DNA from: Pseudosulfitobacter koreensis
GTDB taxonomy: Bacteria > Pseudomonadota > Alphaproteobacteria > Rhodobacterales > Rhodobacteraceae
Length of the DNA: 64,000 nucleotides
NCBI RefSeq assembly: GCF_024733015.1
Contig: NZ_JANKJG010000001.1
Span: 1-64,000 of the forward strand
Reading direction: 5' to 3'
Under the pieces are notes generated by a model. That model saw nothing but the letters and a program-made list of their open reading frames with translations, searched no databases and had not been told where the DNA came from. Position numbers and translations under genes: made by a program. Below, one piece after another: positions 1-64,000 of the stretch (its first letter is position 1; every line of letters starts with the position of its first letter).

Positions 1-703
<703 letters not shown>

Positions 704-850
704 GAGAGGTGCCCTTTTTGGTTGTGGAATCCTTGCAGACCCAAATGCGTTCCGCGCGGCATGTATTGCCATTGCGCAGGAAAATCAAGCGGTCTTCATC
801 GTTTTGCCCCCCTGCCCGGCCGCTGCGGCATCGGCCTATTGGCGCAAACC

Positions 851-873
851 CCCGCGCGCAATTCACGCGCGGG
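851..873 (-). terminator. Hairpin between tuf and the lipoprotein gene
   Basis: An 8-bp perfect inverted repeat (CCCGCGCG / CGCGCGGG) with a 7-nt loop lies 7 bp past the stop of the minus-strand lipoprotein gene. No U-tract follows the stem on the minus strand, so it is at best a weak or Rho-assisted terminator, or an mRNA 3'-end stabiliser. Confidence 0.35.
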
Positions 874-880
874 AAAATCT

Positions 881-1519
881 TTACTCGGCGGCCACTTCCG
901 CGTCCGCAGACAGGGCCGGCGCGTCGGCCATCGCCGTTTCCGATGTCTCTGCCGCCACCACGCCCGGACGTCCGGAGCCGGTGGTGACGAACCAGCCTTC
1001 CTCGTCCATCTGTTTGACCAGATAGCGCTCGATCGCCTTGGCCACGTTTTCAGACAGCTGTTGCAGCTGCTCTTCGGCAGAAAGCGTATAGCCCGATCCG
1101 ACGACGGTGCCGGTGCCGAAGGTTTCCAACACGGTGATCGTGTGCGGCTTGTCGGTCAGTTTCTTACCCGCCGCGTCATCCCAGACCGTCAGGTTGATGA
1201 TCAGGATCGACTTTGGCGACAACACCAGCGGCACGCCGGGGGCTGCCAGCACATAGCCCTCGACCGAGACGCCGAAGTGATAATTGCTGTCGCCGTCATA
1301 GCGGTCGAACCGCTGGGCGATGGCGCTCTGGACGGCCGAGGTCAGCTGCTCTTCGGTGGCATCGCGGCTCAGCGGGCCCTTTTGCGCCTTGGGCGCGACG
1401 ACGACGTTGTGCATCAGGTTGAAATTGCCCAAAGGCACCGGTTTGTCGTTCAGGTCTCTGGCACCGCCACAGGCCGTCACCAGACCCATCACGCACATCA
1501 TCATCACAAGCCGCAGCAT
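881..1519 (-). CDS. Putative outer-membrane lipoprotein of unknown function
   Basis: I do not recognise a named family. The 212-residue product begins MLRLVMMMCVMGLVTACGG, a short signal peptide with the lipobox VTAC, so Cys17 should be lipidated and the protein anchored in the periplasm or outer membrane. The start was chosen for this signal; the frame stays open further upstream but that part has no signal. The body has soluble beta/alpha character, including a stretch on strong hydrophobic strands near residue 105, and an Ala/Glu-rich tail. It lies alone between tuf and the divergent P450 gene. Confidence 0.75.
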   Translation of the reverse strand: MLRLVMMMCVMGLVTACGGARDLNDKPVPLGNFNLMHNVVVAPKAQKGPLSRDATEEQLTSAVQSAIAQRFDRYDGDSNYHFGVSVEGYVLAAPGVPLVLSPKSILIINLTVWDDAAGKKLTDKPHTITVLETFGTGTVVGSGYTLSAEEQLQQLSENVAKAIERYLVKQMDEEGWFVTTGSGRPGVVAAETSETAMADAPALSADAEVAAE

Positions 1520-1642
1520 TGCAGTCCTCCCGAAAGGATTGTTCGGGCAAAGGCCTAGCGGATGATCGACACAGGTGCAATTGGTCGCAGCGCGATTGCA
1601 CGCGGGGTCAATGCACTTATATCCTAACCAAACAAGGAGAGC

Positions 1643-3022
1643 ATGATGCCCGACACGGTTCTGCCGCAAGCCGCCCTGAGCCCCCTGCCCGTCCGCGTGC
1701 CATTGGTCAACGAGCCCTGGGGCCTGCTGCGCAGCCTGCAGGAGGCGCGGCGCAACGTGCTGTCGATCCTGCCCGAGATTGCCACGACGCAGCCGATGGT
1801 GTCGGGCAAGACCGGCAAGCGCTGGCATATGGTCATGGACCCACAGGCGATACGCGAGATGCTGCTCGACCGGGTAGATGATTATCCCAAGTCGCTGGTG
1901 ACCAAGAACCTGCTGAAGCCCGCCATCGGAGAATCGCTGTTCATCGCAGAGGGCGCGCACTGGCGCTGGCAACGGCGCACGGCGGCACCGGTGTTTTCGC
2001 ACCGCAACGTATCGGCCCTGGCCCCGATCATGTCAGAGGCCGCCGACCGCGCCTGCGACCGGATCGCAGATGCGGGTCCGCGTGCGGTCAACCTGCTGGA
2101 CGAAATGGTGACCACGACCTTCGACGTGATCGCCGATGTGACCTTCTCGGGCGGCGATACGTTCGACCGCGACGGGGTGCACAACGCCATCGACAGCTAT
2201 ATCTCCGAGGCGGGCAAGATCTCGCTCTTCGATATTCTGGGCTTTCCCGACTGGGTGCCGCGCCCCGGTCGGGTGATGTCGGGCAAGGCGCTGAAAGAGA
2301 TGAAATCGGTCGCCGACAAGGCCATCGAGGCGCGCGCCGCCCGTGGCACCAGCCCGGTGCCCGACCTGCTGGATCTGCTGTTGGCGGGTGAGGACCCCAA
2401 GTCCGGGCGCACGATGTCCACCGCCGAGCTGCGCGACAACCTGCTGACCTTCATCGTCGCGGGCCACGAGACGACCGCGCTGACGCTGGCGTGGTCGATG
2501 TACCTGGTGGCCTTCGATCAGGACGTGCAGGACCGCGCCCGCGCCGAGGCGCAATCGGTGCTTCAGGGGCGCGCGGCGGGTGCGGATGACGTGGTCAACC
2601 TGCCTTTCATCCGGCAGATCGTCGACGAGGCGCTGCGCCTCTATCCGCCTGCCGGGATCGTGTCGCGCACCGCGCTGAAAAAAGACACTCTGGGCGGGCG
2701 CGACATCCTGCCGGGGGATACGGTGATGATCCCGATCTACGCGCTGGGACGGTCGAAACTCTTGTGGGAAGACGCCGATGCGTTTCGCCCGGAGCGGTTT
2801 GCAGACCGCAAGTCCATCGACCGCTACGCCTATCTGCCCTTCGGCGACGGCCCGCGCATCTGCATCGGCGCGTCCTTCGCGCTGCAAGAGGCGGTGATCA
2901 TTCTTGCGACCATATTGTCGCGGTTCCGGTTCAAACCTGTAGAGGGGCGTGATCCCAAGCCGGTGATGATCCTGACGCTCCGGCCCGAGGGCGGCGTCTG
3001 GCTGACCGCGGAACCTGCGTAG
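1643..3022 (+). CDS. Cytochrome P450 monooxygenase
   Basis: Soluble bacterial-type P450 of 459 residues that would hydroxylate a small lipophilic substrate using electrons from a ferredoxin partner not encoded nearby. All family signatures are present: the I-helix oxygen-activation motif AGHETT (residues 273-278), the K-helix ExxR (329-332) and the haem-binding loop FGDGPRICIG with the axial Cys407. The start is a double ATG; the second (1646) sits better behind the ribosome site AAGGAGA at 1634-1640. It is a single-gene unit, convergent with the M48 peptidase. Substrate cannot be predicted. Confidence 0.93.
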   Translation: MMPDTVLPQAALSPLPVRVPLVNEPWGLLRSLQEARRNVLSILPEIATTQPMVSGKTGKRWHMVMDPQAIREMLLDRVDDYPKSLVTKNLLKPAIGESLFIAEGAHWRWQRRTAAPVFSHRNVSALAPIMSEAADRACDRIADAGPRAVNLLDEMVTTTFDVIADVTFSGGDTFDRDGVHNAIDSYISEAGKISLFDILGFPDWVPRPGRVMSGKALKEMKSVADKAIEARAARGTSPVPDLLDLLLAGEDPKSGRTMSTAELRDNLLTFIVAGHETTALTLAWSMYLVAFDQDVQDRARAEAQSVLQGRAAGADDVVNLPFIRQIVDEALRLYPPAGIVSRTALKKDTLGGRDILPGDTVMIPIYALGRSKLLWEDADAFRPERFADRKSIDRYAYLPFGDGPRICIGASFALQEAVIILATILSRFRFKPVEGRDPKPVMILTLRPEGGVWLTAEPA

Positions 3023-3023
3023 G

Positions 3024-3083
3024 GTGGGGGCGCTGCCCCCGACGCTTCGCGTCTCCCCCGGAGTTTAGTTGGCAAGATGAAGC
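3024..3083 (+). repeat. REP-like double-hairpin intergenic repeat, copy 1
   Basis: Just after the P450 stop come two back-to-back hairpins, GGGGGC-gct-GCCCCC and GACGC-ttc-GCGTC, then CCCCCGGAGTTT and a tail GGCAAGATGAAGC (3071-3083). The tail matches, at 20 of 24 positions, a minus-strand segment at 28618-28641. From memory, elements of this shape are common between genes in Rhodobacteraceae. It separates two convergent genes and may act as a terminator or mRNA stabiliser. Confidence 0.6.
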
Positions 3084-3087
3084 AGCC

Positions 3088-4215
3088 TCAGTCACAGATC
3101 GCTTTCAGCGCCTTGAATTCGACATCGTTCAGCAGCGGCTCCGTCGCTCCTTGTGTCGCGGCAAAGTCGCGGGCGGCGTCGGCGCGCGCGGCGGTTTCGG
3201 GATGGCTGGACATATAGGTCGGCAGGTCCGGCATGATGCTTTCTATATCGGACAGACTGTCGAAGAAATCTGCAAAGCCGCGGGTCGTGACCCCGGCGTT
3301 ATCCAGCATGGTCAGCGCGTAAAGATCGGCCTCGGCCTCGGCCTCGCGGGTGTAGCTTGAGTTGAGCATCCATTCCGCCATCGCAACCGCAACCGTGCCG
3401 CCCGCGAAATCGCCCAGCACCAGACCCAGAAGCCCCGCCGAGCCTGCCGCGCGCAGCGCGCCGCGCGTGCTGTCGCGGTTCTCGACATGGGCAATCTCGT
3501 GGGCCAGCACAGCCCCCACCGCTTCGGGCGTCACGGCGGCCTCGATCAAGCCGCGCACCAGCACGATCTGACCACCGGGCGCGGCAAAGGCGTTGACCAT
3601 TTCGTGGTTCATCACCGAGATATTCAGATCATATGCGACGCCCGTGGTCCCCGTCAGCCTGTCGGTCAGCTTCTCCAGCGCCGCGTCGCCTGCAGGGCTG
3701 GAACAGATCAGCGTACCCGCCTCGTCCCCGCCCATGAAACGCTCCATCTGGCGGACCATGGACTTGCCCCAGGCGACTTCTCTTTCGATCGGGATGATCA
3801 GCGCCATCGTGCCAGCCATCGCGGGCAGGATGACAAAGATCATCACCGCCAGCGCCCCGACCGCCAGCCCCAGCCGCGTGAGCACCTTTTGCGCCGTACC
3901 CTTTGCCACGTCACGGCGGCGCAGATCGGGGCAAAGCCGCGTGATGTCGCGGATCATCTGCGCATCGAACACCGTCAGCCGCGCGGTCTCGATAAGCCCG
4001 CTGTCGTAGGAATGATCGGCCCGCAGGGTCAGCACCAGCTGATCCGAACGGGCCTGATCCGCAAGCGCGCGCAGGGCATCCATTGGCCAATGCTGAACGC
4101 CCTGCGGCAGATCGGGGTGGCGCAATGTCAGAACCTGCGCAGCGGGGTCCAGCGCCAGGTCCACGTCCAGACGCAGACCCGTTTCGCCGTCGAAATACCG
4201 CGCAGTCTGCTCCAC
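3088..4215 (-). CDS. M48 family metallopeptidase, membrane-associated
   Basis: Zinc peptidase of 375 residues. The N-terminal 120 residues form a soluble domain, followed by a membrane segment (LAVGALAVMIFVILPAMAGT region) and the peptidase domain with the zinc motif HEIAH at residues 239-243 and a downstream third-ligand region (REAEAEAD). The start is GTG (4213-4215), directly abutting the TGA of the DUF898 gene, so the two are almost certainly cotranscribed. M48 proteins of this layout are usually thought to handle membrane or periplasmic protein quality control; the substrate is unknown. Confidence 0.88.
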   Translation of the reverse strand: MEQTARYFDGETGLRLDVDLALDPAAQVLTLRHPDLPQGVQHWPMDALRALADQARSDQLVLTLRADHSYDSGLIETARLTVFDAQMIRDITRLCPDLRRRDVAKGTAQKVLTRLGLAVGALAVMIFVILPAMAGTMALIIPIEREVAWGKSMVRQMERFMGGDEAGTLICSSPAGDAALEKLTDRLTGTTGVAYDLNISVMNHEMVNAFAAPGGQIVLVRGLIEAAVTPEAVGAVLAHEIAHVENRDSTRGALRAAGSAGLLGLVLGDFAGGTVAVAMAEWMLNSSYTREAEAEADLYALTMLDNAGVTTRGFADFFDSLSDIESIMPDLPTYMSSHPETAARADAARDFAATQGATEPLLNDVEFKALKAICD

Positions 4216-5442
4216 TCAGATCGCTCCACCGATGTCGAGCGCGTCGGCGAAACCTTCCGCATCCGCTCCAGGATCGGCGGCACGCTGGCGGACCTGTTCG
4301 AGATGCGGCGCGTTGCCCACGACCACCGACGACACCACGTGACCGATGATGCGCTGGGTGATCATCACCAGCGACAGCCCGCCCAGCGCAAGGATCAGCG
4401 CCACGTAGAGCACGGCAACCAGGATGCCGCCGAGAATGCCGCCGCTCGGGTCAAAGTCCCCCGGACCGGCATCGCCGAACACCGAGGCCACCGATCCGAA
4501 ACTCAGCCCTAGCGAGGCCATCAAAACCAGCCCCATCACCAGCACGCCGACAATCGTAGCACCGATGATCGCCGCAATTCCCGTCAGCACGATCCAGACC
4601 ACCCGCCCCGTGCGCGCACCGGAATCGAAGGTCACCGCACCATCAAGCACCTTGGCGCGCGTCATCACGTTGAACGCGTAGATGCGGTAATAAACACCGC
4701 CCACGATCAACCAGATATATCCGACGAACGCCGATCCGATCACCAGAAAGGGGGACTCGGCAGAGATGCCCAAGGCGGTGCCGATCCCGATCAGCAGCAC
4801 GGCAAAAAGCACATGTTTCAACCCCGGATAAAGCGATTGCCAGCGGCCGGACTGCTCGAACTTCGCATCGCCGTACCACATCCGGTCAGTCATGTACTTT
4901 TCCAGCCAGAAGGTCTGGCGCGGCAGCAGGATGCCCAGGGTGATCAGTGTCAAAAGCCCGTGGCCCAACGCGCGCCAGACATAGCCCCAGGCGCCGTTGT
5001 CCATGCCGAACCGCAGACCCCGCCAGCGGGTGCGCGCGGTCTTGTACCGGCGCGCGCGATAGGCGGCGAACAACAACAGCGGCAGCACCGCCAGCAATGT
5101 GATGTAGATCGCGCCGACCTGCGCCAGCGCTTCGATGTCGTTGCGCGGCTCGGTAAACAGGTTCAGACCGAAGTAGAACAGCGCCATCTGCACGATGCCC
5201 AGGTAGATCGCCAGAACCACGATCGCGAACAGAAAACCCAGCAACTTTTCCAGCCCGGTGCCGGTGTATTCAAAGCTGTCGCCATCGCCCGAGGTTGCCG
5301 ACCAGATGTATTTGCGAATGCGGGTCTTTGCCCAGAACCGATAGATGCCCAGAGTGATCAGGGTCAGAAATGCGGTCTTGAAATAAAGCGAGAACAAAGG
5401 TCCCGCCTTGCCGTGATATTCACCGCTGATTGTCGCGTTCAT
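4216..5442 (-). CDS. DUF898 (YjgN-like) integral membrane protein
   Basis: Polytopic inner-membrane protein of 408 residues with about eight hydrophobic segments. The N-terminus (FSLYFKTAFLTLITLGIYRF, then WAKTRIRKY) and a repeated similar unit near residue 170 (ALGHGLLTLITLGILLPRQ) are characteristic of the DUF898/YjgN family, which appears to be an internal duplication. Function is unknown. It is the first gene of a two-gene unit with the M48 peptidase; the stop and the next start touch without a gap, which suggests translational coupling. Confidence 0.88.
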   Translation of the reverse strand: MNATISGEYHGKAGPLFSLYFKTAFLTLITLGIYRFWAKTRIRKYIWSATSGDGDSFEYTGTGLEKLLGFLFAIVVLAIYLGIVQMALFYFGLNLFTEPRNDIEALAQVGAIYITLLAVLPLLLFAAYRARRYKTARTRWRGLRFGMDNGAWGYVWRALGHGLLTLITLGILLPRQTFWLEKYMTDRMWYGDAKFEQSGRWQSLYPGLKHVLFAVLLIGIGTALGISAESPFLVIGSAFVGYIWLIVGGVYYRIYAFNVMTRAKVLDGAVTFDSGARTGRVVWIVLTGIAAIIGATIVGVLVMGLVLMASLGLSFGSVASVFGDAGPGDFDPSGGILGGILVAVLYVALILALGGLSLVMITQRIIGHVVSSVVVGNAPHLEQVRQRAADPGADAEGFADALDIGGAI

Positions 5443-5536
5443 GATGTGCCGTGTCCTTCGTCAAAAATAGCTTTTTACATGCGCATGTTGCCTGCGCATT
5501 TCTGTCGAGCCGGAAATGGGTCTCGTACGTGCAAGA

Positions 5537-7858
5537 CTAGCTTTGGTTGAATCGGTTGTCGCGGGGAAATCCACGTGGAGCCATGCGGCCCGAACCCGCG
5601 CGCTTGCCACGCCACTCGGCCAGGTCGGTCTGCGTGCGGGTGCGGCCCGCCGGGTCCAGCCATGTCAGCCCGTCGGCCAGGGTAAAGGTCGTGGCATCGG
5701 ACAGGCCACCGTCCTTGTATTTTTGCAGACGCACGCCCTTGCCCCGGCCCATTTCGGGCAGCTCAGTCAGATCGAACACCAGAACCTTGCGGTTTTCGCC
5801 CACCACGGCGACGGCATCGCCGGTCACGCGCTTGCACACCAGTGCCGAGACATCGCCGCGCACGTTTAACACCTGCTTGCCGCTGCGGGTCTGCGCGATC
5901 ACCTCGTTTTCGGGCACCACGAACCCGTCGCCTGCGGTCGAGGCGACCAGCAATCTGGCGTCGGGCTGGTGGATGAACAGATCGACGATCTGCGCCTCGT
6001 TCGGCAGATCGACCATCAGACGCAGCGGCTCGCCCATGCCACGCCCGCCGGGCAGATTGGCAGCCGAAAGCGTATAAAACCGCCCGTTCGACCCGAAGAC
6101 CAGCAGCCTGTCGGTGGTTTCGGCATGAAAGACAAAGCGCGGCGCGTCGCCGTCCTTGAACTTCAGCTCGCGCGTCAGGTCGATGTGGCCGGTCATCGCG
6201 CGGATCCAGCCCATCTGGCTGCACACCACGGTGATCGGTTCGCGGTCGATCATCGCCTCCAGCGGCACGTCTTCGACCTGTCCGGCTTCGGCAAATGTGG
6301 TGCGGCGTGCGCCCGCGTTGGGCGTGTCGCCAATCGACCAGTCCTTGCCGAACTGCTTCTTGGTCACCTTCAACTGCTCGGCGATCGCGTCCCATTGCAG
6401 GTGCGGGTTTTCCAGCAGATCTTCAAGGCCCGCGCGCTCTTCCATCAGGGCGGATTGTTCGCGCAACAATTCCAGCTCTTCCAGACGGCGCAGGCTGCGC
6501 AGACGCATGTTCAGGATCGCGTCGGCCTGAACGTCGGTCAGCGATTCCTCGGTCGCGGGCGGCGGCGAGCGGTAGTCGTTCTCGTCCGTGGCACGCACAT
6601 GATCGCGGCCCCAGTCTTCGCGCATCAGCGCGGCCTTGGGCGCGTCGTCATAGCGGATGATGTCGATCAGACGGTCCAGGTTGAGGAAGGCAATGATGAA
6701 GCCTTCCAGCACTTCCAGCCGATGGTCGATCTTTTCCATGCGGTGCAGGCTGCGCCGCTCCAGCACTTCGCGGCGGAAATCGAGGAAAGCGCGCAGCACC
6801 TCCTTCATCGAGCAGACCTTGGGCGTCACGCCGTCGATCAGCACGTTCATGTTCATCGAAAACCGCACTTCCAGATCGGTGTTGCGGTAGAGCATCCCCA
6901 TCAGCACATCGGGGTCGACGTTTTTCGAACGCGGTTCCAGCACCAGCCGGATGTCATCAGCGCTTTCGTCGCGCACGTCGCCCAGGATCGGAACCTTCTT
7001 GGTCTGGATCACCTCGGCCAGCTTTTCGATCAGCTTGGATTTCTGCACCTGATAGGGGATCTCGGTGACCACGATCTGCCATTGCCCGCGCCCCAGGTCC
7101 TCGACCTCGTAGCGGCAGCGCAGACGAAAGCCGCCTTTGCCCGTGCGATAATTCTCGGCGATGCTTTCAGGCGGCTCGACGATGATCCCGCCGGTGGGGA
7201 AATCGGGGCCCTTGACGAAATTCAACAGCGTGTCGTCGCGCGCATCCGGTGTCTTGATCAAATGCAGGCAGGCATCGCACAGCTCGGCAATGTTATGGGG
7301 TGGGATGTTGGTCGCCATGCCCACGGCGATGCCCGACGATCCGTTGGCCAGCAAGTTGGGAAACTGCGCGGGCAAAACGACCGGTTCGGTCAGCGTACCA
7401 TCATAGTTGTCGCGAAAATCGACGGCGTTTTCGTTCAGACCGTCCAGCAGCGCCTCGGCCACGGCGGTCATGCGCGCTTCGGTGTAGCGGCTGGCGGCGG
7501 GGTTGTCGCCGTCGATGTTGCCAAAGTTGCCCTGACCGTCAACCAGCGGGTAGCGCACGTTGAAATCCTGCGCCAGACGCGCCATCGCGTCATAGATCGC
7601 GGCGTCGCCGTGCGGGTGATAGTTGCCCATCACGTCGCCGGAAATCTTGGCGGATTTGCGAAAGCCCCCGGTAGACGACAGGCGCAATTCGCGCATCGCG
7701 AACAGGATACGGCGGTGCACCGGTTTCAGCCCGTCGCGCGCATCGGGCAAGGCACGGTGCATGATCGTGGACAGCGCATAGGTCAGATAGCGATCCCCCA
7801 GCGCGCGGCGCAGCGGTTCGGACAGGTCCAGATTGGAAGGTTCGGTGATATCTGACAT
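5537..7858 (-). CDS. parC: DNA topoisomerase IV subunit A
   Basis: Catalytic DNA-cleaving subunit of topoisomerase IV, which decatenates daughter chromosomes together with ParE. The 773-residue protein has the GyrA/ParC winged-helix and tower domains; the active-site tyrosine is Tyr125 in the [10 protein letters not shown] motif. The C-terminal part is a short degenerate beta-propeller, as in ParC rather than GyrA. I chose the ATG at 7858 ([12 protein letters not shown]) because the upstream in-frame extension has no family-like sequence. It stands alone, and the upstream region is shared with the divergent SH3 gene. Confidence 0.95.
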
Positions 7859-7920
7859 GGATGCTGTGTAGTCATCTGCCCCAAACGGGACAAGAGGGCA
7901 AAACACTGCAATCCGCGCAG

Positions 7921-7946
7921 GGAACCGTTTGCACGGGTGCGGCGTT
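7921..7946 (+). promoter_or_regulatory. Candidate EcfG-type promoter (GGAAC-N17-CGTT)
   Basis: GGAAC at 7921-7925 and CGTT at 7943-7946 are separated by 17 nt, the spacing reported for the alphaproteobacterial general-stress sigma factor EcfG. It points toward the SH3 gene, whose ATG is 137 nt further on. That long leader makes it less convincing than the two similar sites at 51392 and 62248. Confidence 0.35.
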
Positions 7947-8083
7947 GCATAACCAACACGGGGACTACAGGTGCAGACGCCTGAACCCGTTTCTCGCTGC
8001 GCTTTGTGCGCCTGCATGATAGGGTACAAACAGCCCGCGCATAAGCTGCCGCGCATGCAGGGTTTTTTCTGGGGGTTATTTGT

Positions 8084-8701
8084 ATGTTTCGTTTCATTAT
8101 TCTTACGTTTGTGTTTTTGGGCTGGGCCTTTTTCGAAATGAGCGGGGGGACCGACTTTGACGGCGAAGCCCTGCGGATGTCACGCATTGACGCTGATGAC
8201 ACCACACCGACCGCACCGACCGCGCCCAAGACACTGCTTGCCGATGTCGACACGCAGCGCAGCGCGGGCGAAGTCACACGCGTGTCCCTGAACCTGGCCA
8301 GCACCAGCGATGTCGCAGCACCCGCCAAGCCGTTGCCCACCGTGGTGCAACCTGCGGGTTTCGACGGCGCGACGCTCAGCAGCGCATCAATGAACGTCTC
8401 GGATGGCCCAGAGATCATCCTGCCCAGTCTGATCCCATCGGCCCAACCCGAAGCGGCAAGCCAGCCCGAGACCGAACAACTGGTCACGGTGGACAACGGG
8501 TTTTCCGACATGCGCTCGGTTTCGGCCAGCCGCGTGAACGTGCGCGGTGGCCCCGGCACGCAGTACGGCGTTGTCGACAATCTGACACGGGGCACACAGG
8601 TCGAAATCCTGCAGGACCCCGGCAACGGCTGGGTCAAGCTGCGCCCGATCGAGGGCGGCGCCGAGGGTTGGATGGCCGACTTTTTGCTGACCAGCGGCTG
8701 A
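8084..8701 (+). CDS. SH3b domain envelope protein
   Basis: Secreted or membrane-anchored protein of 205 residues. An N-terminal hydrophobic helix (FRFIILTFVFLGWAFFEM) is followed by about 115 low-complexity Ala/Thr/Pro-rich residues and a C-terminal bacterial SH3 domain starting at VSASRVNVRGGPG and ending in GWMADFLLTSG. SH3b domains of this type usually bind cell-wall or periplasmic ligands. The gene is monocistronic and divergent from parC, with a candidate stress-type promoter 137 nt upstream and a strong hairpin just past its stop. Confidence 0.85.
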   Translation: MFRFIILTFVFLGWAFFEMSGGTDFDGEALRMSRIDADDTTPTAPTAPKTLLADVDTQRSAGEVTRVSLNLASTSDVAAPAKPLPTVVQPAGFDGATLSSASMNVSDGPEIILPSLIPSAQPEAASQPETEQLVTVDNGFSDMRSVSASRVNVRGGPGTQYGVVDNLTRGTQVEILQDPGNGWVKLRPIEGGAEGWMADFLLTSG

Positions 8702-8729
8702 TTGCCAACAGCGCGCACCCGTGACACAC

Positions 8730-8753
8730 CTGCCCGCATGATCTTGCGGGCAG
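8730..8753 (+). terminator. Hairpin between the SH3 gene and the SDR start codon
   Basis: A perfect 9-bp stem (CTGCCCGCA / TGCGGGCAG) with a 6-nt loop ends only 7 nt before the ATG of the SDR gene. There is no U-tract. It could end the SH3 transcript or, because it occupies the usual ribosome-site position, dampen SDR translation. Confidence 0.45.
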
Positions 8754-8760
8754 ATATGTC

Positions 8761-9588
8761 ATGAAATCCATTCTCATCACCGGATGCTCTTCGGGCATCG
8801 GATATGCGGCGGCGCATGGCCTGCGGGCACGCGGCTGGCGGGTCTTTGCATCCTGCCGACAGGCCGAGGATTGCGCCCGCCTGCACGCTGAAGGGTTCGA
8901 CAGCCCGCGCATCGACTATACCGACGAGGCCAGCATCACCGCGGGCCTTGCCGAAGTGCTGGCGGCCACGGGCGGCACGCTGGACGCGCTCTTCAACAAC
9001 GGCGCGCATGCAACGCCCGGCGCGGTCGAGGATCTGCCAACCGACGGGCTGCGCGCCCTGTTCGAAGCGAATTTCTTTGGCTGGCACACGCTGACCCGCG
9101 CCGTGATCCCGGTGATGCGCGCCCAAGGGCACGGGCGGATCGTGCAATGCTCGTCGATCCTGGGGTTCATCACGATGCCGTGGCGCGGTGCCTATAATGC
9201 ATCAAAACACGCGCTCGAAGGGCTGACGAGCACCCTGCGTGTCGAGATGCGCGACACCGATATTCACATCTGCCTGATCGAACCCGGCCCCGTCACCAGC
9301 CTGTTTCGCACCAATGCAGTCACACATTTCGAACGCTGGATCGAATGGCGCGCCTCGGCGCGTGCCGACCAGTACCAGACCAAGCTGCTGAAACGGCTCT
9401 ATGCCGAGAATACAGGGCCCGATACCTTCGAACTGCCCCCCGAAGCGGTTGTGAAAAAGTTGATCCACGCCATCGAAAGCCCCCGCCCGAAGCCGCGTTA
9501 TTACGTCACGGTCCCAACGCATGTCATGGGATTCCTGCAGCGGATTTTGCCGACGCGGGCGCTCGACTGGATACTATCACGGGCCTAA
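8761..9588 (+). CDS. Short-chain dehydrogenase/reductase (SDR)
   Basis: NAD(P)-dependent oxidoreductase of 275 residues, classical SDR fold. The nucleotide-binding motif TGCSSGIG is at residues 7-14 and the catalytic Tyr-Lys pair is in YNASKH, preceded by the catalytic serine in CSSILG. The C-terminal extension resembles SDRs acting on lipids or steroids, but the substrate is unknown. No clear ribosome site precedes the ATG; the spacer is filled by the hairpin at 8730-8753. Confidence 0.9.
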   Translation: MKSILITGCSSGIGYAAAHGLRARGWRVFASCRQAEDCARLHAEGFDSPRIDYTDEASITAGLAEVLAATGGTLDALFNNGAHATPGAVEDLPTDGLRALFEANFFGWHTLTRAVIPVMRAQGHGRIVQCSSILGFITMPWRGAYNASKHALEGLTSTLRVEMRDTDIHICLIEPGPVTSLFRTNAVTHFERWIEWRASARADQYQTKLLKRLYAENTGPDTFELPPEAVVKKLIHAIESPRPKPRYYVTVPTHVMGFLQRILPTRALDWILSRA

Positions 9589-9661
9589 GTGGCGCAAACG
9601 GGTTCGCATTCGTCGCGCAGACCACTACATCAGTCTACAAACACAGAATAAGGAACTGGTC

Positions 9662-9868
9662 ATGACCTCTGATCCAATGTTCATCCTGATCCTGCTGGCC
9701 TGTGCGGCCGTCGTTCTGGTGCTGGTCACCGGGCTGGGCGGCTTTGCCAAGGGCGACGGCTGGGCCTCGAAGAACTCGAACAAGCTGATGCGCATGCGGA
9801 TCATGGCACAATTTGCCGCCGTGGTGTTGATCGTGATTGCCATTCTGTGGCGCCAGTCAGGAGGTTGA
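9662..9868 (+). CDS. Small two-helix (HIG1-like) inner-membrane protein
   Basis: A 68-residue protein with two transmembrane helices (residues about 6-24 and 44-63) joined by a short loop rich in Lys, Asn and Arg (KNSNKLMRMR). This matches the twin-transmembrane HIG1-type small proteins of alphaproteobacteria, relatives of mitochondrial respiratory-supercomplex factors; the role here is inferred only from that resemblance. It begins with ATG after AAGGA and ends one base before the adenosyltransferase start, so the two are cotranscribed. Confidence 0.82.
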   Translation: MTSDPMFILILLACAAVVLVLVTGLGGFAKGDGWASKNSNKLMRMRIMAQFAAVVLIVIAILWRQSGG

Positions 9869-9869
9869 A

Positions 9870-10442
9870 ATGGTCGTTCTGAACAAAATCTACACACGTA
9901 CCGGCGACAAGGGCGAAACGGCCCTGGGCGACGGCAGCCGCGTGGCCAAGCACAACGCTCGGGTCAACGCCTATGGCACTTCGGACGAACTGAACGCCTT
10001 TGTGGGTGTCGCACGGCTTGAGGCGACGGGGGCCACCGACGCAGCCCTTGCGCGTATCCAGAACGATCTTTTCGATCTGGGCGCGGACCTGTGCCGCCCC
10101 GACATGGAGGGCGACGCCAAGGCCGAATATCCGCCCCTGCGCATGATCGACGCCCAGGTGGACCGGCTGGAGCAGGAGATCGACGTGATGAACGCCGAGC
10201 TTGAGCCCCTGCGCAGCTTCGTGCTGCCGGGCGGTGCGGCACTCGCCGCACATCTGCACGTCTGCCGTACTGTTTCGCGCCGGGCCGAGCGTCTGGCGGT
10301 AGAGCTTTCCACATTGGAACAGGTCAACCCGTCGGCGATCAGATACCTCAACCGTCTCAGCGACTGGTTTTTCGTCGCCTCGCGCATTGCCAATAACAGC
10401 GGCAAGGACGATGTGCTATGGGTGCCGGGCGCGAACCGTTGA
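9870..10442 (+). CDS. Cob(I)alamin adenosyltransferase, PduO type
   Basis: Transfers the adenosyl group of ATP to reduced cobalamin to make coenzyme B12. The 190-residue protein carries the PduO/CobO2 N-terminal ATP-binding motif TRTGDKGETALGDGSR (residues about 8-23), the NAYGTSDELNAFVG helix and the conserved C-terminal RYLNRLSDWFFVASR. The start follows a good ribosome site (AGGAGG, 9859-9864). Its location just before etfBA, together with cobC/cbiB at 48 kb, fits a need for adenosylcobalamin in mutases of the ethylmalonyl-CoA and propionate routes. Confidence 0.93.
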   Translation: MVVLNKIYTRTGDKGETALGDGSRVAKHNARVNAYGTSDELNAFVGVARLEATGATDAALARIQNDLFDLGADLCRPDMEGDAKAEYPPLRMIDAQVDRLEQEIDVMNAELEPLRSFVLPGGAALAAHLHVCRTVSRRAERLAVELSTLEQVNPSAIRYLNRLSDWFFVASRIANNSGKDDVLWVPGANR

Positions 10443-10601
10443 CGCAACGAAACCGGGAGGGCGGGGCCAAAACGCGGCGTCGCCAGCCCATAATGTGACG
10501 ATTTTACCCTGTTTCCCCACCGAGGGCTTGGGTAAACCCGTTCGGAATGAAGTGTTGGCTTGCCTTTTGGTGAGTCGAATATTGTCAAGGAAGGAACGCT
10601 C

Positions 10602-11360
10602 ATGAAGGTGCTGGTGCCTGTCAAACGCGTGATCGACTATAACGTGAAAGTGCGCGTCAAAGCGGACGGATCGGGTGTTGATCTTGCAAACGTGAAAATG
10701 TCGATGAACCCGTTCGACGAGATTGCCGTCGAACAGGCGATCCGTATGAAAGAGGCCGGTCAGGTCGAGGAAATCGTCGCGGTTTCCATCGGCGTCAAGC
10801 AGGCGCAGGAAACCCTGCGCACCGCTCTGGCGATGGGCGCGGACCGTGCGATCCTGGTGATCGCGGCGGACGACGTGCATCAGGACATCGAACCGCTGAC
10901 CGTCGCCAAGATCCTCAAGGCGGTCGTCGAAGAAGAGCAGCCGGGCCTCGTGCTCTGCGGCAAGCAGGCGATCGACAACGACATGAACGCCACCGGCCAG
11001 ATGCTGTCGGCACTGCTGGGCTGGAGCCAGGCGACATTCGCCTCGAAAGTCGAGATCGAAGGCGACAAGGCCAAGGTCACGCGCGAAGTCGACGGCGGCC
11101 TGCAAACCATCGAAGTCAACATGCCGACCGTCATCTCGGTCGACCTGCGCCTGAACGAGCCGCGCTATGCTTCGCTGCCCAACATCATGAAGGCGAAGAA
11201 AAAGCCGCTGGATGAGAAGACCGCAGCCGATTACGGCGTCGACACGGCGCTGCATCTGGAAGTGATCAGCACCAAAGAGCCCGAAGCCCGCGCGGCAGGT
11301 GAAATGGTTGCCGATGTGGACGCTCTGGTGGCGAAACTCAAAGAAAAAGGAGTCGTATAA
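10602..11360 (+). CDS. etfB: Electron transfer flavoprotein beta subunit
   Basis: ETF beta is the AMP-binding half of the heterodimer that takes electrons from acyl-CoA dehydrogenases to ETF-ubiquinone oxidoreductase. The 252-residue product has the typical N-terminus [19 protein letters not shown] and the signature segment around VEINMPTV-like residues 165-180. The ATG at 10602 follows the ribosome site AAGGAACG. Its stop TAA shares a base with the etfA ATG, so the subunits are translated in step. The 159-bp gap upstream should hold the operon promoter. Confidence 0.97.
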
Positions 11361-12286
11361 TGGCTGTTCTGCTTCTTGCTGAAGTGACCGACGGCGAACT
11401 GTCGATGGACGCCACCGCCAAAGCCGTCACCGCCTCGAAAGCCTTGGGTGACGTGACCGTTCTGTGCGCGGGCGGCTCTGCCGCTGCGGCGGGCGAAGTG
11501 GCCGCGACAATCGAAGGCGTGTCCAAGGTGCTGGTCGCCGAAGACCCGTCGCTCGGCCACCGCCTTGCGGAATCCACCGCAGCATTGATCGTGTCGCTTG
11601 CGGATGACTACGAGCACATCGTGGCCCCCGCCACCACCGACGCGAAAAACGTGATGCCCCGTGTCGCGGCGCTCCTGGACGTGATGATCATCTCCGACGC
11701 CTCCGGCGTTGTGGACGGCGACACGTTCGAGCGTCCGATCTACGCGGGCAACGCGATCCAGACCGTGAAATCGAAAGACGCGAAAAAAGTCATCACCTTC
11801 CGCACATCGACATTCGATGCCGCCGGAACCGGTGGCTCTGCTTCGGTCGAGACGATTTCAGCAGCCGCAGATCCCGGTCTGTCGTCCTGGGTCGAAGACA
11901 TGGTCGCCGCCAGCGACCGCCCCGAGCTGACATCGGCCGGTGTCGTTGTCTCCGGCGGCCGTGGTGTCGGGTCGGAAGACGACTTCAAACTGATCGAGCA
12001 ACTGGCAGACAAACTCGGTGCCGCCGTCGGCGCATCGCGTGCGGCTGTGGACAGCGGCTATGCCCCGAACGACTGGCAGGTCGGCCAGACCGGCAAGGTC
12101 GTCGCCCCCGAGCTTTATGTCGCGGTCGGCATTTCCGGCGCGATCCAGCACCTTGCGGGCATGAAAGACAGCAAGATCATCGTCGCGATCAACAAGGACG
12201 AAGAGGCGCCGATCTTCCAGGTGGCCGATTACGGTCTGGTTGCCGACCTGTTCACGGCTGTGCCCGAACTGATCGAAAAACTGTAA
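11360..12286 (+). CDS. etfA: Electron transfer flavoprotein alpha subunit
   Basis: FAD-binding subunit of ETF, 308 residues. The C-terminal FAD domain is complete, with the conserved [29 protein letters not shown] and [11 protein letters not shown] elements between about residues 220 and 290. It overlaps etfB by one base. The pair serves every flavin-dependent acyl-CoA dehydrogenase of the cell, including the one at 24850. A GC-rich hairpin follows the stop. Confidence 0.97.
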
Positions 12287-12322
12287 ACCGGACGGGCCCG
12301 GCCCTTCCGCCGTCTACGAAAG

Positions 12323-12344
12323 GGCCCGCCAGCGATGGCGGGCC
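12323..12344 (+). terminator. GC-rich hairpin after etfA
   Basis: A 9-bp perfect stem GGCCCGCCA / TGGCGGGCC with a GCGA tetraloop sits between the convergent etfA and DUF6473 genes. The U-tract is poor (TGTTG), so termination efficiency is uncertain; the symmetric stem could serve both directions. Confidence 0.5.
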
Positions 12345-12359
12345 TGTTGCGTCTCGGTC

Positions 12360-13199
12360 TTACGTCTTTGCCAGACGCCCCAGCAGTTGCCGCAACACCG
12401 GGGCAAGTGCCTCTGCGGCCTCCTCGTGCGCCACCGGACCCAGCATGGTCTGCGCGGCGGGGCGCTCCATCTCGGAAAACACCATGCCGTCGGTCCCCTG
12501 CGCGCGGGCGTGATCCGATGCCTTTACCTCGACCACGGCTGAAACCCTGCCGCGCAACGCCTCGATCATCTCGCGCGTGACGAACCACGGATCGCAACCC
12601 ATCGCGTCCTCGCGGTTATCCGGTTCGACAGCCCCGAACCACAACAGAACCGTCTTGCCGGGAATACGCCCCAGCAGGTGGTGCATCCACGCGACCCACG
12701 CGCTTTGCAATTCGTCACGAACGGTGCGGAACCGCACGGGCGAAACTGCGCTCAGATGCGTCAGCATGTGCTTGTTGAAATTGAATTCAGCAAAGTCCAC
12801 ATCGCGAAAGATCGCCTCCAACAGACCAGACGGCTTGAGAAACCTGTCATTGCGGCGCGGATGGACCGAATAGAACCGGTTCGACATATTCTGTGCGCTC
12901 AGCACCTGCAGCACGGTCACCTTCGCCTTGGCCCCGATCTCCGTCAGTTGCGGATCAGAGGCAAAGACCTCGATGCCCGCATTGGTGCAGCCCAGATTGA
13001 CGCAAGGCAGCCCCAACTGCTCCTCGACCAGCACCGGAAACGGTTTGGCCACGAATTTCCCATATGTCTCCGTACCGCCGAAAAACGCCACATACGGCTT
13101 TTTCAACGACTTGCGCGGCCCGCGAAACAACACCTTCGACGTGCCATAACGACACGGCAAATAGTCCAGGGGCCCCTGGCCCATAGCATCATAGGTCAT
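12360..13199 (-). CDS. DUF6473 family protein, function unknown
   Basis: A 279-residue soluble protein resembling the alphaproteobacterial DUF6473 family. It has an SGNH/GDSL-hydrolase-like opening (FFGGTETYGKF near residue 38, then LGCTNAG), but I cannot assign a reaction. Family members often sit beside sulfotransferase or exopolysaccharide genes; no such neighbour is present here. I chose the ATG at 13199 because GAGAGG lies 7 nt upstream; an ATG at 13220 is also in frame. Confidence 0.7.
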   Translation of the reverse strand: MTYDAMGQGPLDYLPCRYGTSKVLFRGPRKSLKKPYVAFFGGTETYGKFVAKPFPVLVEEQLGLPCVNLGCTNAGIEVFASDPQLTEIGAKAKVTVLQVLSAQNMSNRFYSVHPRRNDRFLKPSGLLEAIFRDVDFAEFNFNKHMLTHLSAVSPVRFRTVRDELQSAWVAWMHHLLGRIPGKTVLLWFGAVEPDNREDAMGCDPWFVTREMIEALRGRVSAVVEVKASDHARAQGTDGMVFSEMERPAAQTMLGPVAHEEAAEALAPVLRQLLGRLAKT

Positions 13200-13350
13200 C
13201 AACCCACCTCTCATTTTCACCCGAAGCCGGGTATAACGGGCAGGTCCTTAGAATTTGCTAACAGGGTCAGACCCGCCCGCGCGGCTCTTCACACCTTGCG
13301 GCCAGAGGCACGGGACGCATATGGTGCGCTAACAGCAGAAGGGGCATTTC

Positions 13351-14226
13351 ATGGACATCAAGACGGTCGGGATCGTGGGCGCGGGTCAAATGGGCAACGG
13401 CATTGCGCATGTGATGGCGCTTGCAGGCTATGACGTGACGATGACGGACATCAGCGACGACGCGCTGAAAGCCGCCATAGCGCTGATCGACAGCAACATG
13501 GAACGGCAGGTCAGCCGCGACAAGATCACCGCCGAAACCAAGGCCGACGCGATGGCGCGGATCACCACGACGGTGAAGCTGACCGATCTGGGCCCCAGCG
13601 ATCTGATCATCGAGGCCGCGACCGAACGCGAAACCGTCAAGCAGGCGATCTTCGAGGACCTGCTGCCCCACCTGAAACCCCATACGATCCTGACGTCGAA
13701 CACCTCGTCGATCTCGATCACCCGGCTGGCCAGCCGCACGGACCGGCCCGAGAAGTTCATGGGCTTTCACTTCATGAACCCGGTGCCGGTGATGCAACTG
13801 GTCGAACTGATCCGCGGCATCGCCACCGATGCCGAAACCTACGACGCCTGCAAACAGGTCGTGGACAAGCTGGGCAAGACCGCTGCCAGCGCCGAGGATT
13901 TCCCCGCCTTCATCGTCAACCGCATCCTGATGCCGATGATCAACGAAGCAGTCTATACCCTCTACGAGGGCGTCGGCAGTGTGCAATCCATCGACAGTTC
14001 GATGAAACTGGGTGCGAACCACCCGATGGGGCCGCTGGAACTGGCGGACTTCATCGGTCTGGACACCTGCCTTGCGATCATGAACGTCCTGCACGACGGG
14101 CTGGCGGACACCAAGTACCGCCCCTGCCCGCTGTTGACCAAATACGTCGAGGCAGGCTGGCTGGGTCGCAAGACAGAGCGCGGGTTCTACGACTATCGCG
14201 GTGAAACGCCGGTGCCGACGCGCTAA
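13351..14226 (+). CDS. 3-hydroxybutyryl-CoA dehydrogenase
   Basis: NAD(P)-dependent dehydrogenase interconverting acetoacetyl-CoA and 3-hydroxybutyryl-CoA, used in butyrate/polyhydroxybutyrate metabolism and as an entry to the ethylmalonyl-CoA route. The 291-residue protein has the Rossmann motif GAGQMGNGIA (residues 10-19), the catalytic His in GFHFMNPVPVMQLVE and the C-terminal domain with NRILMPMINEA and GANHPMGPLELAD. At this length it is the monofunctional type without the hydratase domain. It is a single gene preceded by AGAAGGGG. Confidence 0.93.
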   Translation: MDIKTVGIVGAGQMGNGIAHVMALAGYDVTMTDISDDALKAAIALIDSNMERQVSRDKITAETKADAMARITTTVKLTDLGPSDLIIEAATERETVKQAIFEDLLPHLKPHTILTSNTSSISITRLASRTDRPEKFMGFHFMNPVPVMQLVELIRGIATDAETYDACKQVVDKLGKTAASAEDFPAFIVNRILMPMINEAVYTLYEGVGSVQSIDSSMKLGANHPMGPLELADFIGLDTCLAIMNVLHDGLADTKYRPCPLLTKYVEAGWLGRKTERGFYDYRGETPVPTR

Positions 14227-14235
14227 CGGCCGCGC

Positions 14236-15141
14236 TCAACCTTCAAGGTTGAGCGTATGCGCGCGCAGCCACGCCATGAAGCCGCGCGGATCATCGGCCC
14301 AGGCCTTGATGTCCTCTGGCGGGATCGGGTCGCCGACGATAGGCCCCTGCGGCTTGTTCAGCGAATAGACGATCTCGTGCAACAAAAGCCCCTGCCGCAG
14401 CATCGGCGACAGCTTGTTGGCGATCTGGTAGGCGCGGCTGTTCTGACCGGGGAACTTCATCGGCACCACGGTCGCACCTGACCGGCGGATCAACGCGGCG
14501 GTGAACACGTTCCACTCCGCCTCGACCGCTGGCCCCATATAGGTTTCCGATGCAGCGACCTGCCCCGAAGGGAACAGGGCGACGACACCGCCCTCCTTCA
14601 GGTGCTTCATCGCCTTGGCCCGCATCTCGACGCCCTTGCGCTGCGCATCGGGGTCGTGCGGGAACGGCACGGGGATCATGTAGCTGCCCGCCACCTCGTC
14701 GATGGCCGTCAGAAGCGAACGGGTCAGGATGCGGTAATCCGGGCGCACACGCCCGATCAGATCGCCAAAGATCATGCCGTCGACCATGCCGTGCGGATGG
14801 TTCGCCACCACGATGACCGGCCCTTCCTTGGGGATACGGTCCAGCTGGTTCTGCGGCGTGGTAAGCTCGATGCCCATCACATCGAGGCAGGCGCGCCAGA
14901 ACGCCTGGCCCTGCGGCGCGCCCCGGCGTTCAAATTTGCGGATCAGACGCAGGATCGTCAGCTTGCCGGTAAACGCCTCCATCAGACGGATAAAGCGCGC
15001 TTTCCACGGATCGTCAAAGGTCGAGGCATAGGACAGGCTGCGGCGGTCATATTTGGTAAACGTGACCGTTTCGTCCTGCCTCTGTGTCAAGCCTGCTGAG
15101 CTCTGCGAGCTTTCAACCACGTCTGTGTCACCCTTTGTCAT
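14236..15141 (-). CDS. Lysophospholipid acyltransferase (PlsC-like)
   Basis: Membrane-associated glycerolipid acyltransferase of 301 residues. The catalytic block I appears as NHPHGMVDG (residues about 115-123), a variant of the usual NHxxxxD spacing seen in the hemolysin-type branch of the family; the substrate-binding block FPSGQVA (about residue 190) is also present. It probably acylates lysophosphatidic acid or another lysolipid. It lies 27 bp after the HPr gene on the same strand and could be the last gene of the chvI-HPr unit. Confidence 0.85.
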   Translation of the reverse strand: MTKGDTDVVESSQSSAGLTQRQDETVTFTKYDRRSLSYASTFDDPWKARFIRLMEAFTGKLTILRLIRKFERRGAPQGQAFWRACLDVMGIELTTPQNQLDRIPKEGPVIVVANHPHGMVDGMIFGDLIGRVRPDYRILTRSLLTAIDEVAGSYMIPVPFPHDPDAQRKGVEMRAKAMKHLKEGGVVALFPSGQVAASETYMGPAVEAEWNVFTAALIRRSGATVVPMKFPGQNSRAYQIANKLSPMLRQGLLLHEIVYSLNKPQGPIVGDPIPPEDIKAWADDPRGFMAWLRAHTLNLEG

Positions 15142-15168
15142 GCCGTGAAATCAGCGACCGCCTGAGGT

Positions 15169-15438
15169 TCAGGCGCCTTCGCCGAATTTGTCCGCGACCA
15201 AGGCCGTCAACGCTTCTGCAAGCGCCTCGGCGTCCGGACCGGAGGTTTCAACGTCAATAAAGGTTCCTTTGGAGGCTGCCAACATCAAAAGCCCCATAAT
15301 ACTGTCACCCGAAGCCGACATTCCGTCCTTGACGACCTCGGCCTGCGCGTCGAATGCCTCGACGACTTCGACCAGTTTGGCCGACGCGCGGGCGTGCAGC
15401 CCCTTTTCGTTGACGATCTTCAGGGTGCATTTGGTCAT
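15169..15438 (-). CDS. ptsH: HPr-type phosphocarrier protein
   Basis: Small phosphocarrier (89 residues) of a regulatory phosphotransferase chain. The EI-phosphorylated histidine is His15 in GLHARAS and the HprK-phosphorylated serine is Ser46 in SGDSIMG, so both classical regulatory sites are present. The start overlaps the end of the EIIA gene by 4 bp (ATGA). No sugar permease is encoded nearby, so it is part of a signalling PTS rather than a sugar uptake system. Confidence 0.95.
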   Translation of the reverse strand: MTKCTLKIVNEKGLHARASAKLVEVVEAFDAQAEVVKDGMSASGDSIMGLLMLAASKGTFIDVETSGPDAEALAEALTALVADKFGEGA

Positions 15439-15842
15439 ACGTGGTTCGGGCTTTCTGCGCTGACATTCTGGCTGTCGATATACTTTTTGCCCGCGTCCAA
15501 TGCCGCGCGAACGGCATCGCCTACAGGTTTGTGCCGACTTTTGGCCAGTTTGATCAGCATAGGCAAGTTCGCACCGTAAAGAATGCGGCGTCCCTGCGGC
15601 TGACAGGCCCGCAGCGACAGATTGGACGGCGACCCGCCATAAAGATCGGTCACCACGACGACACCGTCGCCATCATCGACTTCGTCGGCTGCGGTGCAGA
15701 TCTCGGCCTGTTTTTCGGCCCGGTCGTGGTTCGCCTCGATGGCGATGGCGCGCACACCGGATTGCGAGCCGACAACATGTTCGATGGCGGCGAGATACTC
15801 TCGCGCCAGTCCGCCATGTGCAACAATCACAATTCCGATCAC
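15435..15842 (-). CDS. PTS EIIA, mannose/ManX family
   Basis: A 135-residue stand-alone EIIA of the mannose family. The phosphorylatable His9 lies in the strand [10 protein letters not shown], and the [11 protein letters not shown] loop of the fold follows at about residue 66. In alphaproteobacteria this protein takes phosphate from HPr but feeds no permease; it is considered a sensor of PTS phosphorylation. The start codon is GTG (15840-15842) and overlaps the rapZ stop by 4 bp. Confidence 0.92.
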
Positions 15843-16744
15843 TCTGCCCCGTCCTTTTTCCGGCGGTCCAATTCGCGATGCCTAATTGACACCTGCCAGC
15901 CTGCCTTCGCAAGGGCCGCAGCACAGGTTTCCGCCATGGCAACCGACCGATGTTGCCCGCCGGTACATCCAAATGCGATCGACAGGTGCGATTTCCCCTC
16001 TTCCGCGAATGCCGGCAGCAACCACAGCGCGAGATCGGTGGTCTTGGCGACAAATTCCGCATGGCGCGAATCTGTGGCGATATGGTCCTGCACGATCTTC
16101 TCGGTGCCATTGGCCGCGCGCAACGACGGCTCCCAATAGGGGTTCTTCAGGAACCGGCAGTCAAACACCATGTCGACGCTGCGCGGCAGCCCGCGCTTGT
16201 ACGAAAAGCTCTCGACCGAGACCGACAGATGGTCCTGCTCGTCCGGGGCGAACCATTCCTCGACAGCGGCGCGCAACTGGTGGACGTTCAACTGCGAGGT
16301 GTCGATCAGGATGTCGGCACGGGCACGCAGAGGTCCCAGCATGTCAAGCTCGCGCGCGATACCCGCCTCGGGGCGGTCACCATCGGCCAGCGGGTGCCTG
16401 CGGCGCGTCTCGGAAAAACGACGCAGCAGCACGTCGGTGTCGCAGTCGAGATACAAAAGCTCCGGCACCAGCCCCGGCACGGCCGCGATCTGTCCCAGGG
16501 CGTCCGTGACCGCATTCACCGAAAAATCGCGCGTGCGCGGGTCTATCCCCAGCGCCAGCGGACCGGTGCTGGACGGATCATCGAGCAGCGCGCGGATCAG
16601 ACGCAGGGGCATGTTGTCGATCGCCTCGAACCCCAGATCTTCCAGCGCGCGGATGGCACTGGACCGGCCGGCACCTGACGGTCCGGTGATCAACACGAGG
16701 CGGCGATGGGTGGGTTCTGTCTGGGTCATATCCTGCTGCGTCAT
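15839..16744 (-). CDS. rapZ: RNase adapter protein RapZ (YvcJ family)
   Basis: Nucleotide-binding regulatory protein of 301 residues. The Walker A motif GPSGAGRSS (residues 21-29) and the C-terminal RapZ domain with [15 protein letters not shown] are both present. In enterobacteria RapZ controls glucosamine-6-phosphate synthase through small RNAs; in alphaproteobacteria its conserved place between hprK and the PTS genes points to PTS-linked regulation, but the target is not known. It overlaps both neighbouring genes by 4 bp. Confidence 0.93.
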
Positions 16745-17175
16745 AGGTCGGCGGCTCCGGCCCTAAGATACTGTCTGATTGCGGCAGGCCAAGCGGCGGT
16801 ATCGCACTTGTGAAGACAGGGCAAGTCGACGCCCAGCAGCGTATACGAATGCGGCTGCGGCAGGCGTTGGGTCTCATCTTGGTCCAGATCAATCACCAGC
16901 GTCACCGGGACCGGCCCGGCAGCCTCGGCGTTAAGGACGCCGACACCCCGCGCCTCGATCAGACCGCGCAGCGCGTCGGGTGCATCCGCCATGATCCGGG
17001 CACCCTCCTTGTGCAGCACTGTGCGGTCATCCGAGACCAGCACAGCCCCCAGTGCCATCATGTGCAGTGCAAGCGATGATTTCCCCGAACCCGCCGCGCC
17101 CACGATCGCGACGCCGCGGCCCGACATTGCCACTGTCGTTGCGTGGATCGTGACCGGGTCCGCCGGGGTCGGCAT
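16741..17175 (-). CDS. hprK: HPr kinase/phosphorylase, short alphaproteobacterial form
   Basis: Phosphorylates or dephosphorylates HPr on its serine. The 144-residue protein is the short form seen in alphaproteobacteria, lacking the N-terminal domain of the Firmicutes enzyme (about 310 residues). The Walker A motif GAAGSGKSS is at residues 26-34 and is followed by the VSDD catalytic segment (47-50). I chose the ATG at 17175, which starts 1 bp after the chvG stop; the longer in-frame version would overlap chvG. Confidence 0.92.
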
Positions 17176-17176
17176 A

Positions 17177-18904
17177 TCAGACCGGCAGACCCACGACGAA
17201 ACGGGCGCCCAGCGGCTCGCTGGTGATATCGGCATCGGTCGGGCGAATGTTCTCTGCCCAGATCACGCCGCCATGCGCCTCAACGATCTGTTTCGAGATC
17301 GCAAGGCCAAGGCCGGAGTTGTTGCCAAAATGCTCTTCGGGACGTTGGGAATAGAACCGCTTGAAGATCTTCGTCAGCGCCTGATCGGGAATGCCAGGCC
17401 CGGTGTCCTCCACCACCACCAGCACGCGGTTTTCCTTCTTGCGGGCCCAGACGCGGATCGCGTCGCCGTCCTCGCAGAAGGAAATCGCATTGGTGATCAG
17501 GTTGACGAAGACCTGCGCCAACCGCGCCTCAAGCCCGTGCACCTGCAAAGGTTGCGCGGGCAGATCAGTGATAAAGTCGATGCCCTTGGACTTGGCGTCC
17601 TCGCCCAGATATTCGCTGAGATTGCCCAGCATCTTGAGCAGATCGAAAGGCTCTTCCTCTTCCTTGACCAGTTCTGAATCCAGCCGCGAGGCATTGGAAA
17701 TATCGCTGACCAGACGGTCGAGACGGCGCACATCGTGGTCGATCACGTCCAACAGCTTCTCGCGCTGGTCTTCGCGCTTGATCAGCCGCAGCGTGCCCAC
17801 GGCGGACCGCAGTGAGGCCAGCGGGTTCTTGATCTCGTGCGCGACGTCGGCGGCGAATTGTTCGTTGCCGTCGATACGATTGTAGAGCGCCGCGATCATG
17901 CCGCGCAGCGCACCCGAAAGCCGTCCGATTTCATCGGGCCGCGCGGTCAGGTCGGGAATGCGGATGCGGCCGGGGTTCACCTTGCGCTGGTTGCGGTCGC
18001 GGCCCAGTTCGGCGGCGGCGGCCAGATCTGCCAGCGGGTTGGCGATAGTCGACGCCAGCACCAGGCTGAGCCCGACGGATACCAGCGTGGCGATCACGAA
18101 CATCTGCAAGACGCGCTCGCGCTCGCTGCGGACCAGGTTGTCGATCTCGCCGGCAGCCGAGGTGATGCCGACGACGCCAACGGCGGTGCCACCTTGCAGG
18201 ATAGGGGTCACGACGCTGAAAAGCGTGCCGCCAACGGTATCAAGCCCGTCGCGCACCTGCGTGCCGCCGGTCAGGCTGACCGGGACCAATGTGCGCAACT
18301 GATCCTCGACCGTGGGCACGTTCATCGGCGGATCGGTCGCAAAGGGTGCCGACAGCTTGCCCCAGAGCCAGCTGAGCCCGTCGGTCAGGATCGTCCGGTT
18401 GCCACCATCGGGCAGCCCAATCAGGGGTTGCACCGCGTTGCCTTCGATGCTGGACACCAGCGTGCCCGACGGGTCGAACACCAGAACCTCGATACCGCTG
18501 CGCAGGTCCAGCCCTTGCAGGGTGGTGGCCACATCCACGCCGTCGCCCGTGGTAAGGCTGACAGGCGCGCCCACGGGCAATTGCGCCTCGATCACGTCCG
18601 CGATCAGTTCGGCCTCGCTGACCATCGAGGTGGCGCGCTGCACGGCCAGACTGTCACGCGACGAATTGAGGTAGAGGATACCGGCGACCAGGACGTTCAG
18701 CGCGATCAGGTTGAAGGTGATGATCTTGCGTGTCAGAGGCGACCCGCGCAACGAAAAGAGCCCGCGCCGCGCGCGGCTGGCACGGATTTCCCTGCCGGTT
18801 TCCGAGCGGTCGGGCGCGACCCAATCGTCGCCCAGCACAACGTCGCCATCACGCGATGGGGGTGGGGCCAAGTCCCGCACAAAGTTCCTTTCGGCCAGCG
18901 CCAT
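17177..18904 (-). CDS. chvG: Sensor histidine kinase ChvG (ExoS)
   Basis: Membrane sensor kinase of 575 residues that phosphorylates ChvI. The order is a short cytoplasmic segment, transmembrane helix (about 55-75), periplasmic sensor domain (about 80-260), second helix, HAMP, dimerisation domain with the phosphoacceptor His356 in VAHEIKNPLASL, and the ATPase domain with NAISF, DTGPGI and NNSGLGLAIS boxes. In rhizobia ChvGI responds to acidity and envelope stress and is essential in several species. It starts 9 bp after chvI. Confidence 0.95.
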   Translation of the reverse strand: MALAERNFVRDLAPPPSRDGDVVLGDDWVAPDRSETGREIRASRARRGLFSLRGSPLTRKIITFNLIALNVLVAGILYLNSSRDSLAVQRATSMVSEAELIADVIEAQLPVGAPVSLTTGDGVDVATTLQGLDLRSGIEVLVFDPSGTLVSSIEGNAVQPLIGLPDGGNRTILTDGLSWLWGKLSAPFATDPPMNVPTVEDQLRTLVPVSLTGGTQVRDGLDTVGGTLFSVVTPILQGGTAVGVVGITSAAGEIDNLVRSERERVLQMFVIATLVSVGLSLVLASTIANPLADLAAAAELGRDRNQRKVNPGRIRIPDLTARPDEIGRLSGALRGMIAALYNRIDGNEQFAADVAHEIKNPLASLRSAVGTLRLIKREDQREKLLDVIDHDVRRLDRLVSDISNASRLDSELVKEEEEPFDLLKMLGNLSEYLGEDAKSKGIDFITDLPAQPLQVHGLEARLAQVFVNLITNAISFCEDGDAIRVWARKKENRVLVVVEDTGPGIPDQALTKIFKRFYSQRPEEHFGNNSGLGLAISKQIVEAHGGVIWAENIRPTDADITSEPLGARFVVGLPV

Positions 18905-18913
18905 TTGCCCGTG

Positions 18914-19615
18914 TCACTCTTCGTTGTAACGATAGCCGATCCCATACAGCGTCTCAATCGCCGAAAAGGAATCGTCGGCGGTGCGCATCTTCTTACGCAA
19001 CCGCTTGATGTGGCTGTCAATTGTCCGGTCGTCGACATAGACCTGATCGTCATAGGCGACGTCCATCAGCTGGTCTCGCGACTTGACGAAACCGGGCCGC
19101 TGGGCCAACGCCTGCAGCAGCAGAAATTCGGTCACGGTCAGCGAGACATCGTTGCCCTTCCAGCTGACCGAATGGCGCAGCGGATCCATCCGCAGATCGC
19201 CGCGTTCCATCACCTTGGTCTCTTCGGTGTCGCCGACCTCGTCCGTGGCGACCGCATCCTGACGGCGCAACAGCGCGCGGATGCGTTCGACCAGCAGGCG
19301 CTGACTGAAGGGCTTCTTGACGTAATCGTCAGCGCCCATGCGCAGACCCAGAACCTCGTCGATCTCATCGTCCTTGGAGGTCAGGAAAATCACCGGCATC
19401 GAAGTCTTCTGGCGCAGCCGCTGCAACAGGTCCATCCCGTCCATGCGCGGCATCTTGATGTCCAGAACCGCCATGTCCGGCAGCCCCTTGTTGAAGGCGT
19501 CCAGCGCCGCCTGCCCGTCATTATAGGTTTCCACCTCAAAGCCTTCGGCCTCAAGCGTCATCGAAACTGACGTCAGGATGTTCCTGTCGTCATCTACCAA
19601 TGCGATCTTCGACAT
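18914..19615 (-). CDS. chvI: Response regulator ChvI
   Basis: OmpR-family regulator of 233 residues: receiver domain with acidic pocket DDD (8-10), phosphoacceptor Asp52 and Lys-Pro switch (KKPFSQRLL), then a winged-helix DNA-binding domain ending in the recognition region [16 protein letters not shown]. It is the first gene of the minus-strand chvI-chvG-hprK-rapZ-EIIA-HPr unit and is divergent from pckA, the arrangement known from Rhizobiales and Rhodobacterales. Confidence 0.95.
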
Positions 19616-19962
19616 TGCCCATACCCTTTATGCTGCTCAATATTGTTTTTTACCCATACATCCAGAAATTAACGGGTCGAATCAATCCTTAACTGCGAAT
19701 CGGCTGGCTCCAACGCCGCAATTGCGCCACAATTTGGTTAGGAATGGCTAAATTGACGCACTTTTTCTTACCGTGGCAAGCCCTGGATCAAGGCACGTAG
19801 CGCTACTTGGGCCAAAGATCGCGGTGGTGGCGCTAACTGTGCCAAAGCGTCCTGTTCATGTTTGGAAACCTCATGTTATGAGGCGATCAGGCCATGATGG
19901 CCGCGGCGCGCCAGCGTCGTATTTGGCACCATCCGCCCGTGGCGGCGACAGGGAGACGACAC
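19616..19962 (+). other. Divergent promoter region between chvI and pckA
   Basis: This 347-bp gene-free stretch must hold the promoters of chvI and pckA. The chvI-proximal half is AT-richer than its surroundings. The pckA-proximal half carries two 18-bp direct repeats (19800-19847) and an inverted TTTGGCAC (19923-19930). No small gene with a ribosome site was found. Confidence 0.6.
19800..19847 (+). promoter_or_regulatory. Pair of direct repeats upstream of pckA
   Basis: GCGCTACTTGGGCCAAAG (19800-19817) and GCGCTAACTGTGCCAAAG (19830-19847) agree at 15 of 18 positions and their starts are 30 bp apart, close to three helical turns. Same-face spacing suggests cooperative binding of a regulator of pckA, 116 bp before its ATG. 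Confidence 0.45.
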
Positions 19963-21561
<1,599 letters not shown>

Positions 21562-21590
21562 ACGCACCCCATCCAGACACGACACAAGAA

Positions 21591-21624
21591 AGCCCCCGAC
21601 ACCCCTAAGGTGCGGGGGCTTTTT
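21591..21624 (+). terminator. Rho-independent terminator after pckA
   Basis: The stem AGCCCCCG / CGGGGGCT, extended by ACC/GGT pairs, has a short AT loop and is followed by TTTT. The sequence AAGAAA on the other side lets it work for the convergent 234-residue gene as well. Confidence 0.85.
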
Positions 21625-21639
21625 CATGCGAGGTCAGGA

Positions 21640-22344
21640 TCAGGCCGCAAGGTCCAGCGGCACATGGATGATGTGCTGAAGATCCTCGAACCCCATATAG
21701 ACCATGTTGCCCTCGACCGGCTTGTTCTGGCCTTCGATCTTCCAGCTCAGGCAGAACGGATCGACGTGCATATACCCCTCGCGCTCGGCCAGTCCACGCC
21801 GGGCGATGGTTCGCGGCATGAAGCCAAAGACGTAATCGGGCTGCCACTGCAACAGGCTGGTCAGGAACGCGAACCGCGCAAGGATATCGACGATCCCGCG
21901 CCCGCGATAATTGCCCTCTTCAGGGTTGATCCACATTTCGCCGTGATAGCAGACCTTGCCCGCCATGCGACGCGCCCCCGGACCCGACTTGTACCAGGAA
22001 TCGTCCAGATCAATCGGCACGCCCGACGGCGGATAGGCGCGAAAGTTCTGCTCCATGTGATCGGCCAGCGTATGCCCCTGAAGGTCGATCAACCGCACCG
22101 CCTGTGTCTGCACGATCTTGCCCTGCGGGTTGCGCCCGACAGACCAGAACCCCTTGTCCGCCGTCATGTCAGAGCGCGCGGTATCAAACGGCAGGCTGAC
22201 CGGCTGGTGAGGCCGACACTGTGAAATCAAGGCCTTATATTCGTTGAAATCGTCACCGACAGAAATGTAAAGCTGTCGCTTTGCCAACAACTCAACCGTT
22301 TCCGTCAGCAAACGCGAGCCTTCAAAGACAGTGTGGATGCTCAT
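21640..22344 (-). CDS. Conserved protein of unknown function, possible N-acyltransferase-like fold
   Basis: I do not recognise this 234-residue soluble protein. Its middle and C-terminal half (WINPEEGNYRGRGIVDILAR and nearby DYVFGFMPRTIARRGLAEREGYMH) has the rhythm of a GNAT-like acyl-CoA-binding fold, but no diagnostic motif is certain. The ATG at 22344 follows a near-perfect ribosome site (AAGGAGAAT), indicating good expression. The only same-strand upstream neighbour is a LysR-type HTH protein 184 bp away, which may regulate it. Confidence 0.65.
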   Translation of the reverse strand: MSIHTVFEGSRLLTETVELLAKRQLYISVGDDFNEYKALISQCRPHQPVSLPFDTARSDMTADKGFWSVGRNPQGKIVQTQAVRLIDLQGHTLADHMEQNFRAYPPSGVPIDLDDSWYKSGPGARRMAGKVCYHGEMWINPEEGNYRGRGIVDILARFAFLTSLLQWQPDYVFGFMPRTIARRGLAEREGYMHVDPFCLSWKIEGQNKPVEGNMVYMGFEDLQHIIHVPLDLAA

Positions 22345-22528
22345 CAGGATTCTCCTTCGTGAGACGCATGAACAGGATGAACGGTGGCAGGCGGACATCC
22401 CGTTCATGCCCGCATCAGACACAGTTCCAGCCCGAGACATACACCAAACGTGTTGCATTTGCATGGCAGAAGACATGCGCCAGCCAGATCGGCGTGGCCC
22501 TGACACGCATGGCCAGCTCCGTCAGCGG

Positions 22529-23368
22529 TCAGATATCGACGTTCATTTCCCAGTCCGCGTCCATCGTGTTGGCGAATTTCTCCGGCAGGTCGTCGATCAT
22601 CAGATCGTTGGTCCGCTCGATGATGTTGACCAGCGCAAAGGATCCGTCAGGGAACCGCGCGCCCAGCAGCAGACGCGCATAGCTCAGCGGCATCAGCGGT
22701 GTGCCGGGCTTTCGCGCCACCGTTGTGTGTATGTGGTCAAAGCGCAGCGCGTTGTTCGCCGCGATCTCCTGAAAGGTGCCCTCCATGAGGTCACTGATCA
22801 GCGGCCCGCCCGGGAGTGCCTCGAGCGTGCGGCCAATGGAACTGCTTTGCCATTCCCAGCCGAACCAGGTGGCGAAGGAAGACTCGCGCCCCACGTCCAC
22901 ACAGACCCAGTGCTGATCGTTGGGCCGGAACACCATCGCATAGGGGCGCACGGGCTGGAACGCGGGATGCTCGATGTTGCCGCCAGACTCGGCCCAGTAC
23001 CGCATGCACGCGCGCATGAACTCGGACCCGTTCTGCCACAGATCGCCCAGGGGGCGTTGCTGCATGAAAAAGCGCCATTCGCCATCTTCCTTGGAAATGC
23101 GCAGCATGCCGTGTTCAAAACCGACCTCGGAGGTCAGCCAGGCGTTGCCGCGCGACAGCAGCGTCAGAGCCTCTGGCAACGCACTGGCGCCGCGCTCGGT
23201 CAGCTCGTATCGGCGGTCCCTGATTCGAAACAGGTCGAATCCCTTGGCCTGCTCCAGGAACGAAATGTGCCGTCGCACGGTCTGACGAGTGCTTCCCAGT
23301 TCCTCTACAGCCGAAGACAGGTTCAAATGACGCGCCAAAGTGGTGAATGAGCGCAGCATTTCAAACAA
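22529..23368 (-). CDS. LysR-type HTH protein with non-standard C-terminal domain
   Basis: A 279-residue regulator. The N-terminal 65 residues are a LysR-like winged helix (LARHLNLSSAVEELGSTRQT, then VRRHISFLE). The remaining 210 residues do not resemble the usual periplasmic-binding-type effector domain: they are Trp- and Met-rich (for example FATWFGWEWQSSSIGR) and end in an acidic tail. The first in-frame start is TTG at 23368; an ATG at 23359 is equally possible, as neither has a clear ribosome site. It is divergent from the XRE regulator. Confidence 0.7.
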   Translation of the reverse strand: MFEMLRSFTTLARHLNLSSAVEELGSTRQTVRRHISFLEQAKGFDLFRIRDRRYELTERGASALPEALTLLSRGNAWLTSEVGFEHGMLRISKEDGEWRFFMQQRPLGDLWQNGSEFMRACMRYWAESGGNIEHPAFQPVRPYAMVFRPNDQHWVCVDVGRESSFATWFGWEWQSSSIGRTLEALPGGPLISDLMEGTFQEIAANNALRFDHIHTTVARKPGTPLMPLSYARLLLGARFPDGSFALVNIIERTNDLMIDDLPEKFANTMDADWEMNVDI

Positions 23369-23474
23369 GAGGGGGTGATGGTCGTAGTGTACATCTGAAG
23401 GCTTACGTGTAATTTTACGGCCCCTTTCAACCTATACTTTTATTAGTGGTACATAAATCATCCAGTGATGCAAC

Positions 23475-23507
23475 ATCTATGCACCCCATTTGTAAAAATC
23501 TATGCAC
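23475..23507 (+). promoter_or_regulatory. Direct repeats ATCTATGCAC upstream of the XRE gene
   Basis: The 10-mer ATCTATGCAC occurs at 23475-23484 and again at 23498-23507, 23 bp apart, in the AT-rich 200-bp region between the divergent LysR-type and XRE genes. A repeated site 62 bp before the XRE ATG is a reasonable operator for autoregulation. Confidence 0.4.
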
Positions 23508-23568
23508 TTGATTGCGGACGAGATTCCGATGATCACTGACCGCCATACAACCGGAGGTACTTAAACAG

Positions 23569-23931
23569 ATGTCTCATCCCGTAGATATTCATGTTGGTCG
23601 TAAGCTGAAACAAGCACGCACCCTGCGACGCATGTCGCAAACAGATGTTGCACGTCAGCTGAAACTGTCTTTCCAACAAATCCAGAAATACGAAATCGGC
23701 TCGAACCGCATCGCGGCCAGCCGTCTTTACGACCTGTCACGCATTCTTCAGGTGCCGACCTCTTACTTTTTCGAAGGCCTGACCGACGCGGACAGCGCAC
23801 AGGAAAGCACCCGCGATCACGGTCTCGATATCGTCAACGCAGTGGCCTCCATCGAGGATGAGCAGATCAAGTCCCGCATCGTCACCTTCATCGAAGACGT
23901 GTCCGGGCGTACCGTCGCCAAATCAGCCTGA
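23569..23931 (+). CDS. XRE-family helix-turn-helix regulator
   Basis: A 120-residue DNA-binding protein with one Cro/C1-type HTH at residues 10-65 (GRKLKQARTLRRMSQTDVAR then LKLSFQQIQKYEIGSNRI). The rest is a short dimerisation tail. Small stand-alone XRE proteins of this kind are common chromosomal regulators in Rhodobacteraceae; the targets are unknown. The ATG follows GGAGGT. Its stop is 3 bp from the convergent exporter gene. Confidence 0.88.
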   Translation: MSHPVDIHVGRKLKQARTLRRMSQTDVARQLKLSFQQIQKYEIGSNRIAASRLYDLSRILQVPTSYFFEGLTDADSAQESTRDHGLDIVNAVASIEDEQIKSRIVTFIEDVSGRTVAKSA

Positions 23932-23934
23932 AGG

Positions 23935-24702
23935 CTATTCAACCAGCGCGCGACGCACCAGGTTCACCCCTGCCACCAGCAGAACGAACAGCGTCGCGCG
24001 GCGGAACAGCACCTGGTCGATCCGGTCCATGACCCGGCTGCCGCAGACCATGCCCAACAGCGCCGGAACGACCATCGCGGCACTCAGCGGCCAGGTCGCC
24101 GCGTTCAGCACACCCGACCCGACGTGCGCCCCCACCAACGACACCGCCCCCAGCCCATAGATCACGCCCTGCGCGCGCATCTGTTCATGTTTCTCGGTCC
24201 CCAGTGCCGTCAGATACATCACCGTCGGCGGGCCCCAGATGCCGGAAATACCGCCCAGAAACCCGGCAACCGTCCCGATCACCACCTCGAAGACCGTGCT
24301 TTGCCCATTCAGCTTCAGCGTCCAGCCAACGATCTGCATCAGCGCAAAACCGGTCACCGGAACCCCGATGATCAGCAGCATCACCTGCATCGGCAGCACA
24401 CTGACCAATTGCGCGCTCAGAACCAGAACAATCCCGCCCACGATCATGTAGGTCCTGAACTTGGTGATCGACGCCCAGGCGGCACGAGGCCCCTGACGCA
24501 GCGCCTGCACTCCGTTCGTGGCCAATGTCGGCAACAGCAGCATCGCCAGCGCCAGATCGGGCGCCAGGAACGTCGACAGCCCCGAAACGAATATCATCGG
24601 CATCGCGAACCCCACGACGCCCTTCACGAATCCGGCCAGCAATGCAATCCCGAGGGCAAGTCCGAATTGAAGCGGCGTCAGCAGTGTCAGAAGGATGTCC
24701 AT
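23935..24702 (-). CDS. TauE/SafE-family membrane exporter
   Basis: Inner-membrane permease of 255 residues with seven or eight transmembrane segments. The internally repeated TauE/SafE pattern is visible as AGFVKGVVGFAMPMIF near residue 24 and AGFLGGISGIWGPPTVMY near residue 150. Family members export sulfite, sulfoacetate or other small organosulfonate anions, or transport unrelated anions; the cargo cannot be read from sequence. It is a single-gene unit. Confidence 0.88.
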   Translation of the reverse strand: MDILLTLLTPLQFGLALGIALLAGFVKGVVGFAMPMIFVSGLSTFLAPDLALAMLLLPTLATNGVQALRQGPRAAWASITKFRTYMIVGGIVLVLSAQLVSVLPMQVMLLIIGVPVTGFALMQIVGWTLKLNGQSTVFEVVIGTVAGFLGGISGIWGPPTVMYLTALGTEKHEQMRAQGVIYGLGAVSLVGAHVGSGVLNAATWPLSAAMVVPALLGMVCGSRVMDRIDQVLFRRATLFVLLVAGVNLVRRALVE

Positions 24703-24849
24703 GACCCCGCTATACCACCCTGTCCAGCCGCTGCACCTCCAAAAACACGGCGTAACTTTCGATCAAATTGCCGCATGTAAACGCAAATAAGTTGCGCTGC
24801 ACCTGCGAAGGCCCTATCTCAACCGGCAAGCAAACAAGGGATTTCAGAC

Positions 24850-26535
24850 ATGGCGCACGATGGACAAGACATGACTTCGGCTACTTCGGTGATTATGGGC
24901 GATCTTTTGGCGACAACCAGCCACGCGATCGCGCCAGTCGATGCGATTCTCGACACCGCCAAGGACAAGCTGCGCGTGATGCTCAGCGAAAATGGCCGTG
25001 TCTCCGCCACCCTCGTCGAACAGAACCAGACCGCGGCACACGGGCTGGCGTGGCTGGCGACCTATGCGCAGTCCCTGCACGAGATGCACAAATGGGCGAC
25101 CGCACTGGATCAGAACGGCCGCTTTGGCGAAGTCGAACAGCTGCTGCTGCAGATCGGTTTCGGCGAATACCTTGCCCAGATCCAGGGCGGCATCGCGATG
25201 AACCAGGGCGAGGTCGTGCGCGCGCACGACATGGGCCTGTCTCCCGACGATATGGCGGGCCTGTCCACGCCCGCGATCACCGCACTGATCCAGCATGGCA
25301 ATACCCAAGCCGCGCGCATCCGTCTGGTCGAGCTGATGCAGGAACGCAGCGCCGAGATTACGGTGGGTGCGTCCGGCCTCGACGAAGAGCTTGAGATGAT
25401 CCGCGAACAATTCCGCCGCTATGCGCTGGAAAAGGTCGAGCCCTTTGCCCACGACTGGCACCTGAACGACCAGCTGATCCCCATCGAAGTGATCAACGAG
25501 CTGGCCGAAATGGGCGTCTTCGGCCTGACCATCCCCGAAGAGCACGGCGGCCTGGGCCTGTCCAAGGCGTCGATGTGCGTGGTCTCCGAAGAGCTGTCGC
25601 GCGGCTATATCGGCGTGGGCTCGCTGGGCACCCGCTCGGAAATCGCAGCCGAGTTGATCATCGCGGGCGGCACGGACGAACAGAAAGCCAAATGGCTCCC
25701 CGCCCTCGCCTCGGGGGAAAAGCTGCCCACGGCCGTCTTCACCGAACCCAACACCGGCTCTGACCTTGGTGCGCTGCGCACCCGCGCCGTCAAGGATGGC
25801 GATGATTACAAGGTCACCGGCAACAAGACGTGGATCACCCACGCCTCGCGCACTCATGTGATGACGCTGCTTGCCCGAACCGATCCGACCACCACCGACT
25901 ACAAGGGCCTGTCGATGTTCCTGGCCGAAAAGACACCCGGCGACGACGCGAACCCCTTCCCCACCGACGGCATGACCGGCGGCGAAATCGAGGTGCTGGG
26001 CTACCGCGGCATGAAGGAATACGAGCTGGCCTTCGACAACTTCCACGTGAAGGGCGAAAACCTGCTCGGCGGCGAAGAGGGCAAAGGCTTCAAGCAGCTG
26101 ATGGAGACCTTCGAATCCGCCCGCATCCAGACCGCCGCACGTGCCATCGGCGTGGCCCAATCGGCGCTGGATATCTCGATGCAATACGCCATCGACCGCA
26201 AGCAGTTCGGCAAATCGCTGATCGAATTCCCCCGTGTCGCAAACAAGCTGGCGATGATGGCCGTAGAGATCATGATCGCCCGCCAGTTGACCTACTTCAG
26301 CGCCTTCGAGAAGGACCAGAGCCGCCGCTGCGACGTCGAGGCCGGAATGGCCAAGCTGCTCGGCGCACGCGTGGCATGGGCCGCCGCCGACAACGGCTTG
26401 CAGATCCACGGCGGCAACGGCTTTGCACTGGAATACAAGATCAGCCGCGTGCTTTGCGATGCGCGCATCCTCAACATCTTCGAGGGGGCCGCCGAAATCC
26501 AGGCTCAGGTCATCGCCCGCCGCCTGCTGGGCTGA
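24850..26535 (+). CDS. mcd: Acyl-CoA dehydrogenase with N-terminal extension, probable (2S)-methylsuccinyl-CoA dehydrogenase
   Basis: Flavoprotein of 561 residues, about 170 longer than ordinary acyl-CoA dehydrogenases. The extra N-terminal helical domain (residues 1-170, with AAHGLAWLATYAQSLHEM) is the hallmark of the methylsuccinyl-CoA dehydrogenase group of the ethylmalonyl-CoA pathway. The catalytic core follows: FAD loop AVFTEPNTGSDLG (about 297-309), WITHASRTHVM, and the C-terminal FEGAAEIQAQV. Electrons would go to ETF (10602-12286). The specific substrate is inferred from domain layout; the family call itself is firm. Confidence 0.8.
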   Translation: MAHDGQDMTSATSVIMGDLLATTSHAIAPVDAILDTAKDKLRVMLSENGRVSATLVEQNQTAAHGLAWLATYAQSLHEMHKWATALDQNGRFGEVEQLLLQIGFGEYLAQIQGGIAMNQGEVVRAHDMGLSPDDMAGLSTPAITALIQHGNTQAARIRLVELMQERSAEITVGASGLDEELEMIREQFRRYALEKVEPFAHDWHLNDQLIPIEVINELAEMGVFGLTIPEEHGGLGLSKASMCVVSEELSRGYIGVGSLGTRSEIAAELIIAGGTDEQKAKWLPALASGEKLPTAVFTEPNTGSDLGALRTRAVKDGDDYKVTGNKTWITHASRTHVMTLLARTDPTTTDYKGLSMFLAEKTPGDDANPFPTDGMTGGEIEVLGYRGMKEYELAFDNFHVKGENLLGGEEGKGFKQLMETFESARIQTAARAIGVAQSALDISMQYAIDRKQFGKSLIEFPRVANKLAMMAVEIMIARQLTYFSAFEKDQSRRCDVEAGMAKLLGARVAWAAADNGLQIHGGNGFALEYKISRVLCDARILNIFEGAAEIQAQVIARRLLG

Positions 26536-26586
26536 CCTGCCGCTTTTGCGGGCACCCCCGCCCTGCCACACCGCAAGCTTTCGCGT

Positions 26587-26608
26587 ATATGCTGCACCCG
26601 CAGCATAT
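26587..26608 (+). promoter_or_regulatory. Palindrome upstream of the TetR gene
   Basis: ATATGCTGC-accc-GCAGCATAT is a perfect 9-bp inverted repeat with a 4-nt centre, 41 bp before the TetR ATG. Size, symmetry and position fit a TetR-family operator used for autoregulation; it could also touch the transcript leaving the upstream dehydrogenase gene. Confidence 0.55.
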
Positions 26609-26649
26609 GCCGCTTGTGACCTGCGCAGCGACGCTCTACGCTTAAATCC

Positions 26650-27177
26650 ATGAAACATGCCCGTCTCAATCGCGAGAAGTGGATCAGCGCAGGTATCACC
26701 GCCCTGCGCAGCGATGGCCCGCCCGCGTTGCGCGCCGAACCCCTGGCAAGGCGCATGGGCACGACCAAGGGCTCGTTCTATTGGCACTTCACCGATGTCC
26801 CGGCCTTTCACGCGGCCCTGCTGGACCATTGGAAAAGCGAGGCGTTCGCCGATGTGGTCGCACTGCTGGAAGGTGAAGGCTCCCCCGCCGACCGCCTGCA
26901 GGACTTCGGCACCCAGGTGCTCGACGACACCACAGCCCCTGCGATCCGCTCGTGGGCGCGCGAGAACAAGGACGCCGCCGATGCGCTGGCGCAGGTCGAC
27001 GCCGAACGTCTGACCTACATGGCGACGCTGCTCACGCAACTGGGCCTCAAGAACCCTGATTTCGCCCGCGCCGCCTATGGTGCGCTGATCGGAATGCCGA
27101 TGCTGCCCAAATCCGAACGGCACGATTCCGCCAATGCCTATACCGCGTTGATCGACCTCGTGTTGGCGTTGCGCTAG
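26650..27177 (+). CDS. TetR/AcrR-family transcriptional regulator
   Basis: A 175-residue repressor. The N-terminal HTH spans residues 8-52, with the typical MGTTKGSFYWHFTDVPAFHA recognition segment. The all-helical ligand domain is short. Its position 114 bp after the acyl-CoA dehydrogenase on the same strand suggests that it responds to an acyl-CoA or related metabolite and controls itself or that gene; a palindrome just upstream supports autoregulation. No strong ribosome site is seen before the ATG. Confidence 0.9.
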   Translation: MKHARLNREKWISAGITALRSDGPPALRAEPLARRMGTTKGSFYWHFTDVPAFHAALLDHWKSEAFADVVALLEGEGSPADRLQDFGTQVLDDTTAPAIRSWARENKDAADALAQVDAERLTYMATLLTQLGLKNPDFARAAYGALIGMPMLPKSERHDSANAYTALIDLVLALR

Positions 27178-27185
27178 TCAATGCC

Positions 27186-27575
27186 ATGCGCATTGCCCTG
27201 ATCCTCGCACTTACCTTCGCCGCCGCCTGCAAGGCAGATGAGACCGCCCGCGCCTATGGGGCCGGGGACAAGACCTGGGTCCTGACTGAAATCGACGGGC
27301 AACCGTTCAGCGCCACAGCAACCCTCAACTTCCCCGAAACCGGCAAGATCGCGGGTCAGGGTCCGTGCAACGGCTATGCGACCACCATGTCCGTGCCCTA
27401 TCCGTGGTTCGAAACCGGCCCGCTGCGCGCCACCCGCCGCACCTGCCCTGAAATCGCGGACGAAAGCCGGTATTTCAATGCGCTGGCCTCCATGACGCTG
27501 ATCGAGGTACTGGGCGACGTGATGATCCTGAAGAATGAAAAGGGCCGCGAACTGCTGTTCAGAGCCGCCGACTGA
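27186..27575 (+). CDS. META-domain (HslJ-like) lipoprotein
   Basis: A 129-residue secreted protein with a short signal ending in the lipobox-like AAAC (Cys15). The rest is a META domain: [11 protein letters not shown] opening, the [12 protein letters not shown] core and a closing [11 protein letters not shown] strand. META/HslJ proteins are small envelope proteins tied to stress or antibiotic tolerance in other bacteria. The gene starts 8 bp after the TetR stop, and its 3' end overlaps the convergent recO by 17 bp. Confidence 0.82.
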
Positions 27576-28284
27576 ACGCCTCGACAAAGCGCGCCCGTGC
27601 CACGGGCAACGCACGGTTGCCCTGATCGCCCGCCAGATGCGCCGACAGAAAGTGACCCGTGGTCTTCAACCCTTCGGCAATCTCGGTGTCCGGCGCTTCG
27701 CCGCGCCCGCGCAGCACATCAGGCAGCGGCAACATCCTGTCCGCCCATTCGCCCGCCCCCTCGGCTGACACGGCACGTCCCGACCTGGGCGAGACATAGA
27801 CCAGCCCCTCGGTCTTCCCCGTCACCGCGCAGGCAGTCAGATCCAGCCCGTAACCCATCTCTTCCAACAGCGCCAATTCCCAGCGCAGATAGGCCAGCGG
27901 CCACAAATCCTCTTGCCCCATCAGGTCCAGCAACCCTTCGGTGCGACGGTAAAGCGGCGCGTGAACCTCGCGCTCGGGCAGGCAAAAGCACAACAGCGCC
28001 GTGACCGCGTTCAGCCCGGCCAGCGACATCCGGTCACCCATCGCCTGCGCCGCCCTGCTGCGCACCGGCTCGACGGTGAAGCTGCCGATGTGATCTTCCA
28101 GCCGCGCGCGCCACGCCACGTCCAGCTGCGCGCCGGGCTGCAGGATCGGCGCGATCTTGCGGCTGGTGCCGCCCCGGACAACGCCCGCGTGGCGTCCCCG
28201 CTCTTCGGTAAACACTTCGATGATGACTGAGGTCTCGCCGTGTTTGCGCGCGGCCAGCAATATGCCCGTTCCCCGCCAGTCCAT
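27559..28284 (-). CDS. recO: DNA repair protein RecO
   Basis: RecO (241 residues) anneals single strands and, with RecR, loads RecA in the RecF pathway. The N-terminal OB fold opens with [17 protein letters not shown], and the helical C-terminal part includes [19 protein letters not shown]. It ends the minus-strand run of core genes from rpoZ. Its last 17 bp overlap the META gene in the opposite direction, so the two convergent transcripts are complementary at their ends. Confidence 0.93.
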
Positions 28285-28286
28285 GC

Positions 28287-28616
28287 TCAGGCCAGCCCGT
28301 CATGATCCAGCAGATGCCGCCCCGCACGGTCCTCGACCTCGATCACCCACAGATCGGGATCGAACCCGCGCTGGCGCGTCACCACCGCATCCACATCCGC
28401 CTCGACGCCCTTGGCAAGCTCGGCCCACACACGCGTGTCGCTGGACAGATCGAAACTGCGTTGAAACACCGTCGCCTGCCCGTCCAGCGTGTTCAGCTTG
28501 ACCAGAACCGCCCCGCCAGTGTCATCCCCATGCGCCGCCACAAAGGCCGGAATATCGAACAGCCGCAGCCGCGTCAGATAGGCATCGACCCAAAAGCGCG
28601 CGGTCAAACGGCTCAT
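28287..28616 (-). CDS. DUF1491 family protein
   Basis: A 109-residue soluble protein of the alphaproteobacterial DUF1491 family, recognised from the start [19 protein letters not shown] and from [18 protein letters not shown] near the end. Function is unknown; the gene is regularly found between era and recO in this group. The stop lies 2 bp before the recO start. Its 5' leader is formed by a copy of the dispersed GGAGTTT...GGCAAGATGAAGC repeat. Confidence 0.85.
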
Positions 28617-28617
28617 G

Positions 28618-28641
28618 GCTTCATCTTGCCCGACAAACTCC
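28618..28641 (-). repeat. REP-like repeat tail, copy 2
   Basis: Read on the minus strand, GGAGTTTGTCGGGCAAGATGAAGC agrees at 20 of 24 positions with the tail of the element at 3060-3083, and is likewise preceded by a G/C-rich run. It fills the space between era and DUF1491 and ends one base before the DUF1491 ATG. Confidence 0.55.
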
Positions 28642-28667
28642 CCCCGGAGGGTCGCTTGGCCACAGGA

Positions 28668-29576
28668 TCAGGCGTTGCCATCTTTGAAATCCAGCCCCAT
28701 TTCCGAATAGCGCTCGGCCTCTTCCTGCCACTTCTCGCGCACCTTCACCTGCAAGAACAGGTGCACGCGACGGCCCAGGAACTCCTCCAGCTCGGTGCGG
28801 CTGGCCTTCGAGACGGACTTGATCGTCTCGCCCTTATTGCCCAGCACGATGCCCTTGTGACCATCACGGCTGACGTAAACCACCTGGTCGATCCGCGCGG
28901 TGCCGTCAGGGCGCTCTTCCCAATGCTCGGTCTCGACCGTCAGCTGGTAGGGCAGCTCCTGATGCAGGCGCAGAGTCAGCTTTTCACGGGTCATTTCGGC
29001 GGCGATCATCCGCATCGGCAGATCGGCGATCTGATCTTCCGGATACAACCAAGGCCCCTCGGGCAGTTGCCCCGCCAGCCAGGCGCGCAGCGCATCGACG
29101 CCAAATCCCTTCTCGGCGGAAATCATGAAGGTCTCGACGAAGTTGTAGCGCTCGTTCATGTCCTTGGTCAGCCCCAGCAGAACCTGCGATTCCACCCGGT
29201 CGATCTTGTTGATCGCCAACGCAACCTTGCGGCCCTCGCCGATGTTGCCCAAGCCCTCCAGAATACGCTCCACGCCTTCGGACACGCCCCGGTGCGCCTC
29301 GATCATCAGCACGACCACGTCGGCATCCGCAGCCCCGCCCCACGCGGCTGCGACCATCGCGCGGTCCAGCCTGCGGCGTGGCTGGAACAGGCCGGGCGTG
29401 TCCACGAACACGATCTGCGCATCGCCTTCGATGGCGACGCCGCGGATGCGCGTGCGGGTGGTCTGGACCTTGTGGGTGACGATCGACACCTTGGCCCCGA
29501 CCATCCGGTTCAACAGGGTGGATTTGCCGGCATTCGGCTCTCCGATCAGGGCGACGAAACCGGCGCGGGTGTTCAT
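28668..29576 (-). CDS. era: GTPase Era
   Basis: Essential GTPase for 16S rRNA maturation and 30S assembly, 302 residues. The G1 motif GEPNAGKST is at residues 12-20, G3 is DTPG (about 58-61), G4 is NKID (about 123-126), and the C-terminal KH RNA-binding domain carries [10 protein letters not shown]. The start overlaps the rnc stop by 4 bp, so RNase III and Era are translationally coupled, as in many bacteria. Confidence 0.96.
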
Positions 29577-30259
29577 TGGGTCTTCTCCATTTGCGCCAGC
29601 AATGCGGCGGCGGCGGCCTGTTCGGCCTGACGTTTCGATTTCGCGGTCGCCTGCGCAGATGCGCCCGTGGTCAGCTGTGCGGCAATGGTAAACACCGGCG
29701 CATGATCCGGCCCCTCGCGGCCCACCTCGACATAGCGCGGCGGTTGCAGCCCTTTGGCCTGCGCCCATTCCTGCATCGCGGTCTTGGCGTCGCGGGCATC
29801 GGCATCGACATCGCCGATGCGCTTGCCCCACAGCCGGATGATCATCGCCTGAGCGGCATCAAAGCCCGCGTCCAGATAGACGGCGGCAATCACCGCCTCC
29901 ATCGCGTCGCCCAGCAGCGCCTCCTTGCGGCGCCCTCCCGACAGCATTTCCGACCGGCCCAGCCGCAGCACGGCGCCCACGTCGATTTCGCGGGCCACGT
30001 CGGCGCAGGTTTCCTTGCGCACCAGCGCGTTGAAACGCGGTGCCAGCTTGCCCTCGGCGGCCTCGGTGTCGGCCTCAAGCAGCGCTTGCGCCATCGCCAA
30101 TCCCAGCACCCGGTCGCCCAGGAATTCCAGCCGCTGGTTGTCGCCCCGCGTCGGCGACGACATCGAGGCATGGGTCACCGCTTCGGTCAACAGGCCGGGA
30201 TCGGCGAATGCATGTCCGATCCGTTTCTGAAAGTCCCTGAGCTCGTTCGAAATCTTCAT
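29573..30259 (-). CDS. rnc: Ribonuclease III
   Basis: Double-stranded-RNA endonuclease for rRNA and mRNA processing, 228 residues. The catalytic signature [12 protein letters not shown] (residues 41-52) contains the metal-binding Glu45 and Asp49, with a second acidic pair in [10 protein letters not shown]. The C-terminal dsRNA-binding domain ends with [17 protein letters not shown] chose the ATG at 30259, 8 bp after the lepB stop; the longer frame would overlap lepB. Confidence 0.96.
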
Positions 30260-30267
30260 CAAATCGC

Positions 30268-31104
30268 CTAGTGGATACCCTTGAAGAACCGGTCGCCGCG
30301 CCATGTCCAGAAGAACAGCATTGATCTGCCCGCGGACGAGAACATGATGCGGTCGGCCCGCCCGATCAGGTTTTCATAGGGCACAAAGCCGACACCCCCG
30401 GCCAATTGCGCAAACCGGCTGTCGGACGAGTTGTCGCGGTTGTCGCCCATGAAGAAGTAATGCCCCTCGGGCACCTGAAACACGTTGGTGTTGTCAGACC
30501 CCTGATCGGTCATGTTCAGCACAGTGTAACTCACACCATTGGGCATCGTCTCGATAAATCGCGACTTGTTGCATGTGCCGCCTTCGCCGACGGGCCCGTT
30601 TTCACAGCGCGGCACCAGACCTTGCGGCCCCTGCCGCGTCATCGGCTCCGAGAACGTGCCCGCAGGCTCCTGCGGCAGCGGCTCGCCGTTCAGGATGACA
30701 ACGCCGTCCTGGACCTGCACTGTGTCGCCCGGCGCGCCGATCAGGCGCTTGATATAGTCGCGGCCCGACACCGGATGCCGGAACACCACCACATCGCCGT
30801 GCTGAGGCGTGCCGCCGAACAGGCGCGTGTTGTCACCGTCAAAGACACCGCAGATGTCCTCGGCGTCGACGTTGATGCCGAAACGCGGCATGATCACGCT
30901 GGGGCACGAAGCATAGGAATATCCGTAGACCATCTTGTTCACGAACAGGAAATCGCCGATCAGCAGCGTCTCTTTCATCGACCCGGACGGAATCCAGAAC
31001 GGCTGAAAGAACAGGGTGCGAAACACACCCGCAATCAGCAATGCATAGACGATTGTCTTGATCGTTTCGACGAATCCGTTACCGGATTTTTCCTTGGCAG
31101 CCAT
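30268..31104 (-). CDS. lepB: Signal peptidase I
   Basis: Inner-membrane serine protease that removes signal peptides, 278 residues. One membrane helix (about 13-33) is followed by box B with the catalytic Ser42 in [13 protein letters not shown] and box D with Lys119 in [13 protein letters not shown]; the [11 protein letters not shown] box E is near residue 220. A Cys-containing insertion (about 165-185) is common in this family in Rhodobacteraceae. It is coupled to rnc and era downstream. Confidence 0.96.
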
Positions 31105-31186
31105 GTCGGCGCTCCCCGCGTTGGTCAGGATGCTACATGCGGGTGCAATGCATGGGTGTCAAGGCAGGCCATCTGCGGCCAAAGCG

Positions 31187-31591
31187 TCAACCTACTATGG
31201 GCCGCGCTTCGATCAGCACGAAGGCCTGCGCCCAAGGGTGATCGTCGGTCAGGGTCACGTGAATGATCGCCTCGTGTCCCGGCGGCGTCATTTGCGCCAG
31301 CCGGTCGGCGGCCCATCCGGTGACATGCATCACCGGCTGTCCGGTACGCAGGTTGCTGACGGCCATGTCCCGCCACGCGATGCCCATGCGCAGCCCGGTG
31401 CCCAGCGCCTTGGAACAGGCCTCCTTGGCGGCCCACCGTTTGGCATAGGTGCCCGCCACGTCCCTGCGACGCTCGGACTTGGCCTGTTCGATCTCGGTGA
31501 ACACGCGATTGCGAAACCGGTCGCCAAAGCGGTCCAGCGTGCCTTGAATCCGCTCGATGTTGGCAAGATCCGTGCCGATGCCAAGGATCAT
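31187..31591 (-). CDS. acpS: Holo-[acyl-carrier-protein] synthase
   Basis: Transfers 4'-phosphopantetheine from CoA to acyl carrier protein. The 134-residue protein shows the two family signatures, [12 protein letters not shown] (residues 4-15, with the Mg-binding Asp8) and [13 protein letters not shown] (about 54-66). It sits in its usual place between pdxJ and lepB, with an 82-bp gap to lepB. Confidence 0.95.
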
Positions 31592-31655
31592 CGCGCAGGC
31601 CCTCTACAATCGCCAGGCAAGAAAGACGTCATGCAATCACCTTCCCAAGCGCGCC

Positions 31656-32087
31656 TTATGGCAACCGCCGCATTTCGCTGCGCGCCCCCAGGGCAAAGAA
31701 CACCCGCGCGACCAGCACATAGACAATCGCCATCACCGCGACCATGGCCGCGATCAGCCCCAGGCTCAGCCCGGTCAGATCCCCCAGCATCAGCGGTGCC
31801 ACCACCAAAACCACGGCGGCCAGCAGCATCGACAACATCACGCCAAAGAGGGCAAACAGCCCCGCCATCTTCCACGCCTCGCGGTTGGTCGGTCGCCGCT
31901 CGGTGGCGCGGGTAAACCGCGCCCCTTCGTTCAGCGTGGTCAGCATGATCGGGATCAGCGACACACCGCCCGAGTTCAGGTTGATGCCCGCATAGGTGCG
32001 GATCAGGTACAGCAGGATCGGCAAGCCAATGCTCAGCGCCAGATAGATCGTCGCAAAGCGCGGTATGTTGAAGCGATAGCTATCCAC
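31656..32087 (-). CDS. ABZJ_00895-like small membrane protein
   Basis: A 143-residue protein with four hydrophobic helices and a cytoplasmic loop rich in Arg and Thr (TRATERRPTNREAWKM). The layout fits the ABZJ_00895 family of uncharacterised membrane proteins. The start is GTG (32085-32087) inside the last codons of pdxJ (8-bp overlap), so expression depends on pdxJ translation. Confidence 0.72.
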   Translation of the reverse strand: MDSYRFNIPRFATIYLALSIGLPILLYLIRTYAGINLNSGGVSLIPIMLTTLNEGARFTRATERRPTNREAWKMAGLFALFGVMLSMLLAAVVLVVAPLMLGDLTGLSLGLIAAMVAVMAIVYVLVARVFFALGARSEMRRLP

Positions 32088-32829
32088 GGGCGTCCTCCAT
32101 CAGGCGGCGCATTTCCGCGATTGCAGGCTGTAACCCGCGAAAGATCGCCTCGCCGATCAGGAAATGGCCGATGTTCAACTCCATCACCTCGGGAAACGCC
32201 GCGACCGGCTGCACGGTTTCATAGGTTAGCCCGTGGCCCACGTGCACCTCCAGCCCCAGCCCATGCGCAAAGCCCGACATCTCGCGCAGCGCCTCCAGCT
32301 CGCGGTCGCGGTCCTCGATGCGCCCTTCGTGGTGGGCATCGCAATAGGCCCCGGAGTGCAGTTCGATCACCTGCGCGCCGATGCGGTGCGCCGCTTCGAT
32401 CTGGCGCTTGTCGGCAGCGATGAAGATCGACACCCGGCACCCGGCGTCGCGCAGGGGCGCGATGAAATGCGCCAGACGGTTCTCTTCGCGCGCCACTTCC
32501 AGCCCGCCCTCGGTCGTGCGTTCCTCGCGCTTTTCCGGCACGATGCAGACCGCGTGGGGGCGGTGCCGCAGGGCAATCTTCTGCATCTCTTCCGTGGCTG
32601 CCATCTCGAAGTTCAGCGGCACGGTCAGCACCTCCATCAGCCCCTCGATGTCGGCGTCGGAAATATGCCTGCGGTCCTCGCGCAGGTGCGCCGTGATCCC
32701 GTCGCACCCGGCCTCTTGCGCAATCCGCGCCGCCCGCAGCGGGTCGGGCGTGTCGCCGCCACGCGCGTTGCGCACCGTTGCCACGTGGTCGATGTTCACG
32801 CCAAGACGAAGGGGGCCAAGCGGTTTCAT
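32080..32829 (-). CDS. pdxJ: Pyridoxine 5'-phosphate synthase
   Basis: Condenses 1-deoxyxylulose 5-phosphate with aminoacetone phosphate to make vitamin B6. The 249-residue TIM barrel begins with LRLGVNIDHVATVRNARGG, and the catalytic/phosphate loops TAHLREDRRH, ELHSGAYC and NIGHFLIGEA are all present. It lies in the conserved alphaproteobacterial order rsh-pdxJ-acpS. Confidence 0.96.
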   Translation of the reverse strand: MKPLGPLRLGVNIDHVATVRNARGGDTPDPLRAARIAQEAGCDGITAHLREDRRHISDADIEGLMEVLTVPLNFEMAATEEMQKIALRHRPHAVCIVPEKREERTTEGGLEVAREENRLAHFIAPLRDAGCRVSIFIAADKRQIEAAHRIGAQVIELHSGAYCDAHHEGRIEDRDRELEALREMSGFAHGLGLEVHVGHGLTYETVQPVAAFPEVMELNIGHFLIGEAIFRGLQPAIAEMRRLMEDARG

Positions 32830-32920
32830 AAGGTTACTCCAGATCTTATTTGCGCCGCAGACTAATACCGGCGCGCCCCAAGCGCGAGGGCTTCTTTGTA
32901 CCGATACACAAGGAGCGCCC

Positions 32921-33601
32921 TCAGTCCCGGTCCGGGCGGGCTTCGGACTTGCTGGCGGCCTTCGCCGCCGCCTTCTGCGCCGCCTTGGACTTCAGCGCCT
33001 CGAATTTGGCCTTGATCGCGCCCTTGCGCCGTTTCTGATAGGCACGCAGCAGCGGGACCGCCATGTAATAGGCGATGCCACCGCAGATCACGCCGGGAAT
33101 GATGCCGCCAACGAGGTAGGGAAAGAATATCTCGTGAAAGAACCGCTCAAGCCCCGCCCAATCGGTCGGATTGCCCTGAGCCACAGCAATCAGATTATCC
33201 CACAGGTCGGACGCGGCATCGTAGAACTTGCCGCCGAACGACCGGTGTGCGTCGTCCTCCATCTGGGTGCCCAGCAACCAGTGGCCGGTTTTCAACGATG
33301 CAATCCCGATGGGCACATAGGTCAGCGGATTGCCAAAGAACGTGGCCATGAGTGCGGCCAGAATGTTGCCGCGCATCGCCGTGGCCACGGTCGCCGCCAC
33401 GATGAAATGCATCCCGTAGAACGGCGTGAATGTGGTGAACACGCCCGCACAGATGCCGCGCGCGATGCGCTCGGGCGTGTCGGGCAGCCGCCGCACCCGG
33501 TGCTTGACGTAATGAAACGCACGGGCCCAGCCACCGCGGGGCCACAGGGCTTCGGCCAGTGCGCGCAAGATCGGCTTGGAGTCTCGACGTTTGAAGATCA
33601 C
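32921..33601 (-). CDS. DUF2062 membrane protein
   Basis: A 226-residue membrane protein with the DUF2062 domain (TPERIARGICAGVFTTFTPF near residue 42 and ATFFGNPLTYVPIG near residue 86). The C-terminal 40 residues are a Lys/Ala-rich, strongly basic cytoplasmic tail. The start is GTG (33599-33601), 26 bp after the rsh stop. Function is unknown; the gene is regularly adjacent to rsh and pdxJ in alphaproteobacteria. Confidence 0.85.
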   Translation of the reverse strand: MIFKRRDSKPILRALAEALWPRGGWARAFHYVKHRVRRLPDTPERIARGICAGVFTTFTPFYGMHFIVAATVATAMRGNILAALMATFFGNPLTYVPIGIASLKTGHWLLGTQMEDDAHRSFGGKFYDAASDLWDNLIAVAQGNPTDWAGLERFFHEIFFPYLVGGIIPGVICGGIAYYMAVPLLRAYQKRRKGAIKAKFEALKSKAAQKAAAKAASKSEARPDRD

Positions 33602-33627
33602 CGGGGCAAGATCCTTCCCTTGCGGGC

Positions 33628-35769
33628 TCAGCGCGCGCGTGCCGGTTCGGCCGCGCCATGTGTGACATCGCGGAAGCGTTCGATCGACGCAACCTCGCTT
33701 TCGGCTTCGAGGGTAAGCATCAGCGAATGCAGATGCTCCACGTCCCGCAGTTCAACATTAATCAGCAACCGGTAAAAGTCCGGTTTCCTGTCGAGGAACT
33801 CAAGATTGGAGATATTTGCGCTGCTGTCGCCAATCAAGGTGCAGATGCGCCCCAAAACGCCTGCATCGTTGCCGATAGTAAGATCAAATGTCGCACCATA
33901 GACCGCCGGATGGCTGCCGTCATGCCAATGCAGGTCCAGCCAGCGTTCGGGCTGGTTGTCAAAATCCACCAGCCGCTGACAGTCGATGGAATGCACGACC
34001 ACGCCCTGCCCGCGATAGGTGATCCCGACGATCCGCTCGCCGGGCAGAGGCTGGCAACAGGTCGCGCGGTCAAAGCTTTGACCCGGCGAAAGCCCGATCA
34101 CCGCGCGCCGCTTGTCGACCTTCTTGCCAGGTTTCGGTGCCAGATCGGGATAGATCGCCTGCACCACTTCGCGCCCCGTCAACTCGGCACTGCCCAGCCG
34201 CGCCAGAACCTCGTCGCCCGAAGACAGGCGCAGGTGCTTGGCCACGGTGTCCAGTGCCTTGTCCGTCGCCTTGCGGCCCACATGCGAAAACGCCGAACGT
34301 GCCAGTTCCTGCCCCAGCTTGATGAACCGCTCGCGGTCCGCCTCGCGCAGGGACCGGCGCACCGCCGACTTTGCCTTGCCGGTCGTCGCGATTTCCAGCC
34401 AGGTCACCTGCGGCGTCTGCCCTTCGGCGGTGATGATCTCGACCGACTGGCCGTTCTTCACCCGCGTCCACAGCGGCACGCGCATCCCGTCGACCTTCGC
34501 CCCCACGCAGGCGTTGCCGATGCGGGTGTGGATCGCATAGGCGAAATCAATCGGCGTCGCCCCGCGTGGCAGCTTCACCACGTCGCCCTTGGGCGTGAAG
34601 CAGAACACCTGATCCGAATACATCTCAAGCTTCACCGCTTCGAGAAAGTCGTCGTGATCATCCTCGTCGTTGAACTGTTCGGTCAGGCCCGCGATCCACT
34701 TGACCGGATCGACAGCAAAGGGGTTCTGCGACCGCACGCCATCGCGGTACGACCAATGCGCCGCCACACCGCTTTCGGCCACGTCGTGCATCTGACGGGT
34801 GCGGATCTGCACCTCGACCCGCTTGCCGTCGCGGCCAGACACGGTGGTGTGGATCGACCGATAGCCGTTGGTCTTGGGCTGGCTGATGTAATCCTTGAAC
34901 CGCCCCGGCACCGCACGCCAGCGCTGGTGGATCGCGCCCAGCGCACGATAGCAATCCTCTTCACTGCCGGTGATCAGCCGAAAGCCATAGATGTCGGACA
35001 GCCGCGAAAACGACAGGTCTTTCTCCTGCATCTTGCGCCAGATCGAAAACGGCTTTTTCGCGCGGCCAAAGACATCTGCCTCGATCCCGGCCTTTTCAAG
35101 CTCGTGGCGCATGTCGTTGGTGATCCGCTGGATCACATCACCGGTTTCACGTTGCAGTGTGACGAAACGGCGGATGATCGACGCGCGCGCCTCTGGGTTC
35201 AGCACGCGAAAGGCCAGATCCTCCAGCTCTTCGCGCATCCACTGCATGCCCATCCGCCCCGCCAGCGGCGCAAAGATGTCCATCGTCTCGCGGGCCTTCT
35301 GCACCTGCTTGTCCACGCGCATGGACTTGATCGTGCGCATGTTGTGCAAACGGTCGGCCAGCTTGACCAGAATCACCCGCATGTCCTTGGACATCGCCAT
35401 GAACAGCTTGCGAAAGTTCTCGGCCTGCTTGGTTTCCAGCGAACTCAGCTGCAGATTGGTCAGCTTGGTGACGCCGTCGACCAACGTGGCCACGTCGTCA
35501 CCGAACAGTTGCGATACCGTCTTGTAAGAGGCTTTGGTGTCTTCGATCGTGTCGTGCAGCAATGCGGTGATGATCGTGGCATCATCCAGTTGCTGCTCTG
35601 TCAGGATCGCGGCGACGGCCACGGGGTGCGTAAAGTACGGCTCGCCGGAATGGCGAAACTGTCCTTCGTGCATCGCACTGCCGTAATCATAGGCAGCGCG
35701 AAGCTGTTTCTCGTTTGTCTTCGGGTTGTAGTTTCGGACCAGCGCGATCAGGTCGTCGGCAGAGATCAT
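33628..35769 (-). CDS. rsh: Bifunctional (p)ppGpp synthetase/hydrolase (Rsh)
   Basis: The single long RelA/SpoT homologue that makes and degrades the alarmone (p)ppGpp, 713 residues. The HD hydrolase domain is intact (HDTIEDT near residue 70), the synthetase domain has the FKDYISQPKTNGYRSIHTT motif (about 290-310), and TGS and ACT domains follow. Both activities should therefore be present, as usual in alphaproteobacteria. It is preceded by rpoZ at 20 bp; omega and Rsh are commonly linked. Confidence 0.96.
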   Translation of the reverse strand: MISADDLIALVRNYNPKTNEKQLRAAYDYGSAMHEGQFRHSGEPYFTHPVAVAAILTEQQLDDATIITALLHDTIEDTKASYKTVSQLFGDDVATLVDGVTKLTNLQLSSLETKQAENFRKLFMAMSKDMRVILVKLADRLHNMRTIKSMRVDKQVQKARETMDIFAPLAGRMGMQWMREELEDLAFRVLNPEARASIIRRFVTLQRETGDVIQRITNDMRHELEKAGIEADVFGRAKKPFSIWRKMQEKDLSFSRLSDIYGFRLITGSEEDCYRALGAIHQRWRAVPGRFKDYISQPKTNGYRSIHTTVSGRDGKRVEVQIRTRQMHDVAESGVAAHWSYRDGVRSQNPFAVDPVKWIAGLTEQFNDEDDHDDFLEAVKLEMYSDQVFCFTPKGDVVKLPRGATPIDFAYAIHTRIGNACVGAKVDGMRVPLWTRVKNGQSVEIITAEGQTPQVTWLEIATTGKAKSAVRRSLREADRERFIKLGQELARSAFSHVGRKATDKALDTVAKHLRLSSGDEVLARLGSAELTGREVVQAIYPDLAPKPGKKVDKRRAVIGLSPGQSFDRATCCQPLPGERIVGITYRGQGVVVHSIDCQRLVDFDNQPERWLDLHWHDGSHPAVYGATFDLTIGNDAGVLGRICTLIGDSSANISNLEFLDRKPDFYRLLINVELRDVEHLHSLMLTLEAESEVASIERFRDVTHGAAEPARAR

Positions 35770-35789
35770 TTGGTCCGCACCTTGAGGCG

Positions 35790-36146
35790 TTAGCCTTGCC
35801 CCTGAGCCGCCATCAACTGACGCAGCAGCATTTCTTCGGTCATGCTGTCTTCGTCCGGCTTGTCGGCTGTTTCCTGACCCATCAAGAGCGCCATTGCGTC
35901 TTCTTCGGGCTCATCGACTTCGATCTGGTTCTGGTTGCTTTCGATCATCCGCTCGCGCAGGTCGTCGGCACCTTGGGTCTCTTCTGCAATCTCGCGCAGG
36001 GACACGACGGGGTTCTTGTCGTTGTCGCGGTCTACAGTCACAGCCGAGCCAGCCGCAATTTCGCGCGCCCGGTGAGCGGCAAGCATCACCAGTTCAAAAC
36101 GGTTTGGAACCTTGTCTACGCAGTCTTCGACGGTTACGCGGGCCAT
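35790..36146 (-). CDS. rpoZ: RNA polymerase omega subunit
   Basis: Omega stabilises the beta' subunit and in proteobacteria contributes to a ppGpp-binding site. The 118-residue protein has the N-terminal [20 protein letters not shown] and [10 protein letters not shown] segments of the family and an acidic C-terminal extension typical of alphaproteobacteria. It is the first gene of the rpoZ-rsh-recO run. Confidence 0.95.
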
Positions 36147-36241
36147 ATGGGTGCTCCTGCATCGGATAAAACATCAGAAGAAATGTATCTAGGCCGATCC
36201 GCACCTGATGACAAGGCGAAAACAGGTCTGCAAGGCACCTG

Positions 36242-36808
36242 TCACAGCGGCCGCACCTCTGCCAGATCGGCGGCATTCAGCGCATCGCGCATCTCGATCA
36301 CGCTCAGCCCCGACAAGGGATGCACCCAATCGGGGGCCACATCCGCCAGCGGCACCAGCACGAACGCGCGGTCCTGCATCCGCGGGTGCGGCAGAACCAG
36401 CTGATCAGGCGCTGCCGACCTTTGCTCTTCCAACGGCAGATCACGCCACTGCGCATAGGTTTCGGCATCGGGCAGCACCCGGTCCCCGACCGCGATCAGG
36501 TCCAGATCGACGGTGCGCTGGCCCCATCTGTGTACGCGGGCACGGCCCAGATCCGCCTCGATCCGGTGCAGCGTCGCCAGCATCTCCTCCGGCGACCCAC
36601 TCCACTCCAGGTTGATTGCGGCGTTCACATAATCGGGACCGGCCCCGGCGGGAAAGCAGGGCGTTGCATAAAAACGGCTGATCGCGCGAATCACCACGCC
36701 GGAGTCCGCTATGAGCGCGCAGGCCCTTTTCAGTGTTTCTTCGGGCGTCCCAGCGGAAGATTGCTGATTTGACCCGAGGGCAACCAGTGTATCTGACCGG
36801 ATTTGCAT
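36242..36808 (-). CDS. folK: 2-amino-4-hydroxy-6-hydroxymethyldihydropteridine pyrophosphokinase
   Basis: Folate-biosynthesis enzyme of 188 residues that pyrophosphorylates hydroxymethyldihydropterin. The signature RWGQRTVDLDLI (about residues 93-104) carries the Mg-binding Asp pair, and the start VALGSNQ is typical. I chose the ATG at 36808 (MQIRSDTL), since the 14 upstream residues are not family-like. It is divergent from the NYN gene. Confidence 0.93.
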   Translation of the reverse strand: MQIRSDTLVALGSNQQSSAGTPEETLKRACALIADSGVVIRAISRFYATPCFPAGAGPDYVNAAINLEWSGSPEEMLATLHRIEADLGRARVHRWGQRTVDLDLIAVGDRVLPDAETYAQWRDLPLEEQRSAAPDQLVLPHPRMQDRAFVLVPLADVAPDWVHPLSGLSVIEMRDALNAADLAEVRPL

Positions 36809-36946
36809 CAACTGAACGTCCCTTTTGACCCCTGGGGTGCCTTGCGGCATACTCAGAAATACTTATTTTTGCGCGACACGCCCGTCTTAAAGCAACAACA
36901 CACTCACGGAAACAGGCAGACCGGGCGATTTTCGAAAGGACCTTTC

Positions 36947-37519
36947 ATGTTTTATAAAGACGAGCGGCTTGCGCTGTTCATCGACGGTTCCAATTTGTAT
37001 GCGGCCGCGAAGGCATTGGGCTTCGACATCGACTACAAGTTGCTGCGTCAAGAGTTCATGCGCCGTGGCAAATTGCTGCGCGCGTTCTACTACACCGCCC
37101 TGCTGGAGAATGAAGAGTATTCCCCCATTCGCCCTCTGGTTGATTGGCTGAACTACAACGGCTTCTCGATGGTGACCAAACCCGCCAAGGAATACACAGA
37201 CTCGATGGGCCGCCGCAAAGTCAAAGGCAACATGGACATCGAACTGACGGTCGACGCGATGGAGCTTGCCCCGCGTGTGGATCACATCGTTCTGTTCTCG
37301 GGCGACGGCGACTTTCGACCCCTCATCGAAAGCCTGCAACGCCAGGGCGTGCGCGTCTCTGTCGTCTCCACGATCCGCAGCCAGCCCCCGATGATCTCGG
37401 ACGACCTGCGCCGCCAGGCCGACAATTTCATCGAACTGGACGATCTGCGCGACGTGATCGGGCGACCGCCCCGCGAAGAAGCGACCCAGCGCACCGCCGA
37501 GGTCGCAAGCGAATCCTGA
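36947..37519 (+). CDS. NYN-domain (LabA/DUF88) protein, putative ribonuclease
   Basis: A 190-residue single-domain PIN-like protein. The acidic metal-binding residues expected for a NYN nuclease are visible in LFIDGSNLY (Asp13), MDIELTVDAM (about residue 96) and LFSGDGDFRPL (about 113-123). Such proteins are predicted RNases acting in RNA turnover, but activity is not proven for this branch. The ATG follows AAAGGA and a strong terminator follows the gene. Confidence 0.88.
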   Translation: MFYKDERLALFIDGSNLYAAAKALGFDIDYKLLRQEFMRRGKLLRAFYYTALLENEEYSPIRPLVDWLNYNGFSMVTKPAKEYTDSMGRRKVKGNMDIELTVDAMELAPRVDHIVLFSGDGDFRPLIESLQRQGVRVSVVSTIRSQPPMISDDLRRQADNFIELDDLRDVIGRPPREEATQRTAEVASES

Positions 37520-37593
37520 AATCAAACACTGCGGCCAACGTCGTCTCGCGACTGGCTGCACCGTTTGTATATTGTGTTCACACATCACTAATG

Positions 37594-37626
37594 CCGGACC
37601 TCTTCAACGAAGAGGCCCGGTTTTTT
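37594..37626 (+). terminator. Rho-independent terminator after the NYN gene
   Basis: The stem CCGG-a-CCTCTT / AAGAGG-c-CCGG (one mismatch) has a 5-nt loop and is followed by six T. It ends the single-gene NYN transcript. Confidence 0.88.
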
Positions 37627-37701
37627 CGTTGAATAGACTGATTCAAATAATCGTGTCTGACAGCCTAGCCTCTTCGGTCGCAACCGCGACCCCCCTGAAC
37701 A

Positions 37702-37722
37702 GGGGGGGGGGGGGGGGGGGGG
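37702..37722 (+). repeat. Homopolymer of 21 G upstream of ispH
   Basis: An uninterrupted run of 21 G lies 124 bp before the ispH start and 75 bp past the NYN terminator. Tracts of this length are prone to slipped-strand length change and to sequencing or assembly error; both readings are open. Confidence 0.9.
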
Positions 37723-37846
37723 TAAGCACAGACGCCTGTGGCCCGTACCGCCCTCGACAAAAGCTGCTGCCAGCAGCGCCGGGGTTTACGCAAGCCCCCC
37801 GACACCCTACCTCTAGCCTAACCGCATGCGCCCCCGGAGCCTTTCC

Positions 37847-38800
37847 ATGTCGTCCAAGCCCCCGCTGACCCTCTACCTTGCCGCCCCGCGCGGATTTTGC
37901 GCGGGCGTCGACCGCGCCATCAAGATCGTCGAGATGGCGCTGGAGAAATGGGGCGCGCCCGTCTACGTGCGCCACGAGATCGTGCACAACCGCTTTGTCG
38001 TGGACGGATTGCGCGACAAGGGCGCGGTGTTCGTCGAGGAACTGGACGAATGCCCCGACGACCGCCCCGTGATCTTTTCGGCCCATGGCGTGCCCAAGGC
38101 GATCCCGGCCACGGCCGAGCGCCGCAATATGGTCTATGTCGATGCCACCTGCCCGCTGGTCAGCAAGGTCCACATCGAGGCCCAGCGCCACTCCGATGCA
38201 GGCCTGCAGATGATCATGATCGGCCATGCGGGTCACCCTGAAACCGTCGGCACCATGGGCCAGTTGCCCGAGGGCGAGGTGCTGCTGGTGGAAACCCCCG
38301 ACGACGTCGCCCACGTCAACGTGCGCGATCCCGCGAAGCTGGCCTATGTCACGCAGACCACGCTCAGCGTCGACGACACCGCCGATATCGTCGCAGCGCT
38401 CAAGGCGCGCTTTCCCGCCATCGTCGGCCCGCACAAGGAAGACATTTGCTACGCCACGACCAATCGGCAGGAAGCGGTCAAGGCCATTGCCCCCAAATGC
38501 GACGCGATGCTGGTGGTGGGTGCCCCCAACTCGTCGAACTCGCGCCGCCTGGTCGAAGTTGGCGCCCGCGCAGGCTGTGACTACGCCCAACTGGTGCAAC
38601 GCGCCGACGACATCGACTGGCGCAGCCTCGAGGGAATCGCGTCGATCGGCGTGACAGCCGGCGCATCCGCGCCCGAAGTGCTGATCAACGAGGTGATCGA
38701 CGCTCTGAAGGCGCGTTTCGACGTCACCACCGAACTGGTCGAAACCGCAATCGAGAATGTCGAATTCAAGGTGCCCCGCGTTCTGCGCGCGCATGCCTGA
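37847..38800 (+). CDS. ispH: 4-Hydroxy-3-methylbut-2-enyl diphosphate reductase
   Basis: Last enzyme of the MEP isoprenoid pathway, an iron-sulfur reductase of 317 residues. The three cluster cysteines are in [10 protein letters not shown] (Cys18), VDATCPLV (about residue 101) and the late NSSNSRRL segment region (Cys about 203), with conserved AHGVPK and GHAGHPET loops. I chose the ATG at 37847, which has GGAG 7 nt upstream; an ATG 21 bp earlier is in frame. It heads a seven-gene operon that runs to 41746. Confidence 0.95.
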
Positions 38801-38821
38801 CCTTATCCGAGGAAACCGCAG

Positions 38822-39217
38822 ATGCCCAAGACCACCGGCCTCAGTCACCTTGGCCTTGCCGTGCGCGACCTCGACACGACGACCGGCTTTTTCGTCAAAT
38901 GTCTCGGCTGGCTACAGATCGCCCAGGATCTAAGCTATCCGCGCACCACCCTGACCGATGGCAGCCTGCGGTTGTCGCTTTGGCAGGCAGACGAGGCCGC
39001 AGCCGACTTTGACCGCCACAGCCAGATCGGCCTGCATCATCTTGCCCTTGCCGTGCCCGACCGCGACAGCCTGACCCAGACCGCCGAACTGGTCGCAGGC
39101 TGGCCCGGCGTCACCGTCGAATTCATGCCTGAACCGATGCAGGGCAGCGCCCGCCACCACATGATGTTCGCCGAACCCGGCGGGCTGCGCATGGAACTGG
39201 TCTGGGACGGAACCTGA
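38822..39217 (+). CDS. VOC-family (glyoxalase-like) protein
   Basis: A 131-residue protein with the paired beta-alpha-beta-beta-beta modules of the vicinal-oxygen-chelate fold: the opening GLSHLGLAVRDLDTTTGFFV and the second module LHHLALAVPDRDSL (about residue 71) each provide a metal-binding His, and a closing Glu is in LRMELVWDG. It may be a glyoxalase, dioxygenase or resistance-type protein; nothing in the operon narrows the choice. Confidence 0.85.
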   Translation: MPKTTGLSHLGLAVRDLDTTTGFFVKCLGWLQIAQDLSYPRTTLTDGSLRLSLWQADEAAADFDRHSQIGLHHLALAVPDRDSLTQTAELVAGWPGVTVEFMPEPMQGSARHHMMFAEPGGLRMELVWDGT

Positions 39218-39249
39218 CCCGCGCCAATGATCGAAGGACCACAAGACCG

Positions 39250-39702
39250 ATGACCACGATCCCCCGCGCCCCTCTGGTTCTGGGCCTTTTGGGCCTCATC
39301 CCCTTCGTCTGGGGCGCCGCCACCGTGCTCAGCCCCGATCTGGCCGACTGGTCCCTTGCCACCTTCGGCGCGCGCTTCGTCGGGCCCTATGTGCAGTTGT
39401 TCTATGGCGCGGTGATCCTGTCGTTCATGTCGGGCGTGCTCTGGGGCTTCGCCACCAAGGCCGAGGGGGCGCAAGCCGCCACCGGCTACGCGCTGTCGGT
39501 CATCCCCGCCCTCTGGGCGTTCTTCACCACAGGCAGCGGCCCCGTCGCCGCCGGACTGAACCTGATGGCGGGCTTTGCCGGTCTGTTGTTGCTCGATTTC
39601 GCCTTTTGGCGCTGGGGGCTGGCCCCCGCCTGGTGGATGTCGCTGCGCGTGCTCTTGACCGCAATCGTGCTGGCCTGCCTTGCCGTCGGTGTGATCCTAT
39701 GA
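39250..39702 (+). CDS. DUF3429 membrane protein
   Basis: A 150-residue inner-membrane protein with about five hydrophobic helices, matching DUF3429 (LGLLGLIPFVWGA start, YGAVILSFMSGVLWGFA middle). Function is unknown. Its stop overlaps the methyltransferase start (ATGA), so the two are translated together. Confidence 0.85.
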   Translation: MTTIPRAPLVLGLLGLIPFVWGAATVLSPDLADWSLATFGARFVGPYVQLFYGAVILSFMSGVLWGFATKAEGAQAATGYALSVIPALWAFFTTGSGPVAAGLNLMAGFAGLLLLDFAFWRWGLAPAWWMSLRVLLTAIVLACLAVGVIL

Positions 39703-40286
39703 GCGACAAGGCGACATTGGACGTCTACGCGGCCCAGGCCGGTGAATACGCCGCGATGAACGACCGCGAAGACCCGCAGCTGACCGATTTCATGGCCGCA
39801 TTGGGCAAGGGGCGCGTTCTGGATCTGGGCTGCGGGCCGGGCCGGGCCGCCGGGCGCATGGCGCAAGCAGGCTTTGACGTGGTCGCGATGGACGCGGTGC
39901 CGGAAATGGTGGCGATGGCCGCGAAACATCCCGGCGTCACGGCGCGATTGGGCACCTTCGACAACATCACCGGCACCTATGACGGCATCTGGGCCAACTT
40001 CAGCCTGCTGCATGCCCCGCGCGCCGATATGCCGCGTCATCTGGCGACGATCAAGGCAGCCCTGCGCAGCGGCGGCCTGTTCCACATCGGCATGAAACTC
40101 GGCACAGGGTCCGCCCGCGACAGCATCGGCAGGCTCTATACCTATTATACCGAAGCCGAACTGACCGGCCTTCTGACCGATGCAGGCTTTGCCATCGACA
40201 CCCGCAAGGATGCCCGCGCACATGGACGCAACAAGGGGCTGGACGGCACCTATGCAGACTGGCTATGTCTGCGCGCTCATGGCTGA
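39699..40286 (+). CDS. Class I SAM-dependent methyltransferase
   Basis: A 195-residue enzyme with the Rossmann-type SAM-binding motif [16 protein letters not shown] (about residues 41-55), the acidic motif [12 protein letters not shown] and the motif IV region ANFSLLHAP. The methyl acceptor is unknown. It overlaps DUF3429 upstream by 4 bp and rnhA downstream by 8 bp. Confidence 0.88.
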
Positions 40287-40740
40287 ATTATTCGCATATA
40301 CCGATGGCGCGTGCAGCGGCAATCCCGGCCCGGGAGGCTGGGGTGCCCTGATGCTCGCAAAGGAAAATGGCGCGGTCGTCAAACAGCGCGAGCTGCAGGG
40401 CGGCGAGGCCGCGACCACCAACAACCGCATGGAACTGCTGGCGGCGATCAACGCGCTCGAGGCGCTGGAACGCGCGAGCAAGATCACCGTTGTGACCGAC
40501 AGCAACTATGTGAAAAACGGCATCACCGCGTGGATCTTCGGTTGGAAGAAAAACGGCTGGAAGAACGCCGCGAAAAAGCCTGTCGCCAATGCGGAACTGT
40601 GGCAGCGTCTGGATCTGGCGCAGGCCCGCCATGACGTGACCTGGAAATGGGTCAAAGGGCACGCAGGCCATCCTGAAAACGAACGCGCCGACGCGCTGGC
40701 ACGCGCGGGCATGGCCCCGTTCAAACCCAAGTCGAAATGA
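40279..40740 (+). CDS. rnhA: Ribonuclease HI
   Basis: Cleaves the RNA strand of RNA-DNA hybrids; 153 residues. The catalytic set Asp9 ([16 protein letters not shown]), Glu52 ([10 protein letters not shown]), Asp74 (TDSNYV) and Asp138 (NERADALA), plus His128 in the flexible loop, is complete. The start lies inside the end of the methyltransferase gene, showing tight operon packing. Confidence 0.96.
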
Positions 40741-41126
40741 AACAGATCGCCTGCCCCGTCGCGCTGCACCCTGACGGCGCACCGCGCAGGCTGGCTGTTG
40801 CGACGTACCCACTGACAGCACTGGTGCTTAGCGACATAGCCCAAGGCATCCGGCCCGAGGCGGCTGCCGCCCACGCGCTTTACGACATCAGCGGACTGGA
40901 AACCCGCGCCGCCCTGCTGTTGGGCACATCGGACGACATCGTCGCAGGCGAACGCTGGCACTTTGCGCTTTGTCGCACCGTGCCCCCCGTCCGCGACCGC
41001 TGGCAGAACGCAGGTCCCGACGGCACGTTGCACCGCTTCGGCTGGCTGGCGCTGGATGACGCAGCCCACCACGACTTCGCCCCGACCCACCAAAGCGCCC
41101 TCGACTGGATCAGGGCCGCACTATGA
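40737..41126 (+). CDS. Hypothetical protein in the ispH-rnhA operon
   Basis: I do not recognise this 129-residue soluble protein. It has an Ala-rich middle ([20 protein letters not shown]) and an aromatic C-terminal part ([16 protein letters not shown]) whose closing [14 protein letters not shown] resembles the tail of NUDIX hydrolases, but the NUDIX box itself is absent. It overlaps rnhA and the next gene by 4 bp each, so it is expressed as part of the operon. Confidence 0.7.
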
Positions 41127-41746
41127 GCTGGCTCGCACTTCTCGACTTCGGCGCGGTGATGATCTTTGCCCTGACCGGCGCGCTGGTCGCCAGCCGCGCC
41201 CAGATGGACCCGGTCGGGTTCCTGTTTATCGCCTGCCTGACCGCAATGGGCGGCGGCACCCTGCGCGACGTGCTTCTGGACCGCAACCCGGTGTTCTGGA
41301 TCGCGCAGCCGACCTATATCGCGGTCGCCTGCGGGGCCGCCATCGTGGTCTTCTTTACCGCGCACTTGCTGGAAAGCCGCCTGCGCACATTGCTCTGGCT
41401 CGACAGTCTGGCGCTCGCCATCGCGGTGCCTGCGGGTGCGGGTGTCGCGCTCGAACTGGGCGCACCGCCGCCCATCGTGATCCTGATGGGCATGATCACC
41501 GGCTGCATGGGCGGGCTGATGCGCGACGTGGTCGTGGGCGACGTGCCCGTGGTGCTGAAACAGGGCGAACTTTACGTCTCGGCGGCCTTCGGTGGCGCGC
41601 TGGCACTGTGGCTGACATCGACCTACTTCGCGCCAGATGTGCCCGCACTGGTCGCAGGGGCCGCCGTCACATGGGCCCTGCGTGCCGGATCGCTGGCCTT
41701 CGGCTGGCAGTTGCCCACCTACCGCTCGACCCCGCCGAAATCCTGA
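41123..41746 (+). CDS. TRIC-family (UPF0126/YicG) cation channel protein
   Basis: A 207-residue inner-membrane protein with seven helices and the two internally repeated glycine-rich signatures of the prokaryotic TRIC family: AMGGGTLRDVLLDRNPVFW (about residue 43) and GCMGGLMRDVVVGDVPVVL (about residue 130). Homologues form trimeric potassium-permeable channels; the physiological role in bacteria is uncertain. It is the last gene of the ispH operon. Confidence 0.88.
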   Translation: MSWLALLDFGAVMIFALTGALVASRAQMDPVGFLFIACLTAMGGGTLRDVLLDRNPVFWIAQPTYIAVACGAAIVVFFTAHLLESRLRTLLWLDSLALAIAVPAGAGVALELGAPPPIVILMGMITGCMGGLMRDVVVGDVPVVLKQGELYVSAAFGGALALWLTSTYFAPDVPALVAGAAVTWALRAGSLAFGWQLPTYRSTPPKS

Positions 41747-41767
41747 ACAGCCCTGCCGACGGCAACG

Positions 41768-42004
41768 CTATCTGCGCCAATGGGTCGGCACGATGATCAG
41801 CGCCCCGATGCTGGACAGGATCGCGTTCAGCCCGGCGCTGTTGAACCCAAACCCGAACATCAGCCGGATGAAATAGAACACGAACGCGCCACCCACGCAG
41901 ATGATGATGCTTTGCAAAATTCCATTGTGGGTAAAGCCCGAGCGTTCGGAAACATAGCCCACGATGCCCGCAATCACCACGGTGCCGATCATGACGGGAA
42001 ACAT
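41768..42004 (-). CDS. GlsB/YeaQ/YmgE-like small membrane protein
   Basis: A 78-residue protein with three hydrophobic helices, resembling the GlsB/YeaQ/YmgE stress-response membrane protein family (GTVVIAGIVGYVSERSGF and GAFVFYFIRLMFG). Its ATG lies 9 bp after the fmt stop, so it is likely read through from the deformylase-fmt unit. The role is inferred from the family only. Confidence 0.68.
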   Translation of the reverse strand: MFPVMIGTVVIAGIVGYVSERSGFTHNGILQSIIICVGGAFVFYFIRLMFGFGFNSAGLNAILSSIGALIIVPTHWRR

Positions 42005-42013
42005 CGCGCGCTC

Positions 42014-42919
42014 CTAAAGTTTCGAGCCTGCGGGCAGTGCCGTGCCGCGCAGGAACTCCGTGGCATCCTGCGCTCCGCGCCCGGCCTTTTGCAAGCGTGT
42101 CAGTTGCACCGCACCGCTTGCGCAAGCAACGGTCAGCGCGTCGTCCAGCACCACGCCCGCCTGCCCCTGCCCTTCGGCAAGTCGGCTACCCAGCACCTTG
42201 ATCCGCACGCCACCGTGTTCAAACCACGCCCCCGGAAACGGCGAAAGCCCGCGAATTTGACGATCCACCTCGACCGCATCGCGCGACCAGTCCAGCGCCG
42301 CCTCTGCCTTGTCGATCTTGTGGGCATAGGTCACGCCCACATCGGGCTGCGCCTGCGGCGTCAGCGCATCCAGCTGCGCCAGCGCGCTTACGATCGCGTC
42401 CGCCCCCAGCGTGCTCAGCCTGTCGTGCAACTCTGCCGTGGTTTCATCCGCCCCAATCGGCGTCTCAACCCGCAACAGCACCGGCCCGGTGTCCAGCCCC
42501 GCCTCCATCTGCATGATGCACACGCCCGTCTGCGCATCGCCCGCCATGATCGCCCGGTGGATCGGCGCAGCCCCGCGCCAACGCGGCAACAGGCTCGCGT
42601 GGATGTTCAGACAGCCACGATCCGGCGCGTCCAGAATAGCCTGCGGCAGGATCAACCCATATGCCACGACCACTGCAACCTCCGCGTTCAACGCGGCAAA
42701 CTCCGCCTGCGCCTCGGGTGATTTCAGCGAGACCGGGTGCCGCACCTCAAGCCCCAGCGCCTCGGCGCGGGCATGGACTGGCGTGGGCCGGTCCTTCTTG
42801 CCACGGCCCGCCGGGCGCGGCGGCTGGCAATAGACCGCGGCGATGTCGTGGCCTGCCTGTACCAGCGCGTCCAGCACCGGCACCGAGAAATCGGGCGTAC
42901 CCATGAAGACGATGCGCAT
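42014..42919 (-). CDS. fmt: Methionyl-tRNA formyltransferase
   Basis: Formylates initiator Met-tRNA using 10-formyltetrahydrofolate; 301 residues. The N-terminal domain opens with [15 protein letters not shown] and contains the catalytic [20 protein letters not shown] segment (about 107-126). The C-terminal OB-like domain is present. It lies directly after the three deformylase genes, joining addition and removal of the formyl group in one operon. Confidence 0.95.
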
Positions 42920-42946
42920 CGGATGTCCTTTCCTGACGGGTCGTGA

Positions 42947-43441
42947 CTAGCGGGCCTTGCGCGCCTTGCGGATCAGCATGTCCCGCTTCACGCGGCCCAG
43001 ATTGTCGAAATACATCCGCCCCGCCAGATGGTCGATCTGGTGCTGAACCGACCGCGCCTCCAGCCCTTCAAAATCGCGCCGGTCGATCATTCCATCCGCG
43101 TTCAGGAACCGCACCGTGACCTTCTTGGGGCGGGTGATCTCGGCATGGACACCGGGCAGGTTGGGCGAGGCTTCGGTGCCCGCCTCTGTCTCGTCCGACG
43201 CCTGGATAACCGAAGGGTTCGCCAGCAGGATCCGGCGGCTGCGGTCGGACGTGGCATCGACCACGGCCACCTGCAACATCACCCCGATCTGCGGTGCAGC
43301 CAGCCCGACGCCGGGCATCGCGTCCATCGTTTCGACCATATCGGCCCAAAGCATCCGGATTTCATCCGTGATCGCCGCGACGGGCGCGCAGGCTGTGCGC
43401 AGGCGCTTGTCCGGCCAGGGCACGAACGCCCGAACGGTCAC
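42947..43441 (-). CDS. Peptide deformylase-like protein with altered active site
   Basis: A 164-residue deformylase paralogue, third in the tandem array. Motif 1 is normal (GVGLAAPQ, residues 44-51), but motif 2, normally EGCLS, reads EASPN, so the metal-binding Cys is replaced by Ser92. In motif 3 the HEIDH sequence is HQIDH (134-138), so the catalytic Glu is Gln135. These changes should remove or strongly alter hydrolysis. The frame is otherwise intact and overlaps the preceding def by 4 bp, so it is kept and translated; a binding or regulatory role is possible. Confidence 0.85.
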   Translation of the reverse strand: MTVRAFVPWPDKRLRTACAPVAAITDEIRMLWADMVETMDAMPGVGLAAPQIGVMLQVAVVDATSDRSRRILLANPSVIQASDETEAGTEASPNLPGVHAEITRPKKVTVRFLNADGMIDRRDFEGLEARSVQHQIDHLAGRMYFDNLGRVKRDMLIRKARKAR

Positions 43442-43941
43442 GCAGCGCCGCCTTCGTAGTCGGCCAGCAGCGTCGCGCGCGCCTCCGCGTCGATCCGGTC
43501 AAATGTCAGAACACCGTCCAGATGATCGCTTTCATGCTGCGCGCAAACTGCATCAAACCCCGTCATTTCGCGGCTCACCCGTGCCCCGTCCATCGCCGTA
43601 TATGACAACCGCACAGCCGAAGGCCGTGACACATCCGCGGCTACGCCGGGGATCGACAGGCACGCTTCGGAGTTGACCGCGAGGGTCTCGTCCAGCACCT
43701 CGATCTGCGGATCGATACACACCAGCGGATCGGACGCACCCTCTTTCCAGCCGGTGTCCATGACGAATATCCGCTGCATCACGCCGATCTGCGGCCCCGC
43801 CAGCCCACGCCCCTTCGCGGCATACATCGTCTCCAGCATGTCGGCAGCCAGGATCTGCACCTCGGCCGTCACCTCGCCCACCGCGGCACAGGGCTGCGTC
43901 AGACGCGCATCGGGCCACTTCAGGATCGGACGTGTGCTCAT
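43438..43941 (-). CDS. def: Peptide deformylase, second copy
   Basis: Metal-dependent deformylase of 167 residues, removing formyl from nascent proteins. The metal ligands are in place: Cys94 in EACLS, and His136/His140 with catalytic Glu137 in HESDH. Motif 1 is slightly atypical (GRGLAGPQ, residues 44-51, with Gly in place of Ala49). It overlaps both neighbouring def genes by 4 bp. Substrate preference may differ from the canonical copy. Confidence 0.9.
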   Translation of the reverse strand: MSTRPILKWPDARLTQPCAAVGEVTAEVQILAADMLETMYAAKGRGLAGPQIGVMQRIFVMDTGWKEGASDPLVCIDPQIEVLDETLAVNSEACLSIPGVAADVSRPSAVRLSYTAMDGARVSREMTGFDAVCAQHESDHLDGVLTFDRIDAEARATLLADYEGGAA

Positions 43942-44462
43942 GACTTCTCCCGCGCCAGCTCGCGTTTCAGCTTGGTCATCTTGCGGGTGATCATCTGACG
44001 CCTGAGCGGCTTGAGATAGTCGATGAACAGCTTGCCATCCAGATGGTCGATCTCGTGCTGCACGCAAGTCGCCCAGAGGCCACCCATCTCTTCGTTGTGC
44101 TCCTTACCGTCGCGGTCCGTCCAGCGCACCTGCACCTCGGCGGGGCGGGTCACGTCGGCAAAATGCTCGGGGATCGACAGGCAGCCCTCTTCAAAGACGT
44201 TGGTTTCCTCCGAAGATGCGACGATCACAGGGTTGAACATGATCAGCGGGCGCGGCGTCTCGTTTTCATCCTTGACGCAATCCAGCACGATCAGCCGTTC
44301 CAGCACGCCGACCTGCGGGGCCGCCAGCCCGACGCCCGGTGCGTCGTACATCGTGGCCAACATGTCATCGCCCAAGCGGCGCAGTTCGTCCGTCATATCG
44401 GTGACGGGCGCGCAGTGCTTCTTGAGCCGTGGATCGGGGTGCAAGAGAATGGGGCGTTTCAT
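43938..44462 (-). CDS. def: Peptide deformylase, canonical copy
   Basis: First gene of the array, 174 residues, with all three family motifs in their standard form: GVGLAAPQ (43-50), EGCLS with Cys94, and HEIDH (136-140). It also has the basic C-terminal helix (MTKLKRELAREKS) seen in ribosome-binding deformylases. It is the likely housekeeping enzyme. The operon promoter should lie in the 97 bp shared with the divergent aminotransferase. Confidence 0.95.
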   Translation of the reverse strand: MKRPILLHPDPRLKKHCAPVTDMTDELRRLGDDMLATMYDAPGVGLAAPQVGVLERLIVLDCVKDENETPRPLIMFNPVIVASSEETNVFEEGCLSIPEHFADVTRPAEVQVRWTDRDGKEHNEEMGGLWATCVQHEIDHLDGKLFIDYLKPLRRQMITRKMTKLKRELAREKS

Positions 44463-44559
44463 GGCAGGTCATTTATGCCAACACGGGCTGCGGTGCAACG
44501 GCCCCTTGCGCTTGGCGGCTGGGGCGTTAGCAATACGGGCACAATCACAGGAGAGACCC

Positions 44560-45729
44560 ATGAGCTTTGACGAGATCATCGACCGCCGCGGCACCCATTG
44601 CGCAAAATGGGACATGATGGAAAAGCTCTACGGCGTTCCCACCGACGACGGGCTGGCGATGTGGGTCGCGGACATGGATTTCAAACCACCCCAATGCGTG
44701 ATTGATGCGCTTCAGGCGCGGGTCGATCACGGCATGTTCGGCTACTTCGGCGACGACAGCAAATACCGCGCCGCGATCCAGTGGTGGATGAAGGAACGTC
44801 ATGACTGGCAAATCGACCCTGCGTGGATCTTCACCACGCACGGGTTGGTCAACGGCACAGCGATGTGCATCGACGCCTTCACCAAACCAGGCGACGGGGT
44901 TGTGCTGTTCACACCCGTCTACCACGCCTTTGCCCGCGTGATCGAAGCCGCCGACCGCCGCGTGGTCGAATGCCCCCTTGCCGTGAACGATGGCCGTCAC
45001 GAGATGGACTTCGACGCGTGGGATGCGCAGATGGACGGCAGCGAAACGCTGCTGGTCCTGTGCAGCCCGCACAACCCCGGTGGCCGCGTCTGGACCCGCA
45101 CCGAGTTGGAGGGCGTCGCAGAGTTCGCCAAGCGGCACGACCTGATCCTGGTCTCGGACGAGATCCACCACGATCTGGTGATGCCGGGTCATACCCACAT
45201 CCCGATGGCCAAGATCGACGGCATCGCCGACCGTCTGGTGATGATGTCCGCCACGACCAAGACGTTTTCGATCGCAGGTGCGCATCTGGGCAACGTGATC
45301 ATCGCGGACGAGACCCTGCGCAAGACCTTCGAGAAACGCATGAACGCGCTGGGGCTGTCGCCAAACGCCTTTGGCCTGTTCATGGCAACGGCTGCCTATT
45401 CCCCCGAAGGTGCGGCCTGGGTCGATGACCTGATGGCCTACCTGGCCGAAAACGCGCGGATCTTCGACGCGGGGGTAAACGCCATTCCCGGTCTGAAATC
45501 CATGCCGCTGGAAGCCACCTACCTCAGCTGGGTTGATTTCTCCGGCACCGGCATGTCGCGCGAGGAGTTCACCCGCCGCGTTCAGGACGACGCCCACATT
45601 GCGGTGAACTACGGCCCGACCTTCGGCACCGGCGGCGAAAGCTATCTGCGGTTCAACATCGCAACACAGCGCAGCCGGGTGGAAGAGGCCGTAACGCGCC
45701 TGAAAGCCGCCTTCGCCGACTTGCAGTAG
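44560..45729 (+). CDS. MalY/PatB-family PLP-dependent aminotransferase or C-S lyase
   Basis: A fold-type I pyridoxal-phosphate enzyme of 389 residues. The PLP lysine is Lys234 in SATTKTFSIAG, with the cofactor-binding SDEIHHDL and CSPHNPGGRVW segments before it. The MalY/PatB branch usually shows cystathionine beta-lyase or cysteine-S-conjugate beta-lyase activity, releasing ammonia and pyruvate. In marine alphaproteobacteria a role in organosulfur metabolism is plausible but not shown. The ATG follows AGGAGAG; the gene is monocistronic. Confidence 0.88.
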   Translation: MSFDEIIDRRGTHCAKWDMMEKLYGVPTDDGLAMWVADMDFKPPQCVIDALQARVDHGMFGYFGDDSKYRAAIQWWMKERHDWQIDPAWIFTTHGLVNGTAMCIDAFTKPGDGVVLFTPVYHAFARVIEAADRRVVECPLAVNDGRHEMDFDAWDAQMDGSETLLVLCSPHNPGGRVWTRTELEGVAEFAKRHDLILVSDEIHHDLVMPGHTHIPMAKIDGIADRLVMMSATTKTFSIAGAHLGNVIIADETLRKTFEKRMNALGLSPNAFGLFMATAAYSPEGAAWVDDLMAYLAENARIFDAGVNAIPGLKSMPLEATYLSWVDFSGTGMSREEFTRRVQDDAHIAVNYGPTFGTGGESYLRFNIATQRSRVEEAVTRLKAAFADLQ

Positions 45730-45797
45730 GCTCTCAGCCCGCCACAAACGACCCGCTTCGCCCTATCGGCGGGGCGGGCGCGCCCAAGCCGCCAGAA

Positions 45798-46163
45798 TCA
45801 CATATCGACGACAGGCTGATCCGTCAGCAGGGCAACCGGCGCATCCGCCGCCTGTTCGAAATCCAGCGCAGGCTTGTCGGCCACGGCAGTCGCGCGCTTG
45901 AACTCATAGATCATCTCGCCCGCCTCTTCATCCGTCGCGATAATCAGACACTGGAACAGATGGATCGCCCCATCGTACAGATCGGCATAGCCGCGCAGAT
46001 AGGGAGCGGTTGCGGCATCGACCGAAAATCCGGTCTTCCACATGCGCAGCACCGGATAGGTTTGTCCGTCGATGTTCACACGCAGGCGCGACGCCTTCTT
46101 CAGGCTGAGCAGACGGGCGCTGTCCAGTCCGGCCTGAACCTCTTTTGGCAAAAATGTCGTCAT
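45798..46163 (-). CDS. Hypothetical protein conserved in Rhodobacteraceae
   Basis: A 121-residue soluble protein that I cannot assign. The N-terminal half (RLRVNIDGQTYPVLRMWKTG, then FSVDAATAPYLRGYADLYDG) looks like a small beta-barrel reminiscent of PilZ-type domains, but the PilZ RxxxR and DxSxxG motifs are absent. The C-terminal tail is Asp/Ala/Val-rich. The gene is convergent with the MalY-type gene and has its own 197-bp upstream region. Confidence 0.65.
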   Translation of the reverse strand: MTTFLPKEVQAGLDSARLLSLKKASRLRVNIDGQTYPVLRMWKTGFSVDAATAPYLRGYADLYDGAIHLFQCLIIATDEEAGEMIYEFKRATAVADKPALDFEQAADAPVALLTDQPVVDM

Positions 46164-46360
46164 GATTTACCCCACTCTCTTGCCTTTTAAAATTGGCGTT
46201 ACTCTGCCCCGCATCAAGTGAAATTATTATGAATTTTCAATTGCTGCGCTGCGGCTGTTGCAGAAATGTGCGCTCGCGCAGGTGGGCTGCGCGGTGACGG
46301 GTGATGTGCCTCTGCCCCTCCGCGCCCTAGGTTCAATACAAAGAACTGAGGAGAAATGAC

Positions 46361-47335
46361 ATGGGTTTGCTCGTAGACGGCGAATGGCAAGACAAGTGGT
46401 ACGACACCGACAAGACGGGCGGCAAATTTGAACGCTCGAAATCCGAATTCCGCAACTGGATCACTGCAGACGGCGCGGCAGGACCATCCGGCGAGGGGGG
46501 CTTTGCCGCTGCATCCGGGCGGTATCACCTCTATGTTTCTCTGGCGTGCCCCTGGGCGCACCGCGCCCTGATCTTTCGCAAGCTCAAGGGGCTTGAGGAT
46601 CACATCGGCCTGTCAGTCGTGCATCCCGAAATGCTGGGCGATGGCTGGACCTTCGACACCGACTACGAGGGCGCGACCGGCGACACGCTCTTCGATCTGC
46701 CCTTCGCGCGCGACATCTATACCCGCGCCGACCCCAAGTTCACCGGGCGCGTAACCGTGCCGATCCTGTGGGACAAAGAGCGTGGCACCATTGTCAGCAA
46801 CGAAAGCTCGGAAATCATCCGGATGCTGAACAGCGCCTTTGACGGGATCACCGGCAACACCGACGATTACTGGCCCGCAGAGTTGCACGACGCGATCGAG
46901 CCCGTAAACGACCGCATCTACGACACGCTGAACAACGGCGTCTACAAATCCGGCTTCGCCACTTCGCAGGACGCCTATGACGAGGCTGTGCATCCGCTGT
47001 TCGACACGCTGGACTGGCTGGAAGACCGCCTGAGCCAGAACCGCTACCTGATGGGCGACCAGATCACCGAGGCCGACTGGCGGCTGTTCACCACGCTGAT
47101 CCGCTTCGACAAGGTGTATCACACCCATTTCAAATGCAATCGCGCGCGGATTACCGATTATCCCAACCTCTGGGCCTATACCCGCGAGCTTTACCAATGG
47201 GACGGCGTGGCCGAGACCGTCAACTTCGACCATATCGTGCACCACTATTACTACAGTCACGACAACATCAATCCGCACAGGATCATCCCGATCAACCCCG
47301 CCCCCGACTACGACGCGCCGCACGGGCGCGGCTAG
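46361..47335 (+). CDS. Glutathionyl-hydroquinone reductase (Xi-class GST)
   Basis: A 324-residue GST of the YqjG/ECM4 type that reduces glutathionylated quinones. The redox cysteine is Cys63 in the family motif ACPWAHRAL, and the Xi-class extensions are present (long N-terminus with EWQDKWYDTDKTGGKF, and a C-terminal domain ending HDNINPHRIIPI). The ATG follows GAGGAG. The stop touches the stop of the convergent receiver gene. Confidence 0.92.
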   Translation: MGLLVDGEWQDKWYDTDKTGGKFERSKSEFRNWITADGAAGPSGEGGFAAASGRYHLYVSLACPWAHRALIFRKLKGLEDHIGLSVVHPEMLGDGWTFDTDYEGATGDTLFDLPFARDIYTRADPKFTGRVTVPILWDKERGTIVSNESSEIIRMLNSAFDGITGNTDDYWPAELHDAIEPVNDRIYDTLNNGVYKSGFATSQDAYDEAVHPLFDTLDWLEDRLSQNRYLMGDQITEADWRLFTTLIRFDKVYHTHFKCNRARITDYPNLWAYTRELYQWDGVAETVNFDHIVHHYYYSHDNINPHRIIPINPAPDYDAPHGRG

Positions 47336-47713
47336 TCACGCAGTGTGCGCCGGGGGTCTGGCCGCGTAATATTCGACCATCGCGGCCAGATCGTCGGGCG
47401 GCGTCTCGCTCTGGACAAAGGCGCAGGCGTTCTGCGCGTGGGCAAAGATCGACCCGTCCGAAAAGAACGACGTGTTGGTCACGAAAATCACCTGCGTCTC
47501 GGGGCTGCGGTAGCTTGCGAAATCCGAGACCGCCAGCGCACTGCCGTTCTTCAGGATGAGGTCCAGAATCATGACCTCGGGGCAGGTCTCGATGATCTGC
47601 AGCGTCGCCTCGGCCTGCGTGGTCGCCACGCTGACGTCCATGTTCAGACGTCGCAGATGACGGCACCAGACGTCGGCAAGGTTGGGCTCACTTTCGACGA
47701 TCAGAACTTTCAT
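47336..47713 (-). CDS. Single-domain response regulator, degenerate receiver
   Basis: A 125-residue stand-alone receiver domain. The phosphoacceptor Asp51 is present in MILDLIL, but the acidic pocket reads ESE (7-9) rather than the usual DD pair, and the conserved Lys of the KP loop is missing (FVQSETP near residue 103). It may signal without normal phosphorylation. I chose the ATG at 47713; the upstream frame lacks family sequence. A perfect CtrA-type site lies 75 bp upstream. Confidence 0.82.
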   Translation of the reverse strand: MKVLIVESEPNLADVWCRHLRRLNMDVSVATTQAEATLQIIETCPEVMILDLILKNGSALAVSDFASYRSPETQVIFVTNTSFFSDGSIFAHAQNACAFVQSETPPDDLAAMVEYYAARPPAHTA

Positions 47714-47787
47714 TGGCAACCCCGCACTTTCTTTCGTTACCGCCACCGCTTTCGGCAACCTGTTCCAAGACAACTCCGACCAAAAAG

Positions 47788-47802
47788 TTAACAACTTATT
47801 AA
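47788..47802 (-). promoter_or_regulatory. CtrA-type binding site TTAA-N7-TTAA
   Basis: TTAACAACTTATTAA is a perfect match to the full CtrA consensus (two TTAA half-sites with a 7-nt spacer). It sits between the receiver gene (start 47713) and cobC, closer to the receiver gene, so that gene is the likelier target. Confidence 0.5.
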
Positions 47803-47917
47803 CTAGAAGGGGAAAACCCTAACAAGTCGTGAAAACGGTCGAAAGCGGCTTGTTTTTGCCATCGGCCCGGTGTGAATAGGGCGAAAATCGGCCCATATGG
47901 CAAAGGAACACAGCGTG

Positions 47918-48844
47918 ATGCAAAAGCGGGATCACGGCGGCAACCTCGATGCGGCGATGGCGCGCTTTGGCGGGGGGCGCAGCGATTGGATTGACCTGTC
48001 CACGGGAATCAACCCACAGCCCTATCCGGTCCCGTCCCTGCCCGAAGACGCCTGGACCGCCCTGCCTGACGCCACCGCCACCGCAGGGCTTGAAGCCGCC
48101 GCGCGCATCTTCTGGGCCGTGCCGGAGGAGGCCGCAATTCTGGCCGCCCCCGGTGCCTCCTCCCTGATCGCGCAGATCCCGCGTCTGGCGGCACCGGGCA
48201 GCGTGGCCATTCCGGGGCCCACGTATAACGAACACGCCGCCGCATTTCAGGCCCACGGCTGGGACGTGCAGTTGCAAGGTGGGGCGCAGGTTCTGGTCAA
48301 CCCCAACAACCCCGATGGTCGGATATGGTCTGCGGGCGACCTGCACGGCGACCTGCGGGTGATCGACGAAAGCTTTTGCGACGTGACGCCCCATGCGTCC
48401 CTGATGGCACAGGCGACCACTCCCGGCACCGTGATCCTGAAAAGCTTCGGCAAGTTCTGGGGGCTGGCGGGCCTGCGTCTGGGCTTTGCCATCGGCGACC
48501 CCGCTCTGATCGGCGCCTTGCGCGAGATGCTGGGGCCTTGGCCCGTGTCTGGCGTGGCCCTTGCAACAGGCACCGCGGCCCTCCTGGACCCCGACTGGGC
48601 ACGGCAAACCCGCGCACGACTGGCCCAGGATGCCGCCCGTCTGGACGATGTGATGACCGCCAAGGGTGCTGCAATCGCGGGCGGCACCGATCTTTTCCGT
48701 CTCTACGAGGTCGATAACGCAACCCACTGGCGCGACCGTCTGGCCGAGGCGCATGTCTGGAGCCGGATCTTCCCCTACTCCGACACATGGCTGCGTCTGG
48801 GCCTGCCCGCGCCCGACCGCTGGCCCCAGATCGAGGCCGCCTGA
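47918..48844 (+). CDS. cobC: Threonine-phosphate decarboxylase (cobalamin synthesis)
   Basis: PLP enzyme making aminopropanol phosphate for the nucleotide loop of B12; called CobC in alphaproteobacteria and CobD in Salmonella. The start [13 protein letters not shown] and the [14 protein letters not shown] segment are typical, and the PLP lysine is in [13 protein letters not shown] chose the ATG at 47918 (AAAGGA upstream); an ATG at 47897 would add seven residues. Its stop overlaps the cbiB start (TGATG). Confidence 0.9.
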
Positions 48845-49752
48845 TGGACACCGCCCCGATCCTCATCTGCGCCCTGCTGCTGGACGCCGCCTTGGGCGAA
48901 CCCGCGTGGCTCTGGAAACGTCTGCCGCATCCCGCCGTGCTGATGGGCCGCGCCATCGCGGTCCTCGACCGGCGGCTGAACCACGGCCCTGACCGAAAAG
49001 CACGCGGCGTCGCGGCCCTTGCCCTTCTGGTGCTGGGCGGCGGCGCGATTGGCGGCGTGTTGTCCCTGTTCGGCCCGGTCGTGGTGACGATCGCCGCCGC
49101 GATCCTGCTGGCGCAGCGCTCGCTGGTGCAGCACGTCAGCGCCGTGGCAGACGGATTGCGTATGTCGCTGGCGCAGGGCCGCCGCAACGTCGCGATGATC
49201 GTCAGCCGCGACACCACCGCCATGGACACCAGCGCCACCGCCCGCGCCGCCATTGAAAGTGCTGCGGAAAACCTCAGCGACGGGGTGATCGCCCCCGCCT
49301 TCTGGTTCCTGATCGGCGGCCTGCCCGGTCTCGTGATCTACAAGGTGGTGAACACCGCCGACAGCATGATCGGCTACCGCACCGAAAAATATCTCGACTT
49401 CGGCTGGGCCGCCGCGCGCATGGACGATCTGCTGAACTGGGTGCCTGCCCGGCTGACCGCGCTGATGATCGCAGCGCTTTCCGGCGGGTTGCACCGATGG
49501 TCCGACATTACAGACGACGCCCACCGCCACCGCAGCCCCAACGCAGGCTGGCCCGAGGCCGCGATGGCCCGCGCGCTGAAGGTGGCCCTTGCCGGTCCGC
49601 GCAGCTATGATGGCACGATCCAGCCGTTGTCTTGGGTCAACGCAGGCGGACGTGTGCCGCTGACACCCGCAGACATTGACGCCGCCTGCGCAATCCTGTG
49701 GAAGACATGGGGTGTTTTTCTGGGCCTCACCGCCCTCGTACTCTTGCTTTGA
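48844..49752 (+). CDS. cbiB: Adenosylcobinamide-phosphate synthase
   Basis: Integral membrane enzyme (302 residues; CobD in Pseudomonas naming) that attaches aminopropanol or its phosphate to adenosylcobyric acid. The family features are [20 protein letters not shown] at the start and the conserved [29 protein letters not shown] and [15 protein letters not shown] segments. It is coupled to cobC, giving a two-gene cobalamin unit away from any other cob gene in the window. Confidence 0.93.
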
Positions 49753-49764
49753 ACTGGACCCCAT

Positions 49765-50928
49765 ATGCTGCGCCTTGCAACCCTCGCCCTTTCCCTGACC
49801 CTGCCCATGGCCGCATTCGCCCAATGCGGCGGCGCGTTCTCGGAGTTCAAATCGGGCCTGAAAGCCGAAGCCGTCAGCATGGGCATCCCTCCCGCCTCAG
49901 CCGACGCCTTCCTGTCGGGCGTGCGGCAGGACGCGTCGGTGCTCAGGGCGGATCAGGCGCAGGGCGTGTTCCAGAAACCCTTCATCGACTTCTCGCGGCA
50001 CCTGATCTCGTCCCAGCGTCTGAACAAGGGACAGCAGCTGGCCGGTCAATACGACAGCACCTTCGACCGGATCGAGACGACCTACGGCGTCGACCGCTCG
50101 GTCCTGCTGGCCTTCTGGGCGTTCGAGACCGATTATGGCGCGTTCCAGGGCGACTTCAACACTGCCAACGCGCTGGCGACACTGGCCCATGACTGCCGCC
50201 GCCCCGAACTGTTCCGCCCACAAGTGCTGGCCGCGATGCGCCTGCACGCCGATGGCCAGTTTGATCCGCGCACCACGACAGGTGCATGGGCGGGCGAGAT
50301 CGGCATGGTGCAGATGCTGCCGCAGGACATCATCGAAAACGGCGTCGACGCCGATGGCAACGGGCGCGTGGACCTCAAAACCTCCGCCACCGACGCGCTG
50401 CATTCGGGCGGCAAGATGCTGCAACATCTGGGATGGCAGGCAGGCCAGCCCTGGCTGCAAGAGGTAACCGTGCCCACCACGATGGACTGGGCACAAAGCG
50501 GGCTGGAGACGGTGAAATCCACTGCCTACTGGCAGGCACTGGGCGTGGCGGCGCGCAACGATACGCTCGCCGATCTGCCCGCATCGCTGATCCTGCCGCA
50601 GGGCCACAAGGGGCCTGCCTTCCTCGCCTACCCGAACTTCAACGTCTATTTCGAATGGAACCAGTCGTTCACCTACGTCCTGACCGCGGCCTATTTCGCC
50701 ACCCGCCTTGGCGGTGCGCCCATCTATGACGCGGGCAACCCCGATACCGGCCTCGACAGTGCCCAGATGAAACGCCTGCAACACCGCCTCCAAGACAAGG
50801 GCTATGATGTCGGCGACATCGACGGCATCCTGGGCGCGGGCACCCGCGCCGCCGTGAAAGCCGAGCAACAACGCCTCGGCCTGCCCGCAGACGCATGGCC
50901 CACGCCCGCGCTGCTGAACCAGATCTGA
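49765..50928 (+). CDS. Lytic murein transglycosylase (MltB type)
   Basis: Periplasmic enzyme of 387 residues that cleaves peptidoglycan to anhydromuropeptides. A signal peptide (LATLALSLTLPMAAFAQ) is followed by the SLT-2/MltB catalytic domain with the presumed catalytic Glu at about residue 121 in FWAFETDYGAFQGDF, and GEIGMVQMLPQDI further on. A peptidoglycan-binding domain occupies about 330-387. It starts 12 bp after cbiB and 12 bp before the rhodanese gene. Confidence 0.92.
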   Translation: MLRLATLALSLTLPMAAFAQCGGAFSEFKSGLKAEAVSMGIPPASADAFLSGVRQDASVLRADQAQGVFQKPFIDFSRHLISSQRLNKGQQLAGQYDSTFDRIETTYGVDRSVLLAFWAFETDYGAFQGDFNTANALATLAHDCRRPELFRPQVLAAMRLHADGQFDPRTTTGAWAGEIGMVQMLPQDIIENGVDADGNGRVDLKTSATDALHSGGKMLQHLGWQAGQPWLQEVTVPTTMDWAQSGLETVKSTAYWQALGVAARNDTLADLPASLILPQGHKGPAFLAYPNFNVYFEWNQSFTYVLTAAYFATRLGGAPIYDAGNPDTGLDSAQMKRLQHRLQDKGYDVGDIDGILGAGTRAAVKAEQQRLGLPADAWPTPALLNQI

Positions 50929-50940
50929 AGGATACCGCCC

Positions 50941-51330
50941 ATGCCCCTTACCAAAACCAGCGCCCAGATGGTCGCCGACGCCCGCGCCCGCATCGAGGAA
51001 ATCGAAACCGCCGACCTGATCGCCATGGTCAATGACCCGAGCGTGCAGATCGTCGATCTGCGCGACCCGCGCGAACGCGAGCGCACGGGCTTCATCCCCG
51101 GCAGCTTTCACTGCCCGCGCGGCATGCTGGAATTCTGGGTCGATCCTGACAGCCCCTATTTCAAGGACATCTTCGCCGAAGACCGCAAGTTTGTCTTCCA
51201 CTGCGCATCGGGCTGGCGGTCTGCCATATCCGTCGACACCCTGAACGACATGGGGTTCAAGGCCGCCCACCTGAAGGACGGCTTTTCCGACTGGGTCAAG
51301 CAGGGCGGCCCCGTCGAAACCAAGTCCTGA
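50941..51330 (+). CDS. Rhodanese-domain sulfurtransferase
   Basis: A 129-residue single-domain rhodanese with the active-site loop CASGWRSA (Cys88) and the conserved IVDLRDPRERERTGFIPGS start of the fold. It would transfer sulfane sulfur to cyanide or another thiol acceptor; no partner is encoded here. It has no signal peptide and probably ends the transcript that begins at cobC. Confidence 0.9.
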   Translation: MPLTKTSAQMVADARARIEEIETADLIAMVNDPSVQIVDLRDPRERERTGFIPGSFHCPRGMLEFWVDPDSPYFKDIFAEDRKFVFHCASGWRSAISVDTLNDMGFKAAHLKDGFSDWVKQGGPVETKS

Positions 51331-51391
51331 GCGGCTTTCCGTCACCGCAGGCGGTTTCCCGCTCTGTGTTCTGAAGGGCCGCGACAGGGTG

Positions 51392-51416
51392 GGAACCGCT
51401 TTCAATGATCGGCGTT
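51392..51416 (+). promoter_or_regulatory. Candidate EcfG-type promoter (GGAAC-N16-CGTT)
   Basis: GGAAC (51392-51396) and CGTT (51413-51416) are 16 nt apart, matching the alphaproteobacterial stress sigma EcfG consensus. The PRC-barrel ATG lies 35 nt after the -10 element, with AGGAGG in between, a good leader geometry. Confidence 0.55.
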
Positions 51417-51451
51417 CTCCTGAGATACGTTTTCAGGATCAGGAGGATCAA

Positions 51452-52594
51452 ATGAAACATTTTCTAGCAACCACCGCAGCCGCCGCACTGATGGCCACAA
51501 CCGTCTATGCCCAAACCGAAATGCAATCGCCCTTCGTCGACAGCACCGCAGAGAACGTCGCAAGCGCCCAGACCGTGCGCGCGTCGAACCTGATCGGCAA
51601 ATCCGTCTATGTGACGCAAGCCGAGGTTGATGGCCTTGAGGTCGACACCGACGCAATCGAATGGGAACGCGTCGGCGAGGTGAATGATCTGATCATGAGC
51701 CCGGATGGCGAAGTCAACGCCGTCCTTCTGGACATCGGCGGGTTCCTCGGCATCGGTGAACGCAGCGTCGCACTCAGCGTCGATCAGGTGAAACTGGTCA
51801 GCGGCATGAATGATGGCGGCGAATACTACGTCGTCTTCAACGGCACGCCAGAAACTCTGGAAAATGCGCCCGAGTATGACAGCACCATGATCGGCACCTG
51901 GGCCGAAGACAGCGATGCAAACGCCGGTGCCACAGAGGGTGCCGCCGTCGATCCCGCGATGACCGACACCGATATGTCCGCCGATGCGGACGCGCAGACC
52001 GGTGATACGGCAATGACGGAAACGGCGACCGCCGACACCGAACTGCAGACCGATGACACGACGATGGCCGATACCGACGCCACCATGGATACGGATGCAA
52101 ACGCCGACATGACCGCCGATACGGACATGAACGCAGACGCGGATGCGCAAGCGACCGATCCGGCGATGGCAGACACCGACACCGCGACCACCGAAGAGAT
52201 GAGCACCGACACCCAGGTCATCACGACGGACAACGAGGCATCCACGTCCGAAGGTAACCAGGACGGCCTCTACGCCGCGACACCGCCGAACGTGGCGGTC
52301 GAGGGCTGGTCGCAAGTCCAGTTCGAGGATCTGACGACCGACGATCTGACCGGCGCAGTGGTGATGGACGCCAACATGGAAGACATCGGCGAAGTCGCCG
52401 AGCTTTATATGTCGGATGACGGTCAGCTGACCGGTGCACGTCTGGATATCGGTGGTTTCCTGGGCATCGGCGAAGACCACGTGCGCGTGGACATGCAAAG
52501 CCTGAACATCCAGCGTGAAGGCGATGCAGGCCAGTTCCGCGTCTACGTCGACATGACCGAAGAAAGCCTGAAAGCGATGCAAGAGGCAAAGTAA
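51452..52594 (+). CDS. Secreted PRC-barrel protein with acidic low-complexity linker
   Basis: A 380-residue exported protein. A signal peptide (FLATTAAAALMATTVYAQ) is followed by one PRC-barrel at about residues 43-117 and a second at about 285-355. Both contain LDIGGFLGIGE and probably arose by duplication. Between them are about 115 residues dominated by Asp, Thr, Ala and Met (DTDMSADADAQT-type units), strongly acidic and likely disordered. The ATG follows AGGAGG; a terminator follows. PRC-barrel proteins of this type are often stress-induced in alphaproteobacteria. Confidence 0.85.
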   Translation: MKHFLATTAAAALMATTVYAQTEMQSPFVDSTAENVASAQTVRASNLIGKSVYVTQAEVDGLEVDTDAIEWERVGEVNDLIMSPDGEVNAVLLDIGGFLGIGERSVALSVDQVKLVSGMNDGGEYYVVFNGTPETLENAPEYDSTMIGTWAEDSDANAGATEGAAVDPAMTDTDMSADADAQTGDTAMTETATADTELQTDDTTMADTDATMDTDANADMTADTDMNADADAQATDPAMADTDTATTEEMSTDTQVITTDNEASTSEGNQDGLYAATPPNVAVEGWSQVQFEDLTTDDLTGAVVMDANMEDIGEVAELYMSDDGQLTGARLDIGGFLGIGEDHVRVDMQSLNIQREGDAGQFRVYVDMTEESLKAMQEAK

Positions 52595-52616
52595 TCCCGC
52601 CTCCTTACACATACTA

Positions 52617-52648
52617 CGCCCGTCCCCTGACCGGGGGCGAGCGTTTTT
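52617..52648 (+). terminator. Rho-independent terminator after the PRC-barrel gene
   Basis: An 11-bp stem with one mismatch and one G-U pair (CGCCCGTCCCC / GGGGGCGAGCG) and a 5-nt loop is followed by TTTTT. It lies between the convergent PRC-barrel and smc genes. Confidence 0.82.
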
Positions 52649-52651
52649 GTT

Positions 52652-55600
52652 TCAGGCGACCAGCTTCGCCGCCTTTTTCAGATCGACCGACACCAGCTGG
52701 CTCACGCCCTGCTCGCCCATCGTCACCCCGAACAGCCGGTCCATCCGCGCCATCGTCACCGCATGGTGCGTGATGATCAGGAACCGCGTGTCGGTCTGGC
52801 GGCACATCTCGTCCAGCAGATCGCAGAACCGCGTCACGTTGGCGTCGTCCAGCGGCGCGTCCACCTCGTCCAGCACGCAGATCGGTGCGGGGTTGGCCAG
52901 GAACACCGCAAAGATCAGCGCCATCGCCGTCAGCGTCTGCTCGCCTCCCGACAACAGGCTCAGCGTCGACAGCTTCTTGCCCGGCGGCTGGCACATGATC
53001 TCGAGGCCGGCCTCAAGCGGGTCATCCGATTCCACCATCACCAGATTGGCCTCGCCGCCGCCGAACAGATGCGTGAACAGCAGGGAAAAGTTGCTGTTCA
53101 CCTGCTCGAACGCGGTCAGCAGACGCTCGCGCCCTTCGCGGTTCAGACTCGCGATGCCCGAGCGCAGCGTCTTGATCGCCTCTTCCAGATCGGCCTTTTC
53201 GCTGACCAGCGTGTCGTGTTCCTCCTGTACCTCGCGCGCGTCTTCCTCGGCGCGCAAGTTCACGGCCCCCAGGGCCTCGCGCTGGCGTTTCAGGCGGTTC
53301 ACATCCGCCTCCAGCGCATCCGATCGCGGCATCTGACCGGGGTCCACATCCAGTGCCGTCAGCAACTGGTGCGGCGCCTGCTGCTGCTCTTCCGCGATCC
53401 GCTCTGCTGCGGCCTGAACCGTCTCGCGCGCCGCCTCCGCGCGTGCCTCTGACGCCGCGCGGGCCTCGCGTGCCTCTGACGCGGTGCGCTCCGCGTCCCG
53501 CTCGGCCACGGTCGCCTCGCGCAATGCGGCTTCGGCCAGGCTCAGCGCATCGGTGGCTGCGGCCTTGCGGTCTTCGGCCCCGTCCATCATTTCCGACAAC
53601 TCGGCGCGTTTCTCGGCCAACTCCTCCGGCAGCGCCTGCGCCGCCTTCAGCTCAGCTTCGGACTGCGCCTTGCGCCCGACCAGTTCGGCGCTGCGCTTCT
53701 CCGCCGTCTCCAGCCGGTGCCGCCAGCCCGAAAGTTCCTTGGTCACCTCTTGGCCCCGGCGGGTGCGCGCCTCGCCCTCGCGGCGCAACTCGTCCTGCGC
53801 CGACCTGCGAGACATCATCGTGATCCGCGCCGCCTCGACGGTCATCCGCAGGTCTTCGACTGCCGCACGCGCCTCGTCCACATCGTCCAGCTCTTCCAGC
53901 GCCCGCTGCGCCTCCAGCACGCGGGCACGGGCGGCCATCGCCTCTTCCTCGTGCCGCTTCACCGCCAGCGACAGGGATTCCAGCCGCCCCTCTGCCAGAT
54001 TGCGATCCGCCTCGGCTCGGCTCAGCGCGCGGCCTGCGTCGGCCACCAGACGATCCGCCTCGCGCCGCGCCTCGCGGGCGGCCTTGTCGGCGTTGGACAA
54101 TTCCGCCAACCACGCCGTCAGCGCCTCGTGGGCCGCGCGCGCGCCCTCGGCCCGCTGGCTGGCATGCTCCAGCCCCTGCTTCAATTCCTCCAGCCGGTTC
54201 AGCTGCTGCAACCGCAGCGCCGCCGCCGACGGCGCATCCTCGGCCCAGGCGCGAAACCCGTCCCAGCGCCACAGATCGCCCTCGGGAGAGACCAGCCGCT
54301 GGCCCGGCTTCAACTGCTCCTGCAGGCGCCCCGCATCCTCGGCATCACACAGCCCGATCTGCGACATGCGCCGCGTCAGCACCTCGGGCACCGACACATG
54401 CTGGGTGATCGGCGTGACCCCCTGCGGCAGAGCCTGATCGTGGTCATAGACCGGCAGCACAGCCCAGCCCGACGGTCCATCACCATCGACCTGCGGCGCG
54501 CGCAGATCATCGGCCAGCGCTGCCCCCAGCGCCTTTTCAAATCCCTTTTGCACCTGCAACCGGTCCAGGATCTGGCCACCCTCTGCCGTGTCCCGCTCGA
54601 CCAGCTTGGCCAATGCGCCCACTTCGGCGCGCAGCGCGTTCATCTCGCCCTCGGCTTCTGACCGCTCGCCGCGCGCTTCCGCCTCGCGGTTTTGTACATC
54701 GGCGCGGGCGGTCTCGGCGGCGGTCAGCGCGGCGTCGGCGCGCTGCGCCGTTTCCTCGGCCACGCGCGACGCCTGCTCTGCCGCTTCGAAATCCGTGCCC
54801 GCCTTGGTCAGCGCAGCTTGCGACGCGACAACCGCATCGCGCGCCTTGGCCGCCTCGGATTCCGAGCGTTCCTGCGTCTTGCGGCTGTCATCAAGCAGCC
54901 GTTGCGCCGACCCGTGCCGTGCCGACAGCCGTGCGACATCCTCGGTCTGAACCCCCAGATCCGCCTCGCGCGATTGCAGCACAGATGCAGCCTCGTGCGC
55001 GGCATCCACGGCTGCCTCCAGCCGGTCATCGTGCCCTTCGGCCCCCTTGCGCAGCTCGGCCTGTTCCCATTCCAGCCGCTCGATCGTCTCGCCCGCGTCG
55101 CGGTTCAACCCGCCCTCGCGGTCGATGTCGCGGGCCAGTTGGTCGATGCGGCTGACCAGCGTTTCAATGGTCCGCTGCGCCTGTGCCTCTTGGTCCGTCA
55201 GCGTGTCGCGCTGCACGATCAGCCGTTGAACCAATGCGGCGGCAATCGCCTCTTCCTCGCGCAGCGCGGGCAATCCGTCCTCGGCAGCACTGCGGGCGCG
55301 CGTGGCGGCCTGCACACGTCCTTCGGCCTGTGCTGCGGCGGTGACACGGGCGCGCAATGCCTCGTCTGCAGTCGCGCGGGCATCATCGGCTTCGCGCCAG
55401 CGGCGGAACAGCAACATGCCCTCGGTCCGGCGCAGTTCCGTGCCGATCTCGCGGTAGCGCGCCGCCTGCCGCGCCTGCCGCGCAAGCTGCGCCAGCTGTG
55501 CCGCCAGCTGTTCGACCACGTCGTCCACGCGGGTCAGGTTGGCTTCGGCACCCTTCAGCTTCAGCTCGGCCTCGTGACGTCGCTGGTACAACCCCGAAAT

Positions 55601-56107
55601 CCCCGCAGCCTCTTCCAGAATACGGCGACGGCTTTTTGGTTTGGCGTTGATCAGCTCGGAAATCTGCCCCTGCCGCACCAGCGCCGGCGAATGCGCCCCG
55701 GTCGAGGCATCGGCGAACAGCATCTGAACATCGCGCGCCCGCACGTCCTTGCCGCCCGCCTTATAGGCGCTGCCGACGTCGCGGGTGATGCGGCGCACGA
55801 TGTCGATGTGGTCATGATCGTTGAAGCCCGCGGGCGCCAGCCGGTCCGAATTGTCGATGTGCAGGCTGACCTCGGCAAAGTTGCGCGCAGGCCGCGTCGC
55901 CGCCCCGGCAAAGATCACGTCCTCCATCCCGCCGCCGCGCATCGCGGTGGGTCGGTTTTCGCCCATCACCCAGCGCAGCGCTTCCAGCAGGTTCGACTTG
56001 CCACAGCCGTTCGGCCCCACGACGCCGGTCAGACCATCAGCGATGATCAGATCGGTGGGGTCCACGAAGCTTTTGAAGCCCGTCAATTTCAGTTTGGAAA
56101 AGCGCAA
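52652..56107 (-). CDS. smc: Chromosome segregation protein SMC
   Basis: Chromosome-condensing ATPase of 1151 residues. The N-terminal Walker A GPNGCGKSN (31-39), long Ala/Arg/Glu-rich coiled coils flanking a hinge (about 490-610), and the C-terminal signature LSGGEQTLTAMAL with Walker B CVLDEVDAPLD are all present. I assign the start to TTG (56105-56107): it gives the normal LRFSKLKLTGFKSF N-terminus and has AAAGG 6 nt upstream, whereas the in-frame ATG further up adds unrelated residues. A perfect DnaA box lies about 98 bp upstream. Confidence 0.94.
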   Translation of the reverse strand: MRFSKLKLTGFKSFVDPTDLIIADGLTGVVGPNGCGKSNLLEALRWVMGENRPTAMRGGGMEDVIFAGAATRPARNFAEVSLHIDNSDRLAPAGFNDHDHIDIVRRITRDVGSAYKAGGKDVRARDVQMLFADASTGAHSPALVRQGQISELINAKPKSRRRILEEAAGISGLYQRRHEAELKLKGAEANLTRVDDVVEQLAAQLAQLARQARQAARYREIGTELRRTEGMLLFRRWREADDARATADEALRARVTAAAQAEGRVQAATRARSAAEDGLPALREEEAIAAALVQRLIVQRDTLTDQEAQAQRTIETLVSRIDQLARDIDREGGLNRDAGETIERLEWEQAELRKGAEGHDDRLEAAVDAAHEAASVLQSREADLGVQTEDVARLSARHGSAQRLLDDSRKTQERSESEAAKARDAVVASQAALTKAGTDFEAAEQASRVAEETAQRADAALTAAETARADVQNREAEARGERSEAEGEMNALRAEVGALAKLVERDTAEGGQILDRLQVQKGFEKALGAALADDLRAPQVDGDGPSGWAVLPVYDHDQALPQGVTPITQHVSVPEVLTRRMSQIGLCDAEDAGRLQEQLKPGQRLVSPEGDLWRWDGFRAWAEDAPSAAALRLQQLNRLEELKQGLEHASQRAEGARAAHEALTAWLAELSNADKAAREARREADRLVADAGRALSRAEADRNLAEGRLESLSLAVKRHEEEAMAARARVLEAQRALEELDDVDEARAAVEDLRMTVEAARITMMSRRSAQDELRREGEARTRRGQEVTKELSGWRHRLETAEKRSAELVGRKAQSEAELKAAQALPEELAEKRAELSEMMDGAEDRKAAATDALSLAEAALREATVAERDAERTASEAREARAASEARAEAARETVQAAAERIAEEQQQAPHQLLTALDVDPGQMPRSDALEADVNRLKRQREALGAVNLRAEEDAREVQEEHDTLVSEKADLEEAIKTLRSGIASLNREGRERLLTAFEQVNSNFSLLFTHLFGGGEANLVMVESDDPLEAGLEIMCQPPGKKLSTLSLLSGGEQTLTAMALIFAVFLANPAPICVLDEVDAPLDDANVTRFCDLLDEMCRQTDTRFLIITHHAVTMARMDRLFGVTMGEQGVSQLVSVDLKKAAKLVA

Positions 56108-56204
56108 ATGCGTGCCTTTGGTCCGATTCCGGTGCACCCAAGGATGAAGGAGCCTGCGTCGGCCTGTCAACGGGAACCGCTAGGGAACGCGGTTTGTCCC
56201 GCAG

Positions 56205-56213
56205 TTATCCACA
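56205..56213 (+). promoter_or_regulatory. Perfect DnaA box upstream of smc
   Basis: TTATCCACA, the strict DnaA consensus, lies in the 182-bp gap between smc and a lipoprotein gene. It is a single box without an AT-rich unwinding region or further boxes, so it is not an origin; it could link smc expression to DnaA or be chance. Confidence 0.4.
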
Positions 56214-56289
56214 AGATATTGCGGGCTTGCGGTGTGTAAGGCAACAGCCATACTCGCGCCCAGGCGCAGTTCCGGGCGATTTGGTCACC

Positions 56290-56679
56290 CTAGATCGGGT
56301 CGCAGCGGTATACTCCTTGCGCACCCGGCGCATTGACGGCGCGGCATTCGTAATGCACCCCCGGCGTCATCGTCCGCTTCCACGGGTCGGTGCCGCAGTC
56401 CAGCAATCCAGTCGCCAGCGCCTGATCGCCGCGCACCTCCGTCACCCTGCACCCCGACACCTGCTGCATCGCCACGCCTGCCCTGTCCTGAATCGGGCCG
56501 AAACCCGGGGCGTATTCTGGGTTTATCCGCAAAGCCTCTGCCAGACGGTCACGAACCCGCACGTCAAAGGTCGACCCCTCGACGGTGACACGCGTGGCGG
56601 GCAGTCCGCGAAAATGCGGACCGGGGGTGTTGCAGGCCGCAAGCAGCAATGAGACAACGATGAGGAATAAGGTACGCAT
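56290..56679 (-). CDS. Small lipoprotein of unknown function
   Basis: A 129-residue exported protein with a clear lipoprotein signal (FLIVVSLLLAAC, lipid-modified Cys16). The mature part is soluble with four further cysteines, which could form two disulfides in the periplasm (CRVTE, DCGTD, ECRAV, RCDPI). I do not recognise the family. It is a single gene between smc and the GntR gene. Confidence 0.75.
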   Translation of the reverse strand: MRTLFLIVVSLLLAACNTPGPHFRGLPATRVTVEGSTFDVRVRDRLAEALRINPEYAPGFGPIQDRAGVAMQQVSGCRVTEVRGDQALATGLLDCGTDPWKRTMTPGVHYECRAVNAPGAQGVYRCDPI

Positions 56680-56755
56680 TCCGGCAGATTACGTACAACA
56701 CGGTTAACAAAGTCTGAACGCATCTCGGACCACCCCTTTACGCCCAGGGGTTCGC

Positions 56756-56772
56756 GGTCATATAATTTGACC
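56756..56772 (+). promoter_or_regulatory. Candidate GntR operator GGTCA-N7-TGACC
   Basis: A 5-bp inverted repeat with an AT-only 7-nt centre (TATAATT, itself -10-like) lies 19 bp before the GntR ATG. A symmetric site overlapping the likely promoter is what autoregulation by a FadR-type dimer would require. Confidence 0.5.
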
Positions 56773-56791
56773 AATTTCCCAAGGATGCCCG

Positions 56792-57559
56792 ATGCCCTTT
56801 CGCCCTGTCACCCCTGAAAAACTCTCGTCCGCCGTGGTGCGCCAGATCGAAAAGCTGATCCTGCGCGGCATCCTGCGACCCGGCGAGCGTCTGCCATCGG
56901 AACGCGAATTGGCCGACCGCATGGGCGTGTCGCGCCCATCCTTGCGCGATGCGATCGGTAGTTTGCAGGAAACCGGGCTGCTCGCCGCCCGCCCCGGCGC
57001 TGGGATCTATGTGGCCGACGTTCTGGGGTCGGCGTTTTCGCCTGCCCTCACGCAGCTTTTCGCGCGCCATGACGAGGCCGTCTTCGACTACCTGTCGTTT
57101 CGCCGCGACATGGAAGGGCTGGCCGCAGAGCGTGCCGCACGGCTGGCGTCGAACACCGATCTGCAGGTGGTGCAAACCATCTTCGACAAGATGGAAGCGG
57201 CCCATCCGGCCCGCAACGCCGATGCGGAAAGCGCGCTGGACGCGCAGTTCCACATGGCCATCGTCGAGGCGTCGCACAACGTCATCATGCTGCATATGAT
57301 GCGCTCGATGTACGATCTGCTGCGCAATGGCGTGTTTTACAATCGTCAGGTCATGTTCAAGCAACGCACCACCCGCAGCGCCCTGCTGGACCAGCACCGC
57401 GCGATCAACGACGCGGTTCAGGCGCGGGACCCCGACGCGGCGCGCCGCGCGGTCGAGACGCATCTCGATTATGTCGAGCGCGCCCTGCGCGACCAGCAAA
57501 AGGCCGAGCGCAACGAGGATGTGGCCCGGCAGCGGCTGGATCACGAAACCCACACCTGA
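56792..57559 (+). CDS. FadR/PdhR-subfamily GntR regulator
   Basis: A 255-residue dimeric regulator. The winged helix spans residues about 10-75 (GERLPSERELADRMGVSRPS, then LRDAIGSLQETGLL), and the C-terminal FCD domain carries the metal/ligand histidines in DAQFHMAIVEASHN and VETHLDYVE. It is closest in look to PdhR-type regulators of pyruvate or hydroxyacid use; the target is unknown. It is convergent with the atp operon. Confidence 0.9.
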   Translation: MPFRPVTPEKLSSAVVRQIEKLILRGILRPGERLPSERELADRMGVSRPSLRDAIGSLQETGLLAARPGAGIYVADVLGSAFSPALTQLFARHDEAVFDYLSFRRDMEGLAAERAARLASNTDLQVVQTIFDKMEAAHPARNADAESALDAQFHMAIVEASHNVIMLHMMRSMYDLLRNGVFYNRQVMFKQRTTRSALLDQHRAINDAVQARDPDAARRAVETHLDYVERALRDQQKAERNEDVARQRLDHETHT

Positions 57560-57580
57560 CGACATCCATGGCTCTGCTCA

Positions 57581-57615
57581 AAAACGAAAAAACCCGAGGC
57601 GCGAACCTCGGGTTT
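57581..57615 (-). terminator. Rho-independent terminator of the atp F0 operon
   Basis: On the minus strand AAACCCGAGG / CCTCGGGTTT forms a perfect 10-bp stem with a 6-nt loop followed by further T (TTT-cg-TTTT). It ends the F0 operon and may also stop the convergent gntR transcript. Confidence 0.9.
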
Positions 57616-57641
57616 CTGAATTCTGGCAGATCCAGTCAGGA

Positions 57642-58211
57642 TCAGTGCAGTTTTTCACCAGCCTGCGTGATGGCGTCGTCGATCAGCTTGTTGCCTTCGG
57701 CGGCGGTCATCTGCTTGGCGATCACGTCGCGCGCGGCTTGCACGGCGATGGTCACCGCACGGTCGCGGACTTCCTTGACGGCGGCAGCTTCTGCCGATGC
57801 GATCTGACCCTCGGCGGACGCGATGCGGCGCTCGACGGATTTCTTCAGATCTTCACGGGCTTCTTCGGCTGCGGCCTGCGCTTCTTGCTTGGCCGATGCG
57901 ACGATGCGGTCGGCCTGGCCCTGGACTTCCTTTTGCTTGCGCTCGTAGCTGGCAAGCAGTGTCTGGGCTTCTTCACGCAGCGCGCGCGCTTCTTCCAGTT
58001 CGGATTTGATGCCGGTGGCGCGGCCATCCAACATTTCCACGATCTTTCCGGGCACCTTGAAGTACACCAGAATCCCGAGGAAAACCAAGAACGCCAGCAA
58101 GACCACAAAGTCAGTGTTGCGCAGCGAAAAGAACGGGCCGGTTGCCGCGAATGCGGGTGATGCCGACAGGACGAGGGAGAGGGTGAGGGACTGTGCGATC
58201 AGTTTTTTCAT
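57642..58211 (-). CDS. atpF: ATP synthase F0 subunit b
   Basis: Peripheral-stalk subunit of 189 residues. It begins with a cleavable-looking hydrophobic segment (SLTLSLVLSASPAFA), followed by the membrane helix (FVVLLAFLVFLGILVYFKVP) and a long Ala/Glu/Lys-rich helical stalk. It is the last gene of the F0 operon, 4 bp after the b' gene. The N-terminal leader before the membrane anchor is usual for alphaproteobacterial b subunits. Confidence 0.95.
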   Translation of the reverse strand: MKKLIAQSLTLSLVLSASPAFAATGPFFSLRNTDFVVLLAFLVFLGILVYFKVPGKIVEMLDGRATGIKSELEEARALREEAQTLLASYERKQKEVQGQADRIVASAKQEAQAAAEEAREDLKKSVERRIASAEGQIASAEAAAVKEVRDRAVTIAVQAARDVIAKQMTAAEGNKLIDDAITQAGEKLH

Positions 58212-58215
58212 CGTC

Positions 58216-58767
58216 TTATCCCTTCATCCGCGCGTTGACCGCAGCCGTGACGGTGCGTGCATCTGCGTTTCCACCCATCGCCGCGACGATTTCCTTGGCG
58301 GTGTCCTTGGCGACGTCCTTGACGGCGGCCAGGGCCCCCTCGCGGATTTCGGCAATGGCTTTTTCGCCCTCGGCTGTGCGCACGGCAATCTCGGCGTCGG
58401 CTTTTTTCATCGCCGCTTCAAGATCGGCTTTCATGTCGGCCTTGGCGGCGTCGATGATGCGGCCTGCTTCCAGACGGGCATCGACCAGTGCCTGATCATA
58501 GGCGGCTTCGGCCTCATGTGCCTTGGCTTTCAGGTCTTCGGCAGCCGCGATGTCATTGGTAATCGTGCCCTGACGTTCGGACAGAATGGCCGAAATCCGG
58601 GGCAGCGCGATGCGTGACAGAATAAAGTAGATCACGACCAGGGCAATGAGCAGCCAGAAGATCTGGTTGCCGAACCATGCGTCGCAAAGCTGCGGCATGC
58701 CTATGGCACTGCCATATGCATCCGTGCAAAGTCCTGCGGCCTCAAGGTCAATCGGTTCAGTTGCCAT
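58216..58767 (-). CDS. atpX: ATP synthase F0 subunit b'
   Basis: Second, divergent b-type stalk subunit, as found in photosynthetic and other alphaproteobacteria; 183 residues. It has a membrane anchor (IFWLLIALVVIYFILSRIAL) and a helical stalk rich in Ala, Glu and Lys, ending in TVTAAVNARMKG. I chose the ATG at 58767, 5 nt after AGGAGG, rather than the GTG just before it. It would pair with b to form a heterodimeric stalk. Confidence 0.93.
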   Translation of the reverse strand: MATEPIDLEAAGLCTDAYGSAIGMPQLCDAWFGNQIFWLLIALVVIYFILSRIALPRISAILSERQGTITNDIAAAEDLKAKAHEAEAAYDQALVDARLEAGRIIDAAKADMKADLEAAMKKADAEIAVRTAEGEKAIAEIREGALAAVKDVAKDTAKEIVAAMGGNADARTVTAAVNARMKG

Positions 58768-58850
58768 CACGGCCTCCTGTCAAACAATCAATCCAATGGG
58801 CGGCACGGCTGACCGCGCCGCCCAATGCGTAAGGAATAATCGTCAGAGGC

Positions 58851-59087
58851 TTAGACGGCGAACATCAGCAGCAGAGCGACGAGGAACGAGAAGATCCCCA
58901 GGGCTTCTGCAAACGCGATGCCGATGAACAGCGTGGCGGTTTGACCCGCGGCTGCCGAAGGGTTGCGCAGTGCGCCGGCCAGATAGTTGCCTGCCACGTT
59001 GCCCACACCGATGGCTGCGCCACCCATGCCGAACGCTGTCAGACCTGCGCCAATAAACTGGCCCATTTGTGCGAGTTCGCCTTCCAT
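58851..59087 (-). CDS. atpE: ATP synthase F0 subunit c
   Basis: Ring-forming proteolipid of 78 residues with two membrane helices joined by the polar loop RNPSAAAGQ. The proton-binding carboxylate is Glu60 in the second helix ([13 protein letters not shown]), as usual for H+-coupled alphaproteobacterial c subunits; no Na+-type signature is seen. An 80-bp gap follows before b'. Confidence 0.96.
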
Positions 59088-59135
59088 GATTTTCTCCTTA
59101 CAATGGAATGTCGATTTGATGAGGTAGTCCGGACC

Positions 59136-59930
59136 TTAGTGCGCAGGGTGCAGGGCATCCTTGAGGTACACGCAGGTCAGAATGGTGAAGACATATGCCT
59201 GGATAAAGCACACCAGAACTTCGAGCCCGTAGATCGCGGCGATGGCTGCGACCGAAACCGGTGCCACGGCTGTCACGGCGGCGAAGGCCGCGAACACCTT
59301 GATCACGGCGTGGCCCGCCATCATGTTGCCCGCCAGACGAATGGAGTGGCTGACGGGGCGCACGAAGTACGAGATAAGTTCGATCACGGCCAGGATCGGG
59401 CGCAGCGCCAGCGGCGCCGACGATACCCAGAACAGGCCCAGAAAGCCGAAACCGTTCAGCACGAAGCCCAGGATCGTGACCGCGAAGAACACGGCGAAAC
59501 CCAGAACCGCAGTGACAGCGATGTGCGAGGTGGTCGTGAACGCCGTGGGCAGCAGGCCCAGGAAGTTCGCGCTGACGATGAACATGAACAGCGTCATGAT
59601 ATAGGGGAAATACTTCAGCCCCTCCTTGCCGGTGATGTCCTCGACCATCTTGTAGATAAAGCCATAGGACAATTCGGCGACGGACTGGCCGCGCGACGGG
59701 ATAACAGAGCGGCGCGAGGTGGTCAGCACCATCAGCGCAAAGATCGCCAGAACCGACAGGCCCAGCCACAGCGTCACGTTCGTGGGCGTGTACCAGAACA
59801 CCGGATCTCCGGCCTGACCGAAGATCGGCTTGACCAGGAACTGATCCATCGGGTGAAAGACCAGACCGCTTTCCGCACCATGTGCGACATCGGCACCGGT
59901 TGCGACCACCACTTGTGTTTCGTCTGCCAT
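59136..59930 (-). CDS. atpB: ATP synthase F0 subunit a
   Basis: Stator half-channel subunit, 264 residues, with six or so membrane helices. The essential arginine lies in the helix [13 protein letters not shown] (about residue 185), and the conserved [13 protein letters not shown] segment precedes it. The ATG at 59930 is 2 bp after the atpI stop, so both are translated together. Confidence 0.96.
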
Positions 59931-59932
59931 TC

Positions 59933-60286
59933 TCAGGGCCCTTCGTCTGTGCCCTTGCGGGCGTCGTCACTGTCGGCCGCTTTGGCCATTCCGTCTTTCT
60001 GCATTTCGCGGGCGCTGCGTATCATCACGTTCACGCCGGCCGCGAAGCCGAGAAATATGAACAGGATCATCAGCCAGGGCGATGTGCCCAGAAGACTGTC
60101 GAGCCCGTAACCGATCCCGAACCCGATCGCCAGACCGGACACGAGTTCGATTACCATCCGCCAGGCCATCTGGGCCTGAGAGTGGTGGTCGTCGTAGTGG
60201 TGGACCTTCGGCTTGTCTTCGCCCTTGAGAGCTTTGATCCGGGCCTCGAGATCGCGCATGCGCTGCTGTTCTTCTGGCCCCGCCAC
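59933..60286 (-). CDS. atpI: ATP synthase subunit I
   Basis: Small membrane protein (117 residues) thought to help assemble the c-ring or import Mg2+. The N-terminal region is charged ([19 protein letters not shown]) and is followed by two helices ([19 protein letters not shown] and [19 protein letters not shown]). I chose a GTG start at 60286 with GGGGGA 6 nt upstream; a longer ATG-started frame (60358) adds 24 non-conserved residues. First gene of the F0 operon. Confidence 0.88.
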
Positions 60287-60389
60287 GCGGTGTCCCCCAC
60301 TTGGAAACTTGACGGGATAGCTACGGCGATGCGGGATGTGAGTCAATGGCGGGGTCATGCTGATAAAAATTTGCTTAACCCACTGATTT

Positions 60390-60404
60390 TTAATGCGTTA
60401 TTAA
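60390..60404 (-). promoter_or_regulatory. CtrA-type binding site TTAA-N7-TTAA upstream of atpI
   Basis: TTAATGCGTTATTAA matches the full CtrA consensus. A third TTAA lies 11 nt to the left (60375-60378). The site is about 104 bp upstream of atpI in the AT-rich 185-bp gap before the F0 operon, inside the likely promoter. Confidence 0.5.
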
Positions 60405-60471
60405 AAGCGCCCTCTGAGGCGGTGCCAGATGGTTTTCGCCTGAACCAGCATTTGCAGCCGGCTCAGCATAT

Positions 60472-61381
60472 TCAACCGTTTGGTTTATCTTCCGCGAACA
60501 CACCCCGTCGCCAAGGGGCAGCCTGCTCCAGAAGCCAGTCGGAAAAAATGCGCACCGCCTTGCGGCGCGTCCCTCCTTCGGCTTGTTTCAAATAGAACCC
60601 GCCGTCGCAAAACCCGATGTCGGACACTCGGTGCAAGCGCCCGGTTGCCACGTCTTGCGCAACCACCTCCGATGACACCAGATAGACGCCCTGCCCCGCC
60701 AGGGCAGCTTCGATGGCGAGATGCGCCCGCATCCGCCACGCCGGATCGGTCTGCGGCGAGGGCAGGCCAGCAAGTTCGGCCCAGATCGCCCAGGTGTCCT
60801 TGTATCGGTCGCGCAGACGCGGATAACGCAGCAGCTCGGCCGGGTCATCGGGCGCGGCAGCGATCAGCGACGGGGCGGCATAAGGATAGACAGGCGCATC
60901 GCTGAGCAGGATGGCGTCCGGGTCCGACCCGGCGACCGCCAGGAAGCGGATCGCGATGTCGGCCTCATAGCGGGCGACGTCGGCAAGGCCTGTCGAAGTC
61001 TCCAGCCGGATTTCAATCTCCGGGTGCGCTGTGTGGAACGCATTCAGACGCGGCACCAGCCATTTCGCTGCAAACAGCGGCTCGGCGTTCACGACCAGCG
61101 TGCCCGCAGGGCGCGCGGTCAGACGATCGGTGGCGGTGCTGATCGTTTCGAAAAGCCGCAGACACATCCGCAAGGAACGCCGCGCCGTCCGAAGTCAGCG
61201 CCACGCCGCGCGGCAGATCGCGGAAGAGTTGCGCACCCAGCCAGTCTTCGAGACCGCGCACATGGCGGCTGATCGACGAATGGCTCACCCGCAACTCGTC
61301 TGCGGCACGCGAAAAGCTCTCGTGGCGGCCTGCGGCCTCGAACGCGCGCAGCGCATTAAGTGGGGGAAGAGGGCGTTGCAT
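60472..61381 (-). pseudogene. LysR-family (GcvA-like) regulator split by a one-base frameshift
   Basis: Two adjacent frames together make one ordinary LysR regulator. The N-terminal frame (from 61381) has the HTH (SRAADELRVSHSSISRHVRG) and runs correctly to GAAFLADVSAAF; the C-terminal frame (60472-61173) continues with ETISTATDRLTARPAG and a full effector-binding domain. The switch falls at the A-run 61151-61154 (TTTT on the coding strand): removing one base restores AAFETIS. It is either a real inactivating indel or a sequencing error. With a complete frame it would be about 302 residues. Confidence 0.85.
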
Positions 61382-61489
61382 GGACTATCTGTGCATTTTT
61401 CGCACGGGACATGTCAAACTAATCCGGATTGAACACGGGGTGCGCCCGTCGCAAAACTTGTGCAAATCCATTATTCCAAAGGTGTTTCA

Positions 61490-61720
61490 ATGAGGCGCAC
61501 AGCAGATGCACCCGCATTTCGCGGGCCAAAGACACATGCCCAAAATTCACGTATTCGCTGTGCGTTGGCCTGGTTGCGTCGCATAGTTATGCCGCCAAGG
61601 GCCCTGCACGTCCGACAGATCAATGCACATCTGGCCCGCGACATAGGATTGGATGCAGCGACCCATGCGCGTCACACGCATTTCTGGCCATCGCAGGGCC
61701 CCGTACATCCGCGCTGGTGA
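61490..61720 (+). CDS. DUF1127 (YjiS-like) small protein
   Basis: A 76-residue basic, Arg/His-rich protein. The C-terminal segment INAHLARDIGLDAATHARH followed by FW fits the DUF1127 consensus (LxDIGL ... FW). Small DUF1127 proteins have been tied to phosphate, carbon and RNA metabolism in Agrobacterium; the role here is unknown. The ATG follows AAAGG at 7 nt. The N-terminal 25 residues are not family-like, so the exact start is uncertain. Confidence 0.68.
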   Translation: MRRTADAPAFRGPKTHAQNSRIRCALAWLRRIVMPPRALHVRQINAHLARDIGLDAATHARHTHFWPSQGPVHPRW

Positions 61721-61757
61721 CGCTTCTCTTCATCCCCAAGCCCAGCTATGACGAAGC

Positions 61758-62108
61758 ATGACACATGATCTGGATCACGTATTCGCGGCGCTTGCCGACC
61801 GCACGCGGCGGGCGATCCTGGCGATGTTGCTGGAAGACGACATGGCGGTCACGGATGTGGCCGAGCCGTTCGAGATGTCTCTGGCGGCGATCAGCAAACA
61901 CCTTGCGATCCTGACGCGCGCTGGCCTGATTGCGCAGGAAAAGCGTGGCAGGGTCAAGTGGTGCAAGCTGGAGCCCGACGCGATGCGTGCCGCGTCGGTC
62001 TGGATGCAGGGGTTCGGTCAATTCGAACCGGTCAATCTTGACGCATTCGAGCGGTTTCTGGCGTCGGAACTGGACAATGATGCCCAGCCCGACACCCAGG
62101 AACGCTAG
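61758..62108 (+). CDS. ArsR-family HTH regulator
   Basis: A 116-residue winged-helix repressor (FAALADRTRRAILAMLLEDD, then MSLAAISKHLAILTRAGLI). The metal-binding CxCxxC motif of arsenic-type ArsR proteins is absent, so it probably senses something else; this branch is often paired with SRPBCC/AHSA1 genes, but none is present here. It is convergent with the 24-residue peptide gene. Confidence 0.88.
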   Translation: MTHDLDHVFAALADRTRRAILAMLLEDDMAVTDVAEPFEMSLAAISKHLAILTRAGLIAQEKRGRVKWCKLEPDAMRAASVWMQGFGQFEPVNLDAFERFLASELDNDAQPDTQER

Positions 62109-62112
62109 GGGT

Positions 62113-62187
62113 TTAGACCAGACCTGCCAGTGACAGGATGACCAAGACGACGACGATGACGCCGATGATATAGAATACGTTACGCAT
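62113..62187 (-). CDS. 24-residue hydrophobic membrane peptide
   Basis: A very short reading frame, MRNVFYIIGVIVVVLVILSL ending AGLV, predicted as one transmembrane helix. Evidence that it is real: AAAGGA lies 6 nt before the ATG, a GGAAC-N17-CGTT promoter match lies 35 nt upstream, and peptides starting MRxVFYIIG are, from memory, recurrent in alphaproteobacteria. Function is unknown; possibilities are a membrane-stress peptide or a small regulator of a membrane complex. Confidence 0.62.
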   Translation of the reverse strand: MRNVFYIIGVIVVVLVILSLAGLV

Positions 62188-62222
62188 GACAGGTCCTTTG
62201 TTTATTCAAATTGTGCAATGGT

Positions 62223-62248
62223 AACGCCGCACTTCGAACAAAGGTTCC
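62223..62248 (-). promoter_or_regulatory. Candidate EcfG-type promoter (GGAAC-N17-CGTT)
   Basis: On the minus strand GGAAC (62248-62244) and CGTT (62226-62223) are 17 nt apart. The peptide ATG is 35 nt after the -10 element, the same leader length as at the PRC-barrel gene. Confidence 0.52.
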
Positions 62249-62262
62249 GCTCACGGCCTGTC

Positions 62263-63162
62263 TCAGGCCGCGCCGTCATCCCGCAACAACAGGTAGAGCG
62301 CCAGTATCGTCAGCGCGACCCCGATCAGGATCATCCCGCCCGGCGCGCCGTTGCCCAGCATGATCTCCCAGACGATCACCCACGACGGCGTGAGATATGT
62401 ATAGGCCATGACCTTGGCCGAGGGCAGCCGCAGCGTCGCGAATTGCAGCAGCACGAAGGTCGAGGCACTGGCGAAGATGGCGATGTAGACCAGCGTGATC
62501 CAGACAATCGCGGGCAGGTTCAGCCAATCGGTCGCGCGGATATCGGACCAGCCGTAGACGACCAGCAGCAGACAGCCCGCGATCAACGTGCCCAGCGTGA
62601 ACACCACCGCAGGCTCGCCCCGGTTCAGCTTGCGCACCATCGGCGTATAAAGCGCATGGGACACGCAGCCGACGAAATAGATCGCCTCGCCCCGCCCGAT
62701 CTCGAACGCGGCCAGTGCCGCCAGATCGGCGCGAAAGATCACCCAGACCGCCCCCGCAGCTCCGATGGCCAGCGCCAGCGCCATGCGCGGCGTCGTGATC
62801 TGTCGCAACACCAGCCAGCCGAAACCGGCAGCCAGGATCGGGGTCAGCGTGAACACCGCCGCCGCGCTGACCGCAGGCGCGGTTTTCAGCCCCTCGAACA
62901 TCAGCACGAAATAGACGCTGAAGAGCGCCCCCAGCACCAGATAGCGCCAGGGCGCCTGCCAGTGCACTGCCCGCGCCTTGCCCGTGGCTGCGACGATCGC
63001 CCCGATCACGACCGCCGCCAGCGCGAAACGCGCGGCGTTCAGCGCCGCGGGATCAATGGCATTGGCCGCCTGCGACCCCAGCGAGAACGACCCCGCCACG
63101 AGCGCGGAAAAGGTCAGCATCGCCAGATGGCCCTGCACGCCCTCCGGCAGCCTGGACATCAT
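62263..63162 (-). CDS. EamA-family (DMT) transporter
   Basis: Inner-membrane drug/metabolite transporter of 299 residues with ten helices in two EamA repeats (first about 12-140, second about 155-290, the latter with TYLTPSWVIVWEIM). Likely an exporter of amino acids or other metabolites; the substrate is unknown. Its double ATG overlaps the stop of the upstream LysR gene, so the regulator and transporter form one unit. Confidence 0.88.
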   Translation of the reverse strand: MMSRLPEGVQGHLAMLTFSALVAGSFSLGSQAANAIDPAALNAARFALAAVVIGAIVAATGKARAVHWQAPWRYLVLGALFSVYFVLMFEGLKTAPAVSAAAVFTLTPILAAGFGWLVLRQITTPRMALALAIGAAGAVWVIFRADLAALAAFEIGRGEAIYFVGCVSHALYTPMVRKLNRGEPAVVFTLGTLIAGCLLLVVYGWSDIRATDWLNLPAIVWITLVYIAIFASASTFVLLQFATLRLPSAKVMAYTYLTPSWVIVWEIMLGNGAPGGMILIGVALTILALYLLLRDDGAA

Positions 63163-64000
63163 ACGTCCCAATCCTTCGCCGCGTCCTTGAGAAAGGTCAG
63201 AAACGCCTGAACCTTGGTGGTGCGGTGCAGATCGACATGGGTGACCAGCCACAAAGGCGCTGACCATTCCTCGTCATGCGGAAAGACCTCGATCAGATCG
63301 GGGTTGGCCCGCGCCTCCAGCACGGAGGCAAAGCCGATGCCCGCACCGTTCAGGATGGCCTGTTCGATCGCGCGGTCTTCCTCGCTGCGGAAACTGAACA
63401 CCACGTCGGGCACCTTGTCGCGCAGCCACTTGTTGAACGGCGCACGGCTTTGATCGTTGTTGGTGCCGACGAACCTGTGGCCGCTGCACTCCGCCCAGCT
63501 TTCAGGCAGGCCGCGCTCCTCGGCATAGCGCCGCGCGGCAAAGAGGCCCATCCGCTGACGCGCGAGGCTTTGCACCACGTTGTCGGGCTGTGCCGGCGGC
63601 GACCCCGCGCGGATCGCCACATGCGCCTCGCCGTATTCCAGACGGAACAGGCGGGTGCCGGTCAGATAGCGGATCACCACATCGGGATTCTCACGCTGGA
63701 ACTGGGTCAGGATCGGCACCATGCGCGGCACCAGCGAAGTCAGCGAGGTCACCACCAGATCGCCCGACACATCCGTGCCGCGCCCCTTGATCCGGCCGAC
63801 CAGCTGGCTGAACTGGTCATCGGTCGCCTTGGCCACGCGCAGCAGATCCTCGCCCGCTTCGGTCGCAGTATAGCCGCGCGCGTGACGCTGAAACAGCTTG
63901 ACGCCCAGCCGTGCTTCCAACGCGTCAACGTGGCGGATCACCGTGGCGTGGTGCACGCCCAGAACGTCCGCCGCACCGCTGACGGTGCCCATGCGCGCGA
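63159..64000 (-). CDS. LysR-family regulator, 5' end outside window
   Basis: At least 277 residues of a LysR regulator, lacking only the first residues, which lie right of the window edge. The HTH is visible (GAADVLGVHHATVIRHVDAL), followed by the effector-binding domain (SGDLVVTSLTSLVPRMVPIL onwards). The domain order is standard. Cotranscription with the EamA gene suggests it controls that exporter. Confidence 0.88.
   Translation of the reverse strand, partial: ARMGTVSGAADVLGVHHATVIRHVDALEARLGVKLFQRHARGYTATEAGEDLLRVAKATDDQFSQLVGRIKGRGTDVSGDLVVTSLTSLVPRMVPILTQFQRENPDVVIRYLTGTRLFRLEYGEAHVAIRAGSPPAQPDNVVQSLARQRMGLFAARRYAEERGLPESWAECSGHRFVGTNNDQSRAPFNKWLRDKVPDVVFSFRSEEDRAIEQAILNGAGIGFASVLEARANPDLIEVFPHDEEWSAPLWLVTHVDLHRTTKVQAFLTFLKDAAKDWDV

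Follow-up and report, generated by a model that had tools for sequence, protein, structure and literature searches.

Organization of the def-fmt locus

The window analyzed in this study, a stretch of 64,000 nucleotides from contig NZ_JANKJG010000001.1 of Pseudosulfitobacter koreensis, carries three tandem peptide deformylase (PDF) genes on its minus strand. The first gene, PDF1 (43938..44462), encodes a canonical peptide deformylase with the motifs GVGLAAPQ, EGCLS, and QHEIDH and a long basic C-terminal tail. PDF2 (43438..43941) encodes an accessory deformylase that has intact ligands (EACLS and HESDH), carries Arg45 in motif I (GRGLAGPQ), and has lost the basic tail. PDF3 (42947..43441), which begins with a GTG start, encodes a dismantled paralogue with the motifs GVGLAAPQ, EASPNLP, and QHQIDH. 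PDF1 and PDF2 overlap by the 4 bp ATGA (43938-43941, minus strand), and PDF2 and PDF3 by the 4 bp GTGA (43438-43441, minus strand). The methionyl-tRNA formyltransferase gene fmt (42014..42919, minus strand; PF00551 and PF02911) lies 27 bp downstream of PDF3. A preliminary description of this DNA had reported three def genes with 4-bp overlaps, the first canonical, the second with GRGLAGPQ and all metal ligands, and the third without the metal-binding Cys (Ser92) and the catalytic Glu (Gln135); our reading reproduced the coordinates, the motifs, and the residue numbering.

The PF01327 scores of PDF1, PDF2, and PDF3 were 181.9, 155.5, and 138.7 bits, respectively (Pfam cut-off 22.8). No further PF01327 match was found in the assembly (89.94% complete). 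A short gap (44463-44559) separates PDF1 from a divergent class I/II aminotransferase gene (44560-45729), and a promoter scan of this gap upstream of PDF1 revealed no sigma-70-like promoter.

The same arrangement recurred among relatives. At the sampled loci, a spacing of -4 was found at 73 of 122 PDF1-PDF2 junctions, 99 of 120 PDF2-PDF3 junctions, and 46 of 80 PDF1-PDF3 junctions. The fmt gene was present in 79 of 80 named loci, at most 109 bp from PDF3 in 75, and PDF1 was also found in 199 of the 201 sampled clusters holding PDF3. A def-fmt operon was also read in the E. coli genome (NC_000913.3). That tandem def copies are already known, as the preliminary description had stated, is borne out by a 2025 survey, in which 98.1% of Rhodobacterales reference species have clustered PDFs, with three together in 62.5% of these genomes, and the reason for the clusters is called "elusive" (PMC12690207). 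The PDF3 signature was not found in the article text consulted or in a wider literature search that covered mostly papers outside subscription journals.

Altered catalytic residues of PDF3

Alignment with E. coli Def (NC_000913.3) revealed that the metal-ligand Cys is replaced in PDF3 by Ser92 and the next Leu by Pro93 (codons at 43163..43168, minus strand), and that the catalytic Glu of motif III is replaced by Gln135 (codon at 43037..43039, minus strand), with both motif III His and Gln51 of motif I retained. The Leu-to-Pro93 change, which adjoins the lost ligand, is additional to the two substitutions in the preliminary description. The backbone NH of Leu91 in E. coli Def presumably helps stabilize the reaction, and Pro has no backbone NH of this kind. 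PDF3 keeps motif I (G-phi-G-phi-A-A-x-Q) as GVGLAAPQ; the motif II consensus EGC-x-S, which includes the metal-binding Cys, and the motif III consensus QHE-x-DH, which includes the catalytic Glu, are absent, the corresponding segments being EASPN and QHQIDH. Across PDF3 relatives, Gly44, Gly46, and Gln51 of motif I are invariant and its remaining positions vary. PDF3 further differs from PDF1 in an invariant Ser131, the corresponding PDF1 residue being the invariant Cys133. At position 94, two residues past the lost ligand, Cys replaces Asn in 21 of 199 PDF3 proteins.

Conservation and distribution of PDF3 in the Rhodobacteraceae

Gene calls yielded 209 PDF3, 134 PDF2, and 235 PDF1 genes, duplicates across collections included. 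These corresponded to 199, 123, and 224 different proteins with a recognizable start, respectively, two start-less PDF3 calls being excluded. Ser92, Pro93, and Gln135 were each present in 199/199 PDF3 proteins; because the classes were set by motif and PDF3 was assigned by Gln at the Glu position, the invariance of Gln135 is partly definitional, whereas that of Ser92 and Pro93 is free of this effect. Ser92 was encoded by AGY codons in 149 and by TCN codons in 50 of these proteins. No gene with one signature change but without the other was found among the listed loci read. Conservation of Ser92 and Gln135 across Rhodobacteraceae homologues, which the preliminary description had named as a point to check, was thus observed, and the scattering between intact and broken motifs that would have spoken against it did not occur. 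The signature E[AG]SPN with QHQIDH was also present in 18/18 later-fetched loci, three of which (G120, G023, and G046) belong to already-counted genomes.

Twenty-one of the 164 columns were invariant among the 199 PDF3 proteins, comprising 11 of the 22 motif columns and 10 of the remaining 142 (Fisher p = 3e-6). Because the invariant columns concentrate in the three catalytic motifs, the old pocket is better preserved than any other part of PDF3. Besides the signature, both His (His134 and His138), Gln51, Glu90, Arg104, and Asp137 were invariant. Chance was rejected as the source of the signature: the probability that the three named columns all fall among the 21/164 invariant ones is 0.0018, a rough value that ignores relatedness. 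A sequencing artefact was ruled out by the 199/199 signature together with the low dN/dS.

Of the 149 Rhodobacteraceae genomes sampled (P. koreensis included), 120 gave a strong PDF3 match, and the gene read in each of these had SP in motif II and HQxDH in motif III. The other 29 genomes comprised 4 without any PDF match (76 to 91% complete), 2 with PDF3 fragments at contig edges (G098 and G147), and 23 that had PDF1 and no PDF3. The fmt gene was found in 22 of these 23 genomes, and in 19 it followed the last def gene within 146 bp; because fmt sits so close, PDF3 is truly absent there. PDF3 is thus dispensable in the 23 genomes, which have PDF1, mostly with a nearby fmt. In a draw of 41 Rhodobacterales genomes (completeness 99 to 100% in 40), the QHQ pattern was matched in 39 (the draw overlaps the others, and the matches were not all read as genes), and the two misses (G170 and G076) nonetheless carry PDF3. 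When PDF3 was used to scan named genomes, the best 80 of 111 relatives were kept; by title these were Sulfitobacter, Tateyamaria, Roseobacter, other Rhodobacteraceae, and MAGs named no lower than a higher rank.

The family did not appear to cross lineages. With the A1 profile, four Rhodobacteraceae PDF3 proteins scored 264.7 to 306 bits in 289 genomes of the class, whereas other families reached at best 174.0. The HQxDH DNA pattern occurred in 8/385 class and 27/398 phylum genomes (overlapping draws), 4 and 2 of which, respectively, lie outside the Rhodobacteraceae, and none of these six loci (L114, L115, L120, L121, L291, and L292) had a PDF-profile match. A viral scan with this pattern matched one pattern stretch and no relative.

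The eight catalytic-motif columns of PDF1 were each conserved in 224/224 proteins, and Arg45, the second position of motif I, was present in 123/123 different PDF2 proteins. The residue at the corresponding position of a plant PDF is described as rearranging with the S1' pocket (PMC3101196). PDF2 may be an active deformylase with a changed substrate choice that works away from the ribosome. Within the stretch read, 64 of 120 genomes with PDF3 also showed PDF2, versus 2 of 23 without PDF3. The preliminary description had also suggested that the altered copy may regulate the other two; because 56/120 PDF3 genomes lacked PDF2 there, PDF2 is unlikely to be its sole target. Motifs were broken in two PDF2 genes, L033 (974-1501, HExDH absent) and L278 (1919-2452, QHKLDH), and with this sporadic breakage PDF2 is being lost in places. 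An internal TAG was observed in the PDF2 match of L136/L148 (G136), whose genome yielded no PDF3.

Purifying selection on PDF3

At dS 1-1.5, the median dN/dS (NG86) was 0.196 for PDF1, 0.253 for PDF3, and 0.383 for PDF2, and the order was the same in the other two dS ranges; these are simple pairwise Nei-Gojobori estimates with no branch model. In the first 1500 pairs from the 118 loci with all three genes, the median dN was 0.206, 0.274, and 0.466 for PDF1, PDF3, and PDF2, respectively, and the dN of PDF3 was lower than that of PDF2 in 95% of pairs. The constraint on PDF3 thus lies between that on PDF1 and that on the intact accessory copy PDF2, and its dN/dS is closer to the PDF1 value. In the comparison of P. 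koreensis with L034, the dN/dS was 0.082 for PDF3, 0.094 for PDF1, and 0.119 for PDF2; with L035 and L036, the values were 0.140 and 0.134 for PDF3, 0.065 and 0.048 for PDF1, and 0.165 and 0.139 for PDF2.

The fixed signature and the low dN/dS agree with the earlier suggestion that the degenerate copy is maintained, and relaxed selection was not observed. PDF3 is almost certainly something other than an ordinary deformylase, kept by selection; at the level of sequence, both its pseudoenzyme state and the selection acting on it are well supported.

Predicted fold and C-terminal helix of PDF3

The AlphaFold2 model of PDF3, built from 48 sequences, had a pLDDT of 96.0 and a pTM of 0.91. A Foldseek search with this model gave a TM score of 0.94 to 5j46 and 1xen, and E. 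coli PDFs mostly scored 0.93 to 0.94. By fold and homology, PDF3 is therefore a member of PF01327, its 138.7 bits lying far above the cut-off and its model having the PDF fold. The C-terminal alpha-helix by which type 1B PDFs are recognized is also present in the model, at residues 150-163 (42953..42994, minus strand), where the predicted helix coincides with the basic tail.

The median tail charge was +7 for both PDF1 (224 tails) and PDF3 (201 tails), and -1 for PDF2 (105 tails). The net charge of the PDF3 tail ranged from +5 to +8 in 201/201 tails, and its median length was 16 residues, compared with 21 in PDF1. PDF3 thus resembles E. coli Def (type 1B; 1xen and 5j46) in its fold, motif I, the His pair of motif III, the basic C-terminal helix, and the operon with fmt; unlike a canonical type 1B PDF, it has Ser for the ligand Cys, Pro for Leu, Gln for Glu, and a shorter tail. 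E. coli PDF is described as binding L22 through the C-terminal helix and as a competitor of methionine aminopeptidase (MAP) (PMC8712518). Because PDF3, unlike PDF2, has kept a basic helix of this kind, we consider it rather likely that PDF3 still docks on the ribosome, judging from the tail charge and the predicted helix.

Proposed role of PDF3

The formylation and deformylation of the initiator methionine are usually viewed as an automatic cycle. We propose, as a tentative model, that PDF3 is a selected pseudoenzyme that docks on the ribosome and binds nascent N-termini without hydrolyzing them. At the base of the Rhodobacteraceae or earlier, a deformylase copy would have arisen by duplication, and hydrolysis would then have been lost through the fixed set of Cys-to-Ser, Leu-to-Pro, and Glu-to-Gln changes, with the fold, the remaining pocket, and the basic helix kept. 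The helix would dock near the tunnel exit, like that of E. coli PDF, and the pocket would hold the formyl-Met (or Met) end of the nascent chain uncut. Its occupancy might then pace PDF1, methionine aminopeptidase, or both, or shield some N-termini, and the amounts of PDF1, PDF3, and Fmt would be held in proportion by translational coupling. The lineage-wide fixation, the purifying selection, the predicted fold, and the operon with fmt are the parts of this model that the data support. For the binding of N-terminal (formyl-)Met without hydrolysis taken by itself, which the preliminary description had raised as an attractive idea, we regard the case as evenly balanced; the idea fits the invariance of the remaining pocket. 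If the model is true, the tunnel exit would be a place where deformylation in the Rhodobacteraceae is controlled or read out. A lineage-wide pseudo-deformylase also bears on the def clusters of the Rhodobacterales, which the 2025 survey leaves unexplained (PMC12690207).

The main role of PDF3 might instead be to join PDF1 (or Fmt) as a subunit or to modulate it allosterically, much as other catalytically dead paralogues activate or stabilize an active enzyme; the pocket of PDF3 itself may then be empty. Activating dead paralogues are known in other systems (PMC5201418), and the tight operon with PDF1 and fmt, the many -4 overlaps, and the near-constant presence of PDF1 beside PDF3 would suit such a partnership. 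However, PDFs are described as monomeric (PMC3344269), and a pure scaffold would not explain why conservation in the protein is highest in the old pocket; we therefore regard this explanation as unlikely.

Both His, Ser92, and Gln135 might equally well be invariant because of new chemistry or a retained metal. PDF3 could accordingly be a catalyst of a different reaction, with Ser92, His134, Gln135, Asp137, His138, Gln51, and Glu90 acting on N-termini or on a small metabolite, and all of these residues are invariant in the 199 proteins, as those of an active site would be. Pro93, however, takes away the backbone NH at the formyl site, and a binding role accounts for the same pattern; we know of no enzyme that uses a Pro-altered site of this kind on the PDF fold, and we consider new chemistry doubtful.

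PDF3 might also retain a weak or conditional deformylase activity, perhaps using another metal under stress. Lamberioux and colleagues suggest such conditional activity for type 3 PDFs and argue that the loss of motifs is no proof of inactivity (PMC12690207), and PDF3 retains both His and the pocket. Nevertheless, the metal ligand, the general base, and the neighboring Leu are replaced jointly in every PDF3 read, and PDF1 sits beside it, so residual deformylase activity also seems improbable.

The basic tail found on all PDF3 proteins could alternatively serve the ribosome itself, in assembly or as a place-holder on uL22, leaving nascent chains untouched; this is considerably less probable, because it leaves the invariant pocket with its fixed Ser, Pro, and Gln unexplained. 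That PDF3 is a decaying duplicate, as its absence from 23/149 sampled genomes might suggest, is contradicted by the fixed signature and the low dN/dS, and with no internal stops among the PDF3 matches listed, we consider decay extremely improbable.

Dismantled deformylases outside the Rhodobacteraceae

Inactive accessory PDFs of type 3 are described in Staphylococcus aureus and Streptococcus pneumoniae (PMC12690207). Similar to these, PDF3 is an accessory homologue with substituted motifs in a genome that also has an active PDF (PMC12690207). According to the published description, however, motifs I and II are changed in type 3, whereas in PDF3 motifs II and III are changed and motif I is kept; unlike type 3 PDFs, PDF3 also lies within the def-fmt operon and has become fixed throughout a bacterial family.

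We surveyed 13 other alphaproteobacterial genomes chosen for having two or three PDF matches. Of the 36 matches, 30 were read, and three of these were dismantled PDFs. One of the three then served as the query against 289 genomes of the class; with motifs read in the best 30 loci, the number of dismantled PDFs outside the Rhodobacteraceae rose to at least 11. Ten of them (L318, L321, L324-L330, and L334), here called the HEIDQ type, combine a motif I ending in His with EGS[VIL]SM and HE[IV]DQ. Like PDF3, the HEIDQ type has Ser for the motif II Cys and keeps the basic tail; unlike PDF3, it keeps the Glu, and its second His is changed to Gln and the Gln of motif I to His. The remaining protein, L319 (G189), represents a third dismantled type (GIGIGANM, EASLS, and HEMDY) with the basic tail retained. 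The tails of all 11 dismantled PDFs were charged +5 to +8, whereas 12 of 13 intact accessory copies outside the family, seven of them of the HECDH type, had tails of -2 to -5, the exception being L320 (+7); one accessory copy in two pieces (L308) was left out of this count. The basic tail thus persists in the dismantled copies, whereas most of the intact accessory ones have lost it.

PDF3 formed a single clade in the phylogenetic trees, with a support of 1.0 in FastTree (40/40 sampled) and of 100/99 in the careful tree. In the latter, the HEIDQ type formed a separate clade (100/100), and L319 was placed beside other sequences. AU tests did not reject joining PDF3 with the HEIDQ type (p = 0.224), with L319 (p = 0.227), or with PDF1 (p = 0.463), and the careful tree gave no firm placement of PDF3 beside PDF1. 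A first FastTree analysis contained a branch (0.896) with every Rhodobacteraceae PDF on the same side; this grouping disappeared with more sequences, and the careful tree neither restores nor excludes it.

The differing residue sets, together with the tree, favor a repeated origin of dismantled PDFs without proving it. A faint hint of kinship, against separate origins, is that the best NCBIfam match of PDF3, though below the cut-off, is NF009484, the model to which the one HEIDQ-type protein tested (L321) belongs. It is conceivable, although on the whole unlikely, that the Alphaproteobacteria have made ribosome-tethered non-deformylases more than once (PDF3, HEIDQ, and HEMDY), each with Cys changed to Ser and with a basic tail; these would constitute an unrecognized class of N-terminus readers or new-chemistry enzymes hidden under the name "peptide deformylase." PDF3 itself scored 135.4 bits on NF009484, below the cut-off of 190, and is not a member of this equivalog, which is named "peptide deformylase." The HEIDQ-type protein L321 scored 250.6 on the same model, and database names, that of NF009484 included, thus extend to proteins short of the full catalytic residue set.
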